This document shows, piece by piece, positions 1-64,000 of a DNA stretch of 64,000 nucleotides. The translations under genes were made by a program, and so were the position numbers. The notes beneath the pieces are model-generated. The model had not been told where the DNA came from and did not search any database. It was given only the letters and a program-made list of their open reading frames with translations. Numbering within the stretch: position 1 is the first letter of the stretch; every line of letters starts with the position of its first letter. The DNA is from Aquisalinus luteolus (GTDB lineage: Bacteria > Pseudomonadota > Alphaproteobacteria > Caulobacterales > Parvularculaceae). The stretch spans positions 872,001 through 936,000 of the forward strand of contig NZ_VCJR02000001.1 of NCBI RefSeq assembly GCF_009712425.2, given 5' to 3'.

Positions 1-18
1 TCAAGTCGCTCTGAAGAG

Positions 19-474
19 CTATTCCTGGCGTTGCTCGACCCGGCGGCGGGCCTCATGGGCTTCATGGTCGGACATGTAGATCAGCCCGCACAGGCGGCGC
101 ACGATCATGTCCTCATACGGGTCACGGGCATCATCCGACAGGATGATCTGCCACATCCCCTCGATCAGCTGGATCTTTTCTTCCGGCGTCAGGCCGTTCT
201 TTACCGTGGAGGAGAAACGATAGAGGTCGTTTGCCTCGGCCTGGGCCGCTTCCGCCTTTTCGCGCAGGGCGAGGGCATCGGCGTCGTCGATGGCGAATTG
301 TTGTTTGACCAGCTTGGCAATCAGGCCCTTTTCCTTGTCGGTATAGATTTCATCGGCGCGAGCGGCTTCGACCAGCAGGGCGGTGAAGGCCACGCGGTTC
401 TTTTCCTCAGCGCTGGTATTATCTTCCGGCTCGGCCTTGTCGCCTTTAAGTTTCGAAAACAGCTTGTCGAACAT
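19..474 (-). CDS. TerB-like protein
   Basis: A 151-residue soluble protein without signal peptide or membrane segment. After a short charged N-terminus it has a compact all-helical segment (about residues 35-145) resembling the TerB / DjlA-N fold, including an acidic stretch reading ARADEIYTDKEK that matches the usual position of the TerB metal-contacting acids. The ATG at 472-474 is preferred over longer in-frame extensions because AGGAGA lies just upstream. It is the last gene of a leftward run starting with the helicase and acetyltransferase, with a 25-base gap from the latter. TerB-fold proteins occur in tellurite and stress gene sets, but no other ter gene is present, so the role is unknown. 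Only 18 bases remain to its left in the window. Confidence 0.8.
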   Translation of the reverse strand: MFDKLFSKLKGDKAEPEDNTSAEEKNRVAFTALLVEAARADEIYTDKEKGLIAKLVKQQFAIDDADALALREKAEAAQAEANDLYRFSSTVKNGLTPEEKIQLIEGMWQIILSDDARDPYEDMIVRRLCGLIYMSDHEAHEARRRVEQRQE

Positions 475-499
475 ATCGGTCTCCTGATTTTTCCCTGAT

Positions 500-1153
500 C
501 TAGGTCGCCTGGCGCAGCGCGTCGAGGTCGGCGCCGCGGATGGCATTGAGGTTGCGGCTGATCTTTGACGCGTCCCAGTCCCACCAGGCGATCTCTTCCA
601 GCGCCTCGATAGTGGCCTCATCGAAGCGCATCTTGATGATCTCTGCCGGGTTGCCGCCGGCAATGGCAAAGGCAGGGATGTCTTTCGTCACCACAGACGA
701 AGTCGCGATGATGGCGCCATTGCCGATTGTCACGCCGGGCATGATGCGCACGTCGCGGCCGATCCACACATCATGGCCGATCACCGTGTCGCCGCGATAG
801 CTCGCCGCCCAGCTCGCCGGGTCGAAGCCTTCCTCCCAGCCGCCGCCGAAGATGTTGAACGGATAGGTCGAAAAACCGCCCATGGCGTGGTTCGCGCCAT
901 TCATGATGAAGGTGACATTGGTCGCCAGCGCACAGAACTTCCCGATGATGAGTTTGTCGCCGGTGAAATCGTAATGGTACAGAACATTTTCCGTAGCGAA
1001 GTTCTTCGCGCCTTCCGGGTCGTCGTAATAGGTATAATCGCCGACCTCGATCAGCGGCGTGTCGATGAAATTCTTCAGATAGCAGACACGCTCGTGGCCG
1101 GGCAGGGGGTGCGGATTAGCCGGGTCGGGGCCGGTCTTTTGTTCTTCTGTCAT
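500..1153 (-). CDS. CatB/Vat-like hexapeptide O-acetyltransferase
   Basis: A 217-residue left-handed beta-helix acetyltransferase of the xenobiotic (CatB / streptogramin Vat) family. Hexapeptide repeats run through residues 60-175, with the extended loop carrying the GANHAM segment whose His corresponds to the catalytic base, followed by VIGHDVWIGRDVRI and the IATSSVV turn. The C-terminus (WWDW) is typical of the family. It would transfer acetyl from acetyl-CoA to a hydroxyl on a small molecule. Family members include true resistance enzymes, but many chromosomal homologues have no known drug substrate, so resistance should not be assumed. Its ATG overlaps the stop of the S4 gene by four bases (ATGA), which implies translational coupling. 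Confidence 0.88.
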   Translation of the reverse strand: MTEEQKTGPDPANPHPLPGHERVCYLKNFIDTPLIEVGDYTYYDDPEGAKNFATENVLYHYDFTGDKLIIGKFCALATNVTFIMNGANHAMGGFSTYPFNIFGGGWEEGFDPASWAASYRGDTVIGHDVWIGRDVRIMPGVTIGNGAIIATSSVVTKDIPAFAIAGGNPAEIIKMRFDEATIEALEEIAWWDWDASKISRNLNAIRGADLDALRQAT

Positions 1154-1563
1154 TCGTCGTCTTCCCTCAGCTGATCCAGCGCCCGACGGTCCTTCTTTGT
1201 CGGGCGGCCAGCACCCTGTTCGCGGGCAAAGGGCACGGCGGGCTTTTCCTTGCGCGGCGGTGGCGGGGGTGACTGGTCATCATAAAGCGCCCGTGCTTCC
1301 GGCGCTGGTCCGCGCCGTGTGGCGGTTGAGGCGATCTCGATGATGAACAGCCGCTCGCCGCGGGTGAAGGACAGGGTGTCGCCGGGCTGGATGCAGAAGC
1401 TCGCCTTCGCGACGCGCTGGGTGTTGCCCGCCCGGGTCACGCGGATGTCGCCTGCACTAACCGCCTTGCCGGCGAGGGTGCGCGTCTTGAAAAAGCGCGC
1501 GCACCACAGCCATTTGTCAATACGCTGAGTATTATCCTGTTCTGCGCCTTGCGCTGGCGTCAT
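1150..1563 (-). CDS. S4-domain RNA-binding protein (Hsp15-like)
   Basis: A 137-residue protein with an S4 RNA-binding domain at about residues 12-75. The signature is QRIDKWLWCARFFKTR, followed by GDIRVTRAG. The rest is a basic, Pro-rich tail ending in charged residues. The Hsp15 family binds 50S subunits carrying a stalled nascent chain. In alphaproteobacteria an S4 protein of this size often sits directly after a large Suv3-like helicase, as here. Its start codon overlaps the helicase stop by one base (TGATG) and its stop overlaps the acetyltransferase start, so it lies inside a coupled cistron chain. A role in ribosome or RNA handling is inferred from family and context. Confidence 0.87.
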   Translation of the reverse strand: MTPAQGAEQDNTQRIDKWLWCARFFKTRTLAGKAVSAGDIRVTRAGNTQRVAKASFCIQPGDTLSFTRGERLFIIEIASTATRRGPAPEARALYDDQSPPPPPRKEKPAVPFAREQGAGRPTKKDRRALDQLREDDE

Positions 1564-4500
1564 CAGGACTTGTCTTTCAGGGCAGCAAGGATGGCGAAGG
1601 GAGAATCCGGATCGGCTTCTTTCTTCTTGCGGGTCGGTCCGGCGGTGAAGGTGCGTGGTCCCTTGTCCTTGAACGGCGGCTTGCCTTTACCCTTGGGCCC
1701 GCCTTTGCGGCCATCACGCTTGCCACGGGCTTCGCCCGGCTTGCCATCCCGTTGACCTTGACCCTGACTTTGGCGTTCGCCACCCTTGCGGCGCGGCTTG
1801 TTGCCATGGCGCGGGGCAAGCTTCCAGAGCACGACTTCGACCTCTTCCATCTCGACCGGTTCCTGCGGTGCGGCCTCTTGGGCAGGCTCCTCGGCTGGCT
1901 TGGCCTCAGTGGTTTCAACGGTCTGCGCTTCCGGGGCGGTCGCCTCGGTCGCCGGAGTATCGCCCTCGACCTTTTCAGCGATCTTGGCCTGGGCTTCTGC
2001 CTGCTTAGCGGTCGTCTCGACAGTTTCCGGATTGGCCTCCGTCTCGGCGGTTCTCTCCGTTGCCGGATCGATAGCAGCCTCGATGGTCTCGTCCTTGGTT
2101 GCTTCGACTTCCGATGCGTCTTCGGCCTTCTCAGGCTGCGCCGCACCCGCTGTGGATTCAGCAGCAGGCTGCGCCTTCGGCACCATCTTTTTCACGGTGT
2201 TCTTGCGCAGGCCGAGGGATTTCAGGATCGACTCGAACTCCTCGCCGGAACAGCCGACGAGAGACATCATTTTCGAATTCGGCTCGAAGCCTTCGCGCAT
2301 GTCCGCCTTCTCGCGGGCACCACGAATTTCCTGCGACAGCCGCTCCAGCATGTCGATGCGCACGGCCCGCAGGCCCGACGGGCGATAGCCGAGCGCATAA
2401 TAATAGGCATGCGGAACATCCGGGTTCAGCGGGAAGGAAGTCAGGCCCGCCTTCGGCTTGTCCATCTGGGTGATGTCTTTTTCCGACCATAGCGCCCACA
2501 GGGCAGTCAGCATTTCCGCCGGGGCGGGCTTCAGCAGGGCAGGCAGGAAGATCGTATATTCGCCGAAGCGCACGCCCAGTTTCCGCAGCTTGCCGCGCTC
2601 GGTCTGGTCCAGCGCCTTGACCTCGTCAGCGACCTGCGCGCGCGAGGTGGCACCGAAATTCTCGATCAGGCGATAGCCGAGACCGCGGGATGTGCCTGCG
2701 AGCGCTTCCTTGTCACCCTCTCCGGAGGAAACCTGGTTCACCGCCTTTTGCAGCGACATTAGAGGTAACAACAGCCCTTCGACCTTGTCGGCGAACCAGT
2801 CGCGGATGCGGGCTTCGATGCGCGGCAGGGACTGCACCGGCAGGTGCTCCATCGCAACGAGCCTGATTTCCGGGCGCAGCGGCAGCGGGCCTTTTTCCAG
2901 TTTCGCCACGGCGGAGTTGCGCCACCAGATCGTGGTGCCGTCGCGCAGGGAGAAGTCCTTGTCCTTGGCATTGGCCAGCGCGGAGGCACGGGCGGCAAGC
3001 TCCGGCTTCAGCGCCTTCAGCGCGGCATGGCGCACGGCCTTGGCGTGGGGGCCCTTGGCGCGCGGGTCGAGCATGAACTGGAACCCGATCAGGCGGCCTA
3101 CAAATTCGCCTTCCACTATGACTTCTCCTTCCGGCGTCACGCCCGCCAGCAGCGGGGCATCATCTTTCAGCTTCTTCAACAGGACCGAGGTGCGCCGGTC
3201 AATGAATCTTTGGGTCAGTTTCTCATGCAGCGCGTCGGACAGGGCATCTTCTATCGCCCGGGCCTTTTCCTGCCAATAGGCGGAATTCTCCAGCCAGCCC
3301 GATTTATGGGTCAGATAAGTCCAGGTGCGTACATGGGCGATGCGGGCCGACAGGGCATCCACATCGCCATCGGTACGCTCCAGCCGTTCCAGCTTCGGTC
3401 GCAGCCAGCCTTCGCCGATGCGCCCCCGGTCCATAAGCTGGCGATAGATCTCCGCCAGCATCTGGGCGTGCTGGTCGGGCGAGACATTGCGGAAGTCAGG
3501 CGTCTGGCAGACATCCCAAAGCAGGCGCAGCGCCGCACCGCCGGTCGCCATGGCGCGGATATCCTCGAACCTGGAAAGCCGCTTCAGCGCGTCCTCGTCT
3601 TCGTCGACACGGCTGCGGACGAGCTCGCGCCTTGGCGGTTTCTTCTCCAGCGAGTTCATTAGCGCGGGCAGGGAGCCGAACTCCAGCGCGTTGGAGCGCC
3701 ATTGCAGCGCGGTCACCGTCTCGAACTCATGGTTCTCGATCAGCTCTGCTGTTTCCTCGTCGATCTCCAGACAGTCGGCGGTGGTGCCGAACGTGCCGTC
3801 CTTCACATGCCGCCCGGCGCGCCCGGCGATCTGCGCCATCTCTGCCGGCATCAGCATCCGGTTGTTGACGCCGTCGAACTTGCGAAGCGCCGCGAAGGCG
3901 ACATGGTCGATATCCATGTTCAGCCCCATGCCGATGGCGTCTGTTGCGACCAGGTAATCGACTTCGCCGGACTGGTAGAGTTCTGCCTGCGCGTTACGGG
4001 TGCGCGGGCTGAGTGCGCCCATGATGATCGCCGCGCCACCGCGCTGGCGCCGGATCAGCTCGGCGATGGAATAGACGCTGTCGGCGGAAAACGCGACGAT
4101 GGCCGAGCGCCGGGGCAGGCGGGTCGCTTTCTTGTGGCCGATGAACTCGAGGTTGGAGAAGCGCTCGCGCGAGACAAAGCCGATGTCGGGGATCAGTCGC
4201 TTCAGGATCGGCTTCATCGTGTCCGAGCCCAGCAGCAGCGTTTCCGACAGGCCGCGGGCATGGAGCAGGCGGTGCGTGAAGATGCGTCCGCGCTCCCGGT
4301 CGGCGGCGAGCTGGATCTCGTCGATCGCCATGAAGGCGACCTCGCGCTCCAGTGGCATCGCCTCGACCGTGCAGACGAAATATTTCGCGTTGGGCGGGAC
4401 GATCTTTTCCTCGCCGGTGACGAGCGCCACCTCGCGCGGGGATTTGCGCGCCACCATCTTCTCGAACACTTCCCGTGCCAGCAGGCGCAGGGGCAGGCCG

Positions 4501-4601
4501 ATCATGCCGCTCTCATGCGCCGCCATGCGCTCCAGCGCATAATGCGTCTTGCCGGTATTGGTGGGGCCGAGTACGGCGGTGACCGGGCGGTTGATCACCA
4601 T
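1563..4601 (-). CDS. Suv3-like superfamily 2 RNA helicase
   Basis: A large helicase of the Suv3 / alphaproteobacterial DUF-helicase type. Walker A is GPTNTGKT near the N-terminus, motif II is DEIQ, and later helicase motifs include ATDAIGMGLN and QIAGRAGR. A long C-terminal half follows, then a Glu/Ala/Thr-rich acidic stretch and a Lys/Arg/Gly-rich basic tail that probably binds RNA. Related mitochondrial Suv3 unwinds RNA in the degradosome. Start choice is uncertain: ATG at 4599-4601 places RPVTAVLGPTNTG at the usual distance, but in-frame ATGs at 4637 and 4694 would add 12 or 31 residues, and none has a clear ribosome-binding site. It heads the coupled run with the S4 protein and acetyltransferase. 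Confidence 0.88.
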   Translation of the reverse strand: MVINRPVTAVLGPTNTGKTHYALERMAAHESGMIGLPLRLLAREVFEKMVARKSPREVALVTGEEKIVPPNAKYFVCTVEAMPLEREVAFMAIDEIQLAADRERGRIFTHRLLHARGLSETLLLGSDTMKPILKRLIPDIGFVSRERFSNLEFIGHKKATRLPRRSAIVAFSADSVYSIAELIRRQRGGAAIIMGALSPRTRNAQAELYQSGEVDYLVATDAIGMGLNMDIDHVAFAALRKFDGVNNRMLMPAEMAQIAGRAGRHVKDGTFGTTADCLEIDEETAELIENHEFETVTALQWRSNALEFGSLPALMNSLEKKPPRRELVRSRVDEDEDALKRLSRFEDIRAMATGGAALRLLWDVCQTPDFRNVSPDQHAQMLAEIYRQLMDRGRIGEGWLRPKLERLERTDGDVDALSARIAHVRTWTYLTHKSGWLENSAYWQEKARAIEDALSDALHEKLTQRFIDRRTSVLLKKLKDDAPLLAGVTPEGEVIVEGEFVGRLIGFQFMLDPRAKGPHAKAVRHAALKALKPELAARASALANAKDKDFSLRDGTTIWWRNSAVAKLEKGPLPLRPEIRLVAMEHLPVQSLPRIEARIRDWFADKVEGLLLPLMSLQKAVNQVSSGEGDKEALAGTSRGLGYRLIENFGATSRAQVADEVKALDQTERGKLRKLGVRFGEYTIFLPALLKPAPAEMLTALWALWSEKDITQMDKPKAGLTSFPLNPDVPHAYYYALGYRPSGLRAVRIDMLERLSQEIRGAREKADMREGFEPNSKMMSLVGCSGEEFESILKSLGLRKNTVKKMVPKAQPAAESTAGAAQPEKAEDASEVEATKDETIEAAIDPATERTAETEANPETVETTAKQAEAQAKIAEKVEGDTPATEATAPEAQTVETTEAKPAEEPAQEAAPQEPVEMEEVEVVLWKLAPRHGNKPRRKGGERQSQGQGQRDGKPGEARGKRDGRKGGPKGKGKPPFKDKGPRTFTAGPTRKKKEADPDSPFAILAALKDKS

Positions 4602-4883
4602 TGAGCGCGGCAGGGTTTGTTGAGGGTTCACGAACATTGCAATCATGCCCGAAATAGCGGTGCCCGCGGGACATTGCCAGTGAATGCGCGGCAATGGGCA
4701 AAAAATTATGCGTTTCGAGGCGGATTACAGCCGGAAAAGACATCAGAATCGGAACGCTGCGCGAACGAACCGCGCACGAATCACTGACATCACTCAGTTC
4801 CGATTTTGTTCTTTTCTTTTGAATCTTCAGTAAGCCCCGAGTCGGTTCGGTAGCAAAACGGATTCGGAATTCGGTAAAAAATT

Positions 4884-6080
4884 TCAGGCTGATTCTGAGG
4901 CAGGTTTGCGACGGAACGGCACATTCGTCGTCGTATAGGTCAGCGCCCGCCACAGCCATTCCAGCGGACCGTAGCGGAACGCCTTGAACCAAAGTCGTGC
5001 AGCGACGAGCTGGATTGCGAAGGTGACCACGCCGAGCATGAAGGCCTGTGCCTGTGTCAGGTCATCCCACAAGCCAAAGCCATAGCCATAATAAAGCGGC
5101 ACGAAAACCAGCGACTGGCCGATATAGAGGGTCAGGGTCATCCTGCCCGCCGGGGCGAGGGTGCCGAGGACTTTTTCGCCAATCCCGCGCCACAGTTCGA
5201 TAAAGACGAGCACCTGTACAGCCATGAAGGCGACATCGACGATGTTCGACCAGCCCATGCCGAACCACGCCCGGGCCATCGGTCCGTTCGCTTCGGAGAT
5301 CATCTCAGTCAGCGCTGGCTGCAGCTGGTTCATGCCGACCGCCAGAACCGCGAACACGACTAGCGCGATCCGCCGCTGGGTCACGAACCGGCCAAGATCG
5401 CGGAAGAAACCGATCCGGCCCAGGACGAGCCCGACCAGAAACAGCCCGATGATCTGGATGATCCGGCCCGTCGCCCAGTAGAAGCCGACTTTCTGGGCAT
5501 TGCCATCGACCAGATTGATGGCGAGCACATCCATGAAGCCGCCATTGGCAAAGACCTGGATCGTCGGGTCCGACCAGTAGGCCGGCGGCTGGTTCGCCCA
5601 TGGCGCGCCCTGAATGGCGGCGATGGTGAGCAGGATCATTTGCGGCTGCAGGAAACAGAAAGCGGCAATGCCCAGCAACGCCCTGTTTGACCGGATGCGG
5701 TTGAAGATGAGGAGCAGGAGGCCGAGCGGGGCGAGGATCGTCAGAATATCGCCGCGATAGATCAGCCCGTGGAGGTAACCGAGCGCGAACAGGATGGTCA
5801 GCCGCCAGGCGAAGCGCCTGGTGAAGTCGATTCCCCGGGTCGCTGCCCGGTCCATGATGATGTGGAAGGAAAGGCCGAAGCACAGGGCGAACAGCGCAAA
5901 CGCCTTGCCGGCGAACAGATCGAAGACCCAGTCATGGACAGGGCTCGGCACGGTATTCAGCCAGTACAGCTCGAAGAACTCGATCGCGTGGATCAGGAAC
6001 AGACCCATCAGGGCAAAGCCGCGCAGCGCGTCGACAATGTCCATTCGCTCGAAGAATTGCGGTCCCTTTTGCTGCGTCAT
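4884..6080 (-). CDS. DUF418 multi-spanning membrane protein
   Basis: A 398-residue inner-membrane protein with about ten hydrophobic helices. The N-terminal RMDIVDALRGFALMGL and the C-terminal block with GRMTLTLYIGQS and GPLEWLWRALTY are the hallmarks of DUF418 proteins (YeiB/YxaH type). These resemble acyltransferase-like membrane proteins but have no proven reaction. The start has AAGGGAAACGG upstream. The gene stands alone, 23 bases downstream of the zinc-ribbon gene stop and about 280 bases upstream of the helicase start. Expression with the zinc-ribbon gene is possible from the spacing, but no functional link is apparent. Confidence 0.87.
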   Translation of the reverse strand: MTQQKGPQFFERMDIVDALRGFALMGLFLIHAIEFFELYWLNTVPSPVHDWVFDLFAGKAFALFALCFGLSFHIIMDRAATRGIDFTRRFAWRLTILFALGYLHGLIYRGDILTILAPLGLLLLIFNRIRSNRALLGIAAFCFLQPQMILLTIAAIQGAPWANQPPAYWSDPTIQVFANGGFMDVLAINLVDGNAQKVGFYWATGRIIQIIGLFLVGLVLGRIGFFRDLGRFVTQRRIALVVFAVLAVGMNQLQPALTEMISEANGPMARAWFGMGWSNIVDVAFMAVQVLVFIELWRGIGEKVLGTLAPAGRMTLTLYIGQSLVFVPLYYGYGFGLWDDLTQAQAFMLGVVTFAIQLVAARLWFKAFRYGPLEWLWRALTYTTTNVPFRRKPASESA

Positions 6081-6103
6081 GCCCGTTTCCCTTTTGGGCC
6101 AAG

Positions 6104-6661
6104 CTATTGTGACTTGAGCAAGGCTTCCAGCTTTTTCGAGACATCGTCACGGGCCTTGGCAGTCAGGAAATGGGTCGGCACCTTCATGAGGAAGACCTTG
6201 TGGCGGTATTGGCCCCGGGACCGGCTCTCGGATCGCACATAGTCCAGCAATTCCAGCGCATGGTCGCGGGTGAAGGCCCACAACAGCTTGCCGCGATGCT
6301 CGATCTGAAACAGGGCGTCATGCGGCCAATCCAGCAGGTGCTTGCGCCGTAGCCCACATGCGGGGCAAGCGATCACGCCCGCATCCAGTTTCGGGCCGAT
6401 GTTCCGGTTGCGGATCCAGTCGTCCAGCCTTTCTTCCCGCGGTAGCGGCGGTACGGTGAGCGGATCCTTGCGGTGCAGGCCGTGCCAGAGAATGGCGGCA
6501 TTCGCCTTGCCGCCGTGCGTTTCCACCCGTGCCGTGCTGAAATCGCGGGAATGCCGGAAGAAATCGATATTCTTTTTCCGGTTGATGAGCGCGATCTCGG
6601 CATGCTCGTAGCGGGCGTGCCCGCCGCATCGCGGGCAGGTCACATCAAGCGACGACGGCAT
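6104..6661 (-). CDS. Zinc-ribbon protein, unknown function
   Basis: A 185-residue soluble protein that I do not recognise by name. It carries two cysteine knuckles, CPRC at about residue 9 and CPAC at about residue 98, which together look like a split zinc ribbon. The remainder is rich in Arg, His and aromatic residues (for example SRDFSTARVETHGG and HDALFQIEHRGKLLWAF). The C-terminal part (about 120-180) has KVFLMKVPTHF and a helical tail. The CXXC pairs suggest metal binding and possibly nucleic-acid contact. It lies between DUF418 and the response-regulator gene, all on the minus strand; a 48-base gap separates it from the regulator, so read-through from the sensory pair is possible but unproven. 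Confidence 0.72.
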   Translation of the reverse strand: MPSSLDVTCPRCGGHARYEHAEIALINRKKNIDFFRHSRDFSTARVETHGGKANAAILWHGLHRKDPLTVPPLPREERLDDWIRNRNIGPKLDAGVIACPACGLRRKHLLDWPHDALFQIEHRGKLLWAFTRDHALELLDYVRSESRSRGQYRHKVFLMKVPTHFLTAKARDDVSKKLEALLKSQ

Positions 6662-6709
6662 GGGATTCGTTTCATAAGGCGGTCACCGGCAGTGTCCTCG
6701 CTGTCCTGC

Positions 6710-7060
6710 TCAGGCAAGGATATCGTTCAGGGTCTTGATCAGTTCGGCATAGACGATCGGCTTGCGGAGCAGTTTCACTTCTTCTGCCCAGGGACCGATC
6801 TGGTCGGCTGAATACCCTGAAACCATTAGCAGCGGTACGCCCAGCTCCTGCAGGCGCTCGACCACTGGCCTTGCGCTTTCATCATGCAGATTGGCATCGA
6901 GCACTGCCCCGTCCAGTTGCACGCCGTCCTTCAGAAAGGTGAGGGCGGTTTCAACGCTTTGCGCCATATGCACGACCTCGAAGCCCGCCTGTGACAGCGT
7001 GGTCTCGATTTCCATGGCGATCAACGGTTCGTCATCGACGACTAGAATGCGGTGGCCCAT
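6710..7060 (-). CDS. Single-domain response regulator
   Basis: A 116-residue receiver domain with no output domain. The acidic pair is in VVDDEPLI, the phospho-acceptor Asp in GAVLDANL, the conserved Ser/Thr position in LMVSGYS, and the Lys in LLRKPI. The ATG at 7058-7060 overlaps the stop of the histidine kinase by one base (TGATG), so translation is coupled and the two are almost certainly partners. Stand-alone receivers next to HWE kinases are common in alphaproteobacteria and often pass phosphate to other proteins or act as phosphate sinks. A longer in-frame reading into the kinase gene exists but only adds sequence upstream of the receiver fold. Confidence 0.9.
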   Translation of the reverse strand: MGHRILVVDDEPLIAMEIETTLSQAGFEVVHMAQSVETALTFLKDGVQLDGAVLDANLHDESARPVVERLQELGVPLLMVSGYSADQIGPWAEEVKLLRKPIVYAELIKTLNDILA

Positions 7061-8559
7061 CAGGTCCTTCCTGTCTGTTCGGTCCTGTTCAGAACCCTGT
7101 CCAGCGGTGCGGACAGGGTCCATTTCAGTCCATCCGGGGCATAGCTGAGATCGACATCGCCGCTGACCGCATGAGCTGCCATGCGTTCGATCACGGTCCT
7201 GCCGAAGCCTGTCTTTTCCGGTGGGCTGACCATGGGCCCGTCTCGCTCCTGCCACGAGATGATGAATTTCTCGCCCTCATCGCCTATCTTTGTCGTCCAC
7301 GCAATAAGAACCGTGCCTGCCTCATTGCTGAGCGCACCATATTTCAACGCATTGGTCGATAATTCGTGCAGCGCCATGCCGATGCCTTGCGCGGCGGCGG
7401 GTGAAACGGTGATCGGATCGCCTTCCACGACCAGCCGGGAAAGCTGGCTGTCGCCCAGATGGCCCAGTTGCGAGGTAACGAGCTCGCGCATGCGCACGCC
7501 CTGCCAGTCGCCCTGAACGATCAGATCCTGCGACGCGGCGAGACCGGCAAGCCGGTTCGAGAGATCTTCTGCAAAGGTGGCAGGGTCGGACAGGCGCGAG
7601 GTCTGTCGCGCGACAGACTGCACGACAGTCAGCAGGTTCTTGGCACGGTGGTTCACCTCCGCCATCAACAGGTGGATGCGTTCCTCCTGTTCCTTGCGCA
7701 GGGTGATGTCGTGGGCGGCACCGATGATGTGGGTGACCTCGCCCTCGTTATTTCGGGTGTAGGCCATTTCCTGGCTCAGCAGCCAGACCCACTCGCCATC
7801 GCTTGCGCGCAGGCGGTATTCGAATTCCACGCTATCTTCAGTACCCAGCTTTTTCTGGTTCTCTATATGATCCTTAAAGCGCGCGAAATCATCTGGATGC
7901 ATGATTGTCGGAAACAATGCGGAGCCCATCGCCTGTATCTCGTCGGGCTCGTAACCGAGCGCAGAGACGACGTTGCGGTTGATCCATTCATTGCGCTGGT
8001 TTTCGATGTCATAGACGTACAGCATCGTCGGGGCGATATCGGTGATGCGCTTCAGGAAAGTTTGGCTCTCATTCAGGGCCTGCGTGCGCTGCTCGACGCG
8101 CAACTCCAGCTCTGCCCGTGCCGCTTCAAGCTCGGCCAGTGTTTTCTTGTGAGCGTCGATCTCGGCGCTCAGCTGCTCATTGACCAGTTGCAACTGGCTG
8201 GGCGAGGGGATCGCCAGCGCCTTGGGGATCAGCGGGAAGATGGCAATCGCCGTGATGACCGAGACGACCGCCGTCGCGCCCTTCACCCATCCTTCTGTCT
8301 CATAGATCGGCGCCCATAACGTGATCAGCCCGACGACATGTGTCAGCCCGCACATGGTAATGAAGGCGACGAACATCCATGCGAGGTTCTTCATCTCCAG
8401 GTCGCCACGTCGTTTGACGAAGATGAAGATCGCGACCGGAATGGCGAAATAGGCCAGTGCTGTCAGGATGTCCGACAGGCCATGAAGGCCGACCAGCCAT
8501 GGCTTCCACATCAGGCAATAGCCATGTGCGACATATGAATTGTGTAACATGCCTTCCAT
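7060..8559 (-). CDS. HWE-type histidine kinase with ethylene-receptor-like membrane domain
   Basis: A 499-residue membrane kinase. Residues 18-105 contain three hydrophobic helices with the pattern of ETR1-type ethylene sensors: SDILTALAYFAIP in helix 1, MCGLTHVVGL in helix 2 and TAVVSVITAI in helix 3. Asp30, Tyr37, Cys70 and His74 fall at the positions of the ETR1 Asp25, Tyr32, Cys65 and His69; the last two bind copper. A coiled coil (about 125-165) leads to a PAS domain (about 170-285), then an HWE/HisKA_2 kinase with the His in NHRAKNLL, the N-box HELSTNALKYG and the WQERDGP segment. The start is chosen because AGAGGAG precedes this ATG by seven bases. It is coupled to the adjacent receiver. 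Ethylene binding is a prediction, not shown. Confidence 0.9.
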   Translation of the reverse strand: MEGMLHNSYVAHGYCLMWKPWLVGLHGLSDILTALAYFAIPVAIFIFVKRRGDLEMKNLAWMFVAFITMCGLTHVVGLITLWAPIYETEGWVKGATAVVSVITAIAIFPLIPKALAIPSPSQLQLVNEQLSAEIDAHKKTLAELEAARAELELRVEQRTQALNESQTFLKRITDIAPTMLYVYDIENQRNEWINRNVVSALGYEPDEIQAMGSALFPTIMHPDDFARFKDHIENQKKLGTEDSVEFEYRLRASDGEWVWLLSQEMAYTRNNEGEVTHIIGAAHDITLRKEQEERIHLLMAEVNHRAKNLLTVVQSVARQTSRLSDPATFAEDLSNRLAGLAASQDLIVQGDWQGVRMRELVTSQLGHLGDSQLSRLVVEGDPITVSPAAAQGIGMALHELSTNALKYGALSNEAGTVLIAWTTKIGDEGEKFIISWQERDGPMVSPPEKTGFGRTVIERMAAHAVSGDVDLSYAPDGLKWTLSAPLDRVLNRTEQTGRT

Positions 8560-8651
8560 AGAGGCGCTCCTCTGCCCAGGATTTTCGTCGCAGCATAGTG
8601 TGCAACTAATGCTATGGCACTGTTTTTCGTATATGATCTTGCTGTGGAAAT

Positions 8652-8682
8652 CGCGGATCATCACTTATCAAGTTGATCCGCG
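8652..8682. promoter_or_regulatory. Dyad in divergent promoter region
   Basis: A perfect nine-base inverted repeat, CGCGGATCA ... TGATCCGCG, with a 13-base spacer. It lies between the divergent kinase gene (start 8559) and glycosyltransferase gene (start 8757). No T-tract follows on either side and no gene ends here, so an operator or structured leader fits better than a terminator. No regulator can be assigned. Confidence 0.4.
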
Positions 8683-8756
8683 CTTGCGTGACAGGCTAGC
8701 GTCGCAACGCTATAGAAGCGGTCACAACCCGCGCGATTACCAGTCAGGAATACTCA

Positions 8757-9512
8757 GTGACAGACCCCGCCCTCTCAATCCTCATACCGGTCTTCAATGA
8801 GGAAGCCTCGATCAGCGCGCTGTTGCAGGAAATTCTCGACAAGCAGCCGGCAGGTCTGGGCGCCGAGATCATCGTCATCAATGACGGCAGCGAGGATGGC
8901 ACTGCTGGGGCGGTGGAGGCGTTTGCCGCGAGCCACCCCGAAGTCCGCCTCATCACGCACCCGCAGCGCTCTGGCAAGAGCGCTGCCCTGCGCACTGGCG
9001 CGCTGGTGGGCAAGGGCCTATGGATGGGCACGCTCGACGGCGACGGGCAGGACGATCCGGCGGACCTGTTCGCCATGGTGGGCGAGGTGGATCTGTCGCG
9101 CATCGGCGAGGTTGGCCTCGTTGGCGGCGTGCGCCGCGAACGTACCGACGGCTCGTCGCGCAAATTCGCCTCCCGTTTTGCCAATGGCCTGCGTCAGAGC
9201 CTGTTGAAAGACGATTGCCCTGACACCGCCTGCGGCCTGAAATTGCTTCCGCGCGACCTGTTCCTGCAGTTTCCGTTCTTCGACGCGCTGCATAGATACC
9301 TGCCCGCCTTTACCCGGCATTTCGGGTTTGAGACCCGCTATGTGAAGGTCGACAACCGGCCGCGGCAGGCGGGCGTTTCAAAATACTCCAATTTCGGGCG
9401 TGCGGTCGCTGGCATTTTCGACCTGACAGGCGTCGTCTGGCTGATGCGCCGGACCAAGACGCCGGGCAGGGCCTTCGTCGCCGAGATGGCCATGAACAAA
9501 AAAGCAGGCTGA
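8757..9512 (+). CDS. Family 2 glycosyltransferase (DPM1-like)
   Basis: A 251-residue GT-A fold transferase of the polyprenyl-phosphate hexose synthase type. It opens with ALSILIPVFNEE and has the nucleotide-binding VINDGSEDGT and the metal-binding DGDGQDDP at about residue 95. There is no C-terminal pair of membrane helices, as in short DPM1-like enzymes. It probably transfers a sugar from a nucleotide sugar to undecaprenyl phosphate at the cytoplasmic membrane face. The start codon is GTG with AGGA seven bases upstream. The next gene, a GT39 transferase that would use such a lipid-linked sugar, starts five bases after the stop, so the two form a donor-making and donor-using pair. Confidence 0.9.
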   Translation: MTDPALSILIPVFNEEASISALLQEILDKQPAGLGAEIIVINDGSEDGTAGAVEAFAASHPEVRLITHPQRSGKSAALRTGALVGKGLWMGTLDGDGQDDPADLFAMVGEVDLSRIGEVGLVGGVRRERTDGSSRKFASRFANGLRQSLLKDDCPDTACGLKLLPRDLFLQFPFFDALHRYLPAFTRHFGFETRYVKVDNRPRQAGVSKYSNFGRAVAGIFDLTGVVWLMRRTKTPGRAFVAEMAMNKKAG

Positions 9513-9517
9513 CCTCT

Positions 9518-11242
9518 ATGAAAAGCGTACAGGACATCCTCCACCTCGACCTCGATGCAAAAGCCCTCTCGCCACGGGCATGGGCAGCGCTGATCATCAT
9601 CGCGCTGATCTCGACCCTGCCGGGGTTTACCACCCTGCCGCCGATCGACCGGGACGAGTCGCGCTACTCGCAGGCCTCCCGCCAGATGATGGAAACCGGC
9701 GACTATATCGACATCCAGTTCCAGGACCAGAACCGCTACGTCAAACCCGTCGGCATATACTGGCTGCAGGTTATCACGGCGACGCCGCTCGGCGGGGAAG
9801 ACGCGCCGATCTGGGCGCACCGCCTGCCATCGCTTTTCGCGACCCTTTTCGTCGTCGGGCTGACAGCCTGGTTCGGCGCGCGGCTCGGCGGGGCAGGGGT
9901 GGGGCTTGCCGCCGGCATCCTGCTCGCCATCTCCATGTCGGCCAGCGTCGACGCCCGCATGGCCAAGACCGATGCCGTGCTGATGGCAGCGACGGCCGTC
10001 TCCATGGTGGCGCTCTATTTCATCGTCGTCAGGGAAAAGGCGGAGAGGCTCGCCTTCCGCGGGGCGCCGCTCGCCTTCTGGGCAGCGACGGGTGTCGGGC
10101 TCCTGGTCAAAGGGCCAATCATCCTGTTCGTCTCCGTCCCGGCGCTGATCGTGCTCGCCCTTTGGCGGCGCGACCTGTCCTTCATCAAGCGCCTGCACAT
10201 CCTGCCGGGCATCGCCGTCATGCTGGCGATCTTCCTGCCCTGGTTTGTGGCGATCATGATCAGAACGCAGGGCGAGTTCTGGAACGACTCCATTGGCCAC
10301 GCGCTGATGGGCAAGGTTGCCAAGGGGGACGATTCCCATGGCGCGCCGCCGGGCTATCACACGCTCCTGTCCTTCATCACCTTCTGGCCCGGCATCCTGT
10401 TGATCGCGCTGGGCGCTGTCGCCGCGTGGCGCCGCCGGGCAGAGCCGACCGTGCAGTTCATCGTCGCCTGGTTCCTGCCGTTCTGGATTATCTACGAGCT
10501 GGTTGCGACCAAGCTGCCGCATTACACCCTGCCGGTCTTCCCGGCGCTGGCGCTGATCGCCGCCTTCGGCCTGCGCGATGGTGTGGAGCTGGTGAAGGGG
10601 AAGGGCGTTCGCATCGCCCACTGGATCATCGCCGCGTTGTTCGTCCTCGTCAGCGTGCTGATCGGCTTCCTGCCATTCCTGCTGGCTGGAGAGATGGAAA
10701 CGACCGCGCCGGCTACGGCATGGCTCGGTGCCCTTGCCGGGATCGCCGCAGCAGGCACAGGCATCTATCTTGCGCTGAAGCCCACCTTCAACCGCCTGCC
10801 GCCGCTCGTTCTCTCGGCGCTCGGTGTCTACATCTTCACCTTCGGTGCCGTGCTGCCGAACATGGACCGGTTCTGGCTGTCCCGCGAACTGAAGGCCGAG
10901 ATCGCGTCCATCGGCGGCTGTGAGACACCGCACCTGGCGACCATCGACTATCGCGAGCCAAGCCTTGTCTTCAATTTTGGCACCAATACGCTGCTCGGCG
11001 ATGAGGCCAGCGTGATCGCCCATCTCGCCGGGAACCAGGCCTGCGGCGTCGCTGCCATCGGCCAAGGGGAGTATGTCAGCTTCCTCGAAGCGGCAGAGCA
11101 AGCGGGCTTGCCGCTGAAGATCCTCGGCCAGGTGGAGGGCTATAACTATACCAAGGGCCGCAACATCACGCTGACCATCCTCAGCCATTCCTCATCGGAT
11201 TATCCGGTGCCGACGACCACCGGAACGCAGGCTGATGGATAA
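9518..11242 (+). CDS. ArnT-like GT39 family glycosyltransferase
   Basis: A 574-residue integral membrane transferase with about twelve helices. The N-terminal periplasmic loop has IDRDESRYSQASRQM, the signature of the PMT/ArnT family with the catalytic acids, followed by VKPVGIYWLQ. ArnT transfers a sugar from undecaprenyl phosphate to lipid A, and relatives modify other acceptors in the periplasm. A polyprenyl-phosphate sugar synthase gene immediately upstream supports this donor type; the acceptor is not evident. The end of the gene overlaps the following hydrolase start by eight bases. Confidence 0.9.
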   Translation: MKSVQDILHLDLDAKALSPRAWAALIIIALISTLPGFTTLPPIDRDESRYSQASRQMMETGDYIDIQFQDQNRYVKPVGIYWLQVITATPLGGEDAPIWAHRLPSLFATLFVVGLTAWFGARLGGAGVGLAAGILLAISMSASVDARMAKTDAVLMAATAVSMVALYFIVVREKAERLAFRGAPLAFWAATGVGLLVKGPIILFVSVPALIVLALWRRDLSFIKRLHILPGIAVMLAIFLPWFVAIMIRTQGEFWNDSIGHALMGKVAKGDDSHGAPPGYHTLLSFITFWPGILLIALGAVAAWRRRAEPTVQFIVAWFLPFWIIYELVATKLPHYTLPVFPALALIAAFGLRDGVELVKGKGVRIAHWIIAALFVLVSVLIGFLPFLLAGEMETTAPATAWLGALAGIAAAGTGIYLALKPTFNRLPPLVLSALGVYIFTFGAVLPNMDRFWLSRELKAEIASIGGCETPHLATIDYREPSLVFNFGTNTLLGDEASVIAHLAGNQACGVAAIGQGEYVSFLEAAEQAGLPLKILGQVEGYNYTKGRNITLTILSHSSSDYPVPTTTGTQADG

Positions 11243-12110
11243 GGGCCAGCCGGACAAAGGACAGCCTGAACCGAGCTTCGACATGATCGATGTCGCACCC
11301 GGTCGGCGGCTGCATTATCTCATCGACGGTCCGGAAGATGCGCCCTTCATCCTGTACGACGCTGGCGCGTTCGGCATCTATGCCGATGGTTGGTGGATCA
11401 AGGAAAACCTGAAACAGGATTTCCGGATCTGCCTCTATGACCGCGCCGGCATGGGCGCGAGCGATGCGATGCCGGAGGGCGTCTCGCCCAGCCCAAAATT
11501 CCATGTCGAGGACATGCGCCGCCTGCGCGCTGCCCTCGGCCAGTCGTCGCCGTTCATCCTTCTCGGGCATTCCATGGCCGGGCTGCGCCTGCAGACCTAT
11601 GCCAATCTTTATCCGGAGGAATTGCGCGGCCTTGTCTTCATCGATGCCTTGTCGCCGCAACAGCTGGCAAAGAAGCAGGGACGCTTCCTGTGGTCCAATT
11701 ACGGTCTGTTGCTCGGCACCGCAGTGTTTGGCGCTCAAAAGGGGCTCGCATCGCCCATCGCGCAATACTTCCCGAATAATTTCAAGCTGCAGGGCCAGTC
11801 GCGAGCCGACAAGATCTGGTCCTATGGCTCCGACCGACACCTCGGCGCGACGCGCAACGAAGTTGCCGCGATCGATCACGATGCGAATTATTTCGAGGGT
11901 AGCGGGTTCGAGAAACTGCCGACGGCAATCTATGCCTCGACCATGCTCAATGGCATGATCAGGGCCATGGCCGATCGGGCCAGCATCGCGTCAGGCTTCG
12001 GCAAGTATGTGGAATTTCCGAAGGACGATCACGTTACCATCCTTACCGGCACGAGTTGCGATGCAATCTGCGAGACGGTGCGGGCGATGCATCGTCACAC
12101 CGCCCGCTGA
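11235..12110 (+). CDS. Alpha/beta hydrolase
   Basis: A 291-residue alpha/beta hydrolase without signal peptide. The nucleophile elbow is GHSMAG at about residue 112, preceded by the strand-turn motif YDRAGMGASDA. A C-terminal His is in FPKDDHVTI. The family includes esterases and lipases acting on small substrates; the substrate is not predictable. The start overlaps the GT39 gene by eight bases, so it is probably the third cistron of the glycosyltransferase operon. It converges with the DUF3108 gene six bases downstream. Confidence 0.85.
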   Translation: MDKGQPDKGQPEPSFDMIDVAPGRRLHYLIDGPEDAPFILYDAGAFGIYADGWWIKENLKQDFRICLYDRAGMGASDAMPEGVSPSPKFHVEDMRRLRAALGQSSPFILLGHSMAGLRLQTYANLYPEELRGLVFIDALSPQQLAKKQGRFLWSNYGLLLGTAVFGAQKGLASPIAQYFPNNFKLQGQSRADKIWSYGSDRHLGATRNEVAAIDHDANYFEGSGFEKLPTAIYASTMLNGMIRAMADRASIASGFGKYVEFPKDDHVTILTGTSCDAICETVRAMHRHTAR

Positions 12111-12116
12111 TCTGGC

Positions 12117-13076
12117 TTATTTACCGAGCTTGTAAGACTTGCCGTCAGGCCCGGTGATCCTGATGTCCTGCGCTTCCAGGCGGGCATTGATGATGCCGTA
12201 ATCGCCTTCCATCCGTACAGGCACATAGGTAAAGTTGGTCGTGCGCAGCTCTTCCGGCACCGGCGCGAGGTAGACCTCGCCATCCGGCATGGATTCTGCA
12301 ATCTTCTCCGGCTTGAACCCGGCGACACGCTTCTGCCTGATCTTGCAGCGGATCGCCGGGCCGGTATAGCCATCGCGTGAGCGCAGGTCGTTGCTGCCAT
12401 CGCGCGAGATTGTCATGTCCCAGCGGCGCTTGCCGTCATAGATCTTCAGCACACGGTCACACGGGTCCTTGCCTTCCGGCGTGTCGGTAAAGCCCATCAT
12501 GATCTGCGCACCGATCGGATCGACCGTCCCTGCAGCATATTCCACCGGTACCGGCCAATAGAGATCATATTGCGGGTCCGACCACAGGCTGAAGCGGTTG
12601 TCGGCCGAGTTGCGCACGAGATCGACATATTGGTGGTCGTCGCCTTCCTCCTCCAGCTTCTGGTAGAAGAGGGAGGTCAGCTTGCCGTCTTTCAGCGTCC
12701 CGACCGACAGGCTGTCGGTTTCCGTCTGGGAGAACCAGCGCGCTACACCTTTTTGCTCGATCCGGTAATCGATCTTGTAGGCCTCGCTGCCGATATCGGC
12801 CACCATCCTGATATTGCCGACACTCAGACCGGCGGCTGTACCTTTATAGGTCGCCTCATAGCGCACCGCATCGCTCAGCGGCACGGCGGGCACGGCAGGA
12901 CGCTCGAAAATGAAATCGACGGCGAAATGCTCTTTCCATTCCGGCGAATTGACCGGCAGGTTGACGTCGGTACTCAGCGAAACCTGGGCGAAGGCTGCCG
13001 CACCAAGGCTCAGCCCAGCCAGCGCCGTTGCGCCGATCAGTGATTTGCGTGAAATCTTTCGCAGTGTGTGTTTCAT
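12117..13076 (-). CDS. DUF3108 periplasmic protein
   Basis: A 319-residue exported protein. A Sec-type signal peptide (about residues 1-31, ending GAAAFA) precedes a mostly beta-strand body with VRYEATYKGTAAGLSVGNIRM, typical of DUF3108. The family has no established reaction; related folds bind lipids or act in the envelope. The start ATG at 13074-13076 has AAGGGATC upstream and gives a proper signal peptide, unlike an extension seven codons longer. In many alphaproteobacteria a DUF3108 gene lies beside rpmB and cobT, and this window keeps that neighbourhood, although here it diverges from rpmB. Confidence 0.87.
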   Translation of the reverse strand: MKHTLRKISRKSLIGATALAGLSLGAAAFAQVSLSTDVNLPVNSPEWKEHFAVDFIFERPAVPAVPLSDAVRYEATYKGTAAGLSVGNIRMVADIGSEAYKIDYRIEQKGVARWFSQTETDSLSVGTLKDGKLTSLFYQKLEEEGDDHQYVDLVRNSADNRFSLWSDPQYDLYWPVPVEYAAGTVDPIGAQIMMGFTDTPEGKDPCDRVLKIYDGKRRWDMTISRDGSNDLRSRDGYTGPAIRCKIRQKRVAGFKPEKIAESMPDGEVYLAPVPEELRTTNFTYVPVRMEGDYGIINARLEAQDIRITGPDGKSYKLGK

Positions 13077-13122
13077 CTTGATCCCTTTATGACACAATCG
13101 ATTTGGTCACGTTCTAACGCCT

Positions 13123-13148
13123 CAATCGGGGCAAAAATGCCCTGATTG
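13123..13148. promoter_or_regulatory. Hairpin-forming dyad between DUF3108 and rpmB
   Basis: An 11-base inverted repeat with one wobble position (CAATCGGGGCA / TGCCCTGATTG) around a four-A loop. It sits 47 bases upstream of the DUF3108 start and 242 upstream of rpmB in the 313-base divergent gap. No T-run follows, so a transcript leader or operator is more likely than a terminator. Confidence 0.4.
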
Positions 13149-13154
13149 CGGGCA

Positions 13155-13179
13155 GAATTGTGGTATCTGATCACAATTC
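13155..13179. promoter_or_regulatory. Operator-like dyad GAATTGTG-N9-CACAATTC
   Basis: A perfect eight-base inverted repeat with a nine-base spacer in the same divergent gap, six bases after the preceding hairpin. The size and symmetry (half-sites about two helical turns end to end) are those of a site for a dimeric helix-turn-helix repressor, and AATTGTG/CACAATT resembles LacI-family half-sites. The regulator is unknown. The remainder of the 13.2-13.39 kb gap shows nothing else I can name. Confidence 0.45.
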
Positions 13180-13389
13180 CACGAGCCGGACCCGTTAAAC
13201 TCTGTTGATGTGGCCATCCCCCGATTTGCCTGCCGCACCGAAACGGCACCGACCCGACACATATTACAGGCTGAAATTTGGTTGGGGAAGCTTGACGGGA
13301 AAGAGGCTCTCAAGTATGTGCAGTCGCTCGATTTGACAGATTTTCCGCCCATGACAGCGGCGGCCCCGGAATAGCAAGGATACAGACCC

Positions 13390-13674
13390 ATGTCCCGCGT
13401 ATGTGAACTGACTGGCAAAGGCCCGATCACGGGTAACAACGTCTCACACGCCCACAACAAGACGAAGCGCCGCTACCTGCCGAATCTGTGCAAGGTAACG
13501 CTGCAGAGCGAAGGCCTTGGCCGTTCGTTCAAATTCCGTATTTCGGCACACGCCTTGCGTTCTGTCGACCATGTCGGCGGCCTTGACGCTTTCCTGATGA
13601 AAGCCAAGGACGAGCAGCTGTCTTCCGCTGCGCTGAAAGTGAAAAAAGAAGTCCTGCGCTCTGCTACGGCTTAA
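13390..13674 (+). CDS. rpmB: 50S ribosomal protein L28
   Basis: A 94-residue basic protein with the full L28 pattern: [12 protein letters not shown], the [13 protein letters not shown] segment and a C-terminal helical extension of the length usual in alphaproteobacteria. It is a component of the large ribosomal subunit. It stands as a short separate unit between the divergent DUF3108 gene and the YhhQ-like gene 54 bases downstream. A weak GGCT-TAAG-AGCC stem spanning the stop codon followed by six Ts at 13685-13691 may end its transcript. Confidence 0.97.
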
Positions 13675-13728
13675 GAGCCTGTAACTTTTTTCTGCTCAGC
13701 GGCGTGGTTTTGAGGTAAAATCGCCATC

Positions 13729-14463
13729 ATGTCGCAGAGTATCGAGTCAGAAACAGTCAATATAGGCGAGTATTTCCGCAAACGGGAAGAAACGGCGGCC
13801 GACAAGGTCCGCCGCCAGCTTCAGCGGGCGCTCTACAGATCCTGGCAGATTCTGAAATATGCGCTGTTCGTGGCGCCTATCTTCATCACCTCTATCTTGC
13901 TGCTCGACCTGCCGCTGCGTCTCTATGACGGGCTGACCGGCGGGCAGGACAACATATCGCCCAGCAACTGGCTCAGCTGGGGCGAGGGGCTGCTGGTCCT
14001 CTCCATGCCGGTCCTGATCTGCATTACTCGCTCGCACGGCGCTGTATATGCAGGCCGTGTCATGGGTGTCGCCTGGATGCTGGCGGCCATCGCCATTGTC
14101 GCCATGCTGTTCTATCTCGCCCCGCAATTGCAGCCGGGCGACATGCCGGGCGTGCGCTTCATGGTCGGGTTTTTCGTCAGCTGGTATGTCGGCCAGCTCA
14201 TCGCCGTGCATGTCTATGACGTGACCCGTGGCGGGCGCTGGTGGCGCGCACCATTCTACGGCATGGTCTTCGGCCTGGGGGTACAGGCTCTGATCTATTT
14301 TCCGGTGGTCTATTCCACCGGCGGCGGGGTGCAGAACGTGCCGTGGCTCAGCTGGCTGATCGTCGATTTCTGCATCAAGGCCGTACTGGCGCTGGCCTTC
14401 CTGCCATTCTATCGCTCGCTGCGCCGCTCCCTGCGGCCGCATCTCGGGCTCGGCGGGTATTAG
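13729..14463 (+). CDS. VUT/YhhQ-like transporter, probable queuosine-precursor carrier
   Basis: A 244-residue membrane protein with about six helices. Its C-terminal half matches the YhhQ (QPTR) pattern well: GQLIAVHVYD, then RGGRWWRAP, and near the end IVDFCIKAVLALAFLPFY. YhhQ brings queuosine precursors (preQ0/preQ1) into the cell for tRNA modification. The N-terminal half is more divergent and the usual Asp in the middle helix is not obvious, so substrate identity is tentative. A polar 35-residue N-terminal cytoplasmic tail precedes helix 1. The gene converges on the phytase-like esterase six bases away. Confidence 0.7.
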   Translation: MSQSIESETVNIGEYFRKREETAADKVRRQLQRALYRSWQILKYALFVAPIFITSILLLDLPLRLYDGLTGGQDNISPSNWLSWGEGLLVLSMPVLICITRSHGAVYAGRVMGVAWMLAAIAIVAMLFYLAPQLQPGDMPGVRFMVGFFVSWYVGQLIAVHVYDVTRGGRWWRAPFYGMVFGLGVQALIYFPVVYSTGGGVQNVPWLSWLIVDFCIKAVLALAFLPFYRSLRRSLRPHLGLGGY

Positions 14464-14469
14464 GGGCGG

Positions 14470-15558
14470 CTATAAGGGCCGATCTGTCACAATCCAGCTC
14501 ATCAGCACCGTGCGCTGGGCGATGTTGAAGTTGTCGTCCGACAGGATGTAGAGCATCAGCTGCCCGTCTTCCCGGCGGCGCAAATCCAGCCCTTCCATAT
14601 TGTCGACCCCGTGCAGGGCGTTGAGGTAGGCCAGTTCCTCCGGCTCGATCAGCGCGCCTGGTTGCAGGGCTGAGAGCGGGAAGCGGGTCAGGCGGGCGCG
14701 TACGCCGAGGGTACGGGAGAAAGCCCGCTCGACGACATAGATGTCTCCCGTCTCCGGGTCCTGAGCCATATCGGTGGGCGAGAACTCCTCCGCCGGAACG
14801 TACTGAAACGGCGACCAGTCGCCAGTGCCCTCGGCAAGGATATCCGGCGGCGCGATCCAGCCAGGCCGCTCGGCCCGGCCGTCACCGGTGCCTTCGGCAA
14901 TCGTCACCGTGCGGCCATCGGCCAGCATAACGACCGATTCCAGCGATTCGTTGCCGGGCAGTTTTTCCAGCAGGTCCTTCGGCATCAGCCGTGCGGCGAT
15001 AACGAACTCGTCTCCCTCGCGGGTATAGTATTCAATGCGGTGCTCGCGCTCGAAGCCGACAATGGCACCGCCATCGGGCGTCAGGGCCAGCGATTCGGCA
15101 TCGGCCCGTGCGCCGGTGATGATCTCGCCGCCATAGAAGGTGAAATTGGCCAGCACCCCGCCGGACAGGCTCTCGACCGCGCCATTTTCGGCAAAGTCTA
15201 CATCGGCACGCAGCCATTTCGCCCGGTCGGAGATCGCATAGAGCCGGCCTTCATCGGCGGCAAAGCGCAGGCCGGAAAACCCGCCGAACGCCTCATCCGG
15301 AGAAGTCAGCACCAGCGCCCCGGCGAGGCGCAGCTTGCCCATGGTCAAGGGGGCTGGCTCACCGGTCGCGCTGTTCTCGCCGAAGGGCCGGGCGGTAATC
15401 TCGATTTCCTGCCAAGCCGCGCCGATCTCGCGCTGGGCCGCAACGGACTTCGGCGCGTCGGCGGAATGCCCGATCCAGGCTGAAGCCATGGCCGGGGCGG
15501 CGATACCTATTGCCAGCGCTGCCGCCGTCAGTCTCAGGCCAAGAAAGGACAAGCGCAT
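14470..15558 (-). CDS. Esterase-like phytase-family beta-propeller protein
   Basis: A 362-residue exported protein with a signal peptide (about residues 1-25, ending PAMASA). The rest is repeated short beta blades such as FGGFSGLRFAADEGRLYAISDRA and SLALTPDGGAIVGFERE, the pattern of the esterase-like activity of phytase family (PF13449). These periplasmic propellers are annotated from sequence, and a phytase reaction is not proven for this group. The ATG at 15556-15558 gives the signal peptide and lies 13 bases after cobT. Pairing of cobT with this family is recurrent in alphaproteobacteria, suggesting co-transcription rather than a shared pathway. Confidence 0.85.
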   Translation of the reverse strand: MRLSFLGLRLTAAALAIGIAAPAMASAWIGHSADAPKSVAAQREIGAAWQEIEITARPFGENSATGEPAPLTMGKLRLAGALVLTSPDEAFGGFSGLRFAADEGRLYAISDRAKWLRADVDFAENGAVESLSGGVLANFTFYGGEIITGARADAESLALTPDGGAIVGFEREHRIEYYTREGDEFVIAARLMPKDLLEKLPGNESLESVVMLADGRTVTIAEGTGDGRAERPGWIAPPDILAEGTGDWSPFQYVPAEEFSPTDMAQDPETGDIYVVERAFSRTLGVRARLTRFPLSALQPGALIEPEELAYLNALHGVDNMEGLDLRRREDGQLMLYILSDDNFNIAQRTVLMSWIVTDRPL

Positions 15559-15571
15559 GGGAACCCCGGAT

Positions 15572-17503
15572 CTACTGTTTGCTGCGTGTGCTGATTTTAG
15601 AGGCAGTCTTGCTGCCACCTGCTTTAGGGGGCGTGCCGAGCATATGGCCACGGGCATCGTAAGGCAGGCGGAAGGCGTTCTCGTCGAACAATTCCGCCAG
15701 CTTGTCGACCATGGCCCCGCCCAGCTGTTCGGCGTCGGCAATGGTCAGCGCGCGTGAATAGAAGCGGGTCACGTCATGGCCGATGCCAATGGCGATCAGC
15801 TGCACCGGCGAGCGTGTCTCGATCACCTTGATCACTTCGCGCAGATGCTTCTCCAGATAGGCACCGCCATTGGTCGAAGACGTCGTGTCATCAACAGGCG
15901 CACCGTCAGAGATGACCATCAGGATGCGCCGCGCCTCTGGCCGTCGCACCAGCCGGTCATGCGCCCAAAGCAGGGCCTCGCCATCGATGTTCTCTTTCAG
16001 CAGGCCTTCCTTCATCATCAGGCCGAGATTCTGCCGCGCCCGGCGCCATGGTGCATCGGCGGCCTTGTAGACGATGTGGCGCAAATCGTTGAGCCGGCCC
16101 GGCTGTTCCGGCCGGCCATCGGCAGCCCATTTCTCGCGCGACTGCCCGCCTTTCCACGCCCGCGTGGTAAAGCCGAGGATCTCGGTCTTGACCGAGCAGC
16201 GCTCCAGCGTCCGGGCGAGAATGTCAGCACACGTCGCGGCGATGGAAATCGGCCGCCCGCGCATCGAGCCTGAATTGTCGATCAGCAGTGTCACCGTCGT
16301 GTCGCGGAACTCAAGGTCCTTCTCCTGCTTGTAGGAGAGGGGCTGGGATGGATCGACGACCACCCGGGCAAGCCGCGCGGCATCGAGTATGCCTTCATCG
16401 AGGTCGAACTGCCATGCGCGGTTCTGCTGCGCCATCAGCTTGCGTTGCAGGCGATTGGCGAGCTTCGAGACGACCGTGTGCAGATTTTCAAGCTGCTGGT
16501 CGAGCAGGCGGCGCAGGCGTGTCAGCTCCTCCGGGTCGCAAAGGTCCGCCGCCTCGGCGATCTCGTCGAACTCGCGGGTATAGACCTTGTAATTGGCGCT
16601 GGTGTCGCCCTCGAAGACGGGCCGCGCCGCCGCGCCCTGCATCTCGTCGGCGGACATCTGGTCGAGCTGGCTTTCCTGCTCCTCGGGGTTCTCCTCGTCG
16701 CTTTCCCCGTCCATCCCTTCGCCGAAATCAGGCACGGACTCGTCCGGCGTGTCGGAGCCGGTGTCGTCATCATCCTCATCCTGATCATCGTCGTCATCGG
16801 GCTCGTCCTGCTCGTCCTCGTCAGGCGCGTCCTGTTCGTCGTCATTGTGTTCCTCGTCGCCGAGATCTTCGCCCAGTTCCAGGTCGCGGATGATCGAGCG
16901 GGCGAGGTGGGCAAAACTCTCCTGGCTGTCGAGCACAGACGGGTCCTTCAGCAGGTCTAGCGATTTACCGGCCTTGGCCTCGATCTCCTCGCGCCACATG
17001 TCGACGAGCGCCGCAGCGGATTTCGGCACAGGCCGCCCGGTCATGCGCTCTCGCGCGATCAGCCCGGCAATGTCGGACAGCGGCACGTCCTGCCGGTCTT
17101 CCATCCGGGTATAGCCCTTGTCGTGGCAGGTCTTCTCGAGGACGGCATCGATATTGTCGCCGACACCCGTCAGCGCGTTGGAGCCGACAGCTTCGACCCG
17201 CGCATCTTCCAGCGCCTTGAAGATGGCGCGGCTCTCGCCCGTCGGCGGCTCCAGCTGCATGTGGGTCATCGTGTCGTGATGGGCGAGGCGCAGCGCGGCG
17301 ATATCGGCCTGGCCGCGGGCGATGGCGGCAGCCTCGCGCGACAGCTTGCGCGGCGGCAGCGGAATGCGCGCCTTCTTGCCGACAACGCTCGACGCATCCC
17401 CGCCAAACGACACGTCGACCTCTTCCTGGGAGGAGAGGGCGCGGGTGGTGTGGATGAGGGCGCGCTTGAACGCTTCGATGGGGGACTCGGTCTGATCGCT
17501 CAT
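15572..17503 (-). CDS. cobT: Aerobic cobaltochelatase subunit CobT
   Basis: A 643-residue CobT-type protein. The N-terminal half (1-210) has the family-specific [19 protein letters not shown] very acidic linker of Asp/Glu runs through about residues 215-290, and the C-terminal von Willebrand A domain carries the MIDAS motif [10 protein letters not shown] at about residues 404-413. With CobS and CobN it inserts Co2+ into hydrogenobyrinic acid diamide in aerobic B12 synthesis. No cobS or cobN is in the window; cobS is often next door, so it must lie elsewhere or the protein may act as an orphan MoxR-coadaptor. Length and domain order match the family. Confidence 0.95.
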
Positions 17504-17544
17504 GGGGACAACATAGGGCCGATGCGGCGCGAGTGAAACAGCCT

Positions 17545-18858
17545 TTAACCGGGTATGCGCAACATCGCCCGCAAGCCGCCCTGCGGCGATTTGTCGAGCA
17601 CGATATCCCCGCCATGGCCGCGCGCGACATCGCGCACCACTGTTAGCCCCAGGCCGATGCCGGGCGTGTTCTGGTTCCTCGCATTGTCGAGGCGGGAGAA
17701 GGGTTTGAACGCCTCGGCATATTCAGCCGGGTCGATGCCGGGCCCGTCATCATCGATGATAATCTCGATATTCGCGCCCTCGCGCCGCGTCGTCAGGCAC
17801 ACGGTGCGACCATGCTTGAACGCATTGCTGACGAGGTTGGAGATCGCCCGCTTCATGGAGTTGCGGCGCGCATCGATCTGCAGGCCTTTCTGCAGGTCGG
17901 TCTGCAGCCGCTTGCCGGTGCGGGCATTGTCGTCGACCACCTCGTTGACCAGCTCGGTCAGGTCGAACAGCACTGGCTCCTCGGCGTTCTGGTTGCGCGC
18001 GAAAGAGAGATAGCCCTCCAGCATCGTCTCCATCTCGTCGACATCGTTCTTCATGTCGCGCACATCATCCGTTTCCGGCTGCATGGCGAGCGCCAGCTTC
18101 AGCCGGGTGAGCGGTGTGCGCAAATCGTGGCTGACCCCGGCGAGCATCGTCGTGCGCTGGTTCAGGTGCCGCTTGATCCGCTGGCGCATGGCTATGAAGG
18201 CGTTGCCCGCGGCCCGCACCTCGCGCGCACCGGACGGCTTGAATTCCGGCATATCGCGACCCAGGCCGAACGCCTCCGCCGCCGCTGCCAGCCGGGTGAT
18301 GGAACGCACCTGGTTGCGCATGAACACGATGGTGACATAGCCGAGCAGCATCGTCGTCGCGATGAGCCACAGGATGAAGAACTGGCCGTTGGTCACGAAC
18401 ACCCGCTCGCGCAGGGGCAGGAAGACCAGATAGCCGTCATCGAGCTGTACACGGACTTCCACATAGGCCCAGTAGCCGGCGGTGTTGTACCAGAACGGAT
18501 GGCGCAGCGACCCCTCCAGCTGTCGTTCCAGCGTCGAGTCGAGGACGGAGAACAGCGAGACCTTGTCGCTTTCGGGTATCACGCCCAGCTCCTGGAAACG
18601 CACCGCCATGTCGAGATCCTCTCGCGACAGGCGCAGTACTTCCTCGCGGGCGGCGTCATCCTCCGCCTGCAGATAAAGTTCGGTGACCAGCGCGATATTG
18701 CCCGCCACATTGGCTGACAGGTTCCCGGTCACTTCCTCCCAGTGGCGATTGAAGAAAATATAAGTGACGACAGACTGGGTCACGAACAGGGGCAGGGCAA
18801 CGATCAGCAGCGTCCTTGCGAACAGGCTCTTGGGGGCGATGCGGCGTAACAGGCTCAC
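17545..18858 (-). CDS. EnvZ-like sensor histidine kinase
   Basis: A 437-residue inner-membrane kinase. Helix 1 is at about residues 12-35, a periplasmic domain follows to about 160, helix 2 is near 165-185, then HAMP and a HisKA domain with [15 protein letters not shown]. The catalytic domain has [17 protein letters not shown] and GIGLGLTVV. It would phosphorylate the OmpR-like regulator encoded just upstream; the regulator stop and this GTG start are separated by one base. Architecture and operon order match the alphaproteobacterial ActS/EnvZ-type pairs controlling envelope or osmotic responses. The signal is not evident. Confidence 0.92.
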
Positions 18859-18859
18859 G

Positions 18860-19561
18860 TCAGTCCACCATCAGCGCATAGCCGACGCCGCGTACGGTCT
18901 GCAGTATCATCGGGTTGCGCGGGTCGTCCTCGATCTTCTTGCGCAGGCGGGTGACCTGCACGTCGATCGACCGGTCCATGGCGGCGGAGGTCTTCTCGGC
19001 CAGCGCCGCGCGGGAGATCGGCGCGCCCGGCTTCTGCACCAGCGTGCGCAGCAGATCCAGCTCGCCGCTCGTCAGTTTCACCACTTCGCCGGCGCGTTTC
19101 AGTTCGCCGCGGGCCGGGTGGAACACGCAATCGCCGAAGGAATATTCCGCCTTGCGCGTGCCATCGCCCTCGCGCCGCTTCAACAAATTGCGGATTCGCA
19201 GGAGCAACTCGCGCGGCTCGAAGGGCTTCGCCATATAATCATCCGCGCCGCGCTCCAGCCCCTCGATCCGGTCGTCGGACTGGCCCCGCGCGGTCAACAG
19301 GATGATGGGCACGGCGGATGTCTCGCGCAGCGACTGGGTCAGCTCGAAGCCTGTTTCTCCCGGCATCATCACATCGAGTATGAGCAGGTCGAAGGCCAGC
19401 CCCGCCATCAGCTTGCGCGCATGGGCCGCATCGCTCGCCGTCGTCGCGTGATAGCCATTATCCTTCAGGAAGCGCTTCAACAGCTCGCAGATGCGCGAAT
19501 CGTCATCGACGATCAGGATATGCGGGGCATCCTCATCCGGGGCGATGGCACTCTTGCTCAC
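18860..19561 (-). CDS. OmpR-family response regulator
   Basis: A 233-residue regulator with a receiver domain (acid pair in LIVDDDSRI, phospho-acceptor in LLILDVMMPG, Lys in AKPFEPREL) and a C-terminal winged helix ending IDVQVTRLRKKIEDDPRNP and TVRGVGYAL. It is the partner of the downstream EnvZ-like kinase. The start is taken as GTG at 19559-19561, giving the usual N-terminal length; an earlier in-frame GTG at 19615 would add 18 residues. A GAGGA sits 12 bases upstream, rather far, so the exact start is uncertain. Confidence 0.92.
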   Translation of the reverse strand: MSKSAIAPDEDAPHILIVDDDSRICELLKRFLKDNGYHATTASDAAHARKLMAGLAFDLLILDVMMPGETGFELTQSLRETSAVPIILLTARGQSDDRIEGLERGADDYMAKPFEPRELLLRIRNLLKRREGDGTRKAEYSFGDCVFHPARGELKRAGEVVKLTSGELDLLRTLVQKPGAPISRAALAEKTSAAMDRSIDVQVTRLRKKIEDDPRNPMILQTVRGVGYALMVD

Positions 19562-19645
19562 GGGGCAGGCTGTTCCTCTGTTTCGACTTCGAACTTGGTG
19601 CCGACATTCTAGCACGCATTTTATCCAGCAAGAACCGGGCCTTAC

Positions 19646-20179
19646 TCAAGACTTTTCCTGCAGCACCGGCAGTGCGGCGCGGGTGTACTGCCAGCCGGTG
19701 ACGAGCGTCAGCACGGTAGCGATCCACAGCAGGATCAGCCCCAGTGCGAACACCGTCCCGCCCCAGGGGATCAGCAAGACGGCGATGGCCACGAACTGGG
19801 CGGTGGTCTTCACCTTTGCCAGTTGCGAGACGGCGAGCACGCTGCGCCCCGCCAGCGCCTCGCGCAGGCCCGCAACCCAGATCTCGCGCAACAGGATCGC
19901 CAGCCCGGCAAGGATGTGGATGCCATACAGCTCCCCGGTCATGACCAGCAGGAACAGCGCCGCCGTCGTCAGCAGCTTGTCGGCAATGGGGTCGAGCATG
20001 GCGCCGAGCCGCGACGTCTCGTTGCGCGCCCGGGCGATACGCCCGTCGAGAAAGTCGGTCGCTCCGGCGGCGAGAAACAGCAGCAGCGCCGTCCACTGCG
20101 CCGGATCGCCCGGCGCGAACATCGCCGCGGTGAACGGCACGATCAGGAAGATGCGCAGCAGTGTCAGGGCATTGGCCAT
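19646..20179 (-). CDS. pgsA: CDP-diacylglycerol--glycerol-3-phosphate 3-phosphatidyltransferase
   Basis: A 177-residue membrane enzyme with the full CDP-alcohol phosphotransferase signature: DFLDGRIAR, then G and two Asp in LGAMLDPIADK. It makes phosphatidylglycerol phosphate from CDP-diacylglycerol and glycerol-3-phosphate in the inner membrane. Four to five hydrophobic helices are visible. The start at 20177-20179 (MANALTLLRIFLI) gives the family-typical N-terminus; longer in-frame extensions are unlikely. It lies upstream of the OmpR/EnvZ genes on the same strand with an 84-base gap. In many relatives pgsA follows uvrC and precedes moaD/moaE; here uvrC is about 4 kb away and moaDE are absent. 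Confidence 0.95.
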   Translation of the reverse strand: MANALTLLRIFLIVPFTAAMFAPGDPAQWTALLLFLAAGATDFLDGRIARARNETSRLGAMLDPIADKLLTTAALFLLVMTGELYGIHILAGLAILLREIWVAGLREALAGRSVLAVSQLAKVKTTAQFVAIAVLLIPWGGTVFALGLILLWIATVLTLVTGWQYTRAALPVLQEKS

Positions 20180-20335
20180 GGGCGGAATGTGTACGGTGAT
20201 CCGGTGTGATGGGGAAGGGGAATACAGGCACACTCGTGCGATAGGCAAAACTAAACATAACCTTGAGGACAACCTACACCCTTGAAAGGGATAAGCGATT
20301 TCGCCGCCGTACATTCAAACTAATTTCTCTGTGCT

Positions 20336-21055
20336 ATGCTATTTTCCGAATCATTGGGCATGGGAATGATCTACTTTCGAATAGCGATAGCGATTTTTGC
20401 TAGCCTGACTTGGTTTCTGATTGAGAATGATCTCGATGAAGCTGCTTTCAACCTATGTCGTGGTTATATAGAGATAAGTGGCAAGGAAACCTGTCCTTCA
20501 GGTTTGGTTGATCCTCCTTGGAGTTGGATTTTGCGAGGGGTACTGATGGTGGGTATCTCTTCTGCACTATGGCCGATTATTCGCAAAGTTCCATTTTGGC
20601 TCGCGCGTATAATAATCTGGGCCGAAATGCTCGCAAAATTGATAAGAAGAATAGCGCGGAGATCATGGATTAAGACAATGGAAAAAGCGACTGGGTCACC
20701 TCATTTAATCGATTTTGAGACTGCAGTTTCAGTAACAATGAACTGCAAATGGGCAATCTATCGAAGAGATCGGAACAAGCGTCCGATTTCTCAATCAGAG
20801 ATGTTTTTGGAAGCGGTACACGGCAAAAACGTTCACGATCCTAGGTACGAGGCAACAAAGACGCAGTATGAAGACTGGTGTGCGCGCGTCGTCAAAGCTT
20901 TTATCAAAGATACTGAACGCTCTGCCAGCCCTTATTATGAGGCTGCTACGATTGATGACGCTGGTATCTTGAGGATTAGGGAGTCCGCTCTACAGGAATG
21001 GTTAGATGACAAATGGACTCAAGAGTTAATGGACAAATTTGGTCCAATAGAATAG
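20336..21055 (+). CDS. Low-GC orphan membrane protein
   Basis: A 239-residue protein that I do not recognise. Two hydrophobic segments (about residues 12-28 and 62-82) flank a 30-residue loop containing two Cys, and the C-terminal two thirds are soluble and charged, with no motif I can name. Base composition is visibly lower in GC than the flanking genes and codons such as AGA, ATA and TTA are frequent, which suggests recent acquisition. No ribosome-binding site is clear; ATGs at 20360 and 20366 are alternative starts just before helix 1. The low-GC stretch extends from about 20.2 to 21.15 kb. No mobile-element gene is adjacent. Confidence 0.68.
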   Translation: MLFSESLGMGMIYFRIAIAIFASLTWFLIENDLDEAAFNLCRGYIEISGKETCPSGLVDPPWSWILRGVLMVGISSALWPIIRKVPFWLARIIIWAEMLAKLIRRIARRSWIKTMEKATGSPHLIDFETAVSVTMNCKWAIYRRDRNKRPISQSEMFLEAVHGKNVHDPRYEATKTQYEDWCARVVKAFIKDTERSASPYYEAATIDDAGILRIRESALQEWLDDKWTQELMDKFGPIE

Positions 21056-21142
21056 GTTCTAAGTCTGGTCTTCAGGAAATTGATTATCTACAGGCACAGA
21101 TCAAATCGTTCGTGTCAGACTGTGTTTCATTGAAAATCAGGA

Positions 21143-21194
21143 TGTAACCTTGACGTTACTCCCACAATCTCCTATCTGTAACCTCAGGGTTACA
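21143..21194 (+). promoter_or_regulatory. Promoter with twin operators before membrane protein/XRE genes
   Basis: Two 18-base sites with the same layout, TGTAACC-N4-GTTAC-type: TGTAACCTTGACGTTACT at 21143-21160 (inner five bases of each arm pair) and TGTAACCTCAGGGTTACA at 21177-21194 (perfect seven-base arms, four-base spacer). They are 34 bases apart, close to three helical turns. A promoter TTGACG (21150-21155) - 17 bases - TATCTG (21173-21178) overlaps both. The arrangement is what an autoregulating repressor would use, and the second gene of the operon encodes an XRE-type regulator. Regulator binding is inferred. Confidence 0.6.
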
Positions 21195-21213
21195 CGAAAG
21201 AAGGAGATTTCCC

Positions 21214-21642
21214 ATGGCCAATATCGAGCGGATTGCGATGCGACGGCGGTTCGGGCTGATGCTGTGCGCCTCGGCCTTTCTGGTCTGGCAGGTGCCGATG
21301 ATGGATTTCAGTGAGGAACTGGCGGCGGACGATGACATGATGAAGACGATCATTTCGCTGGCCGGGTTCGCGGTGTGGATCGTCACGCTGCTGATGCTGG
21401 TCGGGCCATGGCGGCCGTTCAAGCGCGACGCGAAAGTCGAAGCGGCGCTGAATGACGAACTGACCCGCGCCAATCGGGCCAAGGCCTTCATCGCCGGCTA
21501 TGTGGTGATGCTGGTCGCCGCCGCCGGGCTGTTCGCGCTCTCACACTTCGAAGGGGTAGGCGGCATGGACGCGGCCCATATCATCCTCGTTCTCGGCGTC
21601 GCCATTCCGCTCTATGCCTTCGCCTTACTGGAGCGCGGCTGA
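21214..21642 (+). CDS. Small inner-membrane protein paired with XRE regulator
   Basis: A 142-residue protein with about four hydrophobic helices (near residues 12-28, 45-66, 88-108 and 118-138) joined by short charged loops, including an acidic SEELAADDDMM segment and FKRDAKVEAALNDELTRANRAKA in the middle. It has a good ribosome-binding site (AAGAAGGAG). The XRE regulator gene starts two bases after the stop, making a two-gene unit under the twin operators. Pairs of a small membrane protein and a compact Cro/XRE repressor are widespread in bacteria, but the membrane protein is of unknown function. Confidence 0.8.
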   Translation: MANIERIAMRRRFGLMLCASAFLVWQVPMMDFSEELAADDDMMKTIISLAGFAVWIVTLLMLVGPWRPFKRDAKVEAALNDELTRANRAKAFIAGYVVMLVAAAGLFALSHFEGVGGMDAAHIILVLGVAIPLYAFALLERG

Positions 21643-21643
21643 G

Positions 21644-21850
21644 GTGAGCGAAAGGCTGATCAGCAGGCTGAAGGAAATCCGCAGCGAGGCCGGGCTGACG
21701 CAAGCCCAGCTCGCCGACATGGTCTCCGTCAGCCGCAAGACCATCAACACGGTGGAGAACGGCGTTTTCGTGCCGTCCACCATCCTGTCACTGAAACTGG
21801 CCGCAGCACTGGGCACGAGTGTCGAGGCGCTGTTCCAGTTGCCGGAGTAG
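21644..21850 (+). CDS. XRE-family transcriptional regulator
   Basis: A 68-residue single helix-turn-helix protein: LKEIRSEAGLTQAQLADMV and VSRKTINTVENG are the classic Cro/C1 helices, followed by a short LGTSVEALFQL tail like YozG-type regulators. The GTG start at 21644-21646 lies one base after the previous stop and gives exactly one domain; an in-frame upstream extension would run into the membrane-protein gene. It probably represses its own operon through the two TGTAACC palindromes upstream. Confidence 0.9.
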   Translation: MSERLISRLKEIRSEAGLTQAQLADMVSVSRKTINTVENGVFVPSTILSLKLAAALGTSVEALFQLPE

Positions 21851-21858
21851 CCCCCATC

Positions 21859-21896
21859 GTCAGCTGCGCTGACACTTCCCCCGCGAGCGGGGGAAG
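21859..21896. repeat. REP-like double palindrome
   Basis: Two adjacent perfect hairpins: GTCAGC-TGC-GCTGAC (21859-21873) and CTTCCCCCGC-GA-GCGGGGGAAG (21875-21896). This composition is the same style as the intergenic palindromic units that are scattered through many alphaproteobacterial genomes. It begins eight bases after the XRE stop and could also act as a transcript terminator or stabiliser. Confidence 0.65.
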
Positions 21897-21930
21897 AAAG
21901 GCAGCACCCTGTATTAATTGCGATGCCATT

Positions 21931-21990
21931 CCTCCCCCGTCAAAACGGGGGAGGTGCCCCGAAGGGGCGGAGGGGGCACTACAAACTCCC
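21931..21990. repeat. Second REP-like palindromic unit
   Basis: A perfect ten-base stem CCTCCCCCGT-CAAA-ACGGGGGAGG at 21931-21954 runs directly into TGCCCC-GAA-GGGGC and a GGAGGGGGCACT tail. The minus strand of this stretch can be read as Pro-rich peptide, a known artefact of such repeats. It belongs to the same family style as the unit at 21859. Confidence 0.6.
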
Positions 21991-22048
21991 AACTAAAGAC
22001 TCCCCCAAACTTATCCCCCTCCATCCCCACACGGCTATTCTCCCCGCA

Positions 22049-22552
22049 GGCCATGGTGAGGACCGTGGCCGAGGGGATGGCAGAGGGCGTGACCTGCGCC
22101 TTACGCCATCCCATCAGGTTTCCGTCGGCAGTTGAGGGTGTGTACAGCTTTGCATCGTCCGGAGGAACGGCGACCCGGGGTAGCCCCCGGGCGGGAGAGC
22201 TATGCAATTTGGCCCCGCATCGATCGCCGCCGTGCATGGCGAGAGCTATGCCAGTCAATTTTATTATTTTGAGGCGATGGCCGCCATGCACGGGCCCCCT
22301 CAGTATGTATGCGCTCGCAGCTTTCAGGCTGACGGCGATGTTTGTGCAGTTTAGTCTCGCCAATGCCTGTAAGGCAGAGTCTGCCTTAAAAGGCATGGCT
22401 GCCAATCGTTTTACAGCCGTGAGTTTGTCAAGGCTGTAACCGCTTCGCGGCGCGGCAAAGCCGCGGCCTTGACTAACTCTCGGCTGTGAAACACCCATCG
22501 CGCATACTGTCGAGGCCCCAAACCCGCGCGGCCCCTCCCATGGGAGAGGCCG
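22049..22552. other. Strongly folded non-coding region (candidate structured RNA or decayed element)
   Basis: About 500 bases without a convincing gene but full of paired arms: 22049-22056/22063-22070 (one wobble), 22074-22081/22105-22112, 22174-22180/22185-22191, 22230-22240/22283-22293 (11 perfect), 22370-22388 (nine-base arms, one-base centre, with outer arms at 22363 and 22391), and an 85-base fold at 22408-22492. In the last, outer arms 22408-22418/22482-22492 and inner arms 22421-22434/22466-22479 (13 of 14) enclose two short hairpins at 22440-22450 and 22451-22465. A palindrome centred on CCATGG follows at 22529-22552. Both strands have open frames here, but they translate to low-complexity repeat-like peptide. 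Strand and function are unknown. Confidence 0.5.
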
Positions 22553-22562
22553 CTGCCGGTCA

Positions 22563-22596
22563 AAGAACGGGGGAGGGCAGGGTTATCCCCGTTCTT
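22563..22596. terminator. Inverted repeat at end of DUF6768 gene
   Basis: A perfect ten-base stem AAGAACGGGG ... CCCCGTTCTT with a 14-base loop overlaps the last codons and stop of the DUF6768 gene (minus strand). There is no clear U-tract, so it may slow or stabilise transcript ends rather than act as a classical terminator. Confidence 0.4.
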
Positions 22597-22966
22597 CCAG
22601 CCGGGCGAGGCGCAGTTCGATCTTCTTCAGCTCACGCAATATGTTCAGCATGCGGATGCGGTCCCAAAGCCATTGCTTCAAGCCGATCTGCATGGTCCAG
22701 GCGGCCCAGCCGGCGGCGGCCCACAGGATCAGTCCGCGCGTCGTGTCGGCCTGGAACATCTGCCACACGGCCCAAAGGCCGAGGGCGGACATCACGAAGG
22801 TCAGTGCCGTTGCCAGCATCGCCCACACCTTCAGCTTGCCCTGGAAAGAAAAGCCGATGCTTTCGAACATGCCTTTCTCGCTGTCGAGCTTTTCAAGGAA
22901 TGCCCTGTCATCGGCACTCAGCGGACCGCTCAGGCCTTCTCGCAGTTTATCGTCAAAATCCGACAT
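22583..22966 (-). CDS. DUF6768 membrane protein, probable partner of ECF sigma factor
   Basis: A 127-residue protein: an acidic cytoplasmic N-terminus (about 1-45, MSDFDDKLREGLSGPL), two hydrophobic helices (about 48-68 and 75-95) and a C-terminal coiled tail reading LKKIELRLARLEERG. This matches the DUF6768 group. It starts one base after the stop of an ECF sigma gene, so it is a likely membrane-tethered modulator in the place where anti-sigma factors are found. It lacks a recognisable zinc-binding anti-sigma (ZAS) motif. Function is inferred from position only. Confidence 0.8.
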   Translation of the reverse strand: MSDFDDKLREGLSGPLSADDRAFLEKLDSEKGMFESIGFSFQGKLKVWAMLATALTFVMSALGLWAVWQMFQADTTRGLILWAAAGWAAWTMQIGLKQWLWDRIRMLNILRELKKIELRLARLEERG

Positions 22967-22967
22967 C

Positions 22968-23516
22968 TCATTCTCCTTTCAGAAGCGCTTTCAGTCGTTG
23001 ACGCGCGTGGAATATGCGCGACTTGGCGGTGCCGGTAGGCACGCCGGTCGCGGTCGCAATCTCGGTAAGGGTCAGCCCTTCGCCGAAATAGAGGATGGCG
23101 GCGGTCCGGTGCTCCGGGCTCAGGTGCTCGAGCGCCTGGTTAATCGCCGCATGGTCTTCCGCCCCCGCCATTTGGGGCAGCTCAGCCGCGTCCGTGCCAC
23201 CATCGTGCCGGGCACGGACTTTCTGTTGATGGCGGATACGGTCGGCGCATTTGCGGTGGAGGATGCCGAACGCCCAGCCGGGAAACTTCGCCGGGTCGGA
23301 AAGGCCGTGCCAGCCGCGGCAGATGCCGGTCCACGCTTCCTGCACCGCCTCGCGGGCCTGGTCCTCGTCGCGCAGCAGGCGCCGTGCGACCCGGACGAGC
23401 CGTGGCTGCCAGCGTGCGGCCAGCCGTTCCGCCGCGCGGGCATCGCCCGTCTGCACCAGCGTGACGAGCAGCTCGTCATAGACCCTGTCTGTTTGCGTCT
23501 GCGTCACCGCCTGCAT
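22968..23516 (-). CDS. ECF-type RNA polymerase sigma factor
   Basis: A 182-residue sigma-70 relative with region 2 (DEDQAREAVQEAWTGICRG and FPGWAFGILHRKCADRIR) and region 4 (LSPEHRTAAILYFGEGLTLTEIATATGVPTGTAKSRI). Regions 1 and 3 are absent, as in ECF factors. It directs RNA polymerase to a small regulon in response to a signal. It is followed at once by the DUF6768 membrane gene and is divergent from an EF-hand protein gene, which could be one of its targets. Confidence 0.92.
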   Translation of the reverse strand: MQAVTQTQTDRVYDELLVTLVQTGDARAAERLAARWQPRLVRVARRLLRDEDQAREAVQEAWTGICRGWHGLSDPAKFPGWAFGILHRKCADRIRHQQKVRARHDGGTDAAELPQMAGAEDHAAINQALEHLSPEHRTAAILYFGEGLTLTEIATATGVPTGTAKSRIFHARQRLKALLKGE

Positions 23517-23652
23517 CCAATCCTTGTTCGCTAGTGTAGTCGCCGGGGAGGGGTGAATGGTTCAACCGGGCTGCGGATTTTTGTCGGTTTCCATCCGGGA
23601 AATCCCTGCACCACCCAGTCTACGCCAGTTTAAGGCGAATTATTACCATCCC

Positions 23653-23672
23653 GTCAGCACCGACGGGTACGC
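23653..23672. promoter_or_regulatory. Hairpin in sigma / EF-hand divergent region
   Basis: CCCGTC-AGCACC-GACGGG lies about 60 bases upstream of the EF-hand gene and about 140 upstream of the ECF sigma gene in a 213-base divergent gap. It probably marks the 5' leader or an operator of the EF-hand gene; no T-run follows. Confidence 0.3.
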
Positions 23673-23729
23673 CATAATGGCTCGTTAAAGGGGGGTCAGG
23701 GAGAAACAAAACCCCGAAAGGAAACATTC

Positions 23730-24329
23730 ATGACCAGGAAACTCGTGTTGATAACCGCCGGCAGCCTTGCTGCCCTCTCGCTCTGCGCCGGTGCTGCCAT
23801 GGCGCAAGGTGACAGAGGGGGCGAGCGTGACGATATGTTCGATCGCGTCGACACCAATGGCGACGGCGTTCTTACCCCCGCCGAGCGCGATGCTGCCAAG
23901 CTGGAAATGTTCACCACTCTGGACGCTGACGGCAATGGCTTCGTGACCGAGGAAGAAATGAAGGCAGCCCATGAAGCCCGCCGCGCCGAGATGAAGGAGC
24001 GCATGGCCGAAAAGATGGCCGAACGCCGCGCCGAGTCCGGTGACGAGGCCCGCAAGCGCCGCTGGGGCGGCAAACGTGATGGCAGCAAGCGTGATGGCGA
24101 ACGCGGTAATGCGATAGACCGTCTCGATACGGATGGTGATGGTGCCATCTCCCAGGCCGAATTCCTAGACGGTGAGCCGCGCCATATGGACAAGGTCGAC
24201 ACCGATGGCGATGGAAACATTACCCGTGCCGAGTCCGAAGCAGCGAAGGACGCCATGCGTGAGAAAATGAAAGAGCACTGGCAGGAACGCAGGGCGAAGA
24301 GAGAGGCTGAAACAGGCAGCGCTGACTGA
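23730..24329 (+). CDS. Secreted EF-hand calcium-binding protein
   Basis: A 199-residue exported protein. A signal peptide (about 1-26, ending AAMA) precedes four EF-hand loops: DTNGDGVLTPAE (near 42), DADGNGFVTEEE (near 67), DTDGDGAISQAE (near 132) and DTDGDGNITRAE (near 155). A Lys/Arg/Glu-rich helix separates the pairs. It should bind Ca2+ in the periplasm and may sense or buffer it. It is divergent from the ECF sigma/DUF6768 pair. Good ribosome-binding site (AAAGGAAAC). A GC hairpin with T-rich tail ends the transcript about 40 bases downstream. Confidence 0.92.
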   Translation: MTRKLVLITAGSLAALSLCAGAAMAQGDRGGERDDMFDRVDTNGDGVLTPAERDAAKLEMFTTLDADGNGFVTEEEMKAAHEARRAEMKERMAEKMAERRAESGDEARKRRWGGKRDGSKRDGERGNAIDRLDTDGDGAISQAEFLDGEPRHMDKVDTDGDGNITRAESEAAKDAMREKMKEHWQERRAKREAETGSAD

Positions 24330-24369
24330 TCTCCCCCGGAAGGGCTGCTACCCGCCTTTCCATCTGCCT

Positions 24370-24402
24370 GCGGTCCGGCAGCGATGCCGGGCCGCTTCCT
24401 GT
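24370..24402. terminator. Bidirectional terminator between EF-hand gene and uvrC
   Basis: GCGGTCCGGC - AGCGAT - GCCGGGCCGC (one wobble pair) at 24370-24395, followed by TTCCTGTTTATTT. It lies between two convergent genes, EF-hand protein and uvrC. Confidence 0.7.
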
Positions 24403-26325
24403 TTATTTCTCGCCGTGGAAATGGTCGTAGATCCGCGTCGCGATTGCCTCGGAGATACCCTCGACGGCGGCAAGGTCTTCTGCCTTGGCGCGCGCAACCG
24501 CCTTGGCCGAGCCGAAATGATGCAAGAGCGCCTTCTTGCGCTTGCCGCCGATCCCCTCGATCGCATCGAGCGGGTTTGACGTCATCTGCTTCTTGCGCCG
24601 CGCGCGGTGCGAGCCGATGGCAAAGCGGTGCGCCTCGTCGCGCAGGCGCTGCAGGTAATACAAAACCGGGCTGCGCGCCTCCAGCGTGAAGGGCGGCTTG
24701 CCGGGTATGAAGAACTGCTCGCCGGTCGCCGAGGCCGTTCGGTCGGTGCGCTTGCGCCCACGCTCGTCCTCTCGCCGACCCTTGGCGATGGAGACGAGCA
24801 TGATCTCGCCTTGCTCCGTCTGCGGACCGATGGTCAGGCCGGCATCCTCCATCACGGCCCGCGCGGCGGAGAGCTGGCCTGCGCCACCGTCGATAACGAC
24901 CAATCCCGGCCAGTTATCCGACCCCGGCGTCTCTTCCTTGACGAGGCGGGAGAACCGCCGCGCCAGAACCTCGCGCATCATGCCGAAATCGTCGCCTGGC
25001 GTGATCTCGTCTGACTTGATGTTGAACTTGCGATAGGCGTTCTTGCGAAAGCCTTCTTCGCCCGCGACGATCATCCCGCCCAGCGCATTGGTGCCGGAGA
25101 TGTGGGAGTTGTCATAGACCTCGATACGGGCAGGGGGCTGGTCCATGCCCAGCGTCTCGCACAGCTGCGCCATCAGTTTCTTCTGGCTGGCGCTTTCCGA
25201 CAGGCGCCGGCCCAGCGCCTCGCGGGCATTCATCACAGCGTGGTTGACGAGGTCGCGCTTTTCCCCGCGCTGGGGACAGAGAATTTCTACCTTGTGCCCA
25301 GCCTTGATCGCGAGCGCCTCCATCAGCAGGGGCGCTTCCTCGATCTCCTCGCTGATCAGGATCTGCCGCGGTGCCTCGCGCCCGTCATAGAACTGGGCGA
25401 GGAAGGACTGCAGAATCTCCGCACTCGTATCTTCCTTGTCATGGCGCGGAAAGAAGGAGTGATTGCCCCAGTTCTGCCCGGCGCGGAAGAAGAAGGTCTG
25501 GATGCAGGCCTGCCCGCCCTCGTGATGCAGGGCGAAGACATCGGCATTGGTCACTGTGCCCGGATTGATGTCCTGGCTCTCCTGCACATAGGTCAGCGCC
25601 CGGATGCGGTCGCGCAGGGCGGCGGCCCGTTCGAAGTCGAGGTCCTCGGATGCGCGTTCCATCTCGGCAGAAAGCTCACCCTGGATCTGCCGGTTCCTGC
25701 CGTTGAGGAAATCGACTGCATCGCTAACCAGCGCATCATACCCCTCCCTGTCGACAAGATCGACGCAGGGTGCGGCGCAGCGCTTGATCTGGTGCAACAG
25801 GCAGGGGCGGGTGCGGCCTTCATAGACGCTGTCGGTACAGGTGCGCAGGAGGAACGCCTTCTGCAGGGTGTTGATCGTACGGTTCACAGCGCCGGCGGAG
25901 GCAAACGGGCCAAAGTAGTGGCCCTTGCGCTTTTGCGCCCCGCGATGCTTGACGATCTGCGGGGCCTGATGGTCGGTTGCGATCAGGATGTAGGGGAACG
26001 ACTTGTCGTCGCGCAGCAGTACGTTGAATTTCGGCTTCAGCTGCTTGATCAGATTCGCCTCAAGCAGGAGGCTTTCGGTCTCCGTCTCGGTGACGACGAA
26101 TTCCATTGAGCGCGTCTCGGCGATCATTCGCATGATGCGGTTGGAGTGTCCTGTGCCCTTGGCATAGTTCGACACGCGCCGCTTCAGGTTCCGCGCCTTG
26201 CCGACATAGAGGATATCCCCGCCATCGCCCATCATGCGATAAACGCCCGGCTTCTCCGGCAGGCGCTTGACCTGGTCGGCGATAAGGGCGGCGCCTTTTA
26301 GCTGTGTCGGGGATGTGTCGGTCAT
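24403..26325 (-). CDS. uvrC: Excinuclease ABC subunit C
   Basis: A 640-residue UvrC. The N-terminal GIY-YIG nuclease reads [25 protein letters not shown], the central UVR motif lies around residue 215-250, and the C-terminal RNase H-like nuclease has the Asp residues in [11 protein letters not shown] and [10 protein letters not shown]. The tail carries two helix-hairpin-helix motifs ending [20 protein letters not shown]. It makes both incisions around lesions bound by UvrAB in nucleotide excision repair. It stands alone here, without the pgsA and moaDE neighbours often seen. Confidence 0.97.
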
Positions 26326-26445
26326 GGGTCCTTGAACATAATGCGCCCGCAGTGCACTGCAAGCGGCGGAGTCGTCATTCCTGACTATTTATTTAGTAGA
26401 TGCTTGGCCGTGTCGGTGATAGGCCAGCTCGAGAGGGTGATATCG

Positions 26446-27726
26446 ATGATGAGACTATTGTGCACAATTATGGCCATGAGTTTCTGCCTGCTGGCAGGGC
26501 TTGCCGCATGGGCTGATGACACTGAGCTGCCGCACCGTCTGATCGAGGTACCTGTAGATCATTTCGACGACCAGTCCGGCACGTTCGATCTGTATGTGGA
26601 GTTTGCCGAACCCTTCGATCCAAACAAGCCGACAGTTTTCTTTCTTGCAGACGGTCAGCAATTCTTCATTCGTCAGGGTAGCATGGCGCGGCATCGCGAT
26701 CGCCTGTTTTCCGACGACATGAATGTGGTCGGCATCGTCGGGCGAGGCGTGCCTGATGCCTATCCCGATCTTGCGGCCATGGTCGGGGACGATATTGCAA
26801 CTGCTGACTGGGAAATGGCCTGGACCCTGTACAGGTCGGCGCAATGGATCGAGGATATCGAGACCGTGCGGCGCAGCCTTATGGGGGCGCAAGGCAAGGT
26901 CATTTTGTTTGGCCGCTCCGGTGGCGGTGCACTGGTCCATGAATATGCCGCTAAATATGGCGAATATGTTTCCCGCGCCTTCACGGCGGCACCGGCCCTC
27001 TCATCCATGGCGAATTACACGAGGTTACCCTTTGATCGTTTCTGGGCGGAAGTTGAAGATATCGCCCCGGATGCGCATGAACGGTTCCGCACCCTGATGA
27101 ATGATCCTGATATCGATCGGCACGAACTGGCCGTGGCGTTTCAGCGCCAGAATTTCTTTGTCACGCCGGATGAGCGCGATGCAGAGAGGCTTCGCCTGCT
27201 GACGACGTATGAAAAACGCGATGCGGAAATGCTGGCGGAAATGCTGACTGCCTATCAGGTTCCCCAGATGGCGGCGTTCGATGCCGCGCCGATATCGATC
27301 CCTTCCCGTGTGCGGCTGATGGAGTTCCGATTGCCGCATGTGGAAAAATGGCGGGTGGAAGATGACAAGCTTAATCCGGATATCGAAAATATACTTCTCT
27401 CTTCCGCGCCGGTCCATGACGCCTTTTTAGGAGATGTTCCGGTAGCGGAATTCTCTCTAACACCGCTTCATGAGCTGAAAGAGACGCAGGTCTATATTCT
27501 TGCCGGTGCGCATGATCATGTCGTCGATTACCGCGGATCGATCGCGCTGGCAGCCAGCTATCCATCATCGGCAATTTTCATCGCCGATGATGGGCACACA
27601 TTTCCGGCCATGGTGGATGATGGCAGCTACCGCGATATCCTCGTCGCTTTCCTGATGCACGGTCTTGGCAGCGAAGAGCTGCAACAGGCAGAGGCTGCCG
27701 CAGCGCTGCATCACTACGGTGGCTAA
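26446..27726 (+). CDS. Exported alpha/beta hydrolase (peptidase-like)
   Basis: A 426-residue protein with a signal peptide (about 1-24, ending WADD region). The nucleophile elbow is LFGRSGGGALVHEYA, with the Asp in AGAHDHVVDY and the His in DDGHTFPAM, so the Ser-Asp-His triad is complete in order. The lipase or tripeptidyl-aminopeptidase-like layout with a long helical insert (about 205-340) resembles secreted peptidases of the alpha/beta superfamily, but the substrate is not predictable. Start ATGATG at 26446 has GAGAGGG upstream; in-frame extension further 5' is not supported. Divergent from uvrC. Confidence 0.8.
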   Translation: MMRLLCTIMAMSFCLLAGLAAWADDTELPHRLIEVPVDHFDDQSGTFDLYVEFAEPFDPNKPTVFFLADGQQFFIRQGSMARHRDRLFSDDMNVVGIVGRGVPDAYPDLAAMVGDDIATADWEMAWTLYRSAQWIEDIETVRRSLMGAQGKVILFGRSGGGALVHEYAAKYGEYVSRAFTAAPALSSMANYTRLPFDRFWAEVEDIAPDAHERFRTLMNDPDIDRHELAVAFQRQNFFVTPDERDAERLRLLTTYEKRDAEMLAEMLTAYQVPQMAAFDAAPISIPSRVRLMEFRLPHVEKWRVEDDKLNPDIENILLSSAPVHDAFLGDVPVAEFSLTPLHELKETQVYILAGAHDHVVDYRGSIALAASYPSSAIFIADDGHTFPAMVDDGSYRDILVAFLMHGLGSEELQQAEAAAALHHYGG

Positions 27727-27741
27727 CCGCCTGCTACCAGA

Positions 27742-29538
<1,797 letters not shown>

Positions 29539-29541
29539 GTC

Positions 29542-29976
29542 TCAGGCTCCCTGATCAAGTCGCTTGGTTCTGGTAATCTCGACCCCGGCGGCGTCGGCTT
29601 CCTCGATCGCCTCGGGTTTTTCTACTCGCACTTTAACAGACAGGCTCATGGGGTGGGCAAGGCATTCCGCTGCAATCCGTTCAGCCAGCGTCTCGACCAG
29701 CTTGATATGGCCTTCGGTCAGGATTTCCCGGATGGTCTGGACCAGCCGGTTATAGCAAACCACGTCTTCGAGGCTGTCAGAGACAGGATCGGCCGGTTCC
29801 TGCACTTCGACCTCAAGGCTGATGACAACCGGCTGGGTGCGGCCCATCTCGCTTTCATAGGCGCCGATATTGGCGTCCAGTTTCAGCCCGCGAACGAAGA
29901 TCGTGCGATGCGGGGTACCTTCACCCTGGTGGGGGCGGAGGGTGCGCAGCGTGTCGGTCTGTGTTGTCTGTTTCAA
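29542..29976 (-). CDS. folB: Dihydroneopterin aldolase
   Basis: A 144-residue FolB-family protein with an N-terminal extension (about 1-22) before FVRGLKLDANIGAYESE, the active-site LVETLAERIAAECL and the C-terminal KVRVEKPEAI. It converts dihydroneopterin to 6-hydroxymethyl-dihydropterin in folate synthesis. The SDR gene ten bases upstream is the usual FolM-like partner. Both are cotranscribed with the peptidase downstream. Confidence 0.93.
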   Translation of the reverse strand: MKQTTQTDTLRTLRPHQGEGTPHRTIFVRGLKLDANIGAYESEMGRTQPVVISLEVEVQEPADPVSDSLEDVVCYNRLVQTIREILTEGHIKLVETLAERIAAECLAHPMSLSVKVRVEKPEAIEEADAAGVEITRTKRLDQGA

Positions 29977-29986
29977 GCGGCTGTTC

Positions 29987-30787
29987 CTATTCGTTTACGG
30001 TTACGTCCGGCGTTTCCCACGCCAGGTGCTGGCCTCCATCAACGGCGATCATCTGGCCGGTAACCGGGCGGGCGTCGACCAGATAAAGAAGGGCGGCGGC
30101 GATATCGTCCGGGTCCGGCCCCTTGCGCAGGATCAGTGCATCGTTCTGGGCCTGCCAGTCTTCATCCGACTGGCGTGCATTCTTCAGCGTCGGCCCGGGA
30201 CCGATGCCGTTGACGCGGATGCCCTTCGGACCGAGGTCCTGTGCCAGTGTCTGCGTCGCTGTCCACAGGGCGGATTTCGACAGTGTATAAGAGAAAAAGC
30301 GTGGCGTCAGGGCCCAGACCCTCTGGTCGATAATGTTGGCGATCATGGTATTGCGGCCAAGCTCCGCCTGCGCCGCAAAGGACTTGGCAAGCAGCATCGG
30401 TGCCAGCAAATTGGCGTTCATGTGCGCGTGCCACCCATCGACGGTGAAGTCGGCAAGGGCGTCGTTTTCGAACAGGGAAGCGTTGTTCACCAGCAGGGTG
30501 ATCGGGCCCATCGCCTCGCGCACGGCCGGCACCAGGGCAGACGTTTCGTCAGTATCGGTCAGGTCCGCCTGAAAGGTTTGTGCCTTGCCGCCAGCCTGTT
30601 CGATGAGAGATGCTGTCTCGGCAGCCGGACCTTCGGATGAGTTATAATGGACGGCGACGTCAAAACCCGCCTTGGCCAGCGCCACGCACAGCGCCCGGCC
30701 GACACGCACACCGCCACCCGTTACCAGGGCGACGCCTCTTTCAGATGAACCGTGTTGAGTGCTTTGGTTTGTAGTGGCGTCGCTCAT
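29987..30787 (-). CDS. SDR oxidoreductase, FolM-like dihydrofolate/dihydromonapterin reductase
   Basis: A 266-residue short-chain dehydrogenase. The nucleotide site is VTGGGVRVGRA, a typical Arg-containing NADPH variant; the catalytic Tyr and Lys are in YTLSK; and NGIGPGPTLKNAR follows. The sequence resembles the pteridine-reductase-like branch, and adjacency to folB supports a role in reduced-pterin or folate metabolism. Substrate remains an inference. It has a 10-base gap to folB and a 15-base gap from the upstream Ca2+/Na+ antiporter gene. Confidence 0.88.
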   Translation of the reverse strand: MSDATTNQSTQHGSSERGVALVTGGGVRVGRALCVALAKAGFDVAVHYNSSEGPAAETASLIEQAGGKAQTFQADLTDTDETSALVPAVREAMGPITLLVNNASLFENDALADFTVDGWHAHMNANLLAPMLLAKSFAAQAELGRNTMIANIIDQRVWALTPRFFSYTLSKSALWTATQTLAQDLGPKGIRVNGIGPGPTLKNARQSDEDWQAQNDALILRKGPDPDDIAAALLYLVDARPVTGQMIAVDGGQHLAWETPDVTVNE

Positions 30788-30802
30788 TGGCGCCCCGCAA
30801 GA

Positions 30803-31792
30803 TCAGATGATGCCGGCATTGAGACCGAGAAAGACGATATACCCGACATAGGCCGCACCCATCACCGCGCCCAGAAGCCGGGTAATCGTACCGCGGGCAT
30901 AGATCAGGATCGCCAGTACCAGTGTCGCGACGGCCATGACCGGCATGTCGATAAACCGCATCTCGAATGGGAAGAAGGATGGCGTCGCCCCCGGAGCGAT
31001 AGATGCAATGCCAGCGGCCCCGCCGACAAACAGGATGTTGAAGATGTTCGAGCCGACGATGTTGCCAACGGCGACATCGGCATGTTTCTTCACCGCGGCG
31101 GCCAGCACGGTCGCCAGTTCCGGCAGCGAAGTGCCAAAGGCGACGATGGTCAGGCCGATCAGCTCGTCCCGCACGCCCAGGGTGCTCGCGAGACCGGAGC
31201 CATTCTCGATAAGGATATGGGCGCCGAGCGGCAAGCCGAGGAGCCCGAGGATCAGGAACAGGGGCGTTTTCCATGCGCTGCCGCTGGTTTCGCTGTATTC
31301 CTCGATATCGTCGAGCAGGGCCTCTTCCTCGCCGCCGCCCTTCATGGCATGGACGCCGACATAGGTGATGTAGGCGAGGATCATGCCCATCAGCACCAGA
31401 CCCCAGACGAGGCCCAGAATACCGGAATAGAAGGCCATGAAAATGAATGCAGCGGTGGCGATGACCATCACCGTGGCGTGCCGTCTCAGCCCTTTCAGGT
31501 GCAGGGCCATCGGCGTGATGACCGCCGGTATGCCTAGCACCAGCAGGATATTGGCAATGTTCGATCCGATGATGTTGCCCATGGCGATGCCGTTATCGTC
31601 ACCATTGAGGACATCCTGCAGGGAGACGACGAATTCGGGCGCCGAGGTGCCGAATGCGACAATAGTCAGCGAGATCAGCAGTGTCGGGATTTTCAGCTGG
31701 GTCGCCAGATTGACGGCGCCGCGCACCAGAAGGTCGCCTGCGACAAGCAGGAATAGTAGGCCGACGACGATAAAACCGATCTGGATGAGCAT
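30803..31792 (-). CDS. Calcium/sodium antiporter (CaCA, YrbG-like)
   Basis: A 329-residue inner-membrane protein with ten helices arranged as two inverted halves. Each half has the alpha-repeat acid motif: VAFGTSAPEFVVSL with GNIIGSNIANIL in the first and VAFGTSLPELATV with GNIVGSNIFNILFV in the second. These glutamates and asparagines coordinate Ca2+ in family structures. A cytoplasmic loop rich in Glu (GGGEEEALLDDIEEY) separates the halves. It would exchange Na+ or H+ for Ca2+. It is first in a run with SDR, folB and the M28 peptidase. Confidence 0.94.
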   Translation of the reverse strand: MLIQIGFIVVGLLFLLVAGDLLVRGAVNLATQLKIPTLLISLTIVAFGTSAPEFVVSLQDVLNGDDNGIAMGNIIGSNIANILLVLGIPAVITPMALHLKGLRRHATVMVIATAAFIFMAFYSGILGLVWGLVLMGMILAYITYVGVHAMKGGGEEEALLDDIEEYSETSGSAWKTPLFLILGLLGLPLGAHILIENGSGLASTLGVRDELIGLTIVAFGTSLPELATVLAAAVKKHADVAVGNIVGSNIFNILFVGGAAGIASIAPGATPSFFPFEMRFIDMPVMAVATLVLAILIYARGTITRLLGAVMGAAYVGYIVFLGLNAGII

Positions 31793-31857
31793 GCCTGGCT
31801 AAATCTCCCGCGTGATGTTCAGTCTGCCGTTTTCTCCGGTAAATAACCGGTCGACGA

Positions 31858-31992
31858 TCAGTCGACGGCGTTCTTTTCCAGCTTGTTCAGCACGGCAAAG
31901 GACAGGATGAAAAGGCTGATAACCACCAGCGGGGCGATGTTGAGCACGAAGAACGCGATTGTCAGGGCGATGAGAACGACAATGAGAGCCAT
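31858..31992 (-). CDS. Small membrane protein (44 residues)
   Basis: A short reading frame of 44 residues, MALIVVLIALTIAFFV at the start, a second hydrophobic stretch IAPLVVISLFILSFAV and a charged C-terminus NKLEKNAVD. ATG at 31990-31992 has GGAGATAACAC upstream, a good ribosome-binding site. It lies 65 bases before the antiporter gene start on the same strand. Two tandem hydrophobic helices with a charged tail suggest an inner-membrane hairpin. It may be a regulator of the antiporter, or an unrelated small protein; no function is known. Confidence 0.7.
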   Translation of the reverse strand: MALIVVLIALTIAFFVLNIAPLVVISLFILSFAVLNKLEKNAVD

Positions 31993-32209
31993 GTGTTATC
32001 TCCAGAAGATCGGAATGTAAGCGCCGTATATAGGCTGCCCCGTTTGCTGCGTCACCCATAAATTGGGGCGGTTTTCCTATTGCATCGCACCATATACACT
32101 TCCAGCACCACAAATAAGTGCGCATCCTGCCAACAGCTCCCATACTTGCGTAGATGGGGCGGGGTAGGATAAGCGCAACCAATTACAAGGCTGACCCGAG
32201 GGGGCACAC

Positions 32210-32986
32210 ATGGCTTATACATGCATCGAAACCCGGACCGATGATCGCGTTCTCATCATCACGCTGAACCGGCCCAAGGCACTGAACGCCTTGAACCTGC
32301 AATTGATGGACGAACTGACGGACGCCCTGAAGAAGGGCGACAAGGACCCGCAGATCGGTGCCATGATCATCACCGGGTCAGAAAAGGCGTTTGCGGCGGG
32401 TGCTGATATCAAGGAGATGGCGGACAAGACCTATATGGACGCCTACAAGAACGACTTCATCAGCGCGAACTGGGAACAGGCCGCCAAATGCCGCAAGCCG
32501 GTCATCGCGGCTGTGGCTGGCTATGCCCTCGGCGGCGGCTGCGAGCTGGCCATGATGTGCGATTTCATCATCGCCGGTGACAACGCCAAGTTCGGGCAGC
32601 CGGAGATCAGCATCGGGGCCATCCCCGGTGCCGGCGGCACCCAGCGGCTGACCCGCTTCATCGGCAAGTCGAAGGCGATGGAAATGTGCCTGACCGGACG
32701 CATGATGGGGGCTGAGGAGGCTGAACGTTGCGGCCTCGTTTCGCGCATCGTGCCGGTTGCAGACCTGATGGAGGACGCCCTTGAAACCGCGCGCAAGATC
32801 GCCGGCTTCTCCGCCCCTTCCGTCATGATGTGCAAGGAAGCGGTCAATCGAGCGTATGAGACCAGCCTCGCCGAAGGCATGCTGTTCGAGCGCCGGACGT
32901 TTCATTCGGTTTTTGCCACCGAAGACCAGAAAGAGGGCATGGCGGCCTTCATCGAGAAGCGCAAGCCGGGCTTCAAGAACGCGTAA
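32210..32986 (+). CDS. Enoyl-CoA hydratase
   Basis: A 258-residue crotonase-family protein with the oxyanion-hole segments [12 protein letters not shown] and [17 protein letters not shown], both catalytic Glu positions (GCELA and [19 protein letters not shown]) and a C-terminal [16 protein letters not shown]. It hydrates trans-2-enoyl-CoA in beta-oxidation. Length and motifs match FadB1/EchA-type single-function enzymes. It stands alone, with GAGGGGGC as ribosome-binding site. The 217 bases upstream up to the small membrane gene hold no clear feature besides promoter space. Confidence 0.94.
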
Positions 32987-33049
32987 CCGGGCACTCTCAG
33001 CGTCCGTGTCATTGTCCCGACGGGACTGCCAGTTATATCAAGGGGTTGA

Positions 33050-34966
33050 ATGGAAAACCTTATCATGAGCTTTGCCCTGATCGGCGTGATCGGGATCGGT
33101 GCGCAATGGTTCGCCTGGCGGCTAAACCTGCCGGCGATTGTGCTGATGTCGCTTGCCGGCCTTCTGGTCGGTCCGGTTCTGGGCCTGATTAGCCCCGAGG
33201 ATGACTTCGGCGAGTTCTACAGCCCGATCATCGCGGTTGCCGTTGCGGTGATCCTGTTCGAGGGCGGCCTGTCGCTGAAATTCGAGGAGATCAAGGGCTC
33301 GGTCGGCAGTGCCGTATTGCGGCTTGTCGTGCCTGGCGTGTTCATCGCATGGGCGCTGGGTTCGCTTGCGGCACACTATCTCGCCGGGCTTTCCTGGACG
33401 GTCTCGATCCTGTTTGCCGGCATCATGGTCGTCACGGGGCCGACGGTGATCATGCCTTTGTTGAGGCAGGCGCGTCTGGCGCAGAAACCGGCAGCGCTGC
33501 TGAAATGGGAAGGGATCATTAACGACCCGATCGGCGCGGTGCTTGCTGTTGGCGTCTATGAATATATCAGCCTGCAACAGAATGGCTATTCGGGCGCAGA
33601 AGCTGTCGGCAGCGTCATCCTCGGTACTATCCTAGCCGTGGTCTGGGGCATCATTCTCGGCCGGATGATCGTCGCAGGCTTCATGCGCGGGTGGGTACCG
33701 GAATATCTCAAGCCACCCGTGCTGCTGACCACCGTGCTGGTCGGGTTCGAGGTCGCCAACCTGTTGCAGGAAGAGGCGGGCCTTCTCGCGGTTACCGCCA
33801 TGGGCGTGACCATCGCCAACTCCAAGCTGCCATCGATCAACCAGATCCGGCACTTCAAGGAGAACATCGCTGTCCTGTTCGTTTCCGGGGTTTTCGTCAT
33901 CCTGACGGCGAACCTGACCTGGGAAACGATTTCCGCGGCGCTGACCTGGCAGACGCTGGCTTTTGTGGCGGCGATGATCTTTGTCGTGCGGCCGGTCACC
34001 ATTCTGCTATCGCTGTTCGGTACAGACCTGAAATGGTCTGAGCGCCTGCTGGTGGCATGGATCGCCCCGAGGGGGATCGTGGCGGTCGCTGTCTCCGGCT
34101 TCTTCGCCGGTGTCCTCGTTGACCTGGGCATGCCCGACGGGGAGCAAATGATCCCGCTTGCCTTTGCCATGGTTTTCGCAACTGTCGTCATTCACGGCTT
34201 CACCATCTCGCCCCTGGCGAGGATCCTTGGCCTGGCATCATCCGCCAAGCCGGGTTTCCTGATTGTCGGCTCCAGCCCGTGGTCCGTGGCGCTGGCAAAG
34301 AAACTGATGGATCTTGGGAAGCAGGTCGTGATTGCCGACGACAGCTGGCGCGCGCTGAGACCGGCAAGACAGGCTGGGGTGCCGACCTATTACGGCGAGA
34401 TCCTGTCGGAGGTGACGGAGCATCATCTGGACCTGAACCAGTTCGGCTTCCTTCTGGCTGTCGGGGGCAACGAGGCGCATAATTCGCTGGTCTGTACCGA
34501 CCTTGCCCCGGAAATGGGCCGCGCAACCATCTTCCAGGTTTCGACGCGTGCGCGGGATGATAATGAACGCCGCTCCCTGTCCTATGCCTTGCAAGGCCGG
34601 ACCCTGTTTGCGAACCGCACCGGTCTCGATGAGTTGTTGCGCCGTCATTATGCCGGCTGGGTTTTCCAGGTGACACGCCTGTCGGAGGAGTATCCGCCTG
34701 AACGGTATCTGAAGGATATCGGGGAGGGCGAGATGCTGATGATGATCCGCAAGGAGCAGATGTTTATCGCGTCCGGTGACAAGCCGCTCAAGCCGGAGAC
34801 GGGCGACACCATGCTTTCCTATGTTCCGCCGGAAGCGCTCAAGGCGCGTGCCGAAGCGAAAAAGGGGGAAGAGGGGCGATCGCAGGCCGAGGAAGAGATC
34901 GAGCGCAAGAAAGAAGAAGCGCTTGATCACCTGCCAGATCCCGAGGGGGGCACGGAGTCAGCCTGA
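33050..34966 (+). CDS. CPA-family cation:proton antiporter with RCK domain
   Basis: A 638-residue protein. The first about 400 residues form 12-13 helices of the Na+/H+ exchanger fold, with FEGGLSLKF, TGPTVIMPLL and the ion-binding KWEGIINDPIGAV pair of acids. A Rossmann-like RCK_N domain (GFLIVGSSPWSVALAKKL) spans about 400-520, and an RCK_C-like part about 545-600. A Glu/Lys-rich coiled tail ends the protein. It should exchange Na+ or K+ for H+, gated by nucleotide or ligand binding. The gene is between enoyl-CoA hydratase and the sensor kinase, without tight coupling to either. Confidence 0.92.
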   Translation: MENLIMSFALIGVIGIGAQWFAWRLNLPAIVLMSLAGLLVGPVLGLISPEDDFGEFYSPIIAVAVAVILFEGGLSLKFEEIKGSVGSAVLRLVVPGVFIAWALGSLAAHYLAGLSWTVSILFAGIMVVTGPTVIMPLLRQARLAQKPAALLKWEGIINDPIGAVLAVGVYEYISLQQNGYSGAEAVGSVILGTILAVVWGIILGRMIVAGFMRGWVPEYLKPPVLLTTVLVGFEVANLLQEEAGLLAVTAMGVTIANSKLPSINQIRHFKENIAVLFVSGVFVILTANLTWETISAALTWQTLAFVAAMIFVVRPVTILLSLFGTDLKWSERLLVAWIAPRGIVAVAVSGFFAGVLVDLGMPDGEQMIPLAFAMVFATVVIHGFTISPLARILGLASSAKPGFLIVGSSPWSVALAKKLMDLGKQVVIADDSWRALRPARQAGVPTYYGEILSEVTEHHLDLNQFGFLLAVGGNEAHNSLVCTDLAPEMGRATIFQVSTRARDDNERRSLSYALQGRTLFANRTGLDELLRRHYAGWVFQVTRLSEEYPPERYLKDIGEGEMLMMIRKEQMFIASGDKPLKPETGDTMLSYVPPEALKARAEAKKGEEGRSQAEEEIERKKEEALDHLPDPEGGTESA

Positions 34967-35087
34967 CGCAAGGTCAGCAGTTTCCTGTCTGGCAGGTCCT
35001 GTCTGGCACGCCCCATCTGGCACGCTAAGAAAATATTAACCTCGCGGTAAGTGTTGCGGTGATAGCCCTTGAACGAAGGTGAACGCA

Positions 35088-35984
35088 ATGCTGCCCAATA
35101 GTCGTCTTGCCCGGTCCGGCGGCTCCCTGCTGGATGACTATATCGACCGCTACAGCGATGCGCTGGCGCGGCGGCGGGCAAACATTACCCTCAGGGCGGC
35201 AAAGATCGAGGCTGAACTCGCCTACCGGTCCCGCGGTGACTTCCTCGCCAACATGAACCACGAGCTGCGCACGCCGCTGAACGCCATTGTCGGCTTCGCG
35301 ACCATGATGAAGGACGCCAAGCAATACGGCCTCAGTGAGGAACAGACGAGCGAATATCTCGACTATATCCTGCAATCCGCCGACCTGCTGCTCGGTCACA
35401 TCAACACGCTACTGGAACTGGCCGCTGCCGAAAGCGGCGGGGCCAAGCTGAACCAGCGCGCAACGCCTGTGCTGGAAATCCTCGAGGAAGTTGTAAGTCG
35501 TGCCCGCCCGATGGCGGAGGGGGCCGATGTCACCCTGTCGCTGAGCGTCGATGAGGACCTGCCGGATATCTATATCGACCCGGATAAAGTTATCACCGCT
35601 ATCTCGCACCTGGTCGAGAATGCGATCACCTATTGCGATGCCGGCGGCGAAACAAAAGTCATCGCCCGCATAGGCCGCAAACAGGATAACCGCAACTGGG
35701 TCTATCTGGCGGTACAGGACAATGGCATCGGCATGACGCCGCAGGAACTGGACCGTGCCTTGCGCATCTTCGAACAGGTGCATCAGGGCCTTGACCGCAA
35801 ATATGAGGGCGTCGGCATCGGCCTGCCGATCGCCAAATCATTCATCGAACTGAACGGGGGACGTTTCAGCGTGAAGAGCATGAAGGGATCCGGCACGACG
35901 GTGCGCATGGCACTGCCGGCTGGGGAGCAGTCAGCGATGACTGACCCTGTCGACAGCGAAATGCTGACCAGGATGGCGGGTTAG
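35088..35984 (+). CDS. Soluble HisKA histidine kinase coupled to HerA
   Basis: A 298-residue cytoplasmic kinase with no membrane segment and no recognisable sensor domain. A 50-residue helical N-terminus (LDDYIDRYSDALARRRANI) leads to the phospho-acceptor helix MNHELRTPLNAIVGF at about residues 57-71. The ATPase domain has HLVENAITYC, QDNGIGM and GVGIGLPIAKSFIELNGG. The ATG at 35088 with AAGG upstream is chosen over a GTG nine bases earlier. The stop TAG is followed directly by the ATG of a HerA-like ATPase gene, so the two are translationally linked. No response regulator is nearby; the partner may be remote. Confidence 0.9.
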   Translation: MLPNSRLARSGGSLLDDYIDRYSDALARRRANITLRAAKIEAELAYRSRGDFLANMNHELRTPLNAIVGFATMMKDAKQYGLSEEQTSEYLDYILQSADLLLGHINTLLELAAAESGGAKLNQRATPVLEILEEVVSRARPMAEGADVTLSLSVDEDLPDIYIDPDKVITAISHLVENAITYCDAGGETKVIARIGRKQDNRNWVYLAVQDNGIGMTPQELDRALRIFEQVHQGLDRKYEGVGIGLPIAKSFIELNGGRFSVKSMKGSGTTVRMALPAGEQSAMTDPVDSEMLTRMAG

Positions 35985-37694
35985 ATGAGCGAACAGGCGC
36001 AGGCAAGATCCGCACCGGGCACGGAGCGTTCACGGGAGGAGACTGTAACCAGTTTCCGCCGCATTGCGGACGAGCAGCTGCGCATGCGCATCGGGAAGGT
36101 CGTCTCCGTCAGCGGCTCGCGCGTCCTTATGATGATCGACCTGCCCGAGGACCATGAGGCAGAGCATATGCCGCGAATCGGCGATGCCATCTGTATCGAA
36201 ACGGGCAGGGCGGACATCGTCACCAGCGTTTCGGGCCTTAGCGCCCCCGCTGCCGGTATCGGCGAAGAAGAAGGCAATATCCTGATCGCCGAACTTGGCA
36301 TTATCGGGGAATTCCGTGTTGGCGAAGACGGTACGCGGCTATTCCGGCGCGGCATCACGGCGTATCCTTCCCTTGGCGATATTGGTGCGTCGCTGACCCT
36401 GGAGGACAAGTCAGTTCTCTACGGCACCAATAACGAAAATTACTATCGCGTCGGGGAGATGAGCGACGGCTCGGCCCTGCCGGCGGTGATCGATGCCAAG
36501 GCGTTGCTGGACAGCAATTTTGCCATCATCGGCATGAGCGGGGCTGGCAAGACCTGCGCTGCCGCGTCCATCGTGCGTACACTGATCCAGAACCGCCACC
36601 CGTGCCGGACGGTCGTGATCGACCTCAACAATGAATATACCAACTGCTTCGGAAAGGTCGCCAATGTCATGCGGCTTGGTTCAGGCTCGCTGTCGCACTG
36701 GATGCTGACTTTCCGCGAGCTTGTCCATATGATCATGGCCAGCGCCGGTCGTCTCAGCGAAGCCGAACTGGAGCTGTTGGGCGAGGCCGTCTGCGCTGCC
36801 CGCCGCCGATACCTGCAGGCGAACCCGAGCAACTATGTGCGCGAGGGGACGGAGCTTTCTACCGTAAATGTCGACATGCCGCTGCCATACCGGTTCAGCG
36901 ATGTCGTCGGTTATCTCGACCGCAGTGCGCATACGGACCAGCGCTATGACGGCGAGACGTTCCGCCGCCTGCGCACGCGGCTCGTCACGGTCGCAAAGGA
37001 CCCGCATTTCAAGACCTTCCTGTCGAGCGCCGGGGCGCAGGATTCCCTTGCTGCTTTCCTGTCGAAACTGTTCCGCATTCCGGTCGAGGGCAAGCCAGTG
37101 ACTGTGCTCCAGCTCGCCGACCAGTCGCAGGATGTGGCCGAAGTCGTCGTTTCCGCCGTTACCCGTTACATGCAGCTTGTTGCCAGCGCGACGGAACAGT
37201 CAACGCCCTTCCTCCTGCTGCTGGAAGAGGCGCACCGTTTCCTGCCGGCCGATCCCGGCGATGCCAGCCTGTCGAGCCGGACGCTGGGCAAGATCATCGA
37301 GAAGAGCGGCAAGAATAATGTCAGCATCGGGATGATCACGTCCCAGCCGCGTTCGCTGAGCATGAAGGCGTGGGAGTATTGCAATACTGTCTTTGCCATG
37401 CGTATGGCGAGCGCCAGCGACAAGGATTACCTGCATGAGGTGACGCCCGAAAGCGCGACGGACACGCTGTCTTCGGTCGGCGTACTTGGCAATGGCGAGG
37501 CCGCCGCTGTCGGGCAGGGCGCGCCAGTGCCGATGCGTTTCCGTTTCCGCCGGCTGCCTGACGCAAGCCTGCCGTCTGAAAGCCGCAGCCGCCGTGTGAG
37601 CAGCGACGGGCTGGCGCCGCTGAACCGCAGCGCCGACAAGGATGCCCTGCAGGACGTCCTCGACCAGTGGCGCTATGGTGTTTCGCGGGACTAG
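35985..37694 (+). CDS. HerA-like hexameric ATPase
   Basis: A 569-residue HerA/FtsK-superfamily ATPase. Residues 25-130 form the N-terminal HAS-barrel-like beta region. Walker A is GMSGAGKTCAAA at about 182-193, VIDLNNEY follows, and Walker B is LLLLEEAHRF at about 407-416. Later come SQPRSL and a C-terminal lever arm, features of HerA. HerA-type ATPases drive DNA translocation, with NurA nuclease in archaea and with Sir2, DUF4297 or other effectors in bacterial defence. No nuclease gene is next to it. Instead the upstream gene encodes a soluble histidine kinase whose stop abuts this start, an unusual pairing. Confidence 0.88.
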   Translation: MSEQAQARSAPGTERSREETVTSFRRIADEQLRMRIGKVVSVSGSRVLMMIDLPEDHEAEHMPRIGDAICIETGRADIVTSVSGLSAPAAGIGEEEGNILIAELGIIGEFRVGEDGTRLFRRGITAYPSLGDIGASLTLEDKSVLYGTNNENYYRVGEMSDGSALPAVIDAKALLDSNFAIIGMSGAGKTCAAASIVRTLIQNRHPCRTVVIDLNNEYTNCFGKVANVMRLGSGSLSHWMLTFRELVHMIMASAGRLSEAELELLGEAVCAARRRYLQANPSNYVREGTELSTVNVDMPLPYRFSDVVGYLDRSAHTDQRYDGETFRRLRTRLVTVAKDPHFKTFLSSAGAQDSLAAFLSKLFRIPVEGKPVTVLQLADQSQDVAEVVVSAVTRYMQLVASATEQSTPFLLLLEEAHRFLPADPGDASLSSRTLGKIIEKSGKNNVSIGMITSQPRSLSMKAWEYCNTVFAMRMASASDKDYLHEVTPESATDTLSSVGVLGNGEAAAVGQGAPVPMRFRFRRLPDASLPSESRSRRVSSDGLAPLNRSADKDALQDVLDQWRYGVSRD

Positions 37695-37703
37695 GCCTTC
37701 CGG

Positions 37704-38705
37704 TTATTCATCCATGGTGATAATGATCTTCCCGGTCGCCTGACGGTTCTCCAGCATCTCCAGAGCCTTCGCCGCATCTTTCAGCGCAAAACGTTCGGTA
37801 ATGCGCGGCTTGATCTTGCCGTCCTTGTACAGAGCGAACAGTTCCTCGACATTCTTTGCATGGGATTTCGGATCGCGCATCACGCCCGCGCCCCAGAACA
37901 CGCCGACGATTTGGCAGCTTTTCAGAAGCGTCAGGTTCAGCGGTATCGACGGAATGCCTGCCGGGAAGCCGACGACCAGAAACCGGCCTTCCCAGGCAAG
38001 CGCCCGCAGGGCAGGTTCGGCATAGGCGCCACCGACCGCGTCATAGACAACATCGACGCCTTCGCCGCCAGCCATGGTCTTGATCTGGCGCGACAGGTCC
38101 TTGGAGTTGTCTTTATTCAGCTCGGTGTCGTAGACGATGGTCTCGTCCGCGCCGATCTCCTTGCAGAACTCGGCTTTCGAATGGGAGGACACACCGGCGA
38201 TGACGCGTGCGCCCATCGCCTTGCCCAGCTCGATGGCGGCGGACCCGACACCGCCGGACGCGCCCGAGATGAACAGGCTCTCGCCCGCCTGCAGCTTCGC
38301 GCGGTCCTTCAGGGCGTAATAGGACGTGCCATAGGTCATCATGAAGGCGGCGGCCTCCTCGAACGGCATGCCGCCCGGCAGGGGAACGAGCCCGGTCTCA
38401 TGGGCAACGGCATGGGTCGCATAGCCACCCTGCTGGGTCAGCAGCGCGAAGACGCGGTCGCCTTCCTTGAACCGGGTCACGCCGTCTCCGACGGCTTCGA
38501 CCACGCCTGCAACCTCGCTGCCGGGTGCGAAGGGACGCGGCGGCTTAAACTGGTAGAGATCGCGGATGACCAGCGTATCGGGAAAGTTCGCGCTAGCCGC
38601 CTTGACGGCGATCAGCACCTCGCCCTTGCCGGGGGCAGGCGTCTCCATCTCGCGCAGTTCAAGGGTTTCCGGGCCACCGGGTTTGTCGCTGATCAGGGCT
38701 TTCAT
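37704..38705 (-). CDS. NADPH:quinone oxidoreductase (zinc-independent MDR)
   Basis: A 333-residue medium-chain dehydrogenase/reductase without zinc-ligand cysteines. The cofactor-binding ISGASGGVGSAAIELGKAMGA and the catalytic-domain start ALISDKPGGPETLELREM match the quinone reductase/QOR and crotonyl-CoA reductase-like family (AcuI-related branch also possible). The ATG at 38703-38705 has GGAGGAAACGCAC upstream and gives the usual length; a longer in-frame reading is a spurious extension. It is convergent with the HerA gene and divergent from the MFS carrier gene. Confidence 0.9.
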   Translation of the reverse strand: MKALISDKPGGPETLELREMETPAPGKGEVLIAVKAASANFPDTLVIRDLYQFKPPRPFAPGSEVAGVVEAVGDGVTRFKEGDRVFALLTQQGGYATHAVAHETGLVPLPGGMPFEEAAAFMMTYGTSYYALKDRAKLQAGESLFISGASGGVGSAAIELGKAMGARVIAGVSSHSKAEFCKEIGADETIVYDTELNKDNSKDLSRQIKTMAGGEGVDVVYDAVGGAYAEPALRALAWEGRFLVVGFPAGIPSIPLNLTLLKSCQIVGVFWGAGVMRDPKSHAKNVEELFALYKDGKIKPRITERFALKDAAKALEMLENRQATGKIIITMDE

Positions 38706-38789
38706 GTGCGTTTCCTCCTTGCGGTTTGGGGCAATTGTTAGCAGGCTCAGCCGGAATAAAAACAATACGATGCAGTGGGAGGCAGTTCG

Positions 38790-40112
38790 GTGGCAGTGGA
38801 AGAAAACTTGAAAAGACGCAGCAAGGGCTATCGCTATTACGTGCTGTTGCTGCTGACGCTGGTCTATGCTTTCAACTTCATCGACCGGCAGATTCTCGGT
38901 ATCCTCGCGCCCTATATCCAGGCCGACCTTGGCCTCGATGACGGCCAGATCGGCCTGCTCGCCGGTTTCTTCTTCGCGCTCTTCTATACGATCGTCGGTA
39001 TTCCCATCGCGTTGCTGGCCGACCGGTTCAACCGCGTAAACATCGTCGCCGTCTCCCTGGCTGTCTGGAGCGGGTTCACCGCCGTGTCGGGCATGGCTAC
39101 CAACTATCTGCAGCTGGCGCTTGCCCGTGCCGGTGTCGGCATCGGCGAGGCCGGTGGCTCGCCGCCCTCGCACTCGATGATCTCCGACCTGTTCAGCAAG
39201 GAGGAACGGGGCACGGCGCTCGGCATCTATTCCCTCGGTATTCCGCTCGGCATCATGGCGGCCTATTTCGCGTCCGCCGCGCTGCTCGGCCAGCCCAATC
39301 TTGACTGGCGGACAGTCTTCATCGCCGTCGGTATCCCCGGTGTCGTGCTGGCGGTGGTCCTGCGCCTGACAGTGCGCGAGCCCAAGCGCGGGGCGATGGA
39401 TGTGACTGACAAGGCGGTCCCGCAGGCATCACTTGGCAAGTCCATCGGCCAACTTCTCTCCGTGCCGTCATGGTGGGGGATGTGCTTCGGCATCTCATTC
39501 TCGTCCTTCGGGGCCTATGCGCTGGGTGCCTTCGTGATCATCTATCTGGGCCGGACATTCCCCGAGGTGCCGCTGCCCCGCGTGCTTGTCATCTTCGGCA
39601 TTCTCAATGGCATCGCTTATGCCGGCGGCACGTTTATTGGCGGCATTGTCGCGGACTGGTGGGGGCGCAAGACCAAGGCGGGCTATGCCTGGGCACCTGC
39701 GGTTGCCTTGCTGATTGGCGCCCCGGCCCTGATCCTGGCGTTCTGGGTGCAGAGCTTTGCCATGGCGATGACGTTGACTGCGATCTACCTGTTCCTGTCT
39801 GGCTTCTATCTTGGGCCGTCCTTCTCCATCGCGCAGACGCTGGCACCGATCCGTGTGCGGGCGATGTCGACAGCTCTGTTCTTCTTCATCCTGAACCTTG
39901 TCGCGCTTGGCGGTGGACCGACCTATGTCGGATGGGTATCGACACTGCTGACGGAGGCCCACGGCGCCGAGCAGGCCCTGCGCCTGTCGATGACATCGCT
40001 GGCCGTGCCTTATGCTATCGGCATCATTGCCTTCATCTGGACAGGTACGCGGCTGCCGAAAGACTGGGAGCGGACACAGGCGCGCAATGCCGGACTTGAC
40101 TTGACCGGCTGA
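38790..40112 (+). CDS. MFS transporter, spinster-like
   Basis: A 440-residue carrier with twelve helices of the major facilitator fold. Signature regions are NFIDRQILGILAPYIQADLG, ALLADRFNRVN in the loop 2-3 and GIGEAGGSPPSHSMISDLF in helix 5, close to the spinster group of lipid or sphingolipid-type exporters common in sphingomonads and hyphomonads. Substrate unknown. The GTG at 38790 is chosen because GGGAGG lies seven bases upstream; a GTG at 38775 would add five residues. It is followed 19 bases later by a small membrane protein gene. Confidence 0.9.
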   Translation: MAVEENLKRRSKGYRYYVLLLLTLVYAFNFIDRQILGILAPYIQADLGLDDGQIGLLAGFFFALFYTIVGIPIALLADRFNRVNIVAVSLAVWSGFTAVSGMATNYLQLALARAGVGIGEAGGSPPSHSMISDLFSKEERGTALGIYSLGIPLGIMAAYFASAALLGQPNLDWRTVFIAVGIPGVVLAVVLRLTVREPKRGAMDVTDKAVPQASLGKSIGQLLSVPSWWGMCFGISFSSFGAYALGAFVIIYLGRTFPEVPLPRVLVIFGILNGIAYAGGTFIGGIVADWWGRKTKAGYAWAPAVALLIGAPALILAFWVQSFAMAMTLTAIYLFLSGFYLGPSFSIAQTLAPIRVRAMSTALFFFILNLVALGGGPTYVGWVSTLLTEAHGAEQALRLSMTSLAVPYAIGIIAFIWTGTRLPKDWERTQARNAGLDLTG

Positions 40113-40131
40113 TCTCGCGCACAGCGTTGCG

Positions 40132-40599
40132 ATGGAATTTGATTTCGACACGATTGCCGAGCTGACGAGGGGAGCGGCCCGCGTCTCGCTGGTCCTGTTC
40201 TGCGCAGCCTTCGTGACAGAAGCGCTGCCGCTGAACATCGCGAACAAGCGCCGGTCGTGGTGGCCCTTCATCATCGCAGAGGGCCTGCATCTCGTACTAC
40301 TGTTCGTCTATTTTATCGTCGCATGGCGGCTGCCGGGTCCATGGTATCTGTGGCCGGTCTATGGCTGGGCGCTCGTCAGCTATTCCTGGGTGATCGTCAC
40401 CGTCATCAGCCGCTGGGGCCGGGGGCGCGGGCTCGCCGTTCCGGTCTATATTACCTGGTATATCTGGATGCTGTTTTCAGGCGCGCACATCATCCACATC
40501 GTCGGATCGGGTGAGGCAACATCGATGAACTGGGTTCTTCTGGGTATAATCCTCGCCGCCGGGGCCCTGCGCATTGTCCTGATGCTAAAACAACGCTAG
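40132..40599 (+). CDS. Small integral membrane protein, unknown
   Basis: A 155-residue hydrophobic protein with about five helices, for example RVSLVLFCAAFVTEAL, FIIAEGLHLVLLFVYFIVAW and YITWYIWMLFSGAHIIHIV. Several Trp and His residues lie at helix ends. I do not recognise its family. Conserved-looking motifs include WWPFIIAEGLHL and ITWYIW. It follows the MFS gene by 19 bases and lies upstream of metG by 57, so it is likely co-transcribed with the carrier. Function cannot be assigned. Confidence 0.75.
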   Translation: MEFDFDTIAELTRGAARVSLVLFCAAFVTEALPLNIANKRRSWWPFIIAEGLHLVLLFVYFIVAWRLPGPWYLWPVYGWALVSYSWVIVTVISRWGRGRGLAVPVYITWYIWMLFSGAHIIHIVGSGEATSMNWVLLGIILAAGALRIVLMLKQR

Positions 40600-40656
40600 C
40601 ACAGGGCACTCCAGCGGGCGTTTGTATCCCGCGACCAAAACTGCCTGTGAGACTCC

Positions 40657-42366
40657 ATGACCAAGCGCATCCTGATCACCTCCGCCCTGCCATATATCAA
40701 CGGCATCAAGCATCTCGGCAATCTCGTCGGCTCGATGCTCCCGGCTGATGTCTATGCACGTTTCGAGCGGGCGCGGGGCAATGACGTGCTGTATATCTGC
40801 GCGACCGACGAGCACGGTACGCCGGCAGAACTTGCCGCCCGCGCCGCCGACCAGTCGGTAGAAGACTATTGCGCCGAGCAGCACGAAATCCAGAAGAAGG
40901 CAGGGGACGCCTTCGGGCTGTCCTATGACCATTTCGGTCGTTCCTCGGATGCATCCAACCACAAGCTGACCCAGCATTTCGCCCATGTCCTCGAACAGAA
41001 CGGCCTGATCGAGGAGCGCGCCGACGAGCAGGTCTATTCCATTGCCGATGAACGCTTCCTGCCGGACCGCTATGTCGAGGGCACATGCCCCCATTGCGGG
41101 TTCGAAAAGGCCCGTGGCGACCAGTGCGACAATTGCGGGAACCTTCTGGACCCGGTCGACCTGATCGAACCCTATTCCGCGATCTCCGGTTCGCGCGACA
41201 TCGAGGTGCGCGAGACGAAGCATCTCTACCTGTTGCAGTCGAAGCTGCAGGACAAGATTGAGACCTGGGTCGATGGCCAGAAAAGCTGGCCCTACCTGAC
41301 GAAATCCATCGCCAAGAAGTGGCTCGACGAAGGCCTGCGCGACCGGTCGATCACCCGTGACCTGAAATGGGGTGTACCCGTCGCTTATGAGGGCACGCCG
41401 CGCCCGGGCTTCGAAAACAAGGTCTTCTATGTCTGGTTCGATGCGCCGATCGAGTATATCGCCGCAACCGAAGAATGGGCCAGGAAGACCGGCAAGGACT
41501 GGGAGAGCTGGTGGCGCACCGACATGGGTGCCGACGAGGTCAACTATGTCCAGTTCATGGGCAAGGACAATGTCGCCTTCCACACCGTCTCTTTCCCGTG
41601 CACGTTGCTCGGCTCCGAAGAGCCGTGGAAGACGGTCGACACGCTGAAGAGCCTCAACTGGCTGACCTGGTATGGCGGCAAATTCTCGACCTCGCAGGGC
41701 CGGGGCATCTTCATGGACCAGGCGCTGGAATTGTTGCCTGCCGATACGTGGCGCTGGTACCTGATGGCCAATGCGCCGGAGAGCGACGATACTTCTTTCA
41801 CGCTGGAAAGCTTCGCCGGATCGGTGAACAAGGACCTCGCCGATGTGCTAGGCAATTTCGTCAACCGCATCACGCGCTTCTGCAATTCCAAGTTCGGGCT
41901 TGAAGTGCCTGAGGGCGGGACGCCGGGCGCGGCGGAACAGGCGCTCTATGCCGAGATCGACAAGCGCCTTCCGGCCTATACGGAGTATCTGGCGCAGATG
42001 GAGTTCCGCAAGGCCTTCGCCGAGCTGCGTGCCATGTGGGTATCCGGCAATGAATATCTGCAGGTCGCTGCGCCATGGACGGCGTTCAAGACCGACCCTG
42101 AACAGGCCGCCGTCGGCGTGCGCACGGGCCTGAACCTGATCCGCCTTTTCGGCGTGCTGTCCCAGCCGGTCATTCCGTTCATGTCTGCCAGGATCATGGC
42201 GATCTTCGGCGAGGACGAGCCCTATCCAGCATGGCCCGAAGGCAAAGCGGTGGACATTCTCTCGATGGTCAAACCGGGCACAGCGTTCGAGCTGCCTGAG
42301 GTTCTGGTGACCAAGGTCGAGGAATCGCAGATCGAGGAATGGAAAGAGCGCTTCAAGGCGCCTTGA
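40657..42366 (+). CDS. metG: Methionyl-tRNA synthetase
   Basis: A 569-residue class I synthetase. The HIGH-equivalent is HLGN in [17 protein letters not shown]. The zinc knuckle [18 protein letters not shown] is at about residues 144-161. The KMSKS-equivalent is KFSTSQG near 341, a known divergence in this subtype. The anticodon-binding helical domain follows with NFVNRI and FCNSKFG. No C-terminal tRNA-binding (Trbp111-like) extension is present. It attaches methionine to tRNA-Met. Length and active-site pattern match the alphaproteobacterial enzyme. Confidence 0.96.
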
Positions 42367-42431
42367 TCAACCCGCCTTTCATTTGCGTTCGTCTCTTCAG
42401 CGCGGCATGGTGTCCGGGGAGGGATGGAGCG

Positions 42432-43190
42432 ATGAAATGTATCCCCTTGCTATTTGCCGCGATTATTTTTGTTACCAGTGCCAGTGCACAGGAAGCGCCG
42501 CGCACCGGTAGCTTTGAGGCAAGCGCCAGCCTCGAGCAAATTTTCGGGGCCGCTGAGGCGCCCGATGTCGGCCGGGCCCTGCCGCCTGACAAGCCGATAC
42601 AGTTCCAGCTTTACGTGCCATCGACCTACGATCCTGCGAACCCGCCAGGCGTCTTCGTCTATACCAGCCCGATGCGTCATGGCGCGGTGCCCGATGGCTG
42701 GGAGGGCGTGCTGGACGAGGCAAACCTGATCTGGATCAGCGCCGAGAAATCCGGCAATGGCACGCCCGACGTGCGCCGCATGAGCGAGGCAATCGCCGCG
42801 CTGGCGCTTGTCAGGAAGGACTACGTAACGGCGCCTGGCCGCTCCTATGCGTCGGGCCTGTCGCGGGGCGGGCAGATCACCAGCCTGCTCGTGGAATATT
42901 TCCCTGACGTGTTCGATGGCGCACTGTTCGTCTGTGGTGCGGAAAAGCTTGAAGTGAGCGATGAGGCGGCTCTCGCGAAAATGGCACAGCGCCGATTTGT
43001 TTTCTTGACCGGTACGCAGGATTTTGCCCGCTTCCGTATGCGCGATGCCTATCAGGCCTATTTAGATGCAGGGCTGGAGAACAGCACGTTTATGGAAATC
43101 TCGGGAATGGACCATCGTAATCCCGATGCGGAAGACTTCGCTGAGGCGCTCACCTTTCTCGATAACAGATCCGTGGAGGAGAACCCATGA
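42432..43190 (+). CDS. Exported alpha/beta hydrolase-fold protein
   Basis: A 252-residue protein with a signal peptide (about 1-20, ending TSASAQ). The body resembles the polyhydroxybutyrate-depolymerase-like or esterase D-like branch: FQLYVPSTYDPANPPGVFVY opens the fold and SYASGLSRGGQITSLL contains a nucleophile elbow GLSRGG. A C-terminal His is in SGMDHRNPDA. The middle Asp is not certain (GTQDFARFR). Substrate unknown. It overlaps the DinB gene by four bases (ATGA), so the two are coupled. The start ATG is chosen because it gives the signal peptide. Confidence 0.75.
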   Translation: MKCIPLLFAAIIFVTSASAQEAPRTGSFEASASLEQIFGAAEAPDVGRALPPDKPIQFQLYVPSTYDPANPPGVFVYTSPMRHGAVPDGWEGVLDEANLIWISAEKSGNGTPDVRRMSEAIAALALVRKDYVTAPGRSYASGLSRGGQITSLLVEYFPDVFDGALFVCGAEKLEVSDEAALAKMAQRRFVFLTGTQDFARFRMRDAYQAYLDAGLENSTFMEISGMDHRNPDAEDFAEALTFLDNRSVEENP

Positions 43191-43708
43191 TCAGCCCGGA
43201 CCATATTCGCTTGATGGCGGTTTATAACAGGTGGCAGAATGACTCTCTCTACGGGGCAGCCGATAGCCTGAGCGATGAGGCCCGGCGGCTGGACCGTGGT
43301 GCGTTTTTCCGGTCGATTCATGAAACGCTGAACCATATTCTGTGGGCGGACCAGATATGGATGAGCAGGCTTGCGGGAACGGATGCCCCGAAAGTCCCGA
43401 CCATTCCGGCGTCTGCCAGCCAGATAGACGCCTGGGAAGCACTCAAGGCAGCCCGCTTAGATTTCGATCAGCAGATGATTGACTGGTCCCTCTCTGTCAC
43501 CGACGCAGATATCGAAGGTGATCTCAGCTGGTATTCCGGTGCTGCCAAACGTGAAGTCTCCAAGCCGCGCTGGGTGCTGATCACCCATATGTTCAACCAT
43601 GGCACCCACCATCGCGGGCAGGTTCATGGTATGTTGACTGCGGCCGGCGCCAAGCCGGACGACACGGATATTCCGTTCATGCCGCAGGCATATTCCGATC
43701 TCCTGTAA
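43187..43708 (+). CDS. DinB-family metal-dependent protein
   Basis: A 173-residue four-helix-bundle protein. The three His ligands of the DinB/YfiT metal site can be seen in ETLNHILWADQIW (about residue 47) and in HMFNHGTHHRGQ (about 134-145). Members act as thiol-dependent transferases or unknown metal enzymes; the Escherichia dinB polymerase is unrelated. The start overlaps the preceding hydrolase gene by four bases. Confidence 0.9.
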   Translation: MISPDHIRLMAVYNRWQNDSLYGAADSLSDEARRLDRGAFFRSIHETLNHILWADQIWMSRLAGTDAPKVPTIPASASQIDAWEALKAARLDFDQQMIDWSLSVTDADIEGDLSWYSGAAKREVSKPRWVLITHMFNHGTHHRGQVHGMLTAAGAKPDDTDIPFMPQAYSDLL

Positions 43709-43807
43709 CAAGCTCAAGATCAGTACAATTTGACTTAATTCTTTTCGGTGACGTTCACCTCCTGGCGCTAGAAAGCGATCCGGGGGAGGAACAGTGCCGA
43801 GTGAGTT

Positions 43808-44206
43808 ATGCGTCTGTTGTTCATCGCCCTGGGGTCAGTTGCCGTGCTATTTGCTGTGGGCGCGGTATGGTTTCTGTTAAACCGTGACCCCGGTCCTGAA
43901 AATCTCTCCGATCTGCTGATTGCCCATACCGAGACAGGTGTCGTTATGACAGAGGACGAGGCCAATCTTGCGCCCCTTGGTACGCTATATGAAATCCGGT
44001 ACTGGCAGGATGGCACGTTCGACTACATATCTCACTCACTGGTCAGAACCGGCTATTACACCGTCTCCGGCTCAACGCTTTGCCGGTCGTTCAATCCTCT
44101 CGGCCTGAAGGAAGACTGCGTCCAGATAATCGAGCGGGAAGACGGCGGTTATGAGGCGCGTGCTCCGGGAAGCGACGAGCTTCGCTATTCATTCCTGCTG
44201 GAGTGA
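43808..44206 (+). CDS. Membrane-anchored small protein, unknown
   Basis: A 132-residue protein with a single N-terminal hydrophobic helix (about 1-25, MRLLFIALGSVAVLFAVGA) and a soluble acidic remainder with two Cys (STLCRSF and KEDCVQI, possibly a disulfide). The helix may be an uncleaved anchor. I do not recognise the family. The last 22 bases overlap the 3' end of the AGCS symporter gene on the other strand. The 99 bases between it and DinB hold nothing but a short palindrome GTGACGTTCAC near 43750. Confidence 0.7.
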   Translation: MRLLFIALGSVAVLFAVGAVWFLLNRDPGPENLSDLLIAHTETGVVMTEDEANLAPLGTLYEIRYWQDGTFDYISHSLVRTGYYTVSGSTLCRSFNPLGLKEDCVQIIEREDGGYEARAPGSDELRYSFLLE

Positions 44207-45615
44207 TGGGCGGGCCAGGCGGTCGCATCCAGGTCAAGATCGGCAAATTCACTAGCCTCGAACTCGGGCTCTTTCCCGCCGCTGGCCTTTCCATCGAAGT
44301 CGCGCATCAGGCGTAACCCGATGGGGAAGAGAAGGATCAACGCGAAAAGGTTCGTCAGCGCCAGCACACCCATGGTCAGGTCGGCAAAGGCGAAAGCCGG
44401 ACCGAAGTCGATGGTCGCCCCGATGATGATGAAGCCCAGCGTCGCGAAGCGAAACAGTCGATAGGCCAGCTTGTGGTCCCGGCTGAAGAAGCTCAGGGCG
44501 TTCTCGCCAAGAAAATAATTGTACATGATCGACGAGAAGACGAAGAGCAGCAGCGCGAAAGCAATGAAGCCCTGCGCCCAGCCACCGATGTGATCGGCAA
44601 GGGCATTCTGTGTCAGGACGACCCCGTCGAGATCGGTTGTCATCGGCTGGATGTCCGACAGCAGGATGATCGATGCCGTGCAGGTGCAGATCAGCATCGT
44701 GTCGATGAAGACAGAAAGGGCCTGAACGACACCCTGACGCGCCGGGTGGCGCACATGGGCGACAGCGGCGACATTCGGGGCTGAGCCGAGGCCTGCCTCG
44801 TTGGAGAAAAGACCGCGCCGCACGCCGTTGGTTACCGCGGCGCCGATACCGCCGCCAATGGCGGCATCGAGCCCGAAGGCGCCGGAGAAGATACGGCTGA
44901 ATACGGACGGTAATTCGCTGGCATTCATGGCAATCACAAAGACCACCATGACGATGTAGATGATCGCCATGATCGGCACGACATATTCCGTTACCGCCGT
45001 GATGCGGTTGATGCCGCCAAAAATGACAAGGGCGATGACGGCAGCAAGCACCAGCCCCGTTGCGACAGGCGGAACGCTGAAGGCATCGGCCATGGAGGTC
45101 GAAATCGCATAGCTCTGCAACACGCTGAAAGCGAAGCCGAACGTGACCAGCAACAGGATCGAATAGAACCCCGCAAGCCAGATCGCTCCCTTGCCGAGAC
45201 GCTTCGACAGCCCGTGCTTTATGTAATAGGCAGGCCCGCCGCGATAGGTGCCGGTGTCAGGCTCCAGCCGTTTGTAGGCCTGCGCCAGCGTACATTCGAA
45301 AAAGCTGGTCGCCATGCCGACCAGGCCGACAATCCACATCCAGAAAATGGCACCGGGTCCGCCAAGGGAGATCGCCACGGCTACCCCGGCGATATTGCCG
45401 GCGCCCACACGTCCCGCCACGGACAGGGCGAGAGCCTGAAAGGAAGTCGGCTTGCCGTCTTCGCCCTTGCCGAAGGCCTCCTTGAAGATGGAGAACATGT
45501 GGATGAAGTGGCGTACCTGCACGAAACGCGACTGGATGGTGAACCAAAGGCCAATCGGGATCAGCACATAGATCAGCACGCTGCCCCACAGAAAATCGTT
45601 CAGAAATCCAATCAT
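44185..45615 (-). CDS. Sodium:alanine/glycine symporter (AGCS family)
   Basis: A 476-residue carrier with about eleven helices. The family signatures are GRVGAGNIAGVAVAI, SFFECTLAQAYK, the RGGPAYYIKHGL loop, and FSNEAGLGSAPNVAA. It imports alanine or glycine with Na+. The gene is convergent with the upstream-lying small membrane-anchored gene, overlapping by 22 bases at the 3' end. The divergent region with the M20 hydrolase gene on the right is about 170 bases. Confidence 0.94.
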   Translation of the reverse strand: MIGFLNDFLWGSVLIYVLIPIGLWFTIQSRFVQVRHFIHMFSIFKEAFGKGEDGKPTSFQALALSVAGRVGAGNIAGVAVAISLGGPGAIFWMWIVGLVGMATSFFECTLAQAYKRLEPDTGTYRGGPAYYIKHGLSKRLGKGAIWLAGFYSILLLVTFGFAFSVLQSYAISTSMADAFSVPPVATGLVLAAVIALVIFGGINRITAVTEYVVPIMAIIYIVMVVFVIAMNASELPSVFSRIFSGAFGLDAAIGGGIGAAVTNGVRRGLFSNEAGLGSAPNVAAVAHVRHPARQGVVQALSVFIDTMLICTCTASIILLSDIQPMTTDLDGVVLTQNALADHIGGWAQGFIAFALLLFVFSSIMYNYFLGENALSFFSRDHKLAYRLFRFATLGFIIIGATIDFGPAFAFADLTMGVLALTNLFALILLFPIGLRLMRDFDGKASGGKEPEFEASEFADLDLDATAWPAHHSSRNE

Positions 45616-45787
45616 CGTTCCCCGGTCTGTTGCTCCGTCATTTACCTAGTGCCGAAAGCCATGGCGGCGACCTTCGCGCCGTTGCTGGCGGATTGCCTAC
45701 CCCGGCCTGGCTGTAAGCGCTTGCTTGCGCTGGGGCAGGGGATCGGGCAGTTTATGGGCGTCGGAAAATATGGTTAAGGGACATCTT

Positions 45788-47116
45788 ATGCGACACATGC
45801 TGACCAGCGCTGCCATCGCGGCAATCGGGTTCTTTGCCGGTGCGGCACACGCAGCCGACCTGAAAAGCGATATCGCGGCGGATTACGGCTATCTGGATGG
45901 GCTGTACAAGACCCTTCATGCCAATCCGGAACTGTCCTTTATGGAGGTAGAGACTGCCAGGCGCATGGCGGCTGAATTCCGCAAGCTCGGTTTCGACGTC
46001 ACCGAAGGGGTCGGCAAGACCGGCGTCGTCGGCGTGATGCGGAATGGCGAGGGGCCGGTGGTAACCTTGCGCGCCGATATGGATGGCTTGCCGGTCACAG
46101 AACAGACCGGCCTTGCCTATGCCTCGACCGCGACAGGCGAGAACCGCTTCGGCGAGGTCCAGCCGATCATGCATGCCTGCGGGCACGATATCCACATGAC
46201 ATCGCTGATCGGTGCGGCGCGCCAGCTTGTCGAGCGCAAGGGTGAATGGTCAGGTACGCTGATCCTGATCGCGCAGCCGGCGGAGGAAATCGGCCTCGGG
46301 GCCCGCGCCATGCTGGATGATGGCCTCTATGAACGTTTTCCGCGTCCTGATTATGTGGTCGCACTGCACGACTCCGCCAGCCTGCCGGCGGGCAAGGTTG
46401 CTTACACGCCGGGCTGGGCGCTCGCCAATGTGGATTCTGTCGATATCTATGTGAAGGGTGTCGGCGGTCACGGGGCGTATCCGCAGACGACGAAAGATCC
46501 GGTCGTTGTCGGTGCCAGCATCGTCACGGCCCTGCAGACACTGGTGTCGCGTGAAGTCTCGCCGCTGGAGCCTGCAGTCGTCACTGTCGGCGCCTTCAAT
46601 GCCGGGGCCAAGCACAACATCATTTCCGATGAGGCACACCTGCAGCTGACCGTTCGGTCCTACACGGATGAAGTTCGTGCCAAACTGCTGGATGGTATCC
46701 AGCGTATCGCGCGGGCACAGGCCGCCTCGGTCGGACTGCCGGAGGAGCTTTATCCGCGCATAGAGATCGAGCAGGATTATACGCCCTCGACCTATAATGA
46801 TCCGGAACTGGCCGATCGCTTGGCCAACCGTTTCGTTGCCAGGTTCGGGGCTGACAATGTGATTCAGGCTGACCCCGTGATGGGCGGTGAGGATTTCGCC
46901 TGGTATGGCCGGCTGGAGCCGAAGATACCGACAATGATCTTCTGGATCGGTGCCGTGTCGGCTGAGAAGGTTGCTGCGGCACAGGCTGGCGGTGAACCCT
47001 TGCCGTCGCTGCATTCACCTTTCTTTGCACCGCAGCCGCGCCCGACCATTCTGACAGGTGTCGAGGCGATGACCGCTGCGGCTCTGGACCTGTTGCAAGA
47101 TACTGAGACTGAGTAG
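45788..47116 (+). CDS. Exported M20-family amidohydrolase
   Basis: A 442-residue exported protein with a signal peptide (about 1-22, ending GAAHAA). The M20D catalytic core has RADMDGLPVTEQTG, the metal-binding MHACGHDIHM, AQPAEEIGLGARAML and a C-terminal MGGEDFAWY. Such enzymes remove acyl groups from amino acids or peptides; amidohydrolases of this branch include hippurate- and indole-amino-acid hydrolases. The periplasmic signal peptide is notable because most M20D enzymes are cytoplasmic. Start ATG with AAGGGACATCTT upstream. The DUF1499 gene follows nine bases later. Confidence 0.9.
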   Translation: MRHMLTSAAIAAIGFFAGAAHAADLKSDIAADYGYLDGLYKTLHANPELSFMEVETARRMAAEFRKLGFDVTEGVGKTGVVGVMRNGEGPVVTLRADMDGLPVTEQTGLAYASTATGENRFGEVQPIMHACGHDIHMTSLIGAARQLVERKGEWSGTLILIAQPAEEIGLGARAMLDDGLYERFPRPDYVVALHDSASLPAGKVAYTPGWALANVDSVDIYVKGVGGHGAYPQTTKDPVVVGASIVTALQTLVSREVSPLEPAVVTVGAFNAGAKHNIISDEAHLQLTVRSYTDEVRAKLLDGIQRIARAQAASVGLPEELYPRIEIEQDYTPSTYNDPELADRLANRFVARFGADNVIQADPVMGGEDFAWYGRLEPKIPTMIFWIGAVSAEKVAAAQAGGEPLPSLHSPFFAPQPRPTILTGVEAMTAAALDLLQDTETE

Positions 47117-47125
47117 GAGATCCTC

Positions 47126-47857
47126 ATGGGACTGATTATCAGACTGTCCGCCTTCGTCGCGCTGGCAACCGTGCTCGTCTATGTCGGCAACACGCTGGCT
47201 TATCGAATGGATATGCGAGAATTCGGAGCGGCTTTCAGCTTCTCCTTCCAGATGCTCATGCCGATGTTGTTTATCGCCGGAATTGCCGCTGTGCTGGGCC
47301 TGATCGGCCTTTTCGCCAGGCAGGCGGGCTCTGGCCTGTTTGCCATCCTGTCTGCGCTGATCCTGCTTGGCTGTGCTGCCGGTCCGCTGGGCATTCGCCA
47401 CAATGCCTCCAGGGTGCCGCCCATCCATGACATAACGACGGATACGCAAACACCGCCGCAATTCGTCGCCGTGGTCCCGCTGCGTGCGGAAACCGGCGCG
47501 ACCAATCCGCCGGAATATGACCGCGAGCAGACCGCACGGCAGCTGGAAGCCTATCCGGACATCGACACGGTTACGGTGGATGCCGATTATGGCACGGTCT
47601 TCGATCTCTCCCTGCAGGTCTTGCAGGAGATGGGGCTGGTGATCGTGGAGGCTGATGAAGCCGCCGGGCGCATCGAGGCGACCCATACCAGCCGCTGGTG
47701 GGGCTTCAAGGATGATGTCGTCATCCGCTTCAATCGCGAGGATACACCGCTGACGATCGACATGCGGTCCAAGTCGCGTATTGGCGGCTCCGATGTCGGC
47801 GCCAATGCCAACCGCATCGAGACTTTCTTCAGCAAGCTGGAAGCCAGGCTCGCATAG
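47126..47857 (+). CDS. DUF1499 membrane protein
   Basis: A 243-residue protein: three hydrophobic helices in the first 90 residues, then the DUF1499 domain beginning RVPPIHDITTDTQTPPQF and ending with VRF-like strands and SKLEARLA. The domain is extracytoplasmic and has no assigned reaction. It follows the M20 hydrolase by nine bases and converges with the LysR gene 12 bases later. Confidence 0.9.
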   Translation: MGLIIRLSAFVALATVLVYVGNTLAYRMDMREFGAAFSFSFQMLMPMLFIAGIAAVLGLIGLFARQAGSGLFAILSALILLGCAAGPLGIRHNASRVPPIHDITTDTQTPPQFVAVVPLRAETGATNPPEYDREQTARQLEAYPDIDTVTVDADYGTVFDLSLQVLQEMGLVIVEADEAAGRIEATHTSRWWGFKDDVVIRFNREDTPLTIDMRSKSRIGGSDVGANANRIETFFSKLEARLA

Positions 47858-47869
47858 ATCAGGGCCGGC

Positions 47870-48814
47870 CTAGCGGTTGCGCTTGGCCAGCTCGCTGAAA
47901 AGCTGCTCGCGCAACCATTTATGGCGCGGGTCATGGGTCCAGTTCGGATGCCAGGCCCCGTTCATCGCGATGGGGGGCAGGGGCACAGGCGGCTCGAAAC
48001 AGTGAAACTTGTCGGGCAGGACGCTGAACAGGGCGGCGGGCGCCGTGAGAATGGCATCGGTGTGCATCACGGTCGCCAGCGCCATCAAAAAACCGGCCGT
48101 GCGATAGGCGATGTTTCTCGTATCCCCGTTTTCCGCCAGAACCTCGTCGACAACGCCTCTTTCCTTGCCTTCCGGATTGATGAGGGCATGCTCGTAGTCG
48201 AGATAGAGCTCCAGCGTGACTTTCCGGGATGCGAGCGGATGTTCTTTCCTGACGCAGGACATGAAACGGTCGTTGAAGATCGGTTTCTGTACGAACTGGT
48301 CGAAGTCGACGCGTGGCTTGTTCCGGGCTAGCCGCATATCCGGCATGATGACCAGATCGATCTGGCCTGAGATTAGCTCGCGCGCCGAGGCATAGCTGAG
48401 ATCGACAATGTCCAGTTCCAGCGCCGGGGCCAGGGGTTTGATCGCCTGTATCCAGGCATGAGAAATGATCACGCCGATATAGTCGAAGCTGGCGATGCGG
48501 ACCCGGCCTTTCTGGGTCGCCGGATCGAACTCCTCATTGGCCCGCATGACATCGCGCAGGCTCTCGATCATCCGGGCGACAGCCGGCTGTAGCCGTTCCG
48601 CTTTAGGCGTCGGCAACATCGCCCGGCCGGACTTGACCAGTAACGGATCGCCGAACAACTCGCGCAGGCGGGCAAGGGCGCGGCTGGTTGCCGGTTGTGA
48701 AAGGTTGAGCCGCCGGGCAGCATCAGTGACGCTGCGCTCTGTCAGCAGCCAGTGCAGAGCCATCAGAAGGTTCAGGTCGAGCGATTCGAGGGGGCGATCA
48801 TTCATACGATTCAC
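47870..48814 (-). CDS. LysR-family transcriptional regulator
   Basis: A 314-residue LysR protein with N-terminal winged helix-turn-helix LDLNLLMALHWLLTERSVTDAARRLNLSQPATSRALARLRELFGDPLLVK, and a periplasmic-binding-type effector domain. The N-terminal pattern resembles the NodD/NahR branch that starts with ESLDLNLL. The start codon may be GTG at 48812-48814, six bases after TAGG, or ATG at 48803-48805 three codons later. It is divergent from a small exported protein gene 91 bases away, and an ATAA-N12-TTAT imperfect site in that gap could be its operator. Effector unknown. Confidence 0.92.
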   Translation of the reverse strand: MNRMNDRPLESLDLNLLMALHWLLTERSVTDAARRLNLSQPATSRALARLRELFGDPLLVKSGRAMLPTPKAERLQPAVARMIESLRDVMRANEEFDPATQKGRVRIASFDYIGVIISHAWIQAIKPLAPALELDIVDLSYASARELISGQIDLVIMPDMRLARNKPRVDFDQFVQKPIFNDRFMSCVRKEHPLASRKVTLELYLDYEHALINPEGKERGVVDEVLAENGDTRNIAYRTAGFLMALATVMHTDAILTAPAALFSVLPDKFHCFEPPVPLPPIAMNGAWHPNWTHDPRHKWLREQLFSELAKRNR

Positions 48815-48905
48815 GTATAACCTAAATGAGTATTATGTATTTGAAGCATAGAATGTGAGGGCTTAGGTCTCAAGGGAAACCGAAAGGTCGAACTGGAGAT
48901 TTCCC

Positions 48906-49193
48906 ATGAATATGAAAGTTTTAGGTGCCCTGAGTGTACTCAGCCTGATGGGCTTTGCTGTTCCCGCGCATGCGAGCACACAGGATGATATCGAAGATTG
49001 CCGTGCAGCGCTGGCAGAACAAGGCACGCTGAACATGGACGAATACCGCCTCAGCTTCGAGAAGAAAAAGGGCAATTCCAACCGTATCCTGACACTGGAG
49101 GCGATCCCCAATGCGGGCGGCGAGAAATATGTCGTTACCTGCACATTCAAGAAGAACAAGATCGAGACCGTTTCCGCCGAACTGGATGCCTGA
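48906..49193 (+). CDS. Small exported protein, unknown
   Basis: A 95-residue exported protein with a signal peptide (about 1-23, ending VPAHA). The mature part is about 70 residues with two Cys (DCRAAL and VVTCTF), probably one disulfide, and a Lys-rich C-terminal half. I do not recognise the family. It lies opposite LysR and is followed by a strong terminator, so it is a monocistronic unit perhaps controlled by LysR. Confidence 0.78.
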   Translation: MNMKVLGALSVLSLMGFAVPAHASTQDDIEDCRAALAEQGTLNMDEYRLSFEKKKGNSNRILTLEAIPNAGGEKYVVTCTFKKNKIETVSAELDA

Positions 49194-49241
49194 TCTTGAA
49201 AGAGCTTCCTATGGACCTGTGCTTGCATGGGTTCGTCTTGA

Positions 49242-49272
49242 CCCCGCTGCGCTGCCCGCAGCGGGGTTTTTT
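49242..49272 (+). terminator. Rho-independent terminator
   Basis: CCCCGCTGCG - CTGCC - CGCAGCGGGG (ten-base perfect stem, 49242-49266) followed by six Ts (49267-49272). It ends the small exported protein transcript, 49 bases after its stop. Confidence 0.92.
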
Positions 49273-49319
49273 GAGGATTAATCTGTCGACTTCAGGGTAA
49301 TGGCGACCATATCGGTGTG

Positions 49320-50312
49320 ATGAGAACACTTGTCAGAAGCCTCGTCGCTGCCGTTTCCGCCCTTGTCCTGCCGGGTCTTGCTTTGGCGGGGCCCATGCTG
49401 GAGAATTTCGACTATCCTTGGGTGGTGAAACGCCACGCGCTTGTCTCCCAGCAAAAGGCCTTGGAAATGGCCTATATGGATGTGACTCCCGAAAGTCCAA
49501 ACGGTAGAACGGTTGTCCTTCTCCATGGCAAGAATTTCTGTGGGGCGACATGGGGTGAGACCATGCAGGTACTGCTCGATGAAGGGTATCGGGTTGTCGC
49601 GCCTGACCAGATCGGCTTTTGCAAATCATCCAAACCTGACAGCTATCAGTATGGGCTGCATACGCTTGCAGCGAATACACACGACCTTCTGACCGCTATC
49701 GGCGTGGAAGACCCGATCATAATGGGACATTCCATGGGTGGCATGCTCGCGATGCGGTATGCCGTCCAGTACGAAGATGAATTATCCGGTCTCGTCCTCG
49801 TCAATCCGATAGGCCTGGAAGACTGGCGCGCAAAAGGCGTTCCGGTCGTCACTGTCGATGCCCTGTATGAAAGCCAGCTGCAGACAACGCGCGATGGCAT
49901 CAAGGCTTATCAGCAGAACACTTATTATGCCGGGGAGTGGCGCCCGGACTATAACAAATGGGTCGATATGCTGTGGTCGATGTATCAGGGCGAGGGCGGT
50001 GAGATCACCGCTTGGCATCAGGCACTGACGGCGGACATGGTATTCAACCAGCCGGTCGTGCATGAGCTTGGACGCATCAAGGCACCGACGCTGATCCTGA
50101 TTGGCGAACTGGACAACACTGCCATAGGCAAAGGACGCGTGTCTGGCGAGGTGCGCGAGAGCCTTGGAAAGTACGATATTCTCGCGGAAGAAACTGCGAG
50201 CGCTATTATTGACAGTAAGTTGGTGACATTCCCGGACTTGGGTCATAGCCCTCATATTCAGGAGCCGGAACGTTTTCACGATGAGCTGCTGAAAGGACTT
50301 TCCGGCCTGTAA
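49320..50312 (+). CDS. Exported alpha/beta hydrolase
   Basis: A 330-residue protein with a signal peptide (about 1-22, ending ALAGPM). The hydrolase fold has the oxyanion motif VLLHGKNFCGATW, elbow GHSMGGMLAMR, acid in IGELDNTAIG and His in LGHSPHIQEPERF. The family includes haloalkane dehalogenase-like and epoxide-type hydrolases; the motif FCGATW is common in proline iminopeptidase-like members. Substrate unknown. ATG at 49320 preceded by an in-frame GTG. Confidence 0.87.
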   Translation: MRTLVRSLVAAVSALVLPGLALAGPMLENFDYPWVVKRHALVSQQKALEMAYMDVTPESPNGRTVVLLHGKNFCGATWGETMQVLLDEGYRVVAPDQIGFCKSSKPDSYQYGLHTLAANTHDLLTAIGVEDPIIMGHSMGGMLAMRYAVQYEDELSGLVLVNPIGLEDWRAKGVPVVTVDALYESQLQTTRDGIKAYQQNTYYAGEWRPDYNKWVDMLWSMYQGEGGEITAWHQALTADMVFNQPVVHELGRIKAPTLILIGELDNTAIGKGRVSGEVRESLGKYDILAEETASAIIDSKLVTFPDLGHSPHIQEPERFHDELLKGLSGL

Positions 50313-50395
50313 CGCGTGGAGGCATTCAATGCTCTCAAGGCCTTGCCGGATCATTCTGATATTGGCAGTCTTGTGAGTAAAAGGGGAATGATTTC

Positions 50396-50827
50396 ATGAC
50401 TACTTTCCTGAAATGCGCATCAGGTTTTCTTGCTGCAGGCTTGCTGTCTGCGTGCAGCAGCGCTGCTGACTTAACCGATACGATTACCGCCGGTGGCGAT
50501 GTGCCACAGAACAGGGCCGCCAGCAGCGATATCATTCCGCCGCCCATGCAGCCGCCGCCGCAGAAAAACGAGTTCGAAATTGTCGGGGATTATGCCGGCA
50601 AGATGTTGGTGATGCGGGTTAATGGTCGGGAGATCTATAGTGGCCAGCGTCCTCTGGAACCTGCCGGCGTGCGTTGGCAGTTGCGCCATGATATCCAGTC
50701 TTATCCGGCGGACCTGTCTATTTCGATCGAAGGCTGTGCAGGCATCGCCGCCCTGACTGTTCCGGAGGCGGAAGAAGGGCCATTGCTGATCTTCCGTGGC
50801 TGTGATGTGGAAATGATTGCCGACTAA
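50396..50827 (+). CDS. Small lipoprotein, unknown
   Basis: A 143-residue lipoprotein. The lipobox LLSAC is at about residues 16-20, and the mature part starts CSSAADLTDTI with a Pro-rich linker (PPPMQPPPQ), then a domain of about 85 residues with two Cys (EGCAGI and RGCDVE), perhaps a disulfide. I do not recognise the family. The weak upstream region contains AAAAGGGGAATG as a ribosome-binding site. A bidirectional terminator at 50835-50853 separates it from the hemerythrin gene. Confidence 0.8.
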   Translation: MTTFLKCASGFLAAGLLSACSSAADLTDTITAGGDVPQNRAASSDIIPPPMQPPPQKNEFEIVGDYAGKMLVMRVNGREIYSGQRPLEPAGVRWQLRHDIQSYPADLSISIEGCAGIAALTVPEAEEGPLLIFRGCDVEMIAD

Positions 50828-50834
50828 GAAAAAA

Positions 50835-50853
50835 GCAGCCTATTCGGCTGCTT
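50835..50853. terminator. Bidirectional terminator inside hemerythrin gene end
   Basis: AGCAGCC - TATTC - GGCTGCT, flanked by A6 on the left and TTCCTTTTCTTC on the right, so it can terminate both strands. Its right arm and the T-tract belong to the last codons of the hemerythrin gene (minus strand), and its left arm follows the lipoprotein stop. Confidence 0.8.
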
Positions 50854-51292
50854 CCTTTTCTTCTTCTGCTGGTTTGCGATCGTTGAACTCGCTGGCTAGC
50901 TCCTTTGCCCTGCCATCATCAATGTTCTTTTTGGCGAGTGGGAAGACATCCTCTTCCTCTTCATCCACGTGATGTTCGATGTCGTGCCTGAGCTGCTTGA
51001 ATTTCGTCAACCAGCCGGGGGAGGACATGTCCATGTCATCGATTTCCTCGACGAGGTCAGCGGCATCCTTGTGCTCGGCAACAGAGTGCCGGGTCTGGTC
51101 TGAGGCTTCCGGATGGCTCATAAGCTCAGCATAGAACGTTTGTTCCTCGGCAGAGGCATGGGCCTCTAGCTCGATCTTGTAGCGCTGCCAGAGAACGCGG
51201 CGTTCATTGCTGTCGCCTTCTGTATTGGCGATTTGCTCGCCCAGATCTCGCTGGGTGTCGTGGTCTTTTTTCAGACGGGTATAAATATCCAT
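50840..51292 (-). CDS. Hemerythrin-domain protein
   Basis: A 150-residue four-helix protein of the HHE family. Expected iron ligands appear in KKDHDTQRDL (His near 11), ELEAHASAEEQTFY (His and Glu near 44-49), AEHKDAADL (near 73) and IEHHVDEEEEDVF (near 107-111). Proteins of this group bind a di-iron centre and sense or carry O2, or act in iron and stress homeostasis. The C-terminus is Glu/Lys-rich. The gene ends inside a bidirectional terminator. Confidence 0.9.
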   Translation of the reverse strand: MDIYTRLKKDHDTQRDLGEQIANTEGDSNERRVLWQRYKIELEAHASAEEQTFYAELMSHPEASDQTRHSVAEHKDAADLVEEIDDMDMSSPGWLTKFKQLRHDIEHHVDEEEEDVFPLAKKNIDDGRAKELASEFNDRKPAEEEKEAAE

Positions 51293-51363
51293 CGGGTTTT
51301 CCTCCGTGTCGTTTCAACAAGCTAAGGAAGGAAAGGACTGAAAGTTCCAGATGCTAACGAGTG

Positions 51364-52269
51364 TCAATTGCGGCTTTCGGCTTGCGCCAGCCTGCCACCC
51401 TTGTTGGCATAGTCCTGCGTCCCGCGATGGATGACTTCTTCCTCATTCAGGATCGTATCGACAGGGTATTTTTCGTCGACGCCCTGCAGCCGCTCATAGA
51501 TCGGGCCGAAATCCGTATCGACCGTGGCGTGGAACAGGTCCTCATAACTGTCGATGACGAAATAGGTCTGCTGGAAGTCGTCGATGCGATAGTCTGTGCG
51601 CATGACCCGTTCGAGGTCGAAGTGCAGCCGGTGCGGTGATGGGTCCTTCAGGGAGAAGACGCTTTCCGAGGCTGATGAAACAATGCCTGCACCATAGATG
51701 CGCAAGCCGTCGTCAGTCTGGATCAGGCCGAATTCGACCGTATACCAATAAAGCGCGGCAAGGTTCTTCAGGCAGCCGGAATCGAGGGAGCGCAAACCGC
51801 CCTTGCCATAAGCCTGCATATAGTCGGCGAAGACCGGATTGGTCAGCATCGGCACATGGCCGAACACGTCATGAAAGACATCCGGTTCCTGAAGGTAGTC
51901 GAGCTGGTCGGCGCGGCGGATAAAATTACCGGCGGGGAAGCGGCGGTTGGCGAGGTGATCGAAAAACACTTCGTCCGGCACCAGCCCCGGCACGGCAACG
52001 ACACGCCAGCCGGTCAGGCTTTCCAGCTCATCCGACATGGTCTCGAAATTGGGGATGCCACCGCGCCCGAGATCCAGCGCCTTGAGCCCATCGATAAAAG
52101 ACTGCTCGGCCTTGCCGGGCAGCAGCTTCACCTGGCGCTCATAGAGCGTGTCCCAAGTGCGGTGCTCTTCGTCGGTGTAACGGTCCCAACCCTGTGGGAT
52201 TGTATAGTCGTCCGCCATCATCTCTCTGACTTCCGGCGGGAATTGATCGATATCCGTGTGCGTTTCCAT
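51364..52269 (-). CDS. phhA: Phenylalanine 4-monooxygenase
   Basis: A 301-residue aromatic amino-acid hydroxylase. The non-haem iron ligands are in EPDVFHDVFGHVPML (two His) and YWYTVEFGL (Glu). It uses tetrahydropterin and O2 to convert Phe to Tyr. Length and sequence match the bacterial phhA family without the eukaryotic regulatory domain. It stands alone here; phhB (pterin carbinolamine dehydratase) is not in the window. The folB/SDR pterin genes are about 20 kb away and provide no direct link. Confidence 0.95.
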   Translation of the reverse strand: METHTDIDQFPPEVREMMADDYTIPQGWDRYTDEEHRTWDTLYERQVKLLPGKAEQSFIDGLKALDLGRGGIPNFETMSDELESLTGWRVVAVPGLVPDEVFFDHLANRRFPAGNFIRRADQLDYLQEPDVFHDVFGHVPMLTNPVFADYMQAYGKGGLRSLDSGCLKNLAALYWYTVEFGLIQTDDGLRIYGAGIVSSASESVFSLKDPSPHRLHFDLERVMRTDYRIDDFQQTYFVIDSYEDLFHATVDTDFGPIYERLQGVDEKYPVDTILNEEEVIHRGTQDYANKGGRLAQAESRN

Positions 52270-52369
52270 AGTCCTAATATAGGACTTAGGCCGGAAAAGT
52301 TCCTGCCAATCTCAGGCTTTTCCTTGGCCGGGAATTGCGGACAGGGCGGCTGATGCCAGCAGAAAGGGG

Positions 52370-53800
52370 CTACAGACCCGGGCGCAGCAGGAAGGCAGGC
52401 GTGTGATCGCCCATGCCGACGACCGAATCATCGTCGCTTTTTTTCTTGCCGCGACCGCGAGACGGTTTTCTGGCTGTGTCGTCGGGCGAGGCAACAGTGC
52501 CGCCGGACGCGTTTGCCGCTTCTTCAGGCTGGTCACTCTTTTTCGGTGTGCGCTTGCGAGACGGCTTTTCCTTTTTGTCGTCTTGGTCGCTTTTGTCGGA
52601 GGTATCGCCCTTGTCGGCGCTCTTTCGGGAACTGCCGCGCGATTTCTTCTCCGGCTTGTTATGCTCGAAGAAATCGCCGAAATCCTCTTCTTCGATCGCG
52701 TCGGCACCGATGGTTTTCAGGACGGCGTCATAGGCCTTGCCGTCCGCAGGCGTGACCAGCATGAAGGCCGCGCCTTTGCGTCCTGCGCGACCGGTGCGAC
52801 CGATCCGGTGGACATAGTCGTCGGAATTGACCGGCACGTCGAAATTGAAGACGTGGCTGACAGCGGGGATGTCGAGGCCACGGGCGGCAACGTCAGACGC
52901 GATCAGCAGGCTCGTCTCGCCCTTGCGGAATTTCTCCAGCGTTTCCATGCGGAAGGATTGGGCGAGGTCGCCATGGATCGGGCGGGCATTATAGCCGTGC
53001 TTCTGCAGCGACTTGGCGACGATATCGACATTAGTCTTGCGGTTGCAGAAGACGATGCCGTTCTGCACGTCGTGATCGTCGATCAGCTTGCGCAGGGCAG
53101 CGCGTTTCAGCTTGTCGTCGCGGGCCGGTACACGAACGATCTTCTGCGTGATCGTATCTGCGGTCGTCGCCGGGCGCGAAACCTCGATGCGGGCAGGGGC
53201 CGACAGGAACTGGTCGGTGATTCGCTGGATCTCCGCCGGCATGGTCGCCGAGAAGAACAGCGTCTGGCGGGTGAACGGTGTCAGCTTGAAGATCTTTTCG
53301 ATGTCGGGGATGAAGCCCATGTCGAGCATGCGGTCGGCCTCATCGACGACCATCACCTCGACGCCGGTCAGCAGCAGCTTGCCGCGCTCGAAATGGTCGA
53401 GCAGGCGGCCCGGGGTCGCGATCAGTACATCGACGCCGCGCGTCAGCTTCATGTCCTGTTCGGCGAAGGAAACGCCACCGATAAGGAGTGCCATGGAAAG
53501 CTTGTGGTACTTGCCGTATTTCTCGAAGCTTTCGGACACCTGGGCGGCAAGCTCGCGCGTTGGGCACAGGACGAGGGAGCGCGGCATGCGCGCTTTCGAG
53601 CGGCCCTTGGACAGGCGGTGGATCATCGGCAGGGTGAAGCCCGCCGTCTTGCCGGTACCGGTCTGGGCGATGCCGAGCACGTCCTTGCCCGCGAGCGCCT
53701 CAGGGATGGCTTTTTCCTGGATCGGCGTGGGGGATTCATAGCCCGCTTCGGTAAGGGCTTTCAGAATTTTGGGCTCAAGCCCAAGGTCTTCAAAACGCAT
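52370..53800 (-). CDS. DEAD-box RNA helicase (RhlE-like)
   Basis: A 476-residue DEAD-box helicase with all core motifs: AQTGTGKT (motif I), ATPGRLLDHFE, VDEADRMLDMGF (II), FFSATMP (III) and HRIGRTGRAGRKG (VI), ending with a Lys/Arg/Ser-rich tail (about 385-476) rich in KKSDQPEE and RGRGKKKSDD that would bind RNA. RhlE-type proteins remodel ribosome intermediates and cold-shock RNA. The gene is on the minus strand with about 100 bases to the phhA start. Confidence 0.95.
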   Translation of the reverse strand: MRFEDLGLEPKILKALTEAGYESPTPIQEKAIPEALAGKDVLGIAQTGTGKTAGFTLPMIHRLSKGRSKARMPRSLVLCPTRELAAQVSESFEKYGKYHKLSMALLIGGVSFAEQDMKLTRGVDVLIATPGRLLDHFERGKLLLTGVEVMVVDEADRMLDMGFIPDIEKIFKLTPFTRQTLFFSATMPAEIQRITDQFLSAPARIEVSRPATTADTITQKIVRVPARDDKLKRAALRKLIDDHDVQNGIVFCNRKTNVDIVAKSLQKHGYNARPIHGDLAQSFRMETLEKFRKGETSLLIASDVAARGLDIPAVSHVFNFDVPVNSDDYVHRIGRTGRAGRKGAAFMLVTPADGKAYDAVLKTIGADAIEEEDFGDFFEHNKPEKKSRGSSRKSADKGDTSDKSDQDDKKEKPSRKRTPKKSDQPEEAANASGGTVASPDDTARKPSRGRGKKKSDDDSVVGMGDHTPAFLLRPGL

Positions 53801-53895
53801 GAGGGTCCTGGTTGCTTTGTCTGTACTTGGCGGGTCTGGTTTATCTCAACGCCCCGTTGCCGCCAGATGCAAACGATGCGCCATTGCGTGAATGG

Positions 53896-53912
53896 ATCCC
53901 GCCAGGCGGGAT
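53896..53912. promoter_or_regulatory. Palindrome in RhlE / hydrolase divergent gap
   Basis: A 17-base perfect palindrome ATCCCGCC-A-GGCGGGAT lies about 96 bases upstream of the RhlE start and 230 upstream of the hydrolase gene. The gap (53801-54142) is 342 bases; besides this site I see no gene, only promoter-type sequence. Its role may be an operator or a leader hairpin for RhlE. Confidence 0.4.
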
Positions 53913-54142
53913 GTCAGCCGGAAATGGCCCGGCGCGGGCGTCTTACTTTTCGCATGCCAAAAGGCACGGCTGCACCAGCGCGAGTAAGCGGGAAGTAGGC
54001 AAAATCGGCCTGCACGTCAAGCTGCGCCCCGGGTTCCGCCTGATTACCAGATAAGTGTGCTCTTTGTGCAACGCAATGGGCGCATGCGTTGCGACTGCAT
54101 TCCGATAGCGACAGGCGGCGCGGCCTCTGGCAGGAATGGGGT

Positions 54143-55087
54143 ATGAGTATAGACGATCCCACCCGTGTTTTTACCCCCGCCGACCTCGATTATCCGCCAG
54201 TCGTGCCGGTCGCGCCGCAACGCCGTGTCTGCCCGGTAAATGGGCTGGAGCTTAGCTATCTCGTCTGGGGCGATGAGGCAAAGCCGCCCATCGTGCTGGT
54301 CCATGGCGGCAAGGATCATGGCCGCATGTGGGACTGGACAGTCGCCGAGCTGATCAATGAATGGTGCGTGATCGTGCCGGACCTGCGCGGCCATGGCGAT
54401 TCGGGCCGGGCGAGCGGTGGTGGCTATGAGGGCGAGTACTTCATCTCCGACTTCGCCGGTTTCATGGCGCATCTGGAACGCGAAGGGTTCACGCTGCCGA
54501 TGCCGCTGATCGGCCATTCGCTGGGCGGCAATATCGTCCTGAACTATGCCGCGATCTATCCGGACAAGGTCACGCGATTGATCGCGCTGGAAGGGCTCGG
54601 CGCCTCCGAAAAGCATTATACGGAGTTTATGGAGAAGAGCCCGGCTGACCGTTATCGCTCATGGATCGACCGGCGGCTGAAGCAGGACGCCATCGACCAG
54701 CGCCGTTTCGATGGACCGGAAGAGATGGTCTCCCGCATGGCCGGTGTACACAAGAACCTCGAAGAGGGACAGGCCCGTCATCTCGCCCTGCATGCCGCCC
54801 GCAAATACTCTGACGGGTGGGGCTGGAAGCATGATCCGCTGACCGGCATCTGGCCAAGCCCGCGCATGACTGCCCCTGCGGAATATTCAAGGGTTTATGC
54901 CGAGATAACCTGTCCGGTTCTGTTGATGCGCGGCGAGGACTCCTGGGCCTCCGACCCGCAAAATGATGGCCGCATGAAAGCCTTCAAGAATGCACGGCTG
55001 ATCAACTATGACAAGGCCGGTCACTGGCTGCACCATGACCGGTTCGACGCGTTCATCGGTGACGTGAAGACTTTTCTGGCGGAGTAA
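54143..55087 (+). CDS. Alpha/beta hydrolase
   Basis: A 314-residue cytoplasmic alpha/beta hydrolase. The oxyanion region VLVHGGKDHGRMW, the elbow IGHSLGGNIVL, the acid in RGEDSWASD and the His in AGHWLHHDRFD are all visible. No signal peptide. The substrate is not predictable; the motif pattern is that of esterase- or dehalogenase-like hydrolases. ATG at 54143 gives the first domain without extra N-terminal residues. A small membrane gene follows after 54 bases. Confidence 0.88.
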   Translation: MSIDDPTRVFTPADLDYPPVVPVAPQRRVCPVNGLELSYLVWGDEAKPPIVLVHGGKDHGRMWDWTVAELINEWCVIVPDLRGHGDSGRASGGGYEGEYFISDFAGFMAHLEREGFTLPMPLIGHSLGGNIVLNYAAIYPDKVTRLIALEGLGASEKHYTEFMEKSPADRYRSWIDRRLKQDAIDQRRFDGPEEMVSRMAGVHKNLEEGQARHLALHAARKYSDGWGWKHDPLTGIWPSPRMTAPAEYSRVYAEITCPVLLMRGEDSWASDPQNDGRMKAFKNARLINYDKAGHWLHHDRFDAFIGDVKTFLAE

Positions 55088-55141
55088 ATTCTTGCAGTCA
55101 GTTTGATGCCCGGTAAGCTGCGAGGTAAGAGGAACGCCTTC

Positions 55142-55429
55142 ATGAAAGCCATTCACGTCAAGCTCGCCATTGCGATCGTTCTCGATCTTGCCGACTTCTT
55201 CATCGGGCGTATTCCCGGCTGGGGCACAGCGTTCGATTTCGTGCTGGCGCTGGTCGGCTTTGCCATGTTCGGGTGGAAGGGCTTTGCCCAGCTTTGGGAG
55301 GTTGTGGATTTCACCGACCAGATCGACGGCTTCGTGCCGACGCTGACGCTGATCGCGCTCGCCGAACTGCGCGAGGAGCGCAAGGCAGCGGGTAAATCTG
55401 CTGCTAAATCCGGCGGCAAGCGCAAATAG
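55142..55429 (+). CDS. Small membrane protein, unknown
   Basis: A 95-residue protein with two hydrophobic helices (about 5-22 and 30-50), a charged middle and a Lys-rich C-terminus KSAAKSGGKRK. The ATG at 55142 has AGAGGAAC upstream. It lies between a hydrolase gene and an oxidoreductase gene on the same strand. Family unknown; a basic tail with two helices suggests an inner-membrane regulator or small structural protein. Confidence 0.7.
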   Translation: MKAIHVKLAIAIVLDLADFFIGRIPGWGTAFDFVLALVGFAMFGWKGFAQLWEVVDFTDQIDGFVPTLTLIALAELREERKAAGKSAAKSGGKRK

Positions 55430-55513
55430 TCCAACTGCACCTTTTCCTTGGCGGCTGGCATGAGAGGCTTATCCTCACGCCCAACATTTGAAACGAACAG
55501 GAAAGGGCCAGCC

Positions 55514-56557
55514 ATGAGCATCCCCGAAACCGCGAAAGAAATTCATCTCGTCGACTACCCCAAGGGCAAGCCGACTGCTGACATCTATGAAGTTGTCGAT
55601 GCGCCGGTTCGCGAGCCGGGTGAGGGGGAGATCCTGATGCGGGTCGTATTCATGTCGGTCGACCCCTATATGCGCGGGCGCATGAACCCTCATGTCAAAA
55701 GCTACATTCCACCGTTCCAGAAGGGCGAGGTGCTGGATGGCGGCGCGGTCGGGCAGGTGATCAAGTCGAACAGCGAGAAGTTCGCCGAAGGCGATTATGT
55801 CGTCGGCTATAATGGCGGCTGGCGTGAATATTACACGGGGCCGACGGATGGCTTTAACAAGGTGGACCCGTCACTGGCACCATTGTCTGCCTATCTCGGC
55901 GTCCTCGGCATGCCGGGCTTTACCGCCTGGGCAGGGATGAGCCAGATCCTCGAGCCGAAAGAGGGTGATGTGCTGTTCGTCTCCGGGGCTGCAGGGGCGG
56001 TCGGGTCCATGGTCGGCCAGCTTGGCAAGATCAAGGGTTGCAAGGTCATCGGGTCTGCGGGGTCGGCAGAGAAATGCGACTGGCTGACCGGCGAGCTCGG
56101 CTTCGATGTCGCGCTGAACTACAAGGACTACGCAAACTCGACCGAGCTGACCAAGGCGCTGTCCGAGGCCGCAGGCAAGGGCGGCGTGAACTGCTATTTC
56201 GAGAATGTCGGCGGCATGCATCTGGAGGCGGCGATCAACTGCATCGCCTTTGGCGGTCGCATCGCCCTGTGCGGGATGATCTCCAACTATAACGATACCA
56301 AGCCCGAGCCGGGGCCCTACAACCTCACGAACCTGATCGGGCGCGGCGTGAAGATGCAGGGTTATATCGTGTCCAATTTCATGCATCTGGCGCGGGACTT
56401 CTATGCGGAGGTCGGGCCGATGCTGGCGGGCGGCAAGATCCATTTCCGCGAGACGGTCTATGAAGGGCTGGAGAAAGCGCCAGAGGCTTTCAACGGCCTG
56501 TTCGAGGGCGCAAATACCGGTAAAGCCGTCGTGCGTGTAGGCCCTGACAAGGCCTGA
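55514..56557 (+). CDS. NADP-dependent oxidoreductase (MDR, PTGR/CurA-like)
   Basis: A 347-residue zinc-independent medium-chain reductase. The coenzyme motif SGAAGAVGSMVGQLGKIKG, the family signature SVDPYMRGRM and IALCGMISNYN match the leukotriene B4 12-hydroxydehydrogenase / alkenal reductase group that reduces alpha,beta-unsaturated carbonyls with NADPH. ATG at 55514 has AAAGGGCC upstream. A terminator follows at 56571. The gene is the last chromosomal gene before the integrated element. Confidence 0.93.
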   Translation: MSIPETAKEIHLVDYPKGKPTADIYEVVDAPVREPGEGEILMRVVFMSVDPYMRGRMNPHVKSYIPPFQKGEVLDGGAVGQVIKSNSEKFAEGDYVVGYNGGWREYYTGPTDGFNKVDPSLAPLSAYLGVLGMPGFTAWAGMSQILEPKEGDVLFVSGAAGAVGSMVGQLGKIKGCKVIGSAGSAEKCDWLTGELGFDVALNYKDYANSTELTKALSEAAGKGGVNCYFENVGGMHLEAAINCIAFGGRIALCGMISNYNDTKPEPGPYNLTNLIGRGVKMQGYIVSNFMHLARDFYAEVGPMLAGGKIHFRETVYEGLEKAPEAFNGLFEGANTGKAVVRVGPDKA

Positions 56558-56570
56558 GGCCCGCCGTTCT

Positions 56571-56607
56571 GACCCTGCAGGTCTGTGGAAAAGCAGGGTC
56601 AATTTTT
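56571..56607 (+). terminator. Rho-independent terminator
   Basis: GACCCTGC (56571-56578) pairs with GCAGGGTC (56593-56600) around a 14-base loop, followed by AATTTTTT. It ends the oxidoreductase transcript. Confidence 0.8.
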
Positions 56608-56708
56608 TCTGGCTTTTTTTCTGCCATCGGCACCCGATAGTGCTTGACGACGCATCGGGCGCCTATTAGACAAACGCTTCTCGCCGCAAGGCGATCCAAG
56701 TGAAATGC

Positions 56709-56785
56709 GCGGGTGTAGCTCAGTTGGTTAGAGTGCCGGCCTGTCACGCCGGAGGTCGCGGGTTCGAGCCCCGTCACTCGCGCCA
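56709..56785 (+). tRNA. tRNA-Asp (GTC)
   Basis: A complete 77-base tRNA with encoded CCA: acceptor stem GCGGGTG/CACTCGC (one G-U pair), D arm with AGCTCAGTTGGTTAGAG, anticodon stem CCGGC/GCCGG with loop CTGTCAC (anticodon GTC at 56743-56745), and T arm GGGTTCGAGCCCC. It reads aspartate codons. The tyrosine recombinase gene downstream and the conjugation genes beyond indicate that its 3' end is the attachment site of the inserted element, which has kept the tRNA intact. Confidence 0.97.
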
Positions 56786-56861
56786 TTTCAAAAAATATTA
56801 TCCAATAAAATCAATGACTTACAGGCAAACGGCAGGCGTCGTGCGCCGTTTTGCGTCCAAG

Positions 56862-56894
56862 TGGGATACAAATTGGATACAAAATGGGATACAA
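56862..56894. repeat. Three direct GGATACAA repeats before integrase
   Basis: TGGGATACAA (56862-56871), TTGGATACAA (56873-56882) and TGGGATACAA (56885-56894), with 11- and 12-base periodicity, close to one helical turn. They lie about 80-110 bases from the tRNA end and stop just before the integrase start at 56901. Such phased repeats are expected for recombinase arm-type or excisionase sites, or for a site where the integrase controls its own promoter. Confidence 0.55.
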
Positions 56895-56900
56895 GGGCGC

Positions 56901-58310
56901 ATGCAGGAAGCCCCCGATCCCGACCGGTTTTTGCTCCGGCGCGGCAAGCGCTGGTACTATCAGCGCCGCGTCCCCGGACAGTTCTCGCATCTCGACGGGC
57001 GCCGCTTTGCGAAGGTCTCGCTGAAGACAGGATCCCTCGAGATTGCCCGGCTGCGACGCGACCAGCTCGCAGAGGCGGACGATCAATACTGGATGGCGCT
57101 GGCCGCCGAGGCGGCAAGTCCGGGCGGCCAGGGGCCGACCGTGAGAACCGCGCTCGAACACCGCTACAAGGCGGCCATCGCCCGGGCGATGGCTTTCGGC
57201 TTTTCCTACGCGCCGGCCGAACCGCTGGCCGAGGGCCGGAGCATCGCCGAACTCATGGAGCGCATCCGCACGCTCGAGGCCAATGCCGACAGGTCCGGCG
57301 ACCCGCGCCGCGCCGATAGCGAAGCATTGCTCGGCGGCACGCCCGACCCGGCTACCGGCATCACGGTGTCGGAAGCCTTCGAGCTCTATGTCAGCCGGAT
57401 CGCCTTCGACGATCAGTTCAACAAGTCCCAGACCCAGCGCCGCTCCTGGGAAAAGACCAAGCGCACCTCGATCGCCTATTTCATCGAACAGATGGGCGAC
57501 CTGCCGCTCGGCGAGATTACCCGCGACAAGGCGCTGGAATATCGCGACTGGTGGATGGAGCGCATGCAGCCGCGCGCTGGCGATGCCAGGCCGGTCGCGC
57601 CCAATACCGCCAATCGCCATATCGGCAATATCCGCTCGCTGCTGAAGCGTTATCACGAGCATGTTGGCGCCACCGATTTCGAGGATCCGTTCCGGGGGTT
57701 CTTTTTCTCCGGGAAGACCGAGGCCAGGCGCGCCTCCTTCAGTGATGACTGGGTGCGCACTCGTATCCTGGTGCCGGGCCTCTTCGACGGGCTCCGGCTG
57801 GAGCTGCGCGTCCTGATCTATCTGCTGATCGAGACCGGCGCGCGCCTGAGCGAACTGGTGAACCTGCGCGCCGAGGACATCCGGCTGGGCGCCGGGGTTC
57901 CGCATATAGCGATCCGGCCCGAGCAGAATCGCGAACTGAAGACGGAAGACTCCCGCCGCGAAATCCCGCTGGTCGGTGTTGCCGAGATCGCCATGCGGGC
58001 CTGTCCTGAGGGGTTTGCCCATTATCGCGACAAGAGCACGCTCGTCTCGGCCAATCTCATGAAGGCGTTCCGCCAGCGCAATCTTCTGCCATCGTCAGAC
58101 CACGTTGTTTATTCCTTCCGGCATTCCTTCGAGGACCGCATGCTCGAGGGCGGGCTCGATTACGGGCTTCGCTGCGCCCTGATGGGGCACAAGAACAACC
58201 GGCCCGAATATGGCATTGGCGGTTCGCTCGAATACCGGGGAAAGGAACTGATGAAAATCGCTCATCCCTTCGAGGCGGGACTGTTCGGCGGGATCAGGAC
58301 GCCGCGGTAA
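56901..58310 (+). CDS. Tyrosine-type site-specific recombinase (integrase)
   Basis: A 469-residue recombinase. The N-terminal DUF6538-like part reads RRGKRWYYQRRVPGQFSHLDGRRF, then a core-binding domain. The catalytic domain has Arg in ETGARLSELVNL (about residue 315), the box-II segment VYSFRHSFEDRM (Tyr instead of the first His), LMGHKNNRPEYG and a C-terminal EYRGKELMKIA with the probable nucleophile Tyr. It would integrate and excise the element at tRNA-Asp. The ATG at 56901 follows the phased repeats; an earlier in-frame reading would use the tRNA itself. Confidence 0.93.
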   Translation: MQEAPDPDRFLLRRGKRWYYQRRVPGQFSHLDGRRFAKVSLKTGSLEIARLRRDQLAEADDQYWMALAAEAASPGGQGPTVRTALEHRYKAAIARAMAFGFSYAPAEPLAEGRSIAELMERIRTLEANADRSGDPRRADSEALLGGTPDPATGITVSEAFELYVSRIAFDDQFNKSQTQRRSWEKTKRTSIAYFIEQMGDLPLGEITRDKALEYRDWWMERMQPRAGDARPVAPNTANRHIGNIRSLLKRYHEHVGATDFEDPFRGFFFSGKTEARRASFSDDWVRTRILVPGLFDGLRLELRVLIYLLIETGARLSELVNLRAEDIRLGAGVPHIAIRPEQNRELKTEDSRREIPLVGVAEIAMRACPEGFAHYRDKSTLVSANLMKAFRQRNLLPSSDHVVYSFRHSFEDRMLEGGLDYGLRCALMGHKNNRPEYGIGGSLEYRGKELMKIAHPFEAGLFGGIRTPR

Positions 58311-58336
58311 AGAGCGACCTTTTTGGCGCCAGCTCG

Positions 58337-59269
58337 CTATAGCCGGTCGGCGTGCTCGGCGATCCGATCCAGAATGGCTAAAAAGTCTGGCATGTCCCGA
58401 TAATAGAGCGCGCTGGTTGCCTGATACGCCTTTTCGTAAATCTCGCGGGTCTGGTCGTCGCTCAGGAGAAACGCCTCGTTTCGCGAGATGCGCTGTTCGT
58501 CTGCCTGCCGAAAGCGCGTTTCCTTGTGGGCGATGTAGTCATCGGTGCCGATGAAGGACCGGACATCGGCGCAGTCCAGAAGACAGTACACATCGTAATA
58601 ATGGCGCATGAAGTTTTGCTGCAGCGAGCCGGTTTCCTGCTGCTTCCGGAACTTTGTCGATATCGTCTGCAGTTTTTCGACGAAAGTGTAGCCGGGCTCA
58701 TAGCAGGGCACACCGAAGGCGCGATTGTCTTCGATATCGGAAAGGTCGCTCTGGCGCGCGCGCTCGAACGCCCAGGAAGAGATATCGCAGGGGCGGTTCG
58801 GTGCTGTCTCGTCGAAGCCGGCTTCAAGCAGCACGCCTTGCTTTACGCCCTCCGGCACCGCGTTGACGCTGTCATAGTTCATCCGGATGCCGGCATTGCG
58901 CATGCGCTCGTCGTCAAAGGCGAGATCGCGTTGCACCGTGATGCCGGGGATACGGATGTCGTCGGCCAGCGCGTCGAAATAGGCGCGGCGCGCCTCGATA
59001 TGGGCCTGCTTCCTATGGTTCCGGCCGACTGCCAGTGTATCCGGCGGCATGATCTTGATGTCGATATCTTCCGAGAAGTGGTGGATGAGACGGTACCCCT
59101 TGGACAGGGAGGTGCCGCCCTTCAGTTCGAACGCGTAGCCGGCCCTTTGCAGTCCGTGGAGGCAATGCATGATCCAGTAGTCTTTTTCCACGAGGGCGGG
59201 GTCGATGTCGAGTTCGCCACCGGCGACCGCGAGAAGGTCGGGAAAATCGGGTGCCTCGTGCAGGAACAT
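58337..59269 (-). CDS. AbiEii/AbiGii nucleotidyltransferase toxin
   Basis: A 310-residue protein of the type IV toxin family. The nucleotidyltransferase motifs are FELKGGTSLSKGYRL (about 48-62) and HHFSEDIDIKIMP (about 63-76), followed by a helical region with YTFVEKLQTISTKFR. In AbiE systems this domain binds GTP or CTP and inhibits growth unless neutralised by AbiEi; it gives abortive infection against some phages. The start overlaps the antitoxin gene stop by one base (TGATG). On an element, the pair can protect the host or stabilise the element. Confidence 0.92.
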   Translation of the reverse strand: MFLHEAPDFPDLLAVAGGELDIDPALVEKDYWIMHCLHGLQRAGYAFELKGGTSLSKGYRLIHHFSEDIDIKIMPPDTLAVGRNHRKQAHIEARRAYFDALADDIRIPGITVQRDLAFDDERMRNAGIRMNYDSVNAVPEGVKQGVLLEAGFDETAPNRPCDISSWAFERARQSDLSDIEDNRAFGVPCYEPGYTFVEKLQTISTKFRKQQETGSLQQNFMRHYYDVYCLLDCADVRSFIGTDDYIAHKETRFRQADEQRISRNEAFLLSDDQTREIYEKAYQATSALYYRDMPDFLAILDRIAEHADRL

Positions 59270-59862
59270 CAGGCTACCGCGTGCGCGTCGTCGGCGAGCA
59301 CGGGGCCGAGCAGGCGTTTTGCCCGCTGACCGCCATAGTCCCGGACCGCCTTTTTGAGAGCTTGCCTGTCCATCTGCCTTGCGCGCTCCTTCGCCCGGCT
59401 TGCAAGCGCATCCTGGTCCTCGGCCAGCCGGCCGAGATTGTCGACCAGATCGACCAGCAGAAACTCCGGCGTGACCCTGGTCGGGAACCAGGGTTTCTGG
59501 CGGAAATCATATTTGCGTCCGTCGAGCTCATGACGGCCATGCCGCTTGGCGTTGTAGACAATTGTCTCATTGTAAAGCTGCGTCGCACCGACGCCGAGAC
59601 CATTATAGGCATTCGGCGAGACCATCAGGAAACGATCATCCTTCAGGAAACGCTCCACGAGCTTGTCCGGCGCTGCGGGCGCATCGCCGAAGCGGGTTTT
59701 CCGGGGCGTCCGATAAAGACCGGCCGATACCTTCACCAGCCGCCCTTCCTCGACCAGCTGGCGCAGATGGCGGTCAACGGACTTGGACCAGCGCGCGAGA
59801 TCGGCGCGCCGGTAAACCTGGCCAGGCCGAAGCTTCCTTTTCAAATCACTCAAGGCCGTCAT
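59269..59862 (-). CDS. AbiEi-like antitoxin / DUF6088 regulator
   Basis: A 197-residue protein with an N-terminal winged helix (about 1-60: LRPGQVYRRADLARWSK and VDRHLRQLVEEGRLVKVSAGLY) and a C-terminal part with NAYNGLGVGATQLYNETIVY. It resembles the AbiEi family, DNA-binding antitoxins that repress the abiE promoter and prevent toxicity. Strong ribosome-binding site AGGAGGACGCC. A candidate promoter with an operator-type palindrome lies 50 bases upstream. No other neutralising gene is present. Confidence 0.88.
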   Translation of the reverse strand: MTALSDLKRKLRPGQVYRRADLARWSKSVDRHLRQLVEEGRLVKVSAGLYRTPRKTRFGDAPAAPDKLVERFLKDDRFLMVSPNAYNGLGVGATQLYNETIVYNAKRHGRHELDGRKYDFRQKPWFPTRVTPEFLLVDLVDNLGRLAEDQDALASRAKERARQMDRQALKKAVRDYGGQRAKRLLGPVLADDAHAVA

Positions 59863-59908
59863 GGCGTCCTCCTTTGGCCAAACTTAGGCCCATAGCCCAA
59901 AAAATGCA

Positions 59909-59919
59909 AGTATTATACT
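59909..59919 (-). promoter_or_regulatory. AbiE promoter -10 within AGTAT-ATACT palindrome
   Basis: On the minus strand the sequence reads CAGTATAATACT: a perfect -10 box TATAAT (59912-59917) sits inside an 11-base palindrome of five-base arms. The -10 is about 50 bases upstream of the AbiEi start. No consensus -35 is present at 16-18 bases, which is usual for activated or tightly repressed promoters. The palindrome fits autoregulation by AbiEi. Confidence 0.5.
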
Positions 59920-60263
59920 GTAAAATTCATGCAAAACATGGCGCCTGAAGCTGGTGTAAGTTACGGGAATTAAATAACATTTACATATTTCTGGAGCGTA
60001 ACGGTTCTTGGGTACAGTCTCCGCGTCAGGGGCGTGCTGGGTGGGCGATTTGGACATGACGGCGACGATGCTGCCGCTATCGGCCGTCCTGCGGACTTTC
60101 ACTGAAGGGCCGAACGTGGGCGGCAGTCGCGAACGACGGCGTCATGCTCGTCGCGCGATTACGGATCACCGCCAGCGCGACTCGTGGCAAGTGGAATATC
60201 ACAGTTGTACCGCGTTGATGGGCGCCGCGGTTTGGCGCGGCGGGCGGTAACTTGGGGGAAAAC
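59920..60263. other. Non-coding gap between AbiE and nuclease genes
   Basis: About 340 bases without a convincing gene. The left third is AT-rich (TTAAATAACATTTACAT near 59970) and carries the AbiE promoter region; the rest is GC-rich. A hairpin GCCGCG-GTTTGG-CGCGGC at 60224-60241 lies just before the nuclease ribosome-binding site GGGGGAAAAC and could modulate its translation. I see no RNA gene. Confidence 0.5.
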
Positions 60264-61265
60264 ATGATTTCACGACACTTGCTAAGCCTGTGCGCGATCT
60301 TTGTCCTGTCGGCTTGCAGCCATGGAATTGAGACGCAGGCGCCGCCGCCGGCAGCGCGCGAAGTTGCTGCCGCGCCTGCGCAAGCGGCGTTCACCGGGCC
60401 GCTGCGCTGCGAGAGCCTAAGCGGCCCGGCGCGCGAGCGGGCTCTCGGCCTGCATGCATTTGGCGGTGTCCCGTCCGACGGACCGGTCCTGGTGCGCCGG
60501 GCCTATGTCACCGAATATGACGCGGCCCACCGGACGCCGCGATGGACCGCGTGGCATGCGGCGCCGTCCTATCGCGAGACCCCGAAACGGGAGGGACGAT
60601 GGTCGAGTTTCCGGAGCGATCCGGATGTCGAGGATCCGGTCGGCACAAGGGACTATGTCGGGCAGTATGCCTCGCCAGACAATTTTGCCCGCGGCCATCT
60701 TGCGCCCTATTACATTTCCGGCGGCGACCGCGATGGCGACGAGCTTCTTGCGGCGCTGGCCTCGGACCGGGTCACTCTGTCCGATCCTGATGATGCCTGT
60801 GCGGTCTATGAGATCAATTACATGACCAATATCGCGCCGCAATATCATGCCGCCTTCAACGGCACCGGGGACGGCGGGCAGGCGGGCTTGTGGTACCAGC
60901 TGGAAACCGAGATCCGAGGGCTGGTCGATCAGGGCACGGAATTGCACCTGTTTGCCGGGACCATCTACGCCGACGCGCCGCAAAGGGTCGGGCCGGACCA
61001 GGATATCGCGGTGCCGGACATGTTCTACAAGATCATCATCCAGAATGAGGAAGCCGTCGCCTTTCTGTTCGCCCATCGTCGCCGGCTTTCCGAAGACGCC
61101 TGTGCGCTGGACGCTGTCCTGGAAGACTGTATCACCACCATCGCCGAAATCGAGCGTCTAACCGGGCTCGACTTCCTGGCCGGGCTTTCCGACGCTCGCG
61201 AACAGCGCATCGAGAATGCGAATGGCGTTGCTGCTTGGAGGTCGTGGTCAGCCGGGCGGTCATGA
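60264..61265 (+). CDS. Secreted DNA/RNA non-specific endonuclease (lipoprotein)
   Basis: A 333-residue lipoprotein with lipobox LSAC at about residues 15-18 and a Pro/Ala-rich linker. The catalytic core is the beta-beta-alpha-metal nuclease fold: NFARGHLAPYY carries the catalytic His, and YMTNIAPQYHAAFN and LWYQLE the metal Asn and substrate positions. The first residue of the canonical DRGH is Ala, but Ser and Ala occur in relatives such as EndoG-type nucleases. It would degrade DNA and RNA at the cell surface or periplasm. It is on the plus strand, facing the trb genes. Confidence 0.9.
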   Translation: MISRHLLSLCAIFVLSACSHGIETQAPPPAAREVAAAPAQAAFTGPLRCESLSGPARERALGLHAFGGVPSDGPVLVRRAYVTEYDAAHRTPRWTAWHAAPSYRETPKREGRWSSFRSDPDVEDPVGTRDYVGQYASPDNFARGHLAPYYISGGDRDGDELLAALASDRVTLSDPDDACAVYEINYMTNIAPQYHAAFNGTGDGGQAGLWYQLETEIRGLVDQGTELHLFAGTIYADAPQRVGPDQDIAVPDMFYKIIIQNEEAVAFLFAHRRRLSEDACALDAVLEDCITTIAEIERLTGLDFLAGLSDAREQRIENANGVAAWRSWSAGRS

Positions 61266-61294
61266 CGGCTCACGGCCCGGTATTATTGAGGGAG

Positions 61295-61588
61295 TCAGTA
61301 TGGCCCCGTCGTCTGACAGCTGCCATCCACCTCATGGGCGCACGGAGCCGGATCGCACGGCGGACGGCCCCGCGGACTCGCGATCCGTCGGCGGCCTTGC
61401 GCGAGGGCAAACCGTTTCAGATGGCGGGCAAGGCGCGCCGAGCGGGCACGCCGCGATTCGAGTTCGGCCTCCAGCCTTTCGAGGATCGGCCAATAGGCCT
61501 CGCCATGCAGTTCGATGACACGGGCGACGGTTGCCATTGCCCGTTCGATGTCGTCATCGGAATAGGATCTTTTCGGGTCGAACTGCAT
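61295..61588 (-). CDS. Conserved ICE-associated small protein
   Basis: A 97-residue protein: an N-terminal helical region (about 10-60: DIERAMATVARVIELHGEAYWPILERLEAEL) and an Arg-rich basic middle. The segment YWPILERLEAEL matches small unknown proteins that accompany DUF736 genes in alphaproteobacterial conjugative elements. A possible DNA contact is suggested only by its Arg-rich tail. Its ribosome-binding site is weak. It is last in the visible trb transcript, 20 bases after the DUF736 stop. Confidence 0.72.
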   Translation of the reverse strand: MQFDPKRSYSDDDIERAMATVARVIELHGEAYWPILERLEAELESRRARSARLARHLKRFALAQGRRRIASPRGRPPCDPAPCAHEVDGSCQTTGPY

Positions 61589-61608
61589 GGCGATGACAGT
61601 CCCGAGGG

Positions 61609-61923
61609 TCAGCCCGATTTAGGCCGGTTCCAGACCATCACCCCGGTAGCGTCTTCCTCATTCTCGAAAAAGGCCGCGCGCATCGGCGCGGCAAAGGCCG
61701 GATCATCCAGCCTGACGGCGAGATAGGGCGTCTCGCCATCCCTGGATTCCTCGCGCCAGGCGGCGCCGAGCTCCGCGCCGCCGGCATAGAGGCGATAGTC
61801 GGGCGCATCGTCATTCGCCTTGTCCTTGTTCGGCACGAGTTGCGCCTTGACGTTGATGGTCATGGTACGGATGGTGCCGGTATAGCGGCCATCCTTGAGC
61901 GTGAAACTTCCGATCTGTGCCAT
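61609..61923 (-). CDS. DUF736 protein
   Basis: A 104-residue protein with the DUF736 signature: MAQIGSFTLKDGRYTGTI at the start, APDYRLYAGGAELGAAW in the middle and ATGVMVWNRPK at the end. The domain forms an OB-like or all-beta fold and is nearly restricted to proteobacterial conjugative plasmids and ICEs, where it lies near trbI. Its function in conjugation is not known. The ATG at 61921-61923 gives the conserved start; a longer in-frame reading is not supported. Confidence 0.93.
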   Translation of the reverse strand: MAQIGSFTLKDGRYTGTIRTMTINVKAQLVPNKDKANDDAPDYRLYAGGAELGAAWREESRDGETPYLAVRLDDPAFAAPMRAAFFENEEDATGVMVWNRPKSG

Positions 61924-61928
61924 GTCAG

Positions 61929-62177
61929 TTACCTTTCCTTTCTGGCAGTGGAGGGCTTGCCGGCACCGAGTGCCTTGCGCGCCCGTTTGAACCCGGCATC
62001 GGCGCCGAGAAAGCTTTCGAGCATCGCCGGGATCAGCGTTTCGGGCTTTTCCTGCGTGCCATAGACCTGGCGATAGATTTCGGCGTAATCGGTCAGCGCG
62101 GCGGCAAGCTCGGGATCGAGCGAAATGCTCATGCGCACCGGTGTGCGATCGCGCAAGCGTTCCAGTCGCAGCGTCAT
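61929..62177 (-). CDS. DUF2274 protein
   Basis: An 82-residue protein with RTPVRMSISLDPELAAALTDYAEIYRQVYG, matching DUF2274. It has the outline of a ribbon-helix-helix DNA-binding protein, with the strand RMSISL and the helices that follow, so it may be a small regulator. It starts four bases inside the 3' end of trbI (ATGA overlap) and is followed by DUF736 five bases later. The trio trbI-DUF2274-DUF736 is a standard module in these elements. Confidence 0.92.
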   Translation of the reverse strand: MTLRLERLRDRTPVRMSISLDPELAAALTDYAEIYRQVYGTQEKPETLIPAMLESFLGADAGFKRARKALGAGKPSTARKER

Positions 62178-63523
62178 TGTTCGCCTCCTTGGTCATGGGG
62201 TCTCAGGACGAGATCGCGGGTCACCACCACGCGCACCGGCCAGCCGGGACGCACCCTGATGGTCGGCTGGATGTCCAGATTGCGCTCTACCGCGCGCTGG
62301 CCGGCCTGATCGACCGTGTCGCCCGTGCCGCGGCGGATGGCACGGGTGACGGCGTCCTCATCCTCGCTCCCGAGTTCGGTGCCGATCCCCAGAAGCGTGG
62401 CCAGACCCGCCGCCTGGAACACCCGGTCCCAGTGATGGTCGGTGCGGTCGGCAAGGCCCGCCTGACCCTGCGCATCGGCCCCCGGCGCGGTGATGACGAT
62501 GGACGATCCGTCCGGAAAGATGATCCGCTCCCAGCTGACCAGCGCCCGGTCCTGGCCGAAGGAGATTTCCGACTGGTAGCGGCCGATCAGGCGCGCGCCC
62601 TGCGGGATCAGGAGATGGCGTCCCGTCACCGTGTCATAGACCGGCTGGGTGACCTGGGCGATGACGGTGCCGGGAAGATCGGAATTGATGCCGGTCACGA
62701 GGCTGGCCGCGATCAGCGTGCCGGCCATGATCTGATAGGGCGAGACCGGATCCTCGACGCCATGGGGATTGTAGATGTCGGTACCCGGCGCCTCGCCGGC
62801 AAAGGCCAGCTTGCGCGCTTGCAGATTGGGCTCGGCGGGAACGCGGAGCCCTGATTGTGCGCCAAGACCCGGCGGCGCGGCAAGACCCGGGGCTTGTGCC
62901 GACAGGCCGGCGAGCGCCAGAAGCTCCCTGTCCGGCATGCGCGCCGGCGCCGGTTCCGCGATTCGGGGTCCGGAGGCGGTACCGGCGGCGGCCTGGCTTG
63001 TTTGCGTGTCGAGGGTGAAGAAGACGGGCGCGCCGGCGGCTTCCTCGGCGAGCGCGGCCTCGCGCATGCGCCGTGCCCGTTCGGCCTCCTCGGCCGGGCT
63101 CGGCCGGAAATCATCTTCCAGACTGGTGATCCGTTCGGGCTCGAGCCCCAGCTCTCGCTCGGCCCGCAGCATGGTGGCGCCGAGATCGCCCGCCAGCGGG
63201 GGACCAAGTCGAGGGGTATCGAGACGGGGCGCACCGGCACCGGCGCCGCTGCCCGCGCCCTGAGGGAGATCGCCATAACCCGCCGGAAGTCTGGAAAGCC
63301 CCTCGGGCTTGCTTGTATTGGCGGTGTTGTAGAGCGCCGGGGAGGTGTCCGGATCGGTCGCCCTCGGCGGCTGCAGCGCGATGCTGGTCGCCGCGAGCAG
63401 GGCGAGTGCGCCGAGCCCGGCGCCGGCCATCAGGACCTTTCGGTTAAGACGGGCGACCGGTCTCGGCGCGGTCCGGATCTTCAGCCGCTCTGCATGCTCG
63501 TCGAAGGGGATCGGATCACTCAT
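62174..63523 (-). CDS. trbI: TrbI/VirB10-family mating-pair protein
   Basis: A 449-residue VirB10-like protein: cytoplasmic basic N-terminus, one membrane helix (about 31-50: MAGAGLGALALLAATS), a Pro/Ala-rich periplasmic linker (about 60-250) and a C-terminal beta barrel with TLIAASLVTGINSDLPGTVIAQV, YDTVTGRHLLIPQGARLIGRY and GSSIVITAPGADAQG. VirB10 spans both membranes and energises the type IV channel. The start lies two bases after the trbG stop. It belongs to the mating-pair set of the ICE. Confidence 0.95.
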   Translation of the reverse strand: MSDPIPFDEHAERLKIRTAPRPVARLNRKVLMAGAGLGALALLAATSIALQPPRATDPDTSPALYNTANTSKPEGLSRLPAGYGDLPQGAGSGAGAGAPRLDTPRLGPPLAGDLGATMLRAERELGLEPERITSLEDDFRPSPAEEAERARRMREAALAEEAAGAPVFFTLDTQTSQAAAGTASGPRIAEPAPARMPDRELLALAGLSAQAPGLAAPPGLGAQSGLRVPAEPNLQARKLAFAGEAPGTDIYNPHGVEDPVSPYQIMAGTLIAASLVTGINSDLPGTVIAQVTQPVYDTVTGRHLLIPQGARLIGRYQSEISFGQDRALVSWERIIFPDGSSIVITAPGADAQGQAGLADRTDHHWDRVFQAAGLATLLGIGTELGSEDEDAVTRAIRRGTGDTVDQAGQRAVERNLDIQPTIRVRPGWPVRVVVTRDLVLRPHDQGGEQ

Positions 63524-63525
63524 GC

Positions 63526-64000
63526 TCAGCCCCCGAACAGGGCGGCAAGGGCGGATTGGCGCGCCGGCCGGCTGATGCGGACGACGGTCTGGTCCTTCTC
63601 GCCGAGCCGCAATTCGGCGGCGGTGAACAATCTGTCCACGACATAATACCGGCCCCGCACGCGATAGTTCACCAGTTCCGCCTCGCCGTCGCTCCCGAGC
63701 ACGAAAAGCGGCGGCATGTCGCTCGCGGCGATGTCGCGCGGCATCTGGATGAAGACCTGCCTGCCGTCATCGAAGACGCGCACCGGCTTCCAGTCGGGAC
63801 TGTCCCCGGAAAGCCGGTAGTCGAAATCGAGCGCATCGAGGGCCAGCCCGCGCGTGATCGTGCCGGCCTCGCGGGCCCTGGCGCGCTCGTTTTGCGCGAC
63901 CATGGTCGCCAGCGCATCGGCGGGATAGCGCCAGGACAGCGCCGCCATATAGCCCTCGCCGGTGCTGACAAGATCGAGATGATAAGTCCGCCGGTCGGTG
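63526..64000 (-). CDS. trbG: TrbG/VirB9-family protein (5' end outside window)
   Basis: The C-terminal 158 codons of a VirB9-like protein; the reading frame is open to the window edge, so the start lies to the right. The visible part begins TDRRTYHLDLVSTGEGYMAA, includes DFDYRLSGDSPDWKPVRVFDDGRQVFIQM and ends with the VDRLFTAAELRLGEKDQTVVRI domain typical of TrbG. An ATG at 63946-63948 is inside the conserved region and is not the start. It forms the outer-membrane ring with VirB10 and VirB7. Confidence 0.93.
   Translation of the reverse strand, partial: TDRRTYHLDLVSTGEGYMAALSWRYPADALATMVAQNERARAREAGTITRGLALDALDFDYRLSGDSPDWKPVRVFDDGRQVFIQMPRDIAASDMPPLFVLGSDGEAELVNYRVRGRYYVVDRLFTAAELRLGEKDQTVVRISRPARQSALAALFGG

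Follow-up and report, generated by a model that had tools for sequence, protein, structure and literature searches.

The window, a 64,000-nucleotide stretch of the Aquisalinus luteolus genome, contains a pair of adjoining genes that likely constitutes a two-component ethylene receptor. Plants sense the hormone ethylene through a copper-and-ethylene-binding pocket, and the plant receptor ETR1 carries a GAF domain, a kinase and a fused receiver. The protein encoded in the window shares with ETR1 the three-helix copper domain and its binding residues, and differs from it in having a PAS domain, an HWE kinase and a separate receiver. The locus is a real and intact two-component system of the ethylene-receptor type. 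The overall plan is already known from AzoEtr1 of Azospirillum brasilense, and the HWE kinase and the type of receiver are what differ. The coordinates of the features are summarized in Table 1.

Table 1. Features of the ethylene-receptor-like locus (positions in the window)
Feature	Residues or length	Position	Strand	Basis
Ethylene-receptor-like sensor HWE histidine kinase	499 aa	7060..8559	(-)	ORF, RBS, Pfam, Aquisalinus flavus ortholog
ETR1_N ethylene-binding domain	22-117	8209..8496	(-)	Pfam, alignments, AlphaFold2 model
Long linker helix, membrane domain to PAS	120-175	8035..8202	(-)	Secondary structure of full-length model
PAS domain	about 193-286	7702..7983	(-)	PAS_3 E 9e-14, PAS_9 E 3e-7
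HWE histidine kinase	301-499	7063..7659	(-)	HWE_HK match, motif scan
Stand-alone receiver	116 aa	6710..7060	(-)	Response_reg E 2e-9, ORF, alignment A5

The N-terminal region had been proposed to resemble ETR1, and hmmscan against Pfam bears this out: the ETR1_N profile (PF25487) matches with E 6.1e-34 and 116.6 bits, the cut-off being 27, and of its 97 positions 2-97 are covered. When residues 18-120 are aligned locally with AtETR1, whose letters were verified by published residue numbering alone, the score is 133, far above those of 2000 shuffled sequences with the hydrophobic pattern preserved (mean 29.7, SD 5.5, maximum 78). Homology to the ETR1-type domain is beyond doubt because of the Pfam match and the 50% identity to the domain of AzoEtr1. 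The span 8259-8508 given by the initial annotation corresponds to residues 18-101 and does fall on the ETR1_N protein, but it is slightly short of the full domain, 8496-8209.

Seven residues of AtETR1, D25, Y32, I35, P36, I62, C65 and H69, are needed for ethylene binding (PMC11819568), and the copper site of ETR1 is made up of Asp25, Cys65 and His69, as found by mutagenesis and XAS (PMC12643061). The alignment places D30, Y37, I40, P41, I67, C70 and H74 of the window protein at these seven positions with a constant offset of five, in agreement with the four equivalences first suggested (Asp30, Tyr37, Cys70 and His74), and K93 aligns with ETR1 K91. Of the 67 rows collected, among which are relatives and repeated copies of one locus, 48 retain all seven; the rows that do not keep the full set are mostly weak-scoring outliers or show conservative changes. 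Seven ETR1_N-like domains (L028, L029, L031, L034, L091, L092 and L094) are without at least one copper or ethylene residue, for example by replacement of Cys with Gly in L034 or with Thr in L028, and of His with Arg in L091 and L092. These may represent natural non-binding variants.

The AlphaFold2 model of the domain, built from an alignment of 27 sequences with plasmid-derived rows left out, has a mean pLDDT of 89.6 and consists of three predicted transmembrane helices at residues 20-50, 57-82 and 86-107. Helix 1 carries D30, Y37, I40 and P41, and helix 2 carries both C70 and H74, which are four residues and one turn apart, a placement that matches ETR1; a profile alignment placing Cys and His in different helices had been named in advance as grounds for rejecting the assignment, and the two residues share a helix. 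The full-length model is good through the linker helix and the PAS domain and weak in the kinase half, with a mean pLDDT of 71 and values below 50 at residues 311-373. Searches of PDB sequences with the domain and with its profile returned no significant relative, and a fold search of the PDB gave nothing below E 0.9. The sole PDB sequence match, to xanthorhodopsin with E 0.05, lacks credibility.

The kinase gene starts with ATG at 8559, preceded by GGAG at 8570-8567, and its TGA ends at 7060. The PAS and HWE kinase modules expected behind the membrane domain were both recovered by hmmscan, HWE_HK (PF07536) matching residues 301-381 with E 7.9e-22. The motif scan identified the HRxKN box with His304 within EVNHRAKNLL, the N-box HELSTNALKYGAL, which contains HEL, and the WxE element as WQE at 436, so that profile and motifs characteristic of HWE kinases are all present. 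H304 is invariant in alignment A2.

The overlap of the kinase gene with that of a stand-alone receiver, also part of the initial annotation, amounts to one base, in which the receiver ATG and the kinase stop meet as TGATG. The same arrangement is observed in Aquisalinus flavus, with GTGATGGGA at the kinase end and the receiver ATG at 9500; translational coupling together with joint conservation, the mark of a two-component pair, is found in the window and in Aquisalinus. Asp55 of the receiver is likely the phospho-acceptor. The receiver is 38% identical to a FATGUY receiver that the genome itself encodes at G000:C1:1511989-1512318 beside another HWE kinase match, 33% identical to that of locus L088, and 27% identical to that of AzoEtr1; by these identities it is nearest to HWE-associated receivers. 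Among the NCBIfam models it matches PRK13435 and those of the PhyR type best, in each case below cut-off. The pairing of an HWE kinase with a single-domain receiver resembles the SdrG/MrrA general-stress systems, in which the FATGUY motif of the receiver reads PFxFATG(G/Y) (PMC5964349). In contrast, the window receiver has PLLMVSGY at the equivalent site, where PLLIVSGY is found in Aquisalinus flavus and PMAFATGS in L088 (alignment A5).

Bacterial ethylene receptors of demonstrated function include those of Synechocystis and Azospirillum (PMC11819568). SynEtr1 of Synechocystis, set beside the window protein by its published description, has the three-helix copper domain and binding residues in common with it and is also light-sensing (PMC11819568); as with ETR1, the PAS and HWE modules and the separate receiver set the window protein apart. 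The locus of AzoEtr1 (L035, 525 aa) was fetched from A. brasilense Sp7 for comparison. It shares with the window protein all seven residues, PAS, kinase and an overlapping downstream stand-alone receiver, and differs in that its kinase is of the HisKA plus HATPase_c type rather than HWE and that its receiver is only distantly similar. Since A. brasilense is an alphaproteobacterium whose receptor follows the same layout of ethylene-binding domain, PAS and kinase with a lone receiver overlapping it, and has been shown to bind 14C-ethylene (PMC11819568), the novelty that had been implied for an ethylene-type sensor in this class does not hold.

Among 20 relatives scanned whole, HisKA is the kinase class in 14, AzoEtr1 among them, and HWE_HK in six, three of which (L006, L014 and L020) fit HisKA_2 better. 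Clear fusions of the ethylene-binding domain to an HWE kinase are the window protein, its Aquisalinus flavus ortholog (L002), L088 (G777), L036 on the Blastomonas plasmid pBSY18_2, and L089. Like the window locus, L002 and L088 each carry a neighbouring lone receiver that is HWE-associated in type, a pairing that recurs in Aquisalinus and in this one further alphaproteobacterium; L088 differs in an extra PAS sequence and in a receiver that bears the AFATG motif and is encoded upstream. In the tree of the domain, the window and Aquisalinus flavus sequences group with L088 (support 97/87). L036 and L089, which are without a PAS match, form a separate branch (100/100). Because of these two branches the joining of the domain to an HWE kinase probably took place at least twice, a tentative reading as the deep forks of the tree are weak. 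A literature search, judged by titles and abstracts, found no paper describing an HWE kinase in an ethylene receptor.

Ethylene-binding domains have been noted in many proteobacteria (PMC7700396). ETR1_N matches occur in four of 62 genomes of the family Parvularculaceae, in 28 of 385 of the class (about 7% of the Alphaproteobacteria sampled) and in 29 of 398 of the phylum. Two family genomes, G019 (L004) and G042 (L005), carry ETR1_N on longer HisKA kinases, with two PAS stretches in L004; these domains branch apart from that of the window, which suggests either repeated acquisition of the domain by the family or the persistence of two versions of it. The genome-contig scan gave Aquisalinus flavus, a member of the Parvularculaceae, as the only match for the full-length protein. 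Its orthologs lie side by side, the kinase 85% and the receiver 84% identical, and most flanking genes are 83-95% identical and in the same order. Within the genus, the ETR1_N domain is present in two of six genomes. The other four have the neighbouring glycosyltransferase at 66-69% identity, and no kinase or receiver match was found in the ~6.7-7.1 kb upstream of it; the pair is accessory, as the domain is missing from these four genomes. Directly downstream of the receiver lies a gene of 185 aa (6104-6661, (-)) that weakly matches a zinc ribbon. In Aquisalinus flavus its neighbours are conserved, but of the gene itself there is only a remnant of 32 residues, 69% identical.

Two Novosphingobium conjugative plasmids (L097 and L098, 3980-5447 in both) encode a near-identical ETR1_N kinase that overlaps a lone receiver, the kinase being HisKA in the one scanned, and one copy lies near a Cas9 gene. 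These copies indicate that ethylene-receptor-like pairs travel on plasmids. The presence of such kinases on sphingomonad plasmids raised the possibility that the unit is mobile as a whole. This was rejected, as the copy on the Novosphingobium ES2-1 plasmid has a HisKA kinase, and the window unit itself resides on a 1.8-Mb contig with flanking gene order shared with Aquisalinus flavus.

The initial annotation left open whether the domain would sense an alkene or copper, and the evidence best supports a membrane receptor of the ethylene type with Cu(I), ahead of a copper-only sensor. The three-helix domain, probably dimeric, would coordinate Cu(I) by C70 and H74, together with D30, and ethylene would bind at this site. 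Ethylene binding would alter the helix bundle, and by way of the linker helix and PAS the change would reach the HWE kinase and affect the phosphorylation of His304 in a direction that, like the downstream target, we infer rather than observe. Phosphate would then pass from His304 to Asp55 of the co-translated receiver, which is without an output domain and would have to act on other proteins, for example members of a phosphorelay or of the general stress response. A sensor of copper or of its redox state, for which ethylene is not the natural signal, would equally retain the copper ligands, and Pfam and NCBIfam matches around the locus included no gene clearly tied to ethylene or alkene metabolism. 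We consider such a sensor improbable: Y37, I40, P41 and I67 are retained too, and their equivalents are needed for ethylene binding by ETR1 (PMC11819568); family members tested in the cited literature bind ethylene; and Pfam matches around the locus revealed no copper-handling genes.

Cu(I) sites bind further pi-acceptor ligands besides ethylene, and Aquisalinus is not known to associate with plants, both of which would suit a domain with some other small ligand, unsaturated or gaseous, such as another alkene, CO or cyanide. We regard this as quite unlikely, given that the binding residues are identical to those of proven ethylene receptors and that a plant source is unnecessary, ethylene being formed photochemically from dissolved organic matter (PMC11819568). 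Least probable of all is that the membrane domain is a relic that only anchors the kinase and that the PAS domain, which could bind a ligand of its own, is the real sensor. Some ETR1_N-like domains elsewhere have lost ligands (L028, L031 and L094), whereas here all binding residues are retained, and the domain is 97% identical between the window and Aquisalinus flavus against 85% for the whole protein, which argues for stronger constraint on the membrane domain than on the rest.

For the favoured reading, an ethylene receptor, the output may lie in the general stress response. Most HWE/HisKA2 kinases tested in Sphingomonas and Caulobacter phosphorylate FATGUY-type receivers and thereby feed this pathway (PMC5964349), which makes a route from ethylene to the general stress response plausible. 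The genome has eight HWE-type kinase matches and encodes a PhyR-like protein at G000:C2:273438-274178, a 258-aa frame scoring 177 bits, below the model cut-off of 240. By analogy, it is plausible that the window pair feeds the general stress response. The wider proposal, that in aquatic bacteria this response takes ethylene or another alkene as a direct input through an HWE kinase bearing the ethylene-binding domain and an SdrG/MrrA-related receiver, is tentative and rather doubtful.

The full set of binding residues in this Parvularculaceae genome adds a lineage not known as a plant associate, and the HWE wiring shows the sensory domain fused to more than one class of kinase. Should the output of the HWE kinase in fact be the general stress response, that network, for which few signals have been defined, would count ethylene among them.
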